A stretch of DNA of 32,213 bases from Opitutus sp. GAS368 (GTDB lineage: Bacteria > Verrucomicrobiota > Verrucomicrobiia > Opitutales > Opitutaceae). The number at the start of each line of letters is the position of its first letter. Position 1 is the stretch's first letter. Where the stretch lies: positions 1 to 32,213 of the forward strand of contig CAMBVX010000031.1 in assembly GCA_945871085.1 (NCBI GenBank). Direction: 5' to 3'. Under the pieces are notes generated by a model, which saw only the letters and a list, made by a program, of their open reading frames with translations, was not told where the DNA came from and made no database searches. Below are positions 1 to 32,213 of this stretch, one piece after another. A program made the translations under genes and the position numbers.

Positions 1-219
1 GGGGGGGTGCGCACGATGCCCTTCAAGCACCCCGGCTACGGCGGCGGCGACGAGAGCTTCACCATCCGGTCGGTTGGCGATTCGGCCAAGATTAGCCACA
101 GGCCTCCGTGCCTGGGGAGCTCGGCTACGGCTCGCAAACTCGGAAGGCAGGGACGCCTGTCGCTACACCCACTTAGCGAACGCAGGGTCCTTCGATAATT
201 GCAGCGGAACCTCCGCCGT
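1..219. other. Non-coding flank, no convincing gene
   Basis: This stretch lies beyond the end of a decayed minus-strand gene. The short open frames in it have no recognisable protein character. It contains a GGCAGGGACGCC-type word around 147-158 with short self-complementary ends, which may be a fragment of an intergenic repeat. I see no RNA gene or promoter that I can support. Confidence 0.4.
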
Positions 220-1081
220 TTAACCTTGCGGCGCGAGGATGGCTTTGAATTCGGAATCTGTCGCCGGTGACTCGAAGTCCGGGTTGAGCAGGACATCGGT
301 GAGCGAATTGATGCCTTCCACCGGTGCGGCGAATTGGGCCTTCGCCTCGCGCAGGAGGCGCAAGGCATCGTCGCGCTGGCCGAGCAGCGCCGTGATTTGG
401 GCCTGAAGAAATTTGTGGTGGCCGAAGCGGTATTTCAGATCGACCGCGCGCCGCCATGTCAGGGCAACCCGGGCCCCTTCGGTGTCGCCGCACCGCGCCG
501 CGCAGGAGCCGACAAAGCCGCGATAAAGGCGGTTATCGGGAAATTCGCGTCCAGCGCCTCACCCTCCGCCCGCGCCTCCGCGTCTCAGCCGGCGAGGTAG
601 CGCAGCCGGGCCTGGTCGTAGCGTTGCACCTCGCTCGCCGCTTCCTGCGGCGGACGCGACGCGAGCCACGCCTCCGACTTCTGCACCAGCGCGGCAAACT
701 CGGGCGCGCCGGCGCGGCCGAGCCAGCGCACTTGTGCCAGCGCCTTGACACGCCGGTCTCGCGGGCTAGGCGGCTCATGTCGGCGGCGGTGAGATCGGCG
801 GAGACTTTTTCGGTCGCAGGCAGATACCGCCGGATGTGATCCGCCATCAACTGTCCGGTAAGATCGAGCGCCGGCTCGCCGCGGCGATTTTCGAAACGCG
901 CGACAAGCACGCGGCTCTTTCTGGGGGCTGGGCAAGATGCGCGCGCCCCGCCCGTTGCGGCCAGGCGGACGTAGGTGTAAACATCGGGGTAATATTTCTT
1001 CGTAGGGCCGGCGCTCCCCACCGTGCCGCCACGCTGCGGAAATGATAGCCGCGGCGGCTTGCCGACGAGCGGCAGCCCCAC
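220..1081 (-). pseudogene. Decayed TolB-like/TPR-domain protein gene
   Basis: On the minus strand, pieces of one protein can be read only by changing frame. The first piece (about 1081 to 780) contains a VLVARFENRRGEPALD-like segment, typical of the TolB-like domain found behind kinase or cyclase domains. At about 775 the plausible reading jumps to another frame (KALAQVRWLGRAGAPEFAAL and onward, TPR-like). It meets an in-frame TGA near 585 after YLAG, resumes, and shifts again near 540 into a frame ending NPDFESPATDSEFKAI then a stop at 222-220. The fragments are colinear and protein-like but far shorter than a normal TolB/TPR protein, so an internal deletion is also likely. The family assignment is from motif resemblance only; the disruptions are seen directly. 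Sequencing error could explain one shift, but hardly all of them. Confidence 0.55.
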
Positions 1082-1136
1082 GCTCGGAAAAACTTTCCGC
1101 TAGCCGCGTCCCATACGCTCGCTTATCACGCGCAGG

Positions 1137-2120
1137 ATGAAAGTCCTCGTGACCGGCGCCGCCGGCTTCATCGGTTACCACGTCGCGCGCCGCCTCGCCG
1201 AGAGCAAACGCTGCGAAGTGCTCGGCGTGGATGTGATCGGCGACTACTACGATCCGGCGCTGAAACGCGCGCGGCTCGCCGAACTCGCGGCGTGCACGAC
1301 GACCGAAGAATTTCGTTTTGTGCAGGGAGATTTCGCTGACGCGGAAAAGTTTTCCGCGCTCGTGGCGCACTTCAAGCCCGCCTATGTCGTCCACCTCGGC
1401 GCGCAGCCGGGCGTGCGCTACAGCATCGAAAAGCCTGCCGCTTACACGCACAGCAACCTCGACGGTTTCGCCAGCGTGCTCGAGGCCTGCCGCCGCACGC
1501 CTCCGAAACACCTCGTGTTCGCCTCCAGCAGCAGCGTCTACGGTGCGGGGGCGAAGGCGCCGTTTCGCGAGGACGACAACACCGACCAGCCCGTTTCCTT
1601 CTATGGTGCGACGAAAAAGGCCAACGAAGTTATCGCGCACAGCTACGCGCACGTGCACGGCCTCAACATCACCGGCCTGCGTTTCTTCACCGTCTATGGG
1701 CCATGGGGTCGCCCCGACATGGCACCGACGCTTTTCGCGCGGGCGATCTGCGAGGGCAAGCCGCTGAAGCTCTTCAACGAGGGGAAAAATCTCCGCGATT
1801 TCACCTATGTGGACGACATCGTCGACGGCGTCGTGAAGGTCCTGCTCTACCCACCGGCCGAGCGCCCCACCCCGCCGGTCCGCATTTTTAACCTCGGCCA
1901 TCACCGTCCGGTTGAGACCGTGCTCTTCGTCAAAATGCTCGAGCAATTGCTCGGCAAGACCGCGCAAATCGAACGCCTCCCGCCGCAGACGGGCGACATG
2001 TTTGAAACCTGCGCCGACCTTACCCGCATCCAAGCGGCCATCGGATTTGCGCCCAAAGTTTCCCTCGAAGAAGGACTGGGCAAATTCGTCCAGTGGTTTC
2101 GTAGCTACTATGAACTTTAA
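1137..2120 (+). CDS. UDP-glucuronate 4-epimerase, NAD-dependent SDR family
   Basis: This extended short-chain dehydrogenase/epimerase of 327 residues is complete. The Rossmann nucleotide-binding motif GAAGFIG is at residues 7-13. The catalytic region has a serine-rich FASSSSVYG strand near residues 130-138 and the YxxxK pair in YGATKK (Tyr156, Lys160). Segments such as GVRYSIEKP, RFFTVYGPWGRPDMA and RDFTYVDDIVDGV match the UDP-glucuronate 4-epimerase group (CapI/LpsL type), which interconverts UDP-GlcA and UDP-GalA for capsule, LPS or other surface glycans in the cytoplasm. The start ATG follows GCAGG, one of the few purine-rich leaders here. No other glycan-synthesis gene is adjacent, so the pathway is inferred from the family alone. 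A neighbouring specificity, such as UDP-glucose 4-epimerase, is less likely. Confidence 0.85.
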   Translation: MKVLVTGAAGFIGYHVARRLAESKRCEVLGVDVIGDYYDPALKRARLAELAACTTTEEFRFVQGDFADAEKFSALVAHFKPAYVVHLGAQPGVRYSIEKPAAYTHSNLDGFASVLEACRRTPPKHLVFASSSSVYGAGAKAPFREDDNTDQPVSFYGATKKANEVIAHSYAHVHGLNITGLRFFTVYGPWGRPDMAPTLFARAICEGKPLKLFNEGKNLRDFTYVDDIVDGVVKVLLYPPAERPTPPVRIFNLGHHRPVETVLFVKMLEQLLGKTAQIERLPPQTGDMFETCADLTRIQAAIGFAPKVSLEEGLGKFVQWFRSYYEL

Positions 2121-2121
2121 C

Positions 2122-2200
2122 CGCTAATTTTCGCTAATCACCGCTAATCGAAAACCATGCGGTGCGAGTCAGGATTAGCGGAAATTAGCGCCGATTAGCG
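2122..2200. repeat. Mirrored triple CGCTAAT repeat with 10-bp phasing
   Basis: Directly after the epimerase stop codon, CGCTAAT occurs at 2122-2128, 2132-2138 and 2142-2148. Its reverse complement ATTAGCG occurs at 2174-2180, 2184-2190 and 2194-2200. Within each arm the copies start exactly 10 bp apart, and a 25-bp spacer separates the arms. As RNA it could fold into a long stem; as DNA it presents six copies on one helical face. It fills most of the gap between two co-oriented genes. Confidence 0.8.
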
Positions 2201-2212
2201 ATTCTCTTTTGC

Positions 2213-2581
2213 ATGAAAACCATTCTCCTCCTCACCGCCTCGAATATCTTCATGACCTTGGCGTGGTATGGTCATTTGAAGTTCAAATTCCTCGAGGGCA
2301 AATCACTCTTCATCGTGATCCTCGTATCGTGGGGCATCGCGTTTTTTGAATACTGTCTGATGGTGCCGGCGAACCGTGGCGGCTACCTCAGCGGCGAGTT
2401 CACGGGCTACCAACTCAAAATCATCCAAGAGTGCATCACGCTCGCGGTGTTCGTGGTCTTCGCGTGGGTCGTGCTGAAAGAGAAACTCGCGTGGAACTAC
2501 GCGGTGAGCTTCGCGCTGATCATGCTCGCGGTGTGGTTTGCCACGGCCTTCAAACCCGCGGTGCCGCCACCGACGCATTGA
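2213..2581 (+). CDS. DMT-superfamily small membrane protein (DUF486)
   Basis: This 122-residue, strongly hydrophobic protein has about four predicted membrane segments (roughly residues 3-20, 34-50, 74-92 and 95-112). The order and wording of motifs, including NIFMTLAWYGHLKF near the N-terminus, ANRGGYLSGEFTGYQLKIIQE in the middle and a C-terminal FKP, match the DUF486 family of drug/metabolite-transporter-like proteins. The substrate is unknown for the family. It follows the epimerase by 92 bp that are filled by the CGCTAAT mirrored repeat, so co-transcription is possible but uncertain. The ATG follows a T-rich leader without a Shine-Dalgarno sequence. Confidence 0.8.
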   Translation: MKTILLLTASNIFMTLAWYGHLKFKFLEGKSLFIVILVSWGIAFFEYCLMVPANRGGYLSGEFTGYQLKIIQECITLAVFVVFAWVVLKEKLAWNYAVSFALIMLAVWFATAFKPAVPPPTH

Positions 2582-2685
2582 GCGGAATTTTCGGGAGTGC
2601 GTCGCGGTGGGTGGCGGACATGCTCACCTGAAGAAATTCACCCTGTGGACGGCCACACGTCGGCTTTACGTCTCAGCAATCCGCC

Positions 2686-4269
2686 ATGAACGCTCTCCGT
2701 CACTCTCGCCTGTCCCGCTTAGTCCCTGCTCTGTGGCCACTCATCGCGCTATTCGGTGTCGCTTTGCGGGCGGGCGACCAGCCGCAATGGGGCCAGCGAT
2801 GGACGCGCAACTTGGTTTCCGCCGAACGCGGGTTGCAGGAATCGTTTGATCCGGCCTCCGGCAAAAATATTCTCTGGACGGCCAAGCTCGGCACCGAGAC
2901 GCATTCCACCCCGATCATCGCCGGCGGACGTGTTTACATCGGCACCAACAACGGCGAGCCGCGTGATCCGAAACATCAGGGCGATCGTGGCGTGTTGATG
3001 TGTTTCGACGAAAAAGACGGCCGTCTCCTCTGGCAACTCGTCGTGCCCAAGCGTGAGGAAGATCGTTACCACGACTGGCCCAAGAGCGGCATCTCGTCAC
3101 CGGTCACGGTCGAGGGTGACCGTGTCTATATCGTGAGCAGTCGCGGGGAGGTGATGTGCCTCGATGTCCACGGGCTCGCGAATGGCAACGACGGCCCGTT
3201 TCGCGACGAACACGCCCACTACACGCCGCGCGGTGAGAACGCGCCCGCCGCACCCCTCCCCGCCCCCGGCCCACTCGATGCCGACATTCTGTGGAGCTTC
3301 GATCTCACCAAGGAAGCCGGCATCTGGTCCCACGACGGCGCGCACAGTTCGATTCTCATTCACGGTAATCATCTTTACCTCAACAGCGGCACCGGAGTGG
3401 ACCACACCCACCGGAAAATCCGCACGCCCGACGCCCCCAGCCTCGTCGTCCTCGACAAACGCACCGGCCGCTACCTCGCGCGTGACGACGAATCCATCGC
3501 TCCGAATATTTTTCACTGCACGTGGTCGTCGCCGTCGCTCGCTGAGGTCAACGGTCGCCCGCTCGTTTTTTTCGCCGGCGGCAACGGCGTGGTCTACGCG
3601 TTCGAGCCGTTGGCCGAACACGTCGCCAGCGGAGGAAGCTCGGCCGCGACCGGTGCCAGTGCCCACACGGCACCGGTCGCGAAGTTAAAAAAAATATCGC
3701 AGTTCGATTTCGATCCAACCGGCCCGAAGACCGAGGTGCACCGCTTCACCACGAATCGCGCAGAAGGCCCCAGCAACATCTATGGCATGCCGGTCTTTCA
3801 CGATGGACGACTCTACGTTGCGGGCGGCGGCGATCTTTTCTGGGGCAAAAACGAAGCCTGGCTCAAATGTATCGACGCGACGATGACGGGCGACATCACG
3901 CGCGACGGCCAGATCTGGAGTTACCCGCTGCAGAAACACGTGTTTGGCACGCCGGTGTGGCACGAGGGGTTGATCTACCTCGCGGATTGCGGGCGCACGT
4001 TTCATTGCGTCGACGCGGCCGCGGGCCGGGCCGTGTGGACTCACGAGATCAATGGCGAAGTCTGGGCCTCGCCACTGGTCGCCGACGGCAAGGTTTACCT
4101 CGGCACGCGCAGCGGTGCCTACTATGTCTTCACGACGGGGCGCGAGAAACGGTTGCTCAGCGAGAGCAAGCTGCCGCGGCCGATCAGTGCCACAACCACC
4201 GCGGCGAACGGCACGCTCTACGTTGCGACCATGACCCAGCTCTACGCGGTAAAAAACGGAGCGAAGTAA
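2686..4269 (+). CDS. Secreted PQQ-like beta-propeller protein
   Basis: This 527-residue protein starts with a basic N-terminus and a hydrophobic stretch, then an ALRAGDQ-like cleavage area near residue 30, consistent with Sec export. The rest is a series of propeller blades with the recurring pattern of a beta strand, a VYIGT/VYLGTR-type strand, then a D/G-rich turn and a W or F (for example GKNILWTAKLG, STPIIAGGRVYIGTN, DGRLLWQLVVP, GRAVWTHEINGEVWASPLVADGKVYLGT). This is the PQQ-binding-like or quinoprotein/BamB-like repeat fold. Whether it binds PQQ or is only a scaffold cannot be told. It is likely periplasmic. The start is placed at the ATG in GCC-ATG because it begins the signal peptide. 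The neighbours do not define a pathway. Confidence 0.75.
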   Translation: MNALRHSRLSRLVPALWPLIALFGVALRAGDQPQWGQRWTRNLVSAERGLQESFDPASGKNILWTAKLGTETHSTPIIAGGRVYIGTNNGEPRDPKHQGDRGVLMCFDEKDGRLLWQLVVPKREEDRYHDWPKSGISSPVTVEGDRVYIVSSRGEVMCLDVHGLANGNDGPFRDEHAHYTPRGENAPAAPLPAPGPLDADILWSFDLTKEAGIWSHDGAHSSILIHGNHLYLNSGTGVDHTHRKIRTPDAPSLVVLDKRTGRYLARDDESIAPNIFHCTWSSPSLAEVNGRPLVFFAGGNGVVYAFEPLAEHVASGGSSAATGASAHTAPVAKLKKISQFDFDPTGPKTEVHRFTTNRAEGPSNIYGMPVFHDGRLYVAGGGDLFWGKNEAWLKCIDATMTGDITRDGQIWSYPLQKHVFGTPVWHEGLIYLADCGRTFHCVDAAAGRAVWTHEINGEVWASPLVADGKVYLGTRSGAYYVFTTGREKRLLSESKLPRPISATTTAANGTLYVATMTQLYAVKNGAK

Positions 4270-4361
4270 ACGACCTCGTGTTCCGCATCCAAGCGTGTCC
4301 CGCTGTTGCACGTCACATTTTCGCCCCGAGGATTTCTCACCCGCAACGTCACTTCGATCTT

Positions 4362-4601
4362 ATGAGCCAACCCACCATCGCCCAAAAAGCCCCCTATCCC
4401 GTCAACGTCCAAGCCGGCAAAACCTACCACTGGTGTTCGTGCGGCCTGAGCAAGAACCAGCCGATGTGCGACGGCTCCCACAAAGGCACCGGCTTCGCGC
4501 CCACGCCGTATACCGCGGAAAAAGACGGCACTGTCTATTTCTGTGGCTGCAAACACAGCGCCAATGGTGCGCTGTGCGACGGCGGTCACGCCAAACTCTG
4601 A
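4362..4601 (+). CDS. Double-CDGSH iron-sulfur domain protein
   Basis: This 79-residue protein carries two CDGSH-type 2Fe-2S binding motifs. The first has Cys25, Cys27, Cys36 and His40 (CSCGLSKNQPMCDGSH). The second has Cys61, Cys63, Cys72 and His76 (CGCKHSANGALCDGGH). Each set supplies the three-cysteine, one-histidine ligands of the family. Bacterial double-CDGSH proteins are small soluble electron carriers or redox sensors, and the partner here is unknown. An open frame extends upstream to about 3867, but that portion overlaps the previous gene and is arginine-rich shadow sequence. The ATG at 4362, giving MSQPTIAQKAPYPVNV, fits the usual family length and start. Confidence 0.9.
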   Translation: MSQPTIAQKAPYPVNVQAGKTYHWCSCGLSKNQPMCDGSHKGTGFAPTPYTAEKDGTVYFCGCKHSANGALCDGGHAKL

Positions 4602-4608
4602 CGGTGAC

Positions 4609-4679
4609 CGGTCGCAGTGCGACCGCGCGTCCGTTGGGCTCGTGATGGGCACGTTCATGCCTACTTCTTACTGTAGGCA
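4609..4679. other. Two small hairpins after the CDGSH gene
   Basis: CGGTCGC-AGT-GCGACCG at 4609-4625 forms a 7-bp stem. TGCCTAC (4658-4664) and GTAGGCA (4673-4679) form another around an 8-nt loop. Neither is followed by a T-run, so they are not canonical intrinsic terminators. They may mark the end of the transcript or protect its 3' end. Confidence 0.4.
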
Positions 4680-4745
4680 GCCCCGCCACCACGCTTTCGT
4701 TCCTCGGAGGAATCCGCTTCGCTATCACCCAACCCTCACCGCCCC

Positions 4746-6155
4746 ATGAAAAACTCGGTCTCGTTGTCCCGCCGCTCGTTTCTCCAAACTTCCGCCGCCG
4801 GCCTCGGTGCGCTCGCCCTACCCCAAATCCTGCCGTCGCGCGTCTACGGTGCGGCCCATCGCAAACTGAACGTCGCGGTCATCGGTTGCGGCAACCGCAG
4901 TCGACAGCTGATACCTTCCATTATTCAGGAGGGCGACAACATCGTCGCGCTCTGTGACGTGAATCAGAGCCAGATCGATCTCCGCCGCAGCGGCAATGTC
5001 GGTGGGAAAAAATCCGACGTCGTCGTCGCGGCCCTCGCCAAGGCGAAAATTTTCGAAGACTACCGCAAGCTCCTCGAGACCGAAAAATCCCTGGACGCGG
5101 TCATTATCTCGGCGGGCCAAAACTGGCACCTCGCCATGACGAAACTCGCGATGCAGGCCGGCAAACACGTTTTCTGCGAAAAACCGCTCGCCCACAGCGT
5201 CGGCGAAGCGCGGCAGATCGCATCGATGATGCCGGACTGCAAAGTCGTCACCCAGATCGGCACGCAGGGCGGCTCCACCGATACGTTTCGCCGCAGCATG
5301 GAAATCATTCAAGCGGGCGTGCTGGGCGAGATCCGCGAGGTGCATTGCTGGATGAACCGCTTTTTCCCGCCGAGCGAAATGATCGCCACGCAGGCCGATG
5401 CGATTCCGGCCGGATTGAACTGGGATTTCTGGTGCGGGCCTTCGCGGCTCCTGCCATTCAAGGAGCACTACCTCGGCGGGTGTCTGTTCTGGGGCCGCTG
5501 GTTCGAGTTTGGCGACGGCCATCTGGCCGACATGGGTGCCCATGCTCACAACCTGCCCCTGCGTGCGCTCAAGCTTGGGCCGCCCATTCGCATTGAGTCA
5601 TTCTGCGGCGAGCCCGTCAAAGACAGTTACCCGTCCGCCACGCGTTTCCGCTGGGATTTCGCGGCGCGGGAGGGCTTTGCCCCGGTGAGTGTGTGGTGGC
5701 ATGACGGCGCCGAGGCTGCGCCGCCCCCGGAGCTGACGCAGGATTTGGTCGCCACTTATAGCAAACTGCCGACCAACGGCGTGCTGTTCGTGGGCTCGAA
5801 GGGTGTTCTGCGCTCCGATGCTTGGGGCGTCGGCGGCGTGATGCGCCTGAAATCTGACACGAATCCAAAATGTCGCGGCGTGATGGAGCACGAAGCCGCG
5901 AAGCCGCTGCCAACCGTCTACCCGCGCGTCGGTGGCGAACACATGAGGGAGTTCCTCGACGCGTGTCGGGGTGGCCCGAAGACCTTTCAGGACTTCAACT
6001 ACGCCGCTCGCGCCGCTGAGTTCGGCATGACGGGCATCGTGGCCCTCCGCACCGGCAAGCCCATCGATTGGGACAGCGCCAACATGAAGGCCCGTGGGTG
6101 TCCTGAAGCCGATCGGTTCATTCACCTGCCCGAGCGCAAGAAGTGGCTCGTGTAG
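4746..6155 (+). CDS. Tat-exported Gfo/Idh/MocA family oxidoreductase
   Basis: This 469-residue protein opens with a twin-arginine signal (SRRSFLQTSA with Arg9-Arg10, then a mild hydrophobic run and a cleavage region near residue 36), so it is probably exported folded with its cofactor. The dinucleotide-binding loop GCGNRS begins at Gly47, and the family hallmark EKP is at residues 145-147 (FCEKPLAHS). The C-terminal domain has the usual GGCLFWGRWFEFGDGHLADMGAH-type region, where D and H residues line the active site. This group oxidises or epimerises sugars, or acts as an NAD(P)-dependent glycosidase; no substrate can be read here. Such exported members are frequent in Verrucomicrobia and Planctomycetes. 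The leader is C-rich, CCCC-ATG. Confidence 0.85.
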   Translation: MKNSVSLSRRSFLQTSAAGLGALALPQILPSRVYGAAHRKLNVAVIGCGNRSRQLIPSIIQEGDNIVALCDVNQSQIDLRRSGNVGGKKSDVVVAALAKAKIFEDYRKLLETEKSLDAVIISAGQNWHLAMTKLAMQAGKHVFCEKPLAHSVGEARQIASMMPDCKVVTQIGTQGGSTDTFRRSMEIIQAGVLGEIREVHCWMNRFFPPSEMIATQADAIPAGLNWDFWCGPSRLLPFKEHYLGGCLFWGRWFEFGDGHLADMGAHAHNLPLRALKLGPPIRIESFCGEPVKDSYPSATRFRWDFAAREGFAPVSVWWHDGAEAAPPPELTQDLVATYSKLPTNGVLFVGSKGVLRSDAWGVGGVMRLKSDTNPKCRGVMEHEAAKPLPTVYPRVGGEHMREFLDACRGGPKTFQDFNYAARAAEFGMTGIVALRTGKPIDWDSANMKARGCPEADRFIHLPERKKWLV

Positions 6156-6434
6156 CGCGGGAACTTTGCCCCCCCTCCCGCCGCGGCCGGCGATCGATGA
6201 TCTGAAAAGGGCGTGATTCGGGTTAGAAGTGAAATGTGAACCGTTTCCCGCCTGCTCGCTAAGGCACTGCGGGAAGGTAGACTGCTGCCAACGCCCAACG
6301 TCGCGCCCAGCCCCGATCCCGGGGTCCACGGCACGGCGGCCCGCGCAGTCACAACCCTCCCAAGAGGTGCTACAATAATTACACATCCATATCTGGAGCA
6401 CGGTCTCTCGATTCGGCACACGCGGTTGGGATAG
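6156..6434. other. Gap without recognisable gene
   Basis: I see no convincing coding sequence here. It may contain the lost 5' end of the following cytidylate-kinase-like pseudogene, whose readable frame begins only after a stop at 6432-6434. There is no T-tailed hairpin behind the oxidoreductase gene. Confidence 0.35.
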
Positions 6435-7087
6435 CGGGCCCAATCGAATCCAACCAAAGCCCAGGCGGAAATCCGCCCCTTCCTCACGTTGTCCCGGGAA
6501 ACGGGTGCCGGTGCGACCACCATCGGCCAATTGCTCGGGCCCTGCTGGATCGCGATCTGGGCAGCCAGGGCCACCATTGGGTCTTGCTCGACAAAGATTT
6601 ACTAACCCACGCGCTGACACTCCACCGCCTGCCTGAGCGCCTCGCGGCGTTTCTGCCCGAAGACAGTATCTCCGAAACTAATGCCGTGATCGGTGAACTC
6701 GTCGGGCTACATCCGTCGCTCTGGACGCGTGAACACCAGATTGCCGAGGCCGTCCTCCAACTGGCACACGTCGGCCGCGTGATCTTCGTCGGTCGCGCCG
6801 CACATCTCATCACCCGCGATGTCCCTGGCGGCCTGCATATTCGGCTCGTCGCACCGCTGGAAGTTCGCGCAGAACGCATCGCCCGGCTGCTCAACTGCAC
6901 GTCCGCGGCTGCCCTCACGCACTTGGAGCGGAACGATCTCGCGCGCCGCCGCTACGTGCGCACCCATTTCCAGCAGGACATCGACAATCCTTGCCTCTAC
7001 GATCTCGTAATCAATACCGCCCGTTTTTCGCCGGAGGCCACCGCGCTCTTCATCGTCGCAGCACTGGAGGATCGGCTCCTCGGCTGA
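6435..7087 (+). pseudogene. Cytidylate kinase-like protein, frameshifted and without a clear start
   Basis: The downstream part (from ATG 6584) encodes a protein resembling the cytidylate-kinase-like family, with VIFVGRAAHLITRDVPGGLHIRLVAPLEVR and a C-terminal YDLVINTARFS segment. Upstream, the nucleotide-binding beginning FLTLSRETGAGATTIGQLL is readable at about 6480-6536, but in another frame. At 6531-6536 the sense passes from IGQLL to ARALLDRDLGSQGHHWVLLDKD in the second frame, so one frameshift (2-nt loss or 1-nt gain) separates the P-loop from the rest. The upstream frame has a TAG at 6432-6434 and no ATG or GTG before the P-loop, so the original start also seems lost. Translation from 6584 alone would lack the phosphate-binding loop. 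Substrate unknown. A sequencing error could explain the frameshift, but not easily the missing start. Confidence 0.7.
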
Positions 7088-7133
7088 GCGGACCTGCGCC
7101 GGCTTCCGGCCCAACGGCGTCGGCTCCTTTCGG

Positions 7134-8057
7134 CTACTTCTTCTTCGCCTTGGGCGTCGGCTTCGGATCGAGATTGGCCGCCATGTCTGCGTCGGTGACC
7201 GTCGAAACGACTCCGCCGGCGGGCACTTCGAGTTTGGCGAGCCAGATGATCGCATTGAGGACGAGTTTGCGCTGATCCTCTTTCTGCCAGCTCGCGTGAT
7301 GGTGCCCGCCGGTGAAACCGAAACCGCGGCTGCCGTTGGCATTTTCCGTCACCCACATGACGTGCTGCGGAGTCTTGTTCGCGACCAACTCGCGCACGGC
7401 AGGATTGCCCGAGTGCGCACCGTCCGGCCGGCTCATCGTGCTCGGTGGCGGCACATCTGAAAGAATCGGCGTCACGCCTTTCATCCCGGCGCGGAAGCGC
7501 ATGTTAAAATACCACTCGTCGTTCGTCGTAAACGGTTTCACGCCGCGCGTGACAGCGTGCACCGGCAGCTGTCTAAAATTTCCATCCCAGTGCGGATTCA
7601 CCGACCAATTGGTTTCGAAAGCGCCGCCGATCCAATCGAGCAACTCCGCCTGACCTTTGTCCTTGGTCGGCTCGACCGCGTAGTGAATCGCGCCCAAGCT
7701 CGCACCGCGTTTGATCTGGCGTCCCAACGTCGCGAGATGTTCGCCGACGAGGGCCGGGTGTTTCGCGCCACCGTCACTGTAGATCACGATCGCATCGGCG
7801 GCTTCGAGGACGGAATCGTCGTCCACCATCTTTCCGTCGATTTGCTTCGTCGGCCAGCCGCCGTCGTAGACGAAGACTTTGACGCCAGGAAAGCCCGTGA
7901 GGCATTTCTGAAACAGCAGGCAACCAGCCCGATGTTCGTGTGCACCCGGCGGGTGGCTGGGTTTGCCCGCAATGAGCACGATTTTTTTGTCGGCCGCAAA
8001 GGCGCCGAGCGGCAACACCAAGGCCGCGATGAGGGTGAGGGTTTGGAACAGTTTCAT
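7134..8057 (-). CDS. Secreted ThuA-domain protein
   Basis: This 307-residue protein has a classical signal peptide (basic start, hydrophobic LTLIAALVLPLGAFAA core, cleavage near residue 22). A ThuA-like domain of the class I glutamine-amidotransferase-like fold follows. Typical pieces are KKIVLIAGKPSHPPGAHEH, DAIVIYSDGGAKHP, GAIHYAVEPTK, EWYFNMRF and a C-terminal RGFGFTGGHHHASW with the histidine-rich end seen in these proteins. ThuA was named from trehalose utilisation, but the activity of exported members is unknown. The C-terminal PKPTPKAKKK tail is low complexity. It lies 45 bp downstream of the TIM-barrel epimerase on the same strand, so the two are probably one operon for an extracytoplasmic sugar route. 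Confidence 0.8.
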   Translation of the reverse strand: MKLFQTLTLIAALVLPLGAFAADKKIVLIAGKPSHPPGAHEHRAGCLLFQKCLTGFPGVKVFVYDGGWPTKQIDGKMVDDDSVLEAADAIVIYSDGGAKHPALVGEHLATLGRQIKRGASLGAIHYAVEPTKDKGQAELLDWIGGAFETNWSVNPHWDGNFRQLPVHAVTRGVKPFTTNDEWYFNMRFRAGMKGVTPILSDVPPPSTMSRPDGAHSGNPAVRELVANKTPQHVMWVTENANGSRGFGFTGGHHHASWQKEDQRKLVLNAIIWLAKLEVPAGGVVSTVTDADMAANLDPKPTPKAKKK

Positions 8058-8102
8058 TGCGGCCTGATGGCTCTAGGGTTTCGAGTGAACGAGTTGGTCT
8101 GT

Positions 8103-8948
8103 TTATTTCAGCGCCTTGCGCAGGAACTTGATGCCGTTGACCGCGATGTTGTCGCGCTTCGGCTCGATCTTGCGCCAGATGGCGGCGGCACGAGCAATCA
8201 CCTTCACGTCAGTCGTGAACGATTCGATGACCACGTCGCCCTTGTAGCCGATAGCTTTAAGCGCCTGCACAATTTCCGGCCAAGCGATGTGATCGCCGCC
8301 CGGAGTACCGCGGTCGCTGCCGCAAGCGTGGAAGTGACCGAGCAGCTTGCCGGCTTTCCGAATCGAAGCGGCCTGGTTCTTCTCCTCGATGTTCATGTGG
8401 AACGTATCGAGGTGGAGAAGCACCGCTTTGGACCCGATGGCCTTCACGAGCTTCAGGCCCTGGTCGCAGGTGTTGAGGAAATCGGTTTCGAAACGGTTGA
8501 GCGGCTCAATGCAGATGGTAATGCCCTTCGCCTCGGCGTGCTTCGCGAGGACTTTGAGGTTCTTCACGACGAGCGCCCACTCGATCTTCTGCTGGGCAGG
8601 TTCCACGGCGTCCGCTTTGCCGACCACGGAGTAGACCGGTCCGATGAGACGCGGGCAGCCCATGACGGCGGCTTGGTCGATTAGCGCGACACAGTAATCC
8701 ATGGCCGCCTTTTGATCGGCGTCCGAGCCGCGGAAATCGCGTCCGGGCCCCATGCACGCACAGATGCTGCCGATGGCGAGACCGGCCTTCTCGGCCGCGA
8801 CGCGAACCTTGACCGGATCAATGTGGCCGGGGTCTTCGACCGGAATTTCGACGGTTTCGAAGCCCCATTTTTTGAATTTCGCGAAGAGCGAGGTGCTCTT
8901 GGTCGTGAACGGAGACGCGTAAAGGAAGGAATTAAGGCCAATTCTCAT
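8103..8948 (-). CDS. Sugar epimerase/isomerase, xylose-isomerase-like TIM barrel
   Basis: This 281-residue TIM-barrel protein resembles D-psicose/D-tagatose 3-epimerases. The metal-binding and catalytic acid residues sit in the usual places: ICIEPLNRFE (glutamate), LLHLDTFHMNIEE (aspartate and histidine), HFHACGSDRGTPGGDH (histidine) and VVIESFTTDV (glutamate near the C-terminus). The family interconverts ketoses at C3, or isomerises related sugars, with a divalent metal in the cytoplasm. I chose the ATG at 8948 (MRIGLNSFLYASPF) because family members begin at this first strand; an ATG 30 bp upstream would add ten unsupported residues. The chosen start is preceded by CCC like most genes here. 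It is the first gene of a pair with the ThuA-domain gene. Confidence 0.82.
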   Translation of the reverse strand: MRIGLNSFLYASPFTTKSTSLFAKFKKWGFETVEIPVEDPGHIDPVKVRVAAEKAGLAIGSICACMGPGRDFRGSDADQKAAMDYCVALIDQAAVMGCPRLIGPVYSVVGKADAVEPAQQKIEWALVVKNLKVLAKHAEAKGITICIEPLNRFETDFLNTCDQGLKLVKAIGSKAVLLHLDTFHMNIEEKNQAASIRKAGKLLGHFHACGSDRGTPGGDHIAWPEIVQALKAIGYKGDVVIESFTTDVKVIARAAAIWRKIEPKRDNIAVNGIKFLRKALK

Positions 8949-8978
8949 GGGATGTTTTTGGAGGGTGACGGGAAACAA

Positions 8979-9180
8979 GACAGACCGTTAGAAACGAACC
9001 ACCACCGCCACAGGCTCAAGCCTCAAACGCGACCAGCGACTGTTCTGCCTTGGTTGGAAGCGGTGTTTGGGTTGGTGAATCCTTGGCCGCAGCGGCGATT
9101 TCCGGCCGTCCCAACGCCGCCGCCACGGCCTCACATAAGCCATCAGGTCAGAAATTTTCAGTGATGCGCGATTTTTATCT
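8979..9180. other. Divergent intergenic region, promoters expected
   Basis: This region separates the leftward epimerase/ThuA pair from rightward recA and should hold both promoters. I cannot assign -35/-10 boxes with confidence. It becomes AT-richer near 9150-9180, directly before the dyad ahead of recA. Confidence 0.35.
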
Positions 9181-9214
9181 TGATACGTGAGACATCATCT
9201 GTCTCATGTATCAA
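9180..9214. promoter_or_regulatory. Inverted-repeat operator candidate upstream of recA
   Basis: TGATACGTGAGACA (9181-9194) and TGTCTCATGTATCA (9200-9213) are inverted copies with 13 of 14 positions matching around a 5-bp centre; the outer T9180/A9214 pair also fits. The dyad ends 44 bp before the recA start codon, where a promoter-overlapping operator would be expected. As recA is the classic SOS gene, a LexA-type repressor site is the first guess. The words differ from the TGTTC-type LexA motif I recall for Verrucomicrobia, so another regulator is possible. Confidence 0.6.
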
Positions 9215-9258
9215 TCATCCACCGCAACTCCTCATCAAATCCTGAACCTAAATCACCC

Positions 9259-10326
9259 ATGTCCAAAGCAGCTCCCGCCAAAACCACTCCCGCCGCCACC
9301 TCCACCGCCGTGGTCGCACGTGAAAAAAACATCGACCTCGCGCTCTCCGCCATCACGAAACAGTTCGGCGAGGGCTCGATCATGCGCCTCGGTAGTAACC
9401 ACAAGATGAAGGTCGAGACCCTGTCGACCGGCTCCCTCGCCATCGATCTTGCGCTCGGTGTCGGCGGTCTCCCTAAGGGCCGCATCATCGAGATCTACGG
9501 CCCGGAATCCTCCGGCAAAACCACCTTCTGTCTCAGCGTGATCGCCGAGGCCCAGAAAACTGGCGGTCTCGCCGCCTTTATCGACGTCGAACACGCCCTT
9601 GACCCGAAATACGCCAAGGTCGTCGGTGTAAAGCTCGACGATCTCCTCGTTTCCCAGCCCGACTCCGGCGAAGACGCGCTCAATATCATGGAGACACTCA
9701 TCCGCTCCAATTCCATCGACGTCATCGTCCTCGATTCCGTCGCCGCGCTCATCACCAAGGCCGAACTCGACGGCCAGATGGGCGACATGACGATGGGTAG
9801 CCAGGCCCGCCTCATGTCCCAAGCCATGCGCCGCCTCACCGCCGTCGTGAGCAAGACGAACTGCGTGTGTATTTTCACCAATCAGATCCGCGAAAAAATT
9901 GGTGTGATGTTCGGCAGCCCGGAGACCACCTCCGGCGGACGCGCCCTGAAGTTTTTCTCCTCTGTCCGTATCGACATCCGCCGCAAGGACCAGATCAAGA
10001 CGCCCGAAGGCAAAGTCATCGGCAACCGCACGAAGATCAAAATTGTGAAGAACAAGATCGCCCCGCCGTTCACCGAGGTGGAATTCGACATCATGTATGA
10101 CGAGGGCATTTCGAAGATGGGCTCGCTCATTGATCTCGGCATCGAGCACAAGATTCTCGAAAAGAAAGGCGCGTGGATCGCCTACGAAGGCGCGCTCGTC
10201 GGCCAAGGCCGCGACGCCGCGAAAGCCGCACTCAAGGAAAAGCCCGAACTCGCGGAGAAAATCGGCAAGGCCATCCTCGAAAAAGTGACGATCAAACCGG
10301 GCGAGCCCGTTATCGGCGAAAGCTAA
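9259..10326 (+). CDS. recA: RecA recombinase
   Basis: This 355-residue protein is the DNA strand-exchange recombinase and co-protease of the SOS response. The Walker A loop GPESSGKTT is at about residues 81-89. Other hallmarks are the N-terminal [18 protein letters not shown], the LDSVAALI Walker B strand, the [17 protein letters not shown] core, [22 protein letters not shown] around the DNA-binding loops, and the [11 protein letters not shown] strand. I chose ATG 9259 ([10 protein letters not shown]): it is preceded by CCC and the Ala/Thr/Pro-rich leader is a common RecA extension. An in-frame ATG further upstream would place coding sequence in the dyad region. No intein is present. It has its own terminator, so it is probably monocistronic, and it is likely controlled from the dyad upstream. 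Confidence 0.98.
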
Positions 10327-10379
10327 TTGGCGCGCGGTCACCCTGGACGCCTTCGGCACCAAGCGTCCTTGTTTCTCAG

Positions 10380-10415
10380 CCGCATCGGGCTCCGGCCGCT
10401 GCGGTTTTTCTTTTT
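10380..10415 (+). terminator. Intrinsic terminator of recA
   Basis: CCGCA (10380-10384) pairs with TGCGG (10400-10404). After a single T/C mismatch, CGG (10386-10388) pairs with CCG (10396-10398) around a 7-nt loop. TTTTTCTTTTTC follows from 10405. It lies about 55 bp behind the recA stop codon. Confidence 0.85.
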
Positions 10416-10545
10416 CTACATGGGTGCGACTTCGCGGATCGCGGATAGGACTGCATCAATTTCAGTCTATCTCGCTTCGCCTGATCTCCTGTCGTTTGCG
10501 CGTTGCCGGGTTGGGTGTGTTTGGGTTTCATCCCCTACTTCCGCC

Positions 10546-11307
10546 ATGCCAGCCGCAGCCAATCTCACCTTCGCTTCGTCCTCTCGGCCGGATGGCGCCA
10601 ACCGCGAACCTGTTTTTCACGTGCGTGGCCTCGCCCGCGTCTACGGCGAAGGCACGGCGGCGGTCACCGCCTTACGAGGCGTGGATTTCGATTTCTTTCG
10701 CGGGGAACTTGTCGTCCTGCTCGGCGCGTCCGGTAGCGGAAAATCCACGCTCCTGAATCAACTCGGCGGTCTCGATTCGCCGACCAACGGCACCCTCCTC
10801 TACCGCGGCTGGAATCTTGGCACCGCCGATGAACCCGGCCTAACCCAATTTCGCCGCGATGCCGTCGGCTTCGTGTTTCAGGCTTACAACCTCATTCCCA
10901 GTCTCACGGCGCGCGAAAACGTCGCGCTCATCACCGAAATTTGCCGTGATCCCATGACTCCCGAAGAGGCCCTCGAACTGGTTGACCTCGGTCCGCGTCT
11001 GGACCACTTCCCGGCCCAGCTTTCCGGTGGTGAACAACAACGCGTGGCCATCGCCCGTGCCATTGCGAAGCGCCCCGCGGTTCTGCTGTGCGATGAGCCC
11101 ACCGGCGCGCTCGACGTGCATACTGGCATTACCGTGCTTGAAGCCATTGAACGCATCAATCGCGATCTCGGCACGCTCGCCGTCATCATCACGCACAACG
11201 CCATTCTCGCCGATATGGCCGACCGCGTCTTCACCCTTTCGGATGGCAGGATAGTGAATGCCCGCACCAATCCGCAGCGTGGTTCCGTCCGCGATCTCGC
11301 TTGGTGA
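10546..11307 (+). CDS. ABC transporter ATP-binding protein, MacB/LolD type
   Basis: This 253-residue ABC ATPase has Walker [10 protein letters not shown] from Gly60, the Q-loop [18 protein letters not shown], the signature [15 protein letters not shown], Walker [13 protein letters not shown] and the H-loop VIITHN. The wording, including the [14 protein letters not shown] region, is that of the MacB/LolD/FtsE-like group, which energises FtsX-type permeases that move lipoproteins, peptides or small molecules mechanically rather than by a central channel. The start ATG has the GCC leader typical of this window; the long upstream open frame has no ABC similarity and overlaps the recA terminator. 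The two following genes provide permease and membrane fusion protein, making a tripartite system. No outer-membrane channel gene is adjacent. Confidence 0.92.
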
Positions 11308-11321
11308 TAGGCTCCTGCGAT

Positions 11322-11442
11322 GAATCGTTCTCGTTCCTCGTTCTCATTCTCTTGCTCCCGGTTTTTCACGCGACCGAGCCGTCGGGCCGCCTGGATCCAC
11401 TCCAGGATAACGAGAACGATTAGGAGAACGAAGAACGATTTC
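11322..11442. repeat. Mirrored CGTTCTC-word repeat between ABC genes
   Basis: The left arm (about 11322-11351) is built from ATCGTTCTC, GTTCCTC, GTTCTC and ATTCTC words. The right arm (about 11406-11442) is built from their complements: AACGAGAACGAT, AGGAGAACG and AAGAACGATT. The two arms can pair imperfectly over about 25-30 bp. A smaller hairpin, CCTGGA-TCCAC-TCCAGG, sits just inside the right arm at 11390-11406. The repeat fills the gap between the ATPase and permease genes of one operon. Confidence 0.65.
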
Positions 11443-11447
11443 CGGCC

Positions 11448-13814
11448 ATGAGCCTCCTCGACCGTAAACTTCTTCGCGATCTCATCGCGTTGAAATCTCA
11501 GGCGCTCGCCGTCGCTCTCGTGATGGCCTGCGGTCTCGCCATGATGGTGACCACGCGGTCGCTCATCCTCTCCCTCGATTCGACCCGCGACGCCTACTAC
11601 AGCGAACACCGTTTCACCGACATCTTCGCTCGACTGAAACGTGCACCCCATGCCGTGCACGAACAACTCGCTGCCATCCCTGGCGTCGCCGCAGTGCAAA
11701 CGGGTATCGCCGTTCAGGTGACACTGGACGTCCCCGGTCTCCCCGAGCCGGCCGTCGGCCTCATCAACTCGCTCCCGGAACGCGGCGAGCCGGTGCTCAA
11801 TCGTCCCTACGTGCGCGCCGGCCGCCTCCCGCTCGGCCGCACCACGCGGGGCGAGATCGCCGTGGGTGAAGCGTTCGCGGAGGCGCATGGGCTCAAACCC
11901 GGTGGCTCAATTTCTGCAATTCTCAACGGCACGAAGCAGGCCTTCCGCCTTTCCGGCATCGTGCTTTCTCCAGAATTTGTCTTCGAAGCGCCGCCCGGTG
12001 CCGCGCTCCCCGACAACAAGACCTACGGTGTATTCTGGATGCCCTACAAAGAGCTCGCGACCGCCTTCCAACTCTACGGAGCCTTCAACAATGTCGCCAT
12101 TACCCTCGCCCCCGGCGCGTCGGAAGGCGAAGTGATTGCGGCTGTAAATCGTGTGCTCGCACCGTACGGAGCCCGCGGTGCCTACGGGCGCTCCAACCAT
12201 CCGTCGCATCGGCGCGTCGACGATGAAATCCGGGTGCTGCAAGGCCTGTCGGTCGCGTTCCCTTTGGTCTTTCTCAGCGTTGCCGCATTCATGACGAATT
12301 CAGTGATGAGCCGACAGATCGCACTCCAACGTGAACAAATTGCGATGCTCAAGGCGTGCGGATTTAGCAACCGCCAGGTCGGTGCCCACTATTTCAAATT
12401 CTCCTTCGCGATCGTGATTGTGGGCGTGCTGTTCGGTGCCATCGGGGGCATCTATCTCGGGCACCGGCTCGTGGAAATGTATCATTTGTTTTTCCGCTTT
12501 CCCCAACTGGACTTCGTGCTCGACGCTCGCGTGCTGGTGAGCGCTTCCGCCGTCAGCGCGCTCGCCGCCTTCGCCGGGGTGGCCGGGGCGGTGCATCGCG
12601 CGGTGCGCCTGCCGCCCGCTGAAGCGATGCGGCCCGAGGCCCCGGCGAGTTTCCGCCCCGCGCTCTTGGAACGTATCGGTGGTGGGCGGTGGTTCAGCGC
12701 CTCGTTTCGCATGGCACTCCGCAACATCGAGCGCCGCCCCATCCGCAGCGGTCTCACGTGCCTCGCGCTCGCGCTCGCGACCGGGATTCTCATCGTGCCG
12801 AATTCGTTTCGCGACGGGATCGCCTACGTGATCGATTTCCAATGGGACATCGTGCAACGGCAGACCGTGACGCTCACCCTCGTCGAACCAGGTCCCGCCC
12901 GGGCCATTGCCGATTTCCGGCACCTGCCGGGCGTCGAACTCGCCGAGCCGTTTCGCTACGTGCCCATCGAACTTCGCGCCGGGCCGATCTCCCGGCGGTT
13001 GACTCTCCAGGGCCTACCCGAGCGTGGAACACTCAGCCGCGTGATCGACGCGGAGCCCCGCCAACTCACCTTGCCCGCGCGCGGCATCGTCATCTCGAGC
13101 AAACTGGCCGACATCCTTCAGGTGCGACCGGGCGACGAAGTAATTGCGAAAGTCCTGGAAGGTCATGAGCGCGAACTCGCCGTTCCCGTCGTCGGTCTCG
13201 CCGAAGATTTCGCGGGCATGGCCGCCTACATGGAACTGCATGCTTTAAACCGTCTGCTCCTTGAGGGCGATCGCATCAGTGGCGCACACCTCGTCGTCAA
13301 CGCGAGTCGCTGGAGCGATTTTTTGCACGCGGTGAAGAACACGCCGCGCGCCGCGGGGTGCGTGATCAAGAATTCAATACGTGACGGTTTTCGCAAAACG
13401 ACCGGGGAGAGCATCGGACTGCTCCAGAAAATGTATATGATGTTCGCGATCATCGTGGCCTTCGGGATTATTTATAACAGCGCCCGCATCTCGCTCTCCG
13501 AGCGCGCGCGTGAACTCGCCACCCTGCGTGTGCTCGGCTTCAGCCGCGGCGAGGTTGGAGCTGTGCTCGTGGGCGAACTCGTGCTGCTCACCGTGGTGGC
13601 CTTGCCGCTCGGGCTGGTGATCGGCTCCGGTTTCGCGCAGGGCATTCTCTCTTCCGTGAACACCGAAACCGTGCGCTTGCCGCTCGTGCTGACCGCCGAC
13701 AACTACGCTTTTGCGATCCTTGTCGTCGCGGTGGCTTCCGCGTTGTCCGCCTGGTTTGCGGCCCGCAAGCTCGCGGATATTAATCTGGTGAGCGCCCTCA
13801 AAGCGCTCGATTAG
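11448..13814 (+). CDS. ABC transporter permease with two FtsX domains
   Basis: This 788-residue inner-membrane protein has an N-terminal membrane segment (residues about 15-35), a large periplasmic MacB-like region, and two FtsX permease domains. The first, near residues 265-380, includes MSRQIALQREQIAMLKACGFSNRQ and following hydrophobic helices. A fourth-helix-like segment and a second periplasmic region come next. The second FtsX domain, at about 660-785, includes ISLSERARELATLRVLGFSRGEVGAVL. The repeated REQIAMLKACG/ARELATLRVLG coupling motifs mark the ATPase contact sites. The length and double-FtsX layout resemble DUF214/FtsX-type permeases that act with a periplasmic adaptor. It is followed 17 bp later by such an adaptor. 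The substrate is unknown; a toxic or lipid-like compound or a peptide is plausible. Confidence 0.88.
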   Translation: MSLLDRKLLRDLIALKSQALAVALVMACGLAMMVTTRSLILSLDSTRDAYYSEHRFTDIFARLKRAPHAVHEQLAAIPGVAAVQTGIAVQVTLDVPGLPEPAVGLINSLPERGEPVLNRPYVRAGRLPLGRTTRGEIAVGEAFAEAHGLKPGGSISAILNGTKQAFRLSGIVLSPEFVFEAPPGAALPDNKTYGVFWMPYKELATAFQLYGAFNNVAITLAPGASEGEVIAAVNRVLAPYGARGAYGRSNHPSHRRVDDEIRVLQGLSVAFPLVFLSVAAFMTNSVMSRQIALQREQIAMLKACGFSNRQVGAHYFKFSFAIVIVGVLFGAIGGIYLGHRLVEMYHLFFRFPQLDFVLDARVLVSASAVSALAAFAGVAGAVHRAVRLPPAEAMRPEAPASFRPALLERIGGGRWFSASFRMALRNIERRPIRSGLTCLALALATGILIVPNSFRDGIAYVIDFQWDIVQRQTVTLTLVEPGPARAIADFRHLPGVELAEPFRYVPIELRAGPISRRLTLQGLPERGTLSRVIDAEPRQLTLPARGIVISSKLADILQVRPGDEVIAKVLEGHERELAVPVVGLAEDFAGMAAYMELHALNRLLLEGDRISGAHLVVNASRWSDFLHAVKNTPRAAGCVIKNSIRDGFRKTTGESIGLLQKMYMMFAIIVAFGIIYNSARISLSERARELATLRVLGFSRGEVGAVLVGELVLLTVVALPLGLVIGSGFAQGILSSVNTETVRLPLVLTADNYAFAILVVAVASALSAWFAARKLADINLVSALKALD

Positions 13815-13831
13815 CGCCCTCGTTTTCTGCC

Positions 13832-15085
13832 ATGAACCAAGCTCCCCTGCCCTCACTTGCTGCCAAAAAAAATGCCGCGCCGGCCTGGCGTCGCCGCCTG
13901 CCGTTGCTGGGCCTCGTGCTGCTGGTTGCATTGATCGCCGGCGGGCTCTGGCCGCGGGCCGTGCCCGTCGAGGCGGGCAGCGTTTCCCGTGGGCCACTTA
14001 TTGTCACGGTCGACGAAGAAGGCATGACCCGGGTGAAGCATCGCTACGTCGTGTCGGCCCCGGTGGCGGGCCAGCTGCGGCGGATCGACTGGAAGGCCGG
14101 GGCCGTGGTCGAAGCCGGGAAAACCGTTCTCGCCACGCTTGAAACGAGCGGTGCTGACTTTCTGGATGCACGCAGCCAGGCGCAGGCGCAGGCCCGCGTG
14201 CGCACGGCAGAAGCAGCACGTGATGCCGCGCGATCCCAGCGGGCACGGGCCGCCGCCGCCGCCAAATTGTTTTCGTCCGACCTCGCAAGGCTCAAGCAGC
14301 TCTTTACTCAAAAAGTGCTTTCCGCTCAGGAATTTGACGCCGCAGAGATGCGTGCGACGACCACGCTGCAGGACGAACGCGGGGCCGAGTTTGCGTTGAA
14401 AGTGGCGGAGTTCGAACTTGAGCAAGCCCAAGCGATTCTCTCGCGCGGGAAGAGCAGCGGCCGCGACGGCGCCGAGCCCCTCGCGATTACTTCCGCCGTG
14501 AGCGGACGCATCCTACGCGTCCTGCAAGAAAGTGCGCGCGTGGTGCCCGGAGGTTTTCCTTTGCTTGAAGTGGGCGACCCGACGGATCTCGAGATCCGCA
14601 TCGAAGTGCTCTCACGCGACGGCGTGGCGATCAAGCCCGGTGCACGCGTAATGCTGGAGCAGTGGGGCGGCGCTGAATCTCTGGCGGCCCGAGTGCGACA
14701 TGTGGAGCCGTCGGGATTCACGAAGATTTCCGCGCTCGGCGTCGAAGAACAACGCGTTTACGTGATCGCTGATTTTACGGACCCACTCGAAAAGCGGCTT
14801 ACCCTCGCTGACAACTATCGGGTGGAGGCGAGGATCGTGATCTGGGAAAATACCGCTGCGCTACGCGCACCTGCGGGTGCGCTGTTTCAGCGCGCAGGTA
14901 TCTGGCAGTCATTTGTGGTAGACGGAGGCCGGTCCAACCTGCGCACGGTAATGGTTGGCCGCAGCAACGGTGTTCAAACCGAGATCGTCGAAGGATTGAG
15001 CGAGGGCGCGCAGGTCATTGTTTATCCGGGCGATAAAGTTTCCAACGGTATGCGGGTGGCACCGCTGAGTGTTACAGCCCGTTGA
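13832..15085 (+). CDS. HlyD-type periplasmic adaptor (membrane fusion protein)
   Basis: This 417-residue protein has a single N-terminal membrane anchor (LPLLGLVLLVALIAGGLWP, about residues 24-42), a split lipoyl-like domain (YVVSAPVAGQLRRIDWKAGAVVEAGKTVLATLE, then ITSAVSGRILRVLQESARVV), and between them an alanine-rich alpha-helical hairpin (about residues 108-200) of the coiled-coil type. A beta-barrel and a C-terminal membrane-proximal domain ending GLSEGAQVIVYPGDKVSNGMRV follow. It should link the FtsX permease to an outer-membrane channel, which is not encoded in this window. The gene sits 17 bp after the permease and is the third gene of the export operon. The leader is GCC-ATG. Confidence 0.88.
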   Translation: MNQAPLPSLAAKKNAAPAWRRRLPLLGLVLLVALIAGGLWPRAVPVEAGSVSRGPLIVTVDEEGMTRVKHRYVVSAPVAGQLRRIDWKAGAVVEAGKTVLATLETSGADFLDARSQAQAQARVRTAEAARDAARSQRARAAAAAKLFSSDLARLKQLFTQKVLSAQEFDAAEMRATTTLQDERGAEFALKVAEFELEQAQAILSRGKSSGRDGAEPLAITSAVSGRILRVLQESARVVPGGFPLLEVGDPTDLEIRIEVLSRDGVAIKPGARVMLEQWGGAESLAARVRHVEPSGFTKISALGVEEQRVYVIADFTDPLEKRLTLADNYRVEARIVIWENTAALRAPAGALFQRAGIWQSFVVDGGRSNLRTVMVGRSNGVQTEIVEGLSEGAQVIVYPGDKVSNGMRVAPLSVTAR

Positions 15086-15129
15086 GCACCAATTGGTCCC
15101 CGCCGGCGGCTAACACGTTGCGACCAACT

Positions 15130-15248
15130 GCAGGCTGTCGGACTTAGGCCGGCGAAGGCATTTGCAGCTCAATATTTAATCTTTTTGAAAGATATTTTCG
15201 CGATTATCGCATTGTGGACGCCTTTAATTTCTAAGTCCGACAGGCTGC
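15130..15248. mobile_element. MITE-like element with 18-bp terminal inverted repeats
   Basis: GCAGGCTGTCGGACTTAG at 15130-15147 and CTAAGTCCGACAGGCTGC at 15231-15248 are inverted copies differing at one position. The 83-bp interior is AT-rich, unlike the GC-rich surroundings, and has no open frame. A central hairpin, ATCTTT-TTG-AAAGAT (15179-15193), lies almost exactly at the element's midpoint. The size, non-coding interior and matched termini fit a miniature inverted-repeat transposable element. I see no convincing target-site duplication, so an unrelated palindromic regulatory element remains possible. Confidence 0.65.
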
Positions 15249-15268
15249 TAGTCTAGGGTAGTGTCGGC

Positions 15269-15297
15269 GGTGCACGCACGTTTGACTTGGTGCACGC
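15269..15297 (+). promoter_or_regulatory. GGTGCACGC direct repeat upstream of mnmE
   Basis: GGTGCACGC occurs at 15269-15277 and again at 15289-15297, exactly 20 bp (two helical turns) apart, between the MITE-like element and the mnmE start. Each copy contains the palindrome GTGCAC. Such spacing could serve a dimeric regulator, but no regulator is identified. Confidence 0.35.
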
Positions 15298-15323
15298 CCC
15301 CGCGAAGCGTGGCCGCCCGTTCC

Positions 15324-16682
15324 ATGCCACGCTCCACCGACACCATTGCCGCCCTGGCCACCCCATCGGGGACCTCTGCCATTGCGGTTGTTCGTGTTAG
15401 CGGTCCGGATACGTCACAATTGTGCGCCGCGATCTTCGGCCTCACTCCCCGGCCCCGCTTCGCGACCCACACCGACTACCGGGACCGCTCGGGCAAACTG
15501 TTGGACGATGTACTGTTCACGTTTTTCCAAAGCCCGCGCTCCTACACCGGCGAAGACTCCTTGGAAGTTTCGTCGCATGGCAATCCCCTCATCGCCCAAA
15601 TGATTCTGGAGGATTTGTTCGCGCGCGGCTGTCGTCCCGCAGCGCCCGGTGAATTTACGCAACGGGCTTTTATGAACGGTCAAATGGACCTGAGCCAGGC
15701 CGAGGCGGTGATGGATTTGATCCATGCACGTAGCGAACGAGCCCTGGCCGCCGCCAATCAGCTGCTGCGCGGCTCACTCGGACGCCAAATGAAGGCGCTT
15801 ATAGATCGTTTATTGCAGGTATTGGCCCGCGTGGAGGCATATATCGACTTCCCGGACGAGGATTTGCCGCCGGAAGACCGCTCTATCCTAGCCCAGGAGC
15901 TCACGCTCCTCACCCGCGAGACCGATCGCCTCTTGGCAACTAGCCACTACGGCGAGTTACTCCGCGATGGGATCAAGACGATCATCGTCGGGGCGCCCAA
16001 CGTCGGCAAAAGCAGCCTGCTCAACCGATTGGTCGGCCACGAGCGCGCCCTCGTCAGCCCTGAACCAGGCACCACCCGAGATTTTATCGAAGAGCGATTG
16101 ATCGTTGGGCCGCACTGTTTGCGGATCATTGATACGGCAGGACTCAACCCGTCCCCTGCCCCCTTGGAGAGACTTGGCATGGACAAGACGCTCGAGCGCG
16201 CGAACGAGGCTGACCTTTTTCTTTTGGTCTGCGATGTTACCCAACCTCCACCTCCGGCACTTCCCCTTGAAGTCACGAAGAACTTGACCTCTCATAATTC
16301 TATAATTATCCTTAACAAGAGCGACTTAGGAAATATTAAACCGACACTTTTACTTCCTGCCGATATCCCCGTTCGCCATGTTTCAGCGCTCACGGGAGAG
16401 GGCATCGAGGCGCTAATCGCCGAAATCATTCGGCGCGCAGATTCCTTTCAACAGCAGGTCGGAACCGAGGCGATTGCAATCAATGCGCGGCATGCCGATG
16501 CGCTGGGTCGAGCCCAGCAATGCCTGCTTGAAGCCCAAGCAAAGCTCGCGACGCACGAGCCGGTCGAACTCCTCGCAAGCGATCTTCGTGGCGTGTTGGA
16601 GGCCTATGGGTCCATCGCCGGCAAGGTAGACAACGAGCGCATGCTCGATGCCTTGTTTTCGACTTTTTGCGTCGGCAAATAG
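15324..16682 (+). CDS. mnmE: tRNA modification GTPase MnmE
   Basis: This 452-residue GTPase works with MnmG to put the carboxymethylaminomethyl group on wobble U34 of certain tRNAs. The N-terminal tetrahydrofolate-binding domain starts [21 protein letters not shown]. The G domain, inserted in the helical domain, has G1 GAPNVGKSS from Gly223, the switch I PGTTRD, G3 DTAGL and G4 NKSD at residues 331-334. The protein ends FCVGK, carrying the invariant C-terminal cysteine Cys449 of the C-x-G-K motif. I chose ATG 15324 because family members start three or so residues before TIAALAT; an upstream in-frame ATG-equivalent would add unrelated residues. Codon use becomes more AT-rich near 16280-16350. 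mnmG follows 55 bp later. Confidence 0.97.
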
Positions 16683-16737
16683 GACGCTACTCCCTGGTCG
16701 ACCGATCTCAACGTCCCCTGCCCTATTGACTCCCCCG

Positions 16738-18603
16738 ATGTTTCAAAACGGAACCCGCCATGATGTGATTGTTTGCGGTGCCGGCCACGCCGGTGTCGAG
16801 GCGGCGATGGCCGCGGCGCGCATGGGCGCATCCACCCTTCTCCTGACCGGAAATATCGATACAATCGCCCAGATGAGCTGCAATCCAGCAATTGGTGGTT
16901 TAGCAAAAGGACAGATGGTCCGTGAAATCGACGCGCTGGGCGGAGAGATGGCCATTAATACCGATGTTACTGGCATTCAATTTCGACTCTTGAACGAATC
17001 CAAAGGCCCCGCAGTGCAATCGCCGCGCGCCCAATGCGACAAGAAGGCCTACCAGTTCCGCCTCAAGCACACCCTAGAGCTTCAGCCCAATCTGGAAATC
17101 TTCCAAGCGACTGTCACCGGGTTGGTCTTTGAGCACGGCAAGGTTGTCGGCTGCCGCACCAATCTCGATATTGAGTTCCGCGGCCGCACGGTCGTCGTGA
17201 CCACGGGCACATTTCTACGCGGCCTCATGCATATCGGCCAAAACAAGAACGAAGGCGGCCGCTTGGGAGATTTCAGCGCCAAGACACTCTCGGCCAGTTT
17301 TACCGAGGCCGGAATTGAACTACGGCGCCTAAAAACTGGCACGCCGCCCAGGTTGCTAGGCCGGAGTCTTGATTTCTCGAAGATGACGGAGCAGAAAGGT
17401 GACACCACGCCGACGCACTTTGCGTTCCACGACACCCGCGATCCCTCGGATTTGTTCCACGTGGAACAAACCGGCGAACGGCGCCTCGGCTGGGCCCCCG
17501 GTTGTGAACAAGTTTCGTGCTGGATGACCTACACCACGCCCGAGACCGCGCAGCTCGTGCGTGACAACCTTCACCTGTCTGCCATGTATAGCGGTGAGAT
17601 AGAGGGCGTCGGACCAAGGTATTGCCCAAGTATTGAGGACAAATTTGTGCGCTTCGCGGACAAACCCCGGCACCTGCTTTTTCTCGAACCAGAGGGTAGG
17701 GCGACCAACGAATTTTATGTGAATGGTTTGTCAACAAGTCTGCCGTTCGAGATTCAGCGCCAAATGGTGCATAGCATTCCCGGCCTCGAACGGGCGCACC
17801 TGCTCCGCCCGGCCTATGCCGTGGAATATGATTTTGCGCCGCCGACGCAGCTTTTCGCTTCCCTCGAATCCAAGAAGGTCGAAAACCTGTTCTTTGCCGG
17901 TCAGATCAACGGCACCTCAGGCTATGAAGAAGCCGCCGCCCAAGGTCTCGTGGCCGGCGTAAACGCGGTCAACAAGGTGAGGGGAGGGGCCCCGCTAATT
18001 TTGCAAAGGCATGAAGCTTACATCGGCGTGCTGATCGACGACCTCGTCACCAAGGGCACGGACGAACCCTACCGCATGTTCACGAGTCGCGCCGAACATC
18101 GCCTTCTGTTCAATCACGGCAGCGCGGAAGGACGCCTCCTGCACCACGCTCGCGCCCAATCCTTGCTCTCATCGAGTCGCATCAAACGCATCGAACAAAA
18201 ACTCGCAGACATTTCCTACTGGGTCGAATTCCTCGAAAAAAACCGCACCCACGGTGGTACTTGGGGTGAAGCCATTCGCCGCGACCGCCAAGCCGCTTCC
18301 TTACCCGAAGTGTTTCTGAAAGCACCCGCCGCCATTCGAGAAGAAGTCATTTATCGCGTTGGTTACCAGGGTTATCTCGCCCGGGAACAACGCCACGTCG
18401 AAAAACTCTCCCACATCGATAAAATTCGAATTCCGACTAATATTAACTACATGACTGTTAGCGGCTTGCGCCGAGAGAGCGCGTTGAAGCTCACCGAGAT
18501 CAAACCCATGACACTAGGCCAAGCCAGCCGAATAAGTGGCGTAAATCCCTCTGACATAGGGATTTTAATGATCCTCATCCAAGCGGGCAGGGCAGGGGAG
18601 TGA
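16738..18603 (+). CDS. mnmG: tRNA uridine-5-carboxymethylaminomethyl enzyme MnmG (GidA)
   Basis: This 621-residue FAD-dependent partner of MnmE has the FAD-binding GAGHAG at residues 14-19, followed by the [24 protein letters not shown] signature with a conserved cysteine. Later hallmarks are the [12 protein letters not shown] strand, [10 protein letters not shown], the [19 protein letters not shown] motif and a C-terminal LREMD-like tail region ([22 protein letters not shown]). The length is normal for the family (about 620-630). It probably forms an operon with mnmE and trmB; its stop lies four bases before the TTG start of trmB. A parS-like palindrome is embedded at 17451-17470, where it encodes part of DLFHVEQT. 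The start follows CTCCCCCG with no Shine-Dalgarno. Confidence 0.97.
17451..17470. promoter_or_regulatory. parS-type ParB-binding site inside mnmG
   Basis: TTTGTTCCACGTGGAACAAA is a perfect 20-bp palindrome. Its core TGTTCCACGTGGAACA matches the chromosomal partition site parS (consensus TGTTNCACGTGNAACA) bound by ParB/Spo0J. parS sites cluster near oriC and often lie inside genes. Here the palindrome is compatible with the protein reading DLFHVEQT. I saw no second copy in the window. Confidence 0.8.
18594..18600 (+). promoter_or_regulatory. Shine-Dalgarno sequence of trmB
   Basis: AGGGGAG ends 7 bases before the TTG at 18608 and lies inside the last codons of mnmG. It is one of the very few convincing ribosome-binding sequences in the window and decides in favour of the TTG start of trmB. 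Confidence 0.6.
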
Positions 18604-18607
18604 GCGC

Positions 18608-19309
18608 TTGATCGTCTCGTCATTCTACCCCGCCAATACTCTCCTTCTGCCCGTGGAAAATCCCTCCCGCACCGCCGAATACCTTGAACGGATGGAAGCA
18701 CGTCGCCGCAGTTTGCGCGCCCGACAGGCTCAAATCCTCCCACCCCAAGCCCGGTTCACTTGGGAAATAGGCAGCGGCCATGGCCATTTCCTAACCGCCT
18801 ATGCCCAAAGCCACCCGACCGAACTGTGCATCGGCATCGACATTATCGGCGAACGGGTCGAACGGGCCCTCCGGAAACGCGACCGGGCCAGCCTCGCAAA
18901 TCTCCACTTTATTCATGCCGAGGCCCGACTGTTCCAAGAAACCCTACCCGCTGACGCCACGTTTTCCCGACTTTTTATTCTTTTTCCCGACCCGTGGCCC
19001 AAACTCCGCCACCACAAGCATCGCATCATGCAGCCTGATTTCCTCGCCGCCGTGGCCGCGAGGGCAGGGGCGGGCGCGCGACTCTACTTCCGCACCGATT
19101 TCACACCCTATTACGACGATACCAAGGCGGTACTGAGCTCTCATCCGAACTGGGATATCTTATCCGACGGATCCGAACCGTGGCCCTTTGAACACGAGAC
19201 GGTTTTCCAAGCCCGCGCGCCGAGCTACCACTCCCTCATTGCGCGTCCCAAACAACCAACTACCACCCCACCGAACCCACTGGGCGAGCCACTCGACACC
19301 TTGCCATAA
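18608..19309 (+). CDS. trmB: tRNA (guanine-N7-)-methyltransferase TrmB
   Basis: This 233-residue SAM-dependent methyltransferase makes m7G46 in the tRNA variable loop. The SAM-binding motif is WEIGSGHGHFLTAYA, followed by LCIGIDIIGERVERA. The family fingerprint FPDPWPKLRHHKHRI is intact, as is the C-terminal TDFTPYYDD region and FEHETVFQARAPSYHSL. Start: TTG at 18608, chosen for the AGGGGAG seven bases upstream; a GTG at 18653 is the main alternative and would give a protein of normal length too. It lies four bases behind mnmG, so a translationally coupled operon with mnmE and mnmG is likely. In many genomes this position after mnmG is taken by rsmG; here it is not. Confidence 0.93.
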   Translation: MIVSSFYPANTLLLPVENPSRTAEYLERMEARRRSLRARQAQILPPQARFTWEIGSGHGHFLTAYAQSHPTELCIGIDIIGERVERALRKRDRASLANLHFIHAEARLFQETLPADATFSRLFILFPDPWPKLRHHKHRIMQPDFLAAVAARAGAGARLYFRTDFTPYYDDTKAVLSSHPNWDILSDGSEPWPFEHETVFQARAPSYHSLIARPKQPTTTPPNPLGEPLDTLP

Positions 19310-19443
19310 GGCCGACGCCGGGAAAATCCGTCTCGGCTAATTTGTCACGCCCACCTGAACACGCGGCATTTCCGGGGTTGACGAAGCTCAGCGCCGTAGC
19401 CTTTGCTCTCGCCTTTCTTTCGGTCCAAACCGTTCTACGCCGC

Positions 19444-20334
19444 ATGTCACGAGGCACAAAACTCGCCACTCTTCTCGCACCACTCGCTCTTACCGTCACC
19501 GCATTCGCGGAGGGAGTAGCGCCCAGCGCGGCTAAACTCGTCGATTTTGGCGGAGGCTGGGCCATCACTAACAGTATGTTCACGGGCTGGATGGTTTCAG
19601 CTCTGCTTGTGACGCTGGTGCTCTCTCTCGTCGGCAAACCAACCATTCTCCCCTCGAAAGGACAGGCCGTGATCGAGTCTCTGATCGAAGCCCTGCGCGA
19701 CCTCTTCGAGCCCATTGTTGGCAAGAAAGCTTTCCCTTTGGCGTTTCCCATTTTGGTCACCTTTTTTATTTTCATCCTCTTTCACAATTGGATGGGGCTT
19801 ATTCCGGGTGTCGGGACCATGGGGTGGGGGACAACAGACGCGACAGGCCACTTCCATCTGACCCGCCCACTAATCCGCCCTCACAACTCAGACTTCAACG
19901 GCACCATTGCGCTCGCCCTGATTTCGTTCGGCGCATGGGCCATCATTGTTTTCAAAATCGCGGGCACGAAACTAATCCTTTGGGACCTCTTCGGCAACAA
20001 GGCTGATAAAAAAGAAACCCCCGGCTGGCTCTATCCCATTCTCGCCCTCGTGTTTCTCATCGTCGGATTTATCGAAGTCTTCTCGATCGCTATCCGTCCC
20101 TTTACCCTTTCTGTGCGCCTTTTCGGCAACGTCTTCGGGGGCGAAAACCTGCTCCACGGCACCAGCTTCCTTTTCATATTCTATTTTATGGAATTACTCG
20201 TCGGCCTCATTCAGGCCCTCGTGTTCACCCTCCTGACCTCCGTTTATATCGGGCTACTCTGTAACCATGGGGACGACCACGACGAACAGGCGCACGATGA
20301 CAAGGCCGGCCACGCTGCCGAAGCGCACCACTAA
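19444..20334 (+). CDS. atpB: F-type ATP synthase subunit a
   Basis: This 296-residue integral membrane protein forms the proton half-channels beside the c-ring. The N-terminal stretch [18 protein letters not shown] may be a signal-anchor. Downstream are [36 protein letters not shown] and the diagnostic [21 protein letters not shown], which carries the essential arginine facing the c-subunit carboxylate. The last helix [17 protein letters not shown] is followed by a histidine- and aspartate-rich tail. I chose ATG 19444 because the upstream TTG-initiated extension has no family match. It opens the atpBEFHAGDC operon; no atpI-like gene precedes it in this window. Confidence 0.95.
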
Positions 20335-20339
20335 ACCCT

Positions 20340-20403
20340 CTCCCGTCGGGAGCGTGCTTCGCGTGCGCACGACGGAAATCCAACAACACAGAAACACACC
20401 CAC
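20340..20403 (+). promoter_or_regulatory. Hairpin plus A/C-rich leader before atpE
   Basis: CTCCC (20340-20344) pairs with GGGAG (20348-20352), and a GTGCGCAC palindrome lies at 20363-20370. The next 33 bases up to the atpE ATG are almost free of G and T. An unstructured A/C-rich leader could promote efficient initiation of the subunit needed in highest copy number. There is no Shine-Dalgarno sequence. Confidence 0.4.
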
Positions 20404-20613
20404 ATGCTCAACATCCTCGCTGAAATTCAAGGCAACATCGCCAGCGCATTCGGTCTCCTCGGAGCCGCCATCGGCGTCGGTCTCATCGGCCAAAAGGCTG
20501 CCGAAGCCGTCGGTCGCAATCCTGCCGCTTCGGGCAAGATCCTCGTTCAAGCCATCATCGGTATGGCCCTCGCCGAAGGTCTCGGCATCCTCGCGCTGTT
20601 CCTCGCCAAATAA
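20404..20613 (+). CDS. atpE: F-type ATP synthase subunit c
   Basis: This 69-residue proteolipid forms two membrane helices. Helix 1 has the small-residue packing pattern [13 protein letters not shown] (about residues 17-29), the polar loop carries RNP at residues 38-40, and helix 2 carries the ion-binding carboxylate Glu58 in [13 protein letters not shown]. The residue after Glu58 is glycine, and the Ser-Thr pair that follows the glutamate in sodium-binding rings is absent, so proton coupling is the likelier reading. At 69 residues it is at the short end for the family, but both helices are complete. It lies 69 bp after atpB, behind a hairpin and an A/C-rich leader. Confidence 0.96.
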
Positions 20614-20680
20614 TCGCCCGTCTTCTGCACCGGCGGCGCGGCTCTGTCCGCGTCGCCATTCCCTTTCTCGCCTTCTTGCC

Positions 20681-21232
20681 ATGACGCTGCCCCTCTTCCT
20701 CGCCGCCGCCGTCGAAACCCAATCCGCCAAACCGGGTCTCTCGGAGACGTTCGGCCTCGATGTAAAGTATGTCGTCATCCAGGCGATCAGCTTCCTCATC
20801 GTCCTCGCCGTCCTCTACAAATTCGGCATCAAGCCCACCATCGCAGCCATGGATGAGCGCGCCGTCAAAATCGGTGCCGGCCTCAAATACGCCGAAGAGA
20901 TGCAGGCCAAACTCGCCGCCGCCCAGCAAGAGAGCGCGGCACTCGTCAAAAAATCCCAAGTCGAGGCCACCCGCATTATCGAAGACGCCCGCAAATCCGC
21001 CAAAGACTTCACCGACAAGCAGACTCAAGAAGCGTCCGCCCGCGCCACTGACATCCTCACCAAGGCCCAGCAGGCCATCGAGCTCGAACACAAGAAAATG
21101 CTCGCCGACGCCCGCTCGGAAATTGCCCGCCTCGTCGTCACAACCACCGAACGCGTCCTCGCCAAGAAACTCACCGACGCCGACCGCGCCTCCTACAACG
21201 ACGCCGCATCCCGCGAACTCACAAGCGTCTAA
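20681..21232 (+). CDS. atpF: F-type ATP synthase subunit b
   Basis: This 183-residue peripheral-stalk subunit has a single membrane anchor ([21 protein letters not shown], about residues 30-50). A long charged, alanine-rich coiled coil follows ([21 protein letters not shown] and onward), ending [18 protein letters not shown] near the C-terminus, which is the delta/alpha-binding end. I chose ATG 20681; the frame is open far upstream, but that part overlaps atpE and is a shadow. The leader is GCC-ATG. Only one b-type gene is present, so a homodimeric stalk is expected. Confidence 0.94.
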
Positions 21233-21268
21233 TTCGGGCTCTCCGCTCTCGACTCTTAGCAACCCGCC

Positions 21269-21664
21269 ATGGCCTCCGGCAAAAAACAAATCCAGCTCCT
21301 CGCGCGCCAGTTTTTTAAACTGAGCATCGTTGACGGTGCTCTGTCCACTGACCGCGTGGCTGGCGTCTTGGAGTATATTGAGAAGCACCGCCCGGCTAAT
21401 ACGCTCGCGGTGCTCAAGGCCTACCAACGCCTCGTAGCGACCGAATTCGCCCGCGGCCAGGCCGTCGTGGAACATGCCGGTTCCGTGAGCGACGCCACCA
21501 TCGCCGCCATCACCGCCGCGATGGCGAAGAAATACTCCCGCAAGATCACTGCGACCACCCAGCCGAACGCCACGCTCCTCGCGGGCCTTCGCGTCCGCGT
21601 GGGCGACGACACCTACGAGTCGTCCGTGGCCGGCCAACTCGCCGCCCTCGCCGCCGCCGTCTAA
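21269..21664 (+). CDS. atpH: F-type ATP synthase subunit delta, short form
   Basis: The position between atpF and atpA, and the C-terminal wording (NATLLAGLRVRVGDDTYESSVAGQLAAL, the membrane-proximal OSCP strand), identify this as the delta subunit that joins F1 to the peripheral stalk. It is only 131 residues, compared with about 175-180 in most bacteria. The N-terminal part (ARQFFKLSIVDGALSTDRVAGVLEYI) still looks like the helical domain that caps the alpha subunits, so the shortening seems to be within that domain or the linker. No frameshift or alternative upstream start that would restore normal length is evident: the gap to atpF is 36 bp. The start follows GCC. Confidence 0.88.
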   Translation: MASGKKQIQLLARQFFKLSIVDGALSTDRVAGVLEYIEKHRPANTLAVLKAYQRLVATEFARGQAVVEHAGSVSDATIAAITAAMAKKYSRKITATTQPNATLLAGLRVRVGDDTYESSVAGQLAALAAAV

Positions 21665-21712
21665 TTCGACTCTCAAAACTCAGCTCTCAACTCACAACTT
21701 TTCCTACCCGCG

Positions 21713-23239
21713 ATGAGCACCGTCCTCGACCAAATCGAACAGCAGATTGCCAAGCTTTCCAGCAAGGCCGTCAAAAAGAACACCGGCAAAATCCGCACCG
21801 TCGCCGACGGCGTCGCCAAAATCGACGGCCTCTCCGAGGTGATGTATAACGAGATGGTGCAGTTCCCCGGCGGTGCCATTGGCATCGCGCTCAATCTCGA
21901 AGAAGATGAAGTTGGCTGCGTCGTCCTCGGCGACGTCTCCCTCCTCAAAGAAGGCGACGAAGTCCAGACCACTGGCAAGCTCCTCTCCGTTCCCGTGGGC
22001 AAAGCCCTTCTCGGCCGCGCGGTCGATGCGCTCGGCAACCCCGTCGACGGAAAAGGCCCCATCGCCTCCACCGAATATTATCCCGTCGAGAAAATTGCGC
22101 CCGGCATCATGGCGCGCAAATCCGTCAACCAGCCCCTCTTCACCGGCATCATGGCCATCGACTCCATGATCCCGATCGGTCGCGGTCAGCGCGAACTCAT
22201 CATCGGCGACCGCGGCACCGGCAAGACCACGATCTGCATCGATACGATCATCAATCAGGCCAAGATCAATAAGGTCGGCATCGCCAGCAAAGATCCGAAA
22301 TTCCGCCCCGTCTATTCCATCTACGTCGCGGTCGGTCAGAAAAATTCTAACATCGTCCGCACCATGTCGGCTCTCGAAGCAGCCGGCGCGCTCGAATACT
22401 CCATCATCGTCTGCGCTCCCGCCGCCGACAACCCCGCCAACCAATACCTCGCTCCGTTCTCCGGCGCCGCAATGGGCGAGTGGTTCATGGAAAATGGCAT
22501 GGACGCCCTCATCGTCTACGACGATCTCTCCAAACACGCCGTCGCCTACCGCCAGATCTCACTCATTTTGAAACGTCCCTCCGGTCGCGAAGCGTATCCT
22601 GGCGACGTCTTCTATCTGCACTCACGTTTGCTCGAACGCGCCGCACGTCTCGACGGTAAGGGCTCGCTCACCGCGCTCCCCATCATCGAGACCCAAGCCG
22701 GCGACGTATCCGCCTACATCCCGACAAACGTCATCTCAATCACCGACGGCCAGATCTTCCTTGAGACCGACCTATTTAACCAAGGTATCCGTCCCGCTGT
22801 TTCAGTCGGCCTCTCGGTTTCCCGCGTCGGATCATCCGCGCAAATCAAGGCCACGAAACAAGTCGGCGGAAAACTCAAGGGCGAGCTCGCCCAGTTCCGC
22901 GAACTCGCCGCCTTCGCGCAATTCGGCTCCGACCTCGACGCCAAAACCAAGGCCCAGCTCGAACGCGGTGCCCGCATCGTCGAACTCTTCAAACAACCCG
23001 CCCTCAGCCCCGCGCCCATCGAACTCCAGGTCGCCGTCCTCTTCGCGATGCAGAAAAATTTCTTCGACGCCATCGACACAAAGAAAACCGTCGCCGCTGC
23101 CGCTTCGTTGAAAGAATTTTTCACCACCCGCAAGGATCCCCTTCTCACGGAAATCCGCACCAAGGCCGCTCTCGACAAAGATCTCGAAGCCAAGCTTCAA
23201 GCCGCCTGCGACGAGTGGAAGCCCACCTTCGCCGCCTGA
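21713..23239 (+). CDS. atpA: F-type ATP synthase subunit alpha
   Basis: This 508-residue non-catalytic nucleotide-binding subunit of F1 alternates with beta in the hexamer. The P-loop reads GDRGTGKT from Gly165 to Thr172; many relatives have glutamine (GDRQTGKT) at residue 168, here glycine. The downstream [49 protein letters not shown] and [14 protein letters not shown] segments are typical, the last carrying the arginine finger that reaches the beta catalytic site. The N-terminal crown domain and C-terminal helical domain are complete. The start follows CCCGCG. Confidence 0.97.
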
Positions 23240-23247
23240 ACTAAATA

Positions 23248-23338
23248 CGATGGATGATGGATGATCGATGATTTCCCCGAACTCTGCCCGCGCACTCGGA
23301 AAATCATAGATCGTAAATCATAAATCATAAATAATCCT
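23248..23338. repeat. Mirrored GATGGAT/AATCATA-word repeat between atpA and atpG
   Basis: The left arm (about 23248-23277) is made of GATGGATGATGGATGATCGATGATTT-like words, mostly repeats of GATGAT/GGATGAT. The right arm (about 23298-23338) is made of AATCATAGATCGTAAATCATA-type words. Reversed and complemented, the right arm reads TATGATTTATGATTTACGATC and so on, and can pair imperfectly with the left arm. It fills the 101-bp gap and ends just before the atpG start. Confidence 0.6.
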
Positions 23339-23340
23339 CC

Positions 23341-25697
<2,357 letters not shown>

Positions 25698-25703
25698 TCG
25701 GCC

Positions 25704-26111
25704 ATGGCCCTCACGCTCGAAATCGTCACGCCCGAGGCCCGGGTCTTTTCCGATACCATCGATACCGTCGTCATCCCGACGACCACCGGTGAAGTCGGCA
25801 TCCTCCCCGGCCACATTCCGCTGCTGACCCAGGTCGAGCACGGCGAACTCCGTGTGACGAAAAACGGTGTGACTACCATGCTCGCCGTCAGCGGAGGTTT
25901 CGCCCAAGTGGAAGGCGATCGCGTTTCAGTGCTCGCCGAAAATGCGATCACCGAAGAAAAAATTGACGAGAATGCCGTCGTGGCCGCGCTCAAACGCGCC
26001 GAAGACGAACTCAAGGCCGCCAAAGACATCGACCCGCAACAATACGAAAACTTGCAAAATTTGGTGCGCTACAGCGGCGTCCAACTCGCCGTCAAACGCC
26101 GCCGCCGCTAA
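25704..26111 (+). CDS. atpC: F-type ATP synthase subunit epsilon
   Basis: This 135-residue subunit combines an N-terminal beta-sandwich (LTLEIVTPEARVFSDTIDTVVIPTTTGEVGILPGHIPLLT; the GILPGH motif is diagnostic) with a C-terminal helical hairpin (KIDENAVVAALKRAEDELKAAK and the following helix) that can regulate ATP hydrolysis. It ends in a basic KRRRR-like tail. It starts 6 bp after the atpD stop and is the last gene of the operon, closed by a strong intrinsic terminator 10 bp downstream. Confidence 0.94.
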   Translation: MALTLEIVTPEARVFSDTIDTVVIPTTTGEVGILPGHIPLLTQVEHGELRVTKNGVTTMLAVSGGFAQVEGDRVSVLAENAITEEKIDENAVVAALKRAEDELKAAKDIDPQQYENLQNLVRYSGVQLAVKRRRR

Positions 26112-26121
26112 AAAATTCTTC

Positions 26122-26160
26122 AAGGCCCGCTCGCGTTTTCCGCGTTCGGGCCTTTTTCTT
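26122..26160 (+). terminator. Intrinsic terminator of the atp operon
   Basis: AAGGCCCG (26122-26129) pairs with CGGGCCTT (26147-26154). After a small internal loop, CGCG (26132-26135) pairs with CGCG (26141-26144) around TTTTC. TTT and further pyrimidines follow to 26160. This is a strong, GC-rich, T-tailed hairpin separating the atp operon from the feo genes. Confidence 0.92.
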
Positions 26161-26207
26161 AAACCGTCATTGAAACCGAGTCTCATCAGCAACTCCCTCA
26201 ATCCCTC

Positions 26208-26459
26208 GTGAGCCAATCCGCTCCCAACATTCGGCTTCCCCTCTGCCAACTCGCTACTGGCACCGTCGGACGCGTCTGCGAGCTCACCGGTGACGCGCAA
26301 TTTTGCCAACGCGTGCGCGAGATGGGCTTCGGCGAATCGGCCTGCGTGACGAAGGTGTCTGGCACCGTCACGATCCTTTGTTCGGTTAACGGAAATCGCA
26401 TCGCCCTGAGCCACGGTGCCGCAAAAAACATCCTGGTCGAGCCACTCGACCGGCGTTAA
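26208..26459 (+). CDS. feoA: FeoA-domain protein, first copy
   Basis: This 83-residue protein has the SH3-like FeoA domain, recognisable by the sequence pattern GTVGRVCELTGDAQFCQRVREMGF followed by strands and the SHGAAKNILVEPL end (the A-x-x-I-x-V pattern). FeoA is a small cytoplasmic partner of the FeoB ferrous-iron transporter. The start is a GTG at 26208 preceded by CCCTC; no upstream ATG gives a better N-terminus. It lies 48 bp after the atp terminator, so its promoter must be in that short gap or transcription reads through. I see no convincing Fur box there. The second FeoA follows after 8 bp. Confidence 0.85.
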   Translation: MSQSAPNIRLPLCQLATGTVGRVCELTGDAQFCQRVREMGFGESACVTKVSGTVTILCSVNGNRIALSHGAAKNILVEPLDRR

Positions 26460-26467
26460 TCGCCGCC

Positions 26468-26707
26468 ATGGCCGCCACGATCAAGCTCTCGGAGCTCGCC
26501 ATCGGTGCCTCCGCCGTCGTCCGTGAGTTTCTCAAGACCGGCTCGGCCTCCATTCGCTTGCGCGAAATGGGCCTGTTGATCGGCACCCGCGTGACCCTCG
26601 TTCGCACCGCACCGCTTGGCGATCCGCTCGAGCTTAAGCTGCGCGGTTACAACCTCACTCTCCGAAAAACCGAGGCCGATACCGTGCTTGTCGAACTAAC
26701 GACCTGA
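26468..26707 (+). CDS. feoA: FeoA-domain protein, second copy
   Basis: This 79-residue FeoA-domain protein has IKLSELAIGASAVVREF, then SIRLREMGLLIGTRVTLVRTAPLGDPLELKLRGYNLTLRK, which matches the usual FeoA core more closely than the first copy (GDPxxxxxxGxxLxLR is the classical FeoA signature). It is encoded 8 bp after the first FeoA and 18 bp before feoB, forming a feoA-feoA-feoB operon. The two proteins are clearly different in sequence, so this is an old duplication or two functional classes rather than a recent copy. The start follows GCC. Confidence 0.88.
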   Translation: MAATIKLSELAIGASAVVREFLKTGSASIRLREMGLLIGTRVTLVRTAPLGDPLELKLRGYNLTLRKTEADTVLVELTT

Positions 26708-26725
26708 TTCGAACGCCGTTTCTCC

Positions 26726-28849
26726 ATGGCCTTGCCCGCGCACATTTCTTCCACGGTCGCGAATCCGTCGTCTGCGCGGACACCAATCTACGCCCTCGTG
26801 GGTAATCCCAATTGCGGCAAGACCACGCTCTTCAACGCGCTCACCGGACTAAAACAAAAAGTCGGCAACTACCCCGGCGTCACCGTTGAGAAAAAAATCG
26901 GCACAGCCTACTCGCAACACGGCCAACCCATCACGGTCATCGATTTGCCGGGCGCGTATTCGCTCGCCGCTCGCTCCCCCGACGAAGCGGTGACCCGCGA
27001 CGTCCTCCTCGGCCGCCGCGCCGATACCGCGCAGCCCGACCGGATTCTTTGCATCGTCGATGCAACCAATCTCGAACGAAACCTCTATCTCCTTCACCAG
27101 ATTCTCGACTTGGGTCGCCCAGTTATTCTCGTCGTCAACATGATGGATCTCGCCGCTGCCGCCGGCCTGACAGTCCGCATCTCGCGACTCGAGCAAGCCC
27201 TCGGCATACCCGTCATCGCCTGCGAAGCAGTGAACGGTAAAGGCCTCATCGAGCTCAAAGTCGCCATGAGCCGACCCGACCTTCCTTTGGCCCGACACGC
27301 GTGGGATGTCCCTGCCGCGATCGCTCCAGCGGTCACCGAACTCCAGGCCTCGCTCGTCTCGCACGACCGCAAAGCGCCGTTCCTCGCCCGCGCCGAAGCA
27401 CTCCTGCTCCTCACCGATCAGGATAGCGTGCGCGTCGCCGGCTCAACGCCGCTCCATGCCCGCACCGAAGAAATCCTACGTTCGTGGCAAAAATATTGGG
27501 AAGGCGAGGGGACTGACTGGGCCGGCGCACTCGTCAACTCCCGCTACGATGCGATCGGCCGCATCGCCGCCGACGTGATCCTTCAGACCGGTGAGACCGG
27601 CCCAACTGCTTCCGATAAAATCGACGCGGTCGTCACCGACTCCGTGTGGGGCTGGGCCGTGCTGGGTGCAGTAATGACCCTGCTCTTCATCAGTATCTTC
27701 ACGCTGGCGGAGCCGCCGATGAATTGGATCGATGACCAAACGGCCGTCTTCGCCAACTGGGTCCAACGCGTCATGCCCGAGGGTGATCTCCGTGATCTTA
27801 TTACCACCGGTGTAATCGCCGGAGTCGGCGGCGTGATTAAATTTCTGCCGCAGATCCTCATTTTGTTTTTCTTTATCGGACTGCTCGAAAGCACCGGTTA
27901 CATGGCGCGCGCCGCGTTCATCATGGATCGCCTCATGAGCCGCGTCGGGCTCAACGGTAAGAGTTTCATCCCGCTGCTCAGTTCCCACGCCTGCGCCATT
28001 CCCGGTATCATGGCCACGCGCACGATCGAAGATCCCAAGGATCGGCTCGTCACAATTTTGGTGGCGCCGCTCATGAGTTGCTCCGCGCGACTGCCCGTTT
28101 ACCTGCTCATGATCGCAGCACTCGTGCCCGGAGACCGTGTGCCACTGCTCACGAAAGTCTCCGTCATGATCCTCATGTATGCTTTGGGCACGCTCGGTGC
28201 CTTCGGCTTCGCGTGGCTCTTCAAGCGCACTCTGCTCAAAGGCGCGCCACCCCTGATGATCATGGAATTGCCGCCCTATCGGCTGCCCCGCGTGAAGGAC
28301 GTTGCGCTCAACATGCTCGAGCGCGGCGCACTCTTCCTGCGCCGGGCCGGCACCTTGATTCTCGGCATCAGCATCATCCTCTGGTTCCTCTCCGCGTATC
28401 CGAAAGCCCCTGCTGGCGCCACCGATCAGCAGCAACTCGCGCAAAGTTTTGCCGGCCGAGCCGGTCATCTCCTCGAACCCGCTATCAAGCCCCTCGGCTT
28501 CGACTGGCAGATCGGCATCGGCCTGATCAGTTCCTTCGCTGCTCGCGAAGTGTTTGTTTCCACCATGGGCGTCGTTTTCAACGCCGACGCCACCGACGAC
28601 ATCGCTCCGCTTCGCCACGCGATGCTCGCCGCCAAATGGCCCGACGGCCGGCCGTTGTTCACGCCGCTCGTGTGTTTCACCCTGATGATTTTTTATGTCT
28701 TCGCGATGCAGTGCGTCAGCACCATCGCCATCGTGAAGCGGGAAACCAACAGCTGGAAATGGCCGCTTTTCCAAACGGCCTACATGACTGGCACCGCGTG
28801 GATTCTCAGCTTCATGGTCTACCAAACCGGCACCGCGCTCGGTTTCTGA
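26726..28849 (+). CDS. feoB: Ferrous iron transporter FeoB
   Basis: This 707-residue Fe(II) transporter combines an N-terminal GTPase with a membrane pore. The G domain has G1 GNPNCGKTT from Gly26, switch-region TVEKK and G3 DLPG at residues 73-76, with NMMD as G4. The membrane domain (from about residue 300) contains two Gate-type cores, including FIGLLESTGYMARAAFIMDRLM with SCSARLPVYL and a later ISSFAAREVFVSTMG. The length is slightly short for FeoB, but all regions are present. It acts in the inner membrane. The start follows TCC. A small Cys-rich protein is encoded 13 bp downstream, as often seen for FeoB-associated partners. Confidence 0.95.
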   Translation: MALPAHISSTVANPSSARTPIYALVGNPNCGKTTLFNALTGLKQKVGNYPGVTVEKKIGTAYSQHGQPITVIDLPGAYSLAARSPDEAVTRDVLLGRRADTAQPDRILCIVDATNLERNLYLLHQILDLGRPVILVVNMMDLAAAAGLTVRISRLEQALGIPVIACEAVNGKGLIELKVAMSRPDLPLARHAWDVPAAIAPAVTELQASLVSHDRKAPFLARAEALLLLTDQDSVRVAGSTPLHARTEEILRSWQKYWEGEGTDWAGALVNSRYDAIGRIAADVILQTGETGPTASDKIDAVVTDSVWGWAVLGAVMTLLFISIFTLAEPPMNWIDDQTAVFANWVQRVMPEGDLRDLITTGVIAGVGGVIKFLPQILILFFFIGLLESTGYMARAAFIMDRLMSRVGLNGKSFIPLLSSHACAIPGIMATRTIEDPKDRLVTILVAPLMSCSARLPVYLLMIAALVPGDRVPLLTKVSVMILMYALGTLGAFGFAWLFKRTLLKGAPPLMIMELPPYRLPRVKDVALNMLERGALFLRRAGTLILGISIILWFLSAYPKAPAGATDQQQLAQSFAGRAGHLLEPAIKPLGFDWQIGIGLISSFAAREVFVSTMGVVFNADATDDIAPLRHAMLAAKWPDGRPLFTPLVCFTLMIFYVFAMQCVSTIAIVKRETNSWKWPLFQTAYMTGTAWILSFMVYQTGTALGF

Positions 28850-28862
28850 GGTCATTACACCC

Positions 28863-29039
28863 GTGAGCGCCGAATTCCAAACCCTCCTCGCCCTCGCCGT
28901 CGTCGCCCTCGCCGCCACGTGGCTGGTGCGCCGCGCATTTGCGAAGAAAAAAACTCCCGGATGCGGCGGTGACTGCGGCTGTGCGCCGCAAAAAATTTCC
29001 TCATCGGCCCGGCGGCCCCTGACCAGTCCGCGCCGCTAA
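28863..29039 (+). CDS. Small FeoB-associated Cys-rich membrane protein
   Basis: A 58-residue frame starts at GTG 28863, 13 bp after feoB, and ends at TAA 29037-29039. It encodes one hydrophobic helix (LLALAVVALAATWLVRRAF), a lysine cluster, then CGGDCGC, a compact cysteine motif typical of the small proteins encoded next to feoB, and a basic tail. Family knowledge: such FeoB-associated proteins may handle iron or regulate FeoB, but the mechanism is not settled. The CCC-GTG leader fits the start style of this genome. Its stop codon overlaps the stop of the convergent sialidase-like gene. Confidence 0.75.
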   Translation: MSAEFQTLLALAVVALAATWLVRRAFAKKKTPGCGGDCGCAPQKISSSARRPLTSPRR

Positions 29040-30046
29040 AGCCGCACTTTGGCCAGGTAGATCGCGGTCTTCCCTTCGTGACTCGAGTAGTAGCTCGTCC
29101 AGAGCAGCCCCTCGTGCCACACAAAAGCCGAGTAGCTCGTGTCACCGCCGCTCGGCAGCGTGACGAGCGGCGTCAGTTGAAACTTGTCCACGCGGGCGAT
29201 GATCATGCCCGTTTTCTCCGCCGGCCCACCCTGCGCTTTCGCGTAGATCCGCGTGCCCGCGATCCAGCGCCCGTCGGGTAACACCGTGAAATCTGGCCCA
29301 CCCCAGCGCAGATTGCTTTGGTGCCACGTCCACTGCGTGTAGGGCGCACGCGCTTCGCCGAACCAGCCCAGCTTGTTTCCCGCCTCGCGACGCACCATTG
29401 CGACCATCCGCCCATCCGGTAAGAACCGCAGCGTCGTCTCGTTTGGCCGATCCGGCACGTCCATTTTTCCGACCACCTTCCACGCGACTCCATCGCTGCT
29501 CTTGCACACGAAAATCTCCTCGCCGCTGCCCACCGTCGTTTTCACCGACCGATACGACACGCCATACGCTGTCCCCTCGTGCCACGTCACGCGCCACAGC
29601 CAATCGCCCTCCCGGAGAATCTTTTCCGATGGCGTCCACGCGCGCCCATCCTTCGAAAAACTCACCCTTGGCCGCCGTCCCTTCAGCTCCTTTGTCCCAA
29701 GGTAGATCGATCCGCCACAGACCAACATCAGCCGCCCATCCGGCGCGACAGATAGTTTTGGGTCTCGCAAATCAACATCCTTCTCCGCGAGTGCCACCGC
29801 CGATTCCCAAATGGATCCGTCCGACGATGTGATAATCCGGATGACCCCATCGCCACCCACGTGCCCATCCGCCTCGCGAAACGTGCACCACCACTGCTCG
29901 CGCCAACGCACAAGATCCGTGAAGGCGTTGTGTCCGCCCGCATCCCATATTTTTTTAACCTCCACAATTTCCGCTCCGACTGCGGCCGCCATCAAAATTG
30001 CCGTCAGCACGAGGCGGCGCGTGAACCAAACAATTTTTCTCATCAT
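29036..30046 (-). CDS. Secreted sialidase-like six-bladed propeller protein
   Basis: This 336-residue protein starts with a signal peptide (RRLVLTAILMAAAVGAE) and then propeller repeats carrying Asp-box-like motifs (S-x-D-x-x-x-W), for example SSDGSIWES, SFSKDGRAWT and CKSSDGVAWK. This is the exo-alpha-sialidase-like fold, but a catalytic arginine triad cannot be confirmed by eye, so it may be a related glycan-binding or hydrolase family. It is transcribed divergently from nagB, which degrades amino-sugar phosphate, fitting a role with amino-sugar-containing glycans (inference). It is convergent with the feo operon, with overlapping stops at 29036-29039. Start: the first of two adjacent ATGs at 30046. 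Confidence 0.7.
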   Translation of the reverse strand: MMRKIVWFTRRLVLTAILMAAAVGAEIVEVKKIWDAGGHNAFTDLVRWREQWWCTFREADGHVGGDGVIRIITSSDGSIWESAVALAEKDVDLRDPKLSVAPDGRLMLVCGGSIYLGTKELKGRRPRVSFSKDGRAWTPSEKILREGDWLWRVTWHEGTAYGVSYRSVKTTVGSGEEIFVCKSSDGVAWKVVGKMDVPDRPNETTLRFLPDGRMVAMVRREAGNKLGWFGEARAPYTQWTWHQSNLRWGGPDFTVLPDGRWIAGTRIYAKAQGGPAEKTGMIIARVDKFQLTPLVTLPSGGDTSYSAFVWHEGLLWTSYYSSHEGKTAIYLAKVRL

Positions 30047-30183
30047 AATCTGCTAGGGTGGGGTAGAGCGCGCTCCAAAAATCTCACCCTTTCATTGCCA
30101 CAACCCTCGTCCGCCACAAGCTCCCTTCGCCGGCTTGCCCGGAAAATCTCCGCCGTCGTAACGTCTCATATCCTTTCATCCCC
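30047..30183. promoter_or_regulatory. Divergent promoter region, sialidase-like gene / nagB
   Basis: This 137-bp gap separates the leftward sialidase-like gene from rightward nagB and should hold both promoters. GAGCGCGCTC at 30066-30075 is a 10-bp perfect palindrome that could be an operator. I cannot assign promoter boxes reliably. Confidence 0.4.
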
Positions 30184-30969
30184 ATGGAAATCCTCATCCG
30201 CGACAATGCCGAAGTCGGCTGCCTCCTCGGCGCGAAAATTATCGCCCGGGTCGTCCGCGAAAAACCCGAAGCCGTCCTCGGCCTCGCCACCGGTCGCACT
30301 CCGCTCCGTCTTTACCAAGAGCTCATCCGCCTGCATCGCGACGAGGGCCTCGACTTCAGCCGGGTCACGACGTTCAACCTCGACGAGTATGTCGGCCTCG
30401 CCGGCACCCACAACCAGTCCTACCGGTATTTCATGTGGGAAAATCTCTTCCGCCACATCAACATCGACCAACAGCGCACCCACGTGCCCGTTGGCACGGC
30501 GGCCGATCTTCACACCGAGTGCCGCGGCTACGAACAACGCATCCTCGACGCGGGCGGCATCGACATCCAGCTCCTCGGCCTCGGCCGCAACGGTCACATC
30601 GGCTTCAATGAGCCCACCGGCTCGCTCCGCTCGCGCACGTGGATTAAGATCCTCTCCGAGCAAACGCTCCGTGATAACAGCGCGGTCTTCGGCTCCTTCG
30701 ACGCCATGCCGAAACACGCACTCACGATGGGCATCGGCACCATCCTTGATGCGCGCCGCTGCCTGCTCCTCGCGTTCGGTCCCGCGAAAGTCCGCGCCGT
30801 CGAACACATGGTCGAAGGTCCGCTCGCCGCAATTTGTCCCGGTTCCGCTCTCCAGCTTCACCCCCGCGCCACGGTGATCCTCGACGAAAATTCGTCCGCC
30901 GGTCTCCACTACGCAGATCATTACCGCTGGATCGACAGCCACAAACTCGACTGGCAGCGCAACGGCTGA
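30184..30969 (+). CDS. nagB: Glucosamine-6-phosphate deaminase
   Basis: This 261-residue enzyme converts glucosamine 6-phosphate to fructose 6-phosphate and ammonia, feeding amino sugars into glycolysis. The phosphate-binding LGLATGRTP loop is at about residues 32-40. The catalytic acid is in FNLDEYVGL (Asp67), and GRNGHIGFNEP carries His138 and Glu143. Asn replaces the aspartate found before the histidine loop in E. coli NagB; this is the usual state in the Bacillus-type enzyme, which the sequence resembles throughout. Length is normal for that type. The start is preceded by CCCC. There is no nagA or PTS gene nearby. Confidence 0.95.
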   Translation: MEILIRDNAEVGCLLGAKIIARVVREKPEAVLGLATGRTPLRLYQELIRLHRDEGLDFSRVTTFNLDEYVGLAGTHNQSYRYFMWENLFRHINIDQQRTHVPVGTAADLHTECRGYEQRILDAGGIDIQLLGLGRNGHIGFNEPTGSLRSRTWIKILSEQTLRDNSAVFGSFDAMPKHALTMGIGTILDARRCLLLAFGPAKVRAVEHMVEGPLAAICPGSALQLHPRATVILDENSSAGLHYADHYRWIDSHKLDWQRNG

Positions 30970-31043
30970 TCCGCTCACCCGCGAGTTTTGTGCGACCACG
31001 ATAGGCTTCGTCGCGCCATCGCTTCATACCCCGAATCCGGACC

Positions 31044-31072
31044 AAAAAAAGGCGCGGTCCAAAGACCGCGCC
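31044..31072 (-). terminator. Intrinsic terminator reading leftward
   Basis: GGCGCGGTC (31051-31059) and GACCGCGCC (31064-31072) form a perfect 9-bp stem around CAAA. The seven A residues at 31044-31050 become a T-run on the minus strand, so the terminator closes minus-strand transcription coming from the toxin-antitoxin side. On the plus strand, behind nagB, there is no T-run. Confidence 0.85.
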
Positions 31073-31088
31073 GTGAGGCAAACCGTGG

Positions 31089-31208
31089 TTTCAAATAATT
31101 AGGTCTGCAGACGTATTACCTCTGAAGGTCTATTTTGCGCGAATAATTCCCGAACACCGCTTTCAGATAATTAGGTCTGCACCCGGAAAATAAGTAATCT
31201 GCAGACCT
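31089..31208. repeat. TTTCARATAATTAGGTCTGCA direct repeats with inverted partner
   Basis: A 21-bp word occurs at 31089-31109 and 31161-31181, 72 bp apart, differing at one position. AGGTCTGCA at 31173-31181 also has an inverted partner TGCAGACCT at 31200-31208. The first copy is followed by AC, making GTCTGCAGAC (31103-31112) self-complementary. The patch is AT-rich compared with its surroundings and runs into the truncated TIR-like frame. Confidence 0.7.
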
Positions 31209-31305
31209 TTTCGAGTTGGGTGGCAACCAGGTCACCTACGGGCTGTGCAGCAAGCCGCCGGACGAAATCCTTGTCCTCCGAGGTGTGGCTGAGGAATAGC
31301 TTCAC
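31171..31305 (-). pseudogene. Truncated 5' end of a TIR-domain gene
   Basis: From GTG 31305 the minus strand encodes 44 residues. The first 20 begin VKLFLSHTSEDKDFVRRLAA, which closely matches the first strand and helix of bacterial TIR domains (FxSHxSxDKxFV). After that the sequence stops resembling TIR: it runs into the direct-repeat patch and ends at 31171. A full TIR domain needs about 130 residues, including the catalytic glutamate of NAD-cleaving members, so this is a remnant cut by a deletion or insertion. It lies behind the RES toxin on the same strand. The family call is made from a short match, so certainty is moderate. Confidence 0.5.
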
Positions 31306-31402
31306 TGGCGCGAGAATAGGCCGCGGGTGGCTTGCGCCAAGCGATCTCTCGGCCTTCGTTCCCCTCAGCGCCGATGGCGCCGGTCCCCGACTCGTTGTTT
31401 TG
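31306..31402. other. Spacer between TIR remnant and RES toxin
   Basis: No gene or clear signal is visible. With the remnant, repeats and terminator, the stretch 30970-31402 contains no intact gene. Confidence 0.4.
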
Positions 31403-31891
31403 TCATGGGTTTGGCAGATTGCCGATCAGTGCAACCAACCGCGCATCGAAGTGAAACGGCGTCGGTCCAGAGATCACCCAACTCCACGACCAGGCAGAAT
31501 GCCGTGCATTGAGCAGTAAGTTATGCTCTCCGGGAGTGACGGCGCTCGGAACCCGCAGCGCTGGGCTCGTCGCTTTATTGAACCAGGTATCGCCGATGGA
31601 CTGTGCCGCAGGGAGCAGATCGTCGCCATCCCACCCCTTCGGAAAAGCCGGAACTATGTCGATCTCCGAGTCCGGCACGTCGACCTCGTAGATGACGTGG
31701 GGCGCCAGACAGTTGAAACGCTTGTAGTGCACCAGTCTTTCCAGTGTCGCAAGGGAACGACTTTCGGCCGCATAATCCAGGTATAGGGCACGAGTGTGCC
31801 ACCGACCGTCAGCCCAGAAGCCGCTTTGCCCCGAAAAGGCGTCTTTAGCGGTCGCGCCAAACTGCTGCAGCGCAATCCGGAACACCCTCAT
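31403..31891 (-). CDS. RES-domain toxin
   Basis: This 162-residue protein has the RES-domain layout: the MRVFRIA start with a conserved arginine, GRWHTRALYLDYAAESRSLATLERLVHY with the tyrosine and glutamate of the family, and a C-terminal LLNARHSAWSW...FHFDARL region with a serine. RES toxins consume NAD+ (phosphorolysis or hydrolysis) and are paired with Xre/MbcA/ParS-type antitoxins. Its ATG overlaps the antitoxin stop by ATGA at 31888-31891, so translation is probably coupled, antitoxin first. Length is normal. A leftward terminator lies about 330 bp downstream. Confidence 0.9.
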   Translation of the reverse strand: MRVFRIALQQFGATAKDAFSGQSGFWADGRWHTRALYLDYAAESRSLATLERLVHYKRFNCLAPHVIYEVDVPDSEIDIVPAFPKGWDGDDLLPAAQSIGDTWFNKATSPALRVPSAVTPGEHNLLLNARHSAWSWSWVISGPTPFHFDARLVALIGNLPNP

Positions 31892-32213
31892 ATCGGGACC
31901 CCATGCATCATGGCTTGCGCCAGATTCTCTACTTTGGCCGCGCCAACATCAGTCGCCAGCATTTCGAGCGGAGACTTCATCCCCAAGCTTCGGTCTGGGG
32001 CACTGAGCCACTGCGCCACGGCTTCATTGGTGGTGAATACTTGTCGGGCGAGGCGGTGAAGCCGGAGCACCCGCAGGAGGCGTTCTGATTCCTCCAGCGT
32101 AAACGGCTTGCGCGTTTTTTCACGTAAGGTGATGGTGCGCTGGGCCAGCCTCAAGGCTGCGATTATGCTCTGTTTCGGCAGGTTTAGCATCCCGGCGATT
32201 TGGGCCAGCGAAG
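31888..32213 (-). CDS. Xre/MbcA/ParS-type antitoxin (DUF2384), cut by window edge
   Basis: The readable C-terminal 108 residues carry a helix-turn-helix-like beginning (SLAQIAGMLNLPKQSIIAAL) and the DUF2384 toxin-binding tail WLSAPDRSLGMKSPLEMLATDVGAAKVENL, ending HGVPI. The family forms a complex with the RES toxin, neutralises it and usually represses its own promoter. The frame is open through the right edge of the window; an ATG at 32190 is inside the HTH-like region, so the true start probably lies beyond the window. Its stop overlaps the toxin start (ATGA). Confidence 0.88.
   Translation of the reverse strand, partial: SLAQIAGMLNLPKQSIIAALRLAQRTITLREKTRKPFTLEESERLLRVLRLHRLARQVFTTNEAVAQWLSAPDRSLGMKSPLEMLATDVGAAKVENLAQAMMHGVPI

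Follow-up and report, generated by a model that had tools for sequence, protein, structure and literature searches.

Two host genes on the plus strand are separated by 92 bp in the window, by which we mean the whole stretch of 32,213 nucleotides of Opitutus sp. GAS368 that was analysed, and most of this intergenic gap is filled by two inverted arms (Table 1). The seven-letter word CGCTAAT occurs three times in the left arm, at 2122-2128, 2132-2138 and 2142-2148, and its mirrored form ATTAGCG three times in the right arm, at 2174-2180, 2184-2190 and 2194-2200, with a start-to-start distance of 10 bp throughout. The linkers, read on the plus strand, are TTT and CAC in the left arm and GAA and CCG in the right arm. 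With 31 nt each, 81% complementarity and a distance of 23 nt between them, the arms represent terminal inverted repeats such as are expected of a MITE, and the 25 bp between their innermost words hold no GxxExxY gene, the gene that is found at this position in the longer relatives described below. The outer edge of the right end reads ATT here and GTT in many other copies.

Table 1. Position of the array and of the adjoining genes in the window.
Feature	Position	Strand	Basis or remark
Upstream host gene, NAD-dependent epimerase/dehydratase	1137..2120	+	stop codon ends 1 bp before first word
Left end: AAC and three direct CGCTAAT words, 10-bp period	2119..2149	+	word scan, arm alignment
Spacer, gene-free; position of the GxxExxY gene in full relatives	2150..2172	.	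comparison with relatives
Right end: three mirrored ATTAGCG words, 10-bp period	2173..2203	-	word scan, arm alignment
Downstream host gene, DMT_6/DUF486 protein	2213..2581	+	

A preliminary description of this DNA had reported a mirrored, exactly phased array of six copies, and its coordinates and layout hold at every word. It had also placed the array far beyond chance, which is borne out: when up to two mismatches are allowed, the doublet CGCTAATNNNCGCTAAT occurs four times in the window against a mean of 0.21 in shuffled sequence, and none of 100 shuffles reaches four. The exact 10-bp period fits a protein that reads one face of the DNA helix, as was likewise proposed. A scan of the window for arrays of three words of the type [CA][AG]C[ACGT][AG]A[AGT] at periods of 7-11 finds only these two arms, and a search of the window against Rfam 15 gives no match above the gathering score. 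As a separate observation, GAAAACCAT is found twice, 65 bp apart, in the spacer of the array (2150-2158) and in the opening stretch of the DUF486 gene (2215-2223); this pair may be due to chance or may be the trace of an insertion.

A family of gene-less arrays

The genome to which the window belongs (G000; 7.37 Mb in 630 contigs; other G labels denote related genomes) contains 39 exact 10-bp doublets CGCTAATNNNCGCTAAT, against none for a control pattern read backwards, and at least one exact doublet is present in 13 of the 38 genomes searched, G000 included. The array is therefore not alone in G000 or among its relatives, and the absence of other copies, which the preliminary description had named, together with a lack of effect on transcript ends, as the result that would speak against it, was looked for and is contradicted. 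Of 16 arrays checked, 15 lie outside long mechanical open reading frames.

Some characteristic features are common to the array loci that were read. The arms face inwards wherever both are present, and about a dozen loci have a single arm only. In most gene-less copies the distance from the first to the last exact word is 66-143 bp; of 32 gene-less arms, 21 have AAC directly before their outermost exact word. Degenerate word slots, tallied for position-specific decay, number just 9 among the gene-less arrays. Spacers are often unrelated between different copies. Two copies in G000 are 94% similar across 191 bp, and their outer flanks are unrelated, so that they occupy unrelated sites.

Arrays that enclose a GxxExxY gene

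In several genomes the same word bounds a longer form, in which a gene lies between the arrays. In G017 the copy extends over 429 bp, and the open reading frame that it encloses matches TIGR04256 (1e-38) and PF13366 PDDEXK_3 (1.5e-39); copies in G003 and G004 likewise enclose a GxxExxY gene within CGCTAAT arrays, so that the word of the window array is shared with the gene-bearing elements of these three genomes. This full form is found at loci L117, L132, L220, L222 and L224. The enclosed gene is single, encodes about 130 aa and is a member of the GxxExxY family (TIGR04256/PF13366), which is named for its motif; the complete element measures about 0.45 kb.

The association was measured across the order. 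GxxExxY matches number 114 in 29 of 38 genomes, and 91 loci (93 matches) were examined, the other 21 matches being fragments or weaker and left out; after removal of 2 of the 91 loci with a flank under 200 bp, 89 were scored. The array score was blind to word and to orientation, called for two mirrored words per side at a period of 7-12 and had a maximum of 28. A score of 27 or above was obtained at 55 of the 89 loci. Of the two controls, outer DNA taken at these loci gave it in 0 of 174 stretches, and flanks paired across different loci gave it in 5 of 176; at 26 or above the corresponding counts are 72 of 89, 2 of 174 and 13 of 176, and 17 of the 89 loci score below 26. In an oriented test with the pattern [CA][AG]C[ACGT][AG]A[AGT], inward arrays of at least two words occur on both sides at 49 of 89 loci versus 0 of 174 control stretches, and on one or both sides at 69 of 89 versus 13 of 174, leaving 20 of 89 loci with no inward array by this word pattern. 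Outward arrays are present at 21 of 89 loci, with no accompanying inward array at only 2. The words differ from locus to locus (CACGGAG, CACAGAG, CGCGAAT, CACTAAT, CACGGAT, CGCGGAT, CGCGAAA, AACGAAG and others), and the periods are mostly 8, 9 or 10.

In the G000 assembly, no GxxExxY gene of the CGCTAAT type was found. Its four family matches are all of other kinds, and the one among them with clear arrays has the word CACGGAA. The window copy is thus without an evident enzyme today, and the CGCTAAT copies in G000 may be relics or may await an enzyme from outside.

A plasmid-borne element was considered and rejected, as no more than 8 of 72,556 plasmid records have a GxxExxY relative (E ≤ 1e-5, with either query). 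By eye, two-sided arrays are seen in three of these eight (L303, Bacteroides; L304, Bernardetia; L305, Sphingomonas), the Gemmatirosa plasmid (L302) has a clear array, in the form of a hairpin, downstream only, and the remaining four have no clear array. On the Sphingomonas plasmid, the GxxExxY gene and its CGCGAAG-type arrays lie between fabD and fabG in a fatty-acid gene cluster; on the Bacteroides plasmid, CACAGAG-type arrays enclose a GxxExxY copy that adjoins radA.

Covariation of word and protein

A wider scan covered 84,980 species genomes, using an alignment of CGCTAAT- and CACTAAT-type proteins as query, and the best 80 of 230 relatives were kept. These best 80 come mostly from Verrucomicrobiota and Planctomycetota, together with one acidobacterial, one Sumerlaeota and one Balneolia assembly; no array was seen at the last three loci (L230, L272 and L279), the downstream flank of L230 ending with its contig. 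Within the best 80 of 230, CGCTAAT arrays are found in at least one flank of 12 of the 14 closest relatives (at least 72% identity), often as 3+3 words at 10 bp. Two of these 14 are again the elements of G003 and G004, so that the new support amounts to 10 of 12. The two exceptions are L225, which has no CGCTAAT array, and L230, which has none upstream and whose other flank is cut short.

Three-word arrays of the window type are concentrated near the gene in this sample. For 75 of the best 80 relatives (L218 and L219 being left out, and flanks of at least 200 bp being required), at least one flank carries such an array no more than 300 bp from the gene at 47 loci, versus 2 of 66 loci in the control at 600-1100 bp, and both flanks do so at 25 of 75 versus 1 of 66. 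Outward three-word arrays occur near the gene at 31 of the 75 loci; they are accompanied by an inward array in the same flank at 21 of these loci, giving a hairpin-like layout, and in the opposite flank at 2, and the remaining 8 lack an inward array.

The word follows the protein. Among 165 proteins, from which four with long or fused reading frames (L126, L136, L146 and L147) and two repeats of others (L218 and L219) were left out, a word could be set on both arms at 80 loci, giving 22 distinct words within the limits of a pattern that restricts which words can be seen. Over these 80 loci, protein distance correlates with word difference (Mantel r 0.58, Spearman 0.48), a value reached in none of 2000 permutations, the largest of which gave 0.14, and with the difference in period (r 0.51). 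For nearest relatives that are 20-60% diverged, the words agree to within one letter in 67 of 80 cases, versus 25% of all pairs. Gene and word are therefore inherited jointly, and covariation alone does not prove that the protein recognises the word.

Presence and absence at orthologous sites

Nine genomes of the genus (G000-G008) were compared at the orthologous site that holds the element in G003. The full element is present in G003 and G004, gene-less remains in which the start of the gene is still present are found in G008 and G001, and neither arrays nor gene occur in G006, G007, G005 and G002. In G000, a gene-less array of the CACGGAT type lies at this site beside apparent remains of a CGCTAAT end. 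At L224, an intact element directly adjoins an internally deleted copy, in which the first 57 nt of the gene remain. Because the start of the gene is left in these gene-less copies (G008, G001 and L224), they derive from gene-bearing copies, and not the reverse. A target-site duplication is unrecognisable at the G003 site, the one site resolved, where the empty sites are too diverged to define one.

The site of the window array also varies among these genomes. The array is present in G000, a decayed array in G007 and CACGGAT-like words in G006, and in G005 and G002 the two host genes are adjacent with no array between them. Partial matches were obtained in G008, G001 and G004, none of which yielded the two genes as neighbours, and in G003 the flanking genes had no match.

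Two further observations concern the words themselves. In G006 (L149), the orthologue of 2121-2212 carries CACGGAT-like words in place of CGCTAAT and shares the CAC linker and a similar spacer with the window copy; the spacer similarity to G000 is suggestive but weak, being equalled in 40 of 2000 shuffles, and the difference in word possibly reflects rewriting in place or the insertion of a second element. In G001 (L057 and L201, compared with L009 and L117), several words of the same arrays have been altered alike, from CGCTAAT to CGCTCAT, a uniform shift that hints at concerted change.

The predicted nuclease

The structure predicted for the enclosed protein is confident (132 residues, mean pLDDT 94.6) and displays the hallmarks of a PD-(D/E)XK enzyme, namely the D, the (D/E)xK core and an alpha/beta nuclease fold. 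The catalytic residues are almost invariant among the 165 proteins: E30 is conserved in 164, D70 in 164, E/D80 in 165, K82 in 165, Q94 in 156 and Y98 in 160. The best fold match is SSO0001 (Foldseek E 8.5e-4; Z 8.7, 100 residues at 4.9 A), which we take to be Cas4. E ≤ 0.001 is reached by only 1 of 383 Foldseek matches and Z ≥ 8 by only 1 of 998 chains; exonucleases and restriction-enzyme-like folds follow with weaker scores. Sequence searches against solved structures were less informative than the fold search and gave weak matches only, the best being 2f8l (E 0.089), with T7 endonuclease I at E 0.7. The modelled protein resembles RecB/Cas4-type nucleases in its fold, its D-ExK core and its QxxxY pattern, presumably the RecB-type motif, and differs from SSO0001 in length (132 versus about 200 residues) and in being encoded alone between word arrays. 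The GxxExxY protein is a predicted stand-alone RecB/Cas4-like PD-(D/E)XK nuclease; these matches support the fold and not the function. An origin of the nuclease in anti-phage defence or in phages was rejected on the single protein tested, that of L117, for which neither PADLOC nor PHROGs gave a family at E ≤ 1.

Interpretation of the array and alternative explanations

The array family, its association with the gene, the covariation of word and protein and the presence or absence of arrays at orthologous sites together suggest, as the most likely identity of the window array, a MITE-like, non-autonomous form of a nuclease-linked insertion element. We consider it probable, with good though not full confidence, that its arms are the paired ends of a small insertion element that has lost its gene, and that the nuclease of the element itself reads the word. 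In a complete element, ends of the form AACC-word-NNN-word-NNN-word point inwards around a lone GxxExxY gene, whose product would recognise its own 7-bp word. The 10-bp period leads us to infer joint binding on one helix face, where the three words of each end could be occupied by several subunits that bring the two ends together. The nuclease would then cut the DNA at the edges of the element, or possibly act on a hairpin formed by the mirrored ends, and repair of the break would leave a copy at a new site, usually an intergenic one. Copies that have lost the gene and retain both ends could still be mobilised in trans, and the window copy would be among these.

Three other explanations deserve consideration. 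The arrays might be operator sites of a host DNA-binding protein, belonging to a regulon or to the nucleoid, in which the 10-bp phase serves cooperative binding and the GxxExxY gene is an autoregulated target. This would agree with the exact helical phasing, with constant words set among variable linkers and with the placing of copies between co-oriented genes such as the pair in the window. However, operator sites would hardly be expected to come and go at two orthologous sites or to turn up as a whole-element copy at an unrelated one; moreover, the mirrored arrays flank the gene on both sides, rather than being located at a promoter, and their word tracks the protein across different hosts. 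We therefore regard operator sites as very unlikely. A somewhat better case, still an unlikely one, can be made for an RNA or single-stranded DNA hairpin, acting as a transcript 3' end, an mRNA stabiliser or an RNase III site and spread as a palindromic repeat, with the words forming only its stem. The window transcript folds strongly (-36 kcal/mol, z -5.27, with none of 200 shuffles as good), and in 69 arrays of 3+3 words the mirrored linker bases agree at 202 of 414 positions, compared with 140 +/- 10.5 after shuffling (largest value 172). Some elements also have a full hairpin beside the gene. In the window copy, however, the linkers are mostly mismatched and the words exact; the words repeat in tandem with a period of 10 bp, which resembles that of DNA (8 or 9 bp at other loci), and a hairpin alone leaves unexplained why the word follows the nuclease. 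Of the mRNA 3' hairpin put forward in the preliminary description, the strong fold thus stands, and the layout is better explained by the ends of an insertion element. A nuclease acting on the hairpin formed by the mirrored ends may be an alternative mode of the same element. Complete 3+3 hairpins precede the GxxExxY gene at L241, L253, L266 and L236, and at the first three of these they also follow it, a layout of hairpins beside a gene that is reminiscent of REPtrons.

The GxxExxY protein might also be a passenger or homing-type nuclease that invaded palindromic arrays spread by another, unseen transposase. In favour of this idea, G000 contains many CGCTAAT arrays and none of its four GxxExxY genes is of the CGCTAAT type, and at the site of the G003 element its CACGGAT array lies beside what appear to be remains of a CGCTAAT element. 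But the gene-less copies that retain the start of the gene come from gene-bearing ones, and the word covaries with the gene. Moreover, no open reading frame over 76 aa is present in the three longest other inter-word spans (L050 and L053), and the four Y1 transposase loci found in G000 have no arrays, all of which makes a passenger improbable. The reading as ends of a nuclease-linked insertion element accordingly remains the one that we prefer.

Comparison with known systems

Among known systems, the closest are REP/BIME repeats and their RAYT enzymes, in which short dispersed palindromes flank the gene of a small DNA-processing enzyme and many copies lack the gene (PMC3733652). There are also differences: the enzyme here is a predicted PD-(D/E)XK nuclease and theirs is an HUH/Y1 tyrosine transposase, and the ends here are phased 7-bp words. 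A REP palindrome is defined by a GTAG (or CGTC) tag at one end, and the verrucomicrobial species Opitutus terrae is described as rich in GTAG repeats (PMC3733652). No GTAG or CGTC tag is found at the ends of the arrays, in keeping with the earlier remark that they are unlike ordinary REP elements. A link to a RAYT transposase, which had also been suggested, was rejected: none of the four PF01797 (Y1) loci of G000 has CGCTAAT words or three-word arrays of the word type, and the GxxExxY nuclease is what is associated with the arrays instead.

As in MITEs, gene-less copies are produced when a gene-bearing element loses its interior and keeps its inverted ends. Unlike MITEs, however, these copies end in word arrays with free linkers, rather than in a fixed terminal inverted repeat, their spacers are often unrelated, no target-site duplication was recognised at the one site resolved, and the parent element holds only GxxExxY and no known transposase. 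The intervening sequences of 23S rRNA, with their S23 or four-helix-bundle reading frame, are likewise small elements with complementary ends and one small reading frame, and they differ in their protein, in a period of 7 and not 10 and in being excised from rRNA by RNase III. Direct heptamer repeats are reported before the S23 reading frame in the Coxiella 23S rRNA insert (PMC4990558).

In the same genomes as the GxxExxY elements, several TIGR02436 four-helix-bundle (S23-like) genes were seen by eye to have period-7 arrays on both sides (L168-L197), with words such as CAGGAGT, GTAGCGA and GAGAGTT. This sample comprised 30 loci; 25 had their flanks scored, and the other 5, shorter and close to contig ends, were skipped. 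The arrays look like a parallel system that recalls the Coxiella heptamers.

A link between GxxExxY and flanking arrays was not found in the open-access literature searched; a GxxExxY annotation beside a reverse transcriptase is mentioned there (PMC8934634). Since enzyme and end structure differ from those of REP/RAYT, the GTAG tag is missing and no account was found in this literature, we rate the array element linked to GxxExxY as a new kind, measured against open-access literature only, with movement by the nuclease as its putative mode of spread.

Implications and outlook

The covariation of word and nuclease suggests a kind of bacterial insertion element that has not been described before. 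Our confidence is evenly divided on the wider proposal that several phyla harbour very small insertion elements of this undescribed class (about 0.45 kb), in which a lone RecB/Cas4-like nuclease would move DNA bounded by phased arrays. The nuclease would have diversified to some twenty words or more (22 different words of the CRCNRAD type were seen, at periods mostly of 8-10), each forming a matched, orthogonal pair with its own enzyme; the gene-less arrays would be MITEs and may account for a sizeable share of the intergenic repeats so far unexplained in these genomes, and TIGR02436 may run a parallel period-7 system.

If the proposal is true, the widespread and so far unexplained GxxExxY family would gain a role, and dispersed repeats of Verrucomicrobiota, Planctomycetota and other phyla would gain an origin. 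The elements would be very small for carriers of their own nuclease, and a lone PD-(D/E)XK nuclease, with no recognised transposase, would be able to sustain a mobile element. Finally, the pairing of nucleases of about 130 aa with short words would amount to a testable natural code of DNA recognition, whose specificity and spacing could be read from nature.
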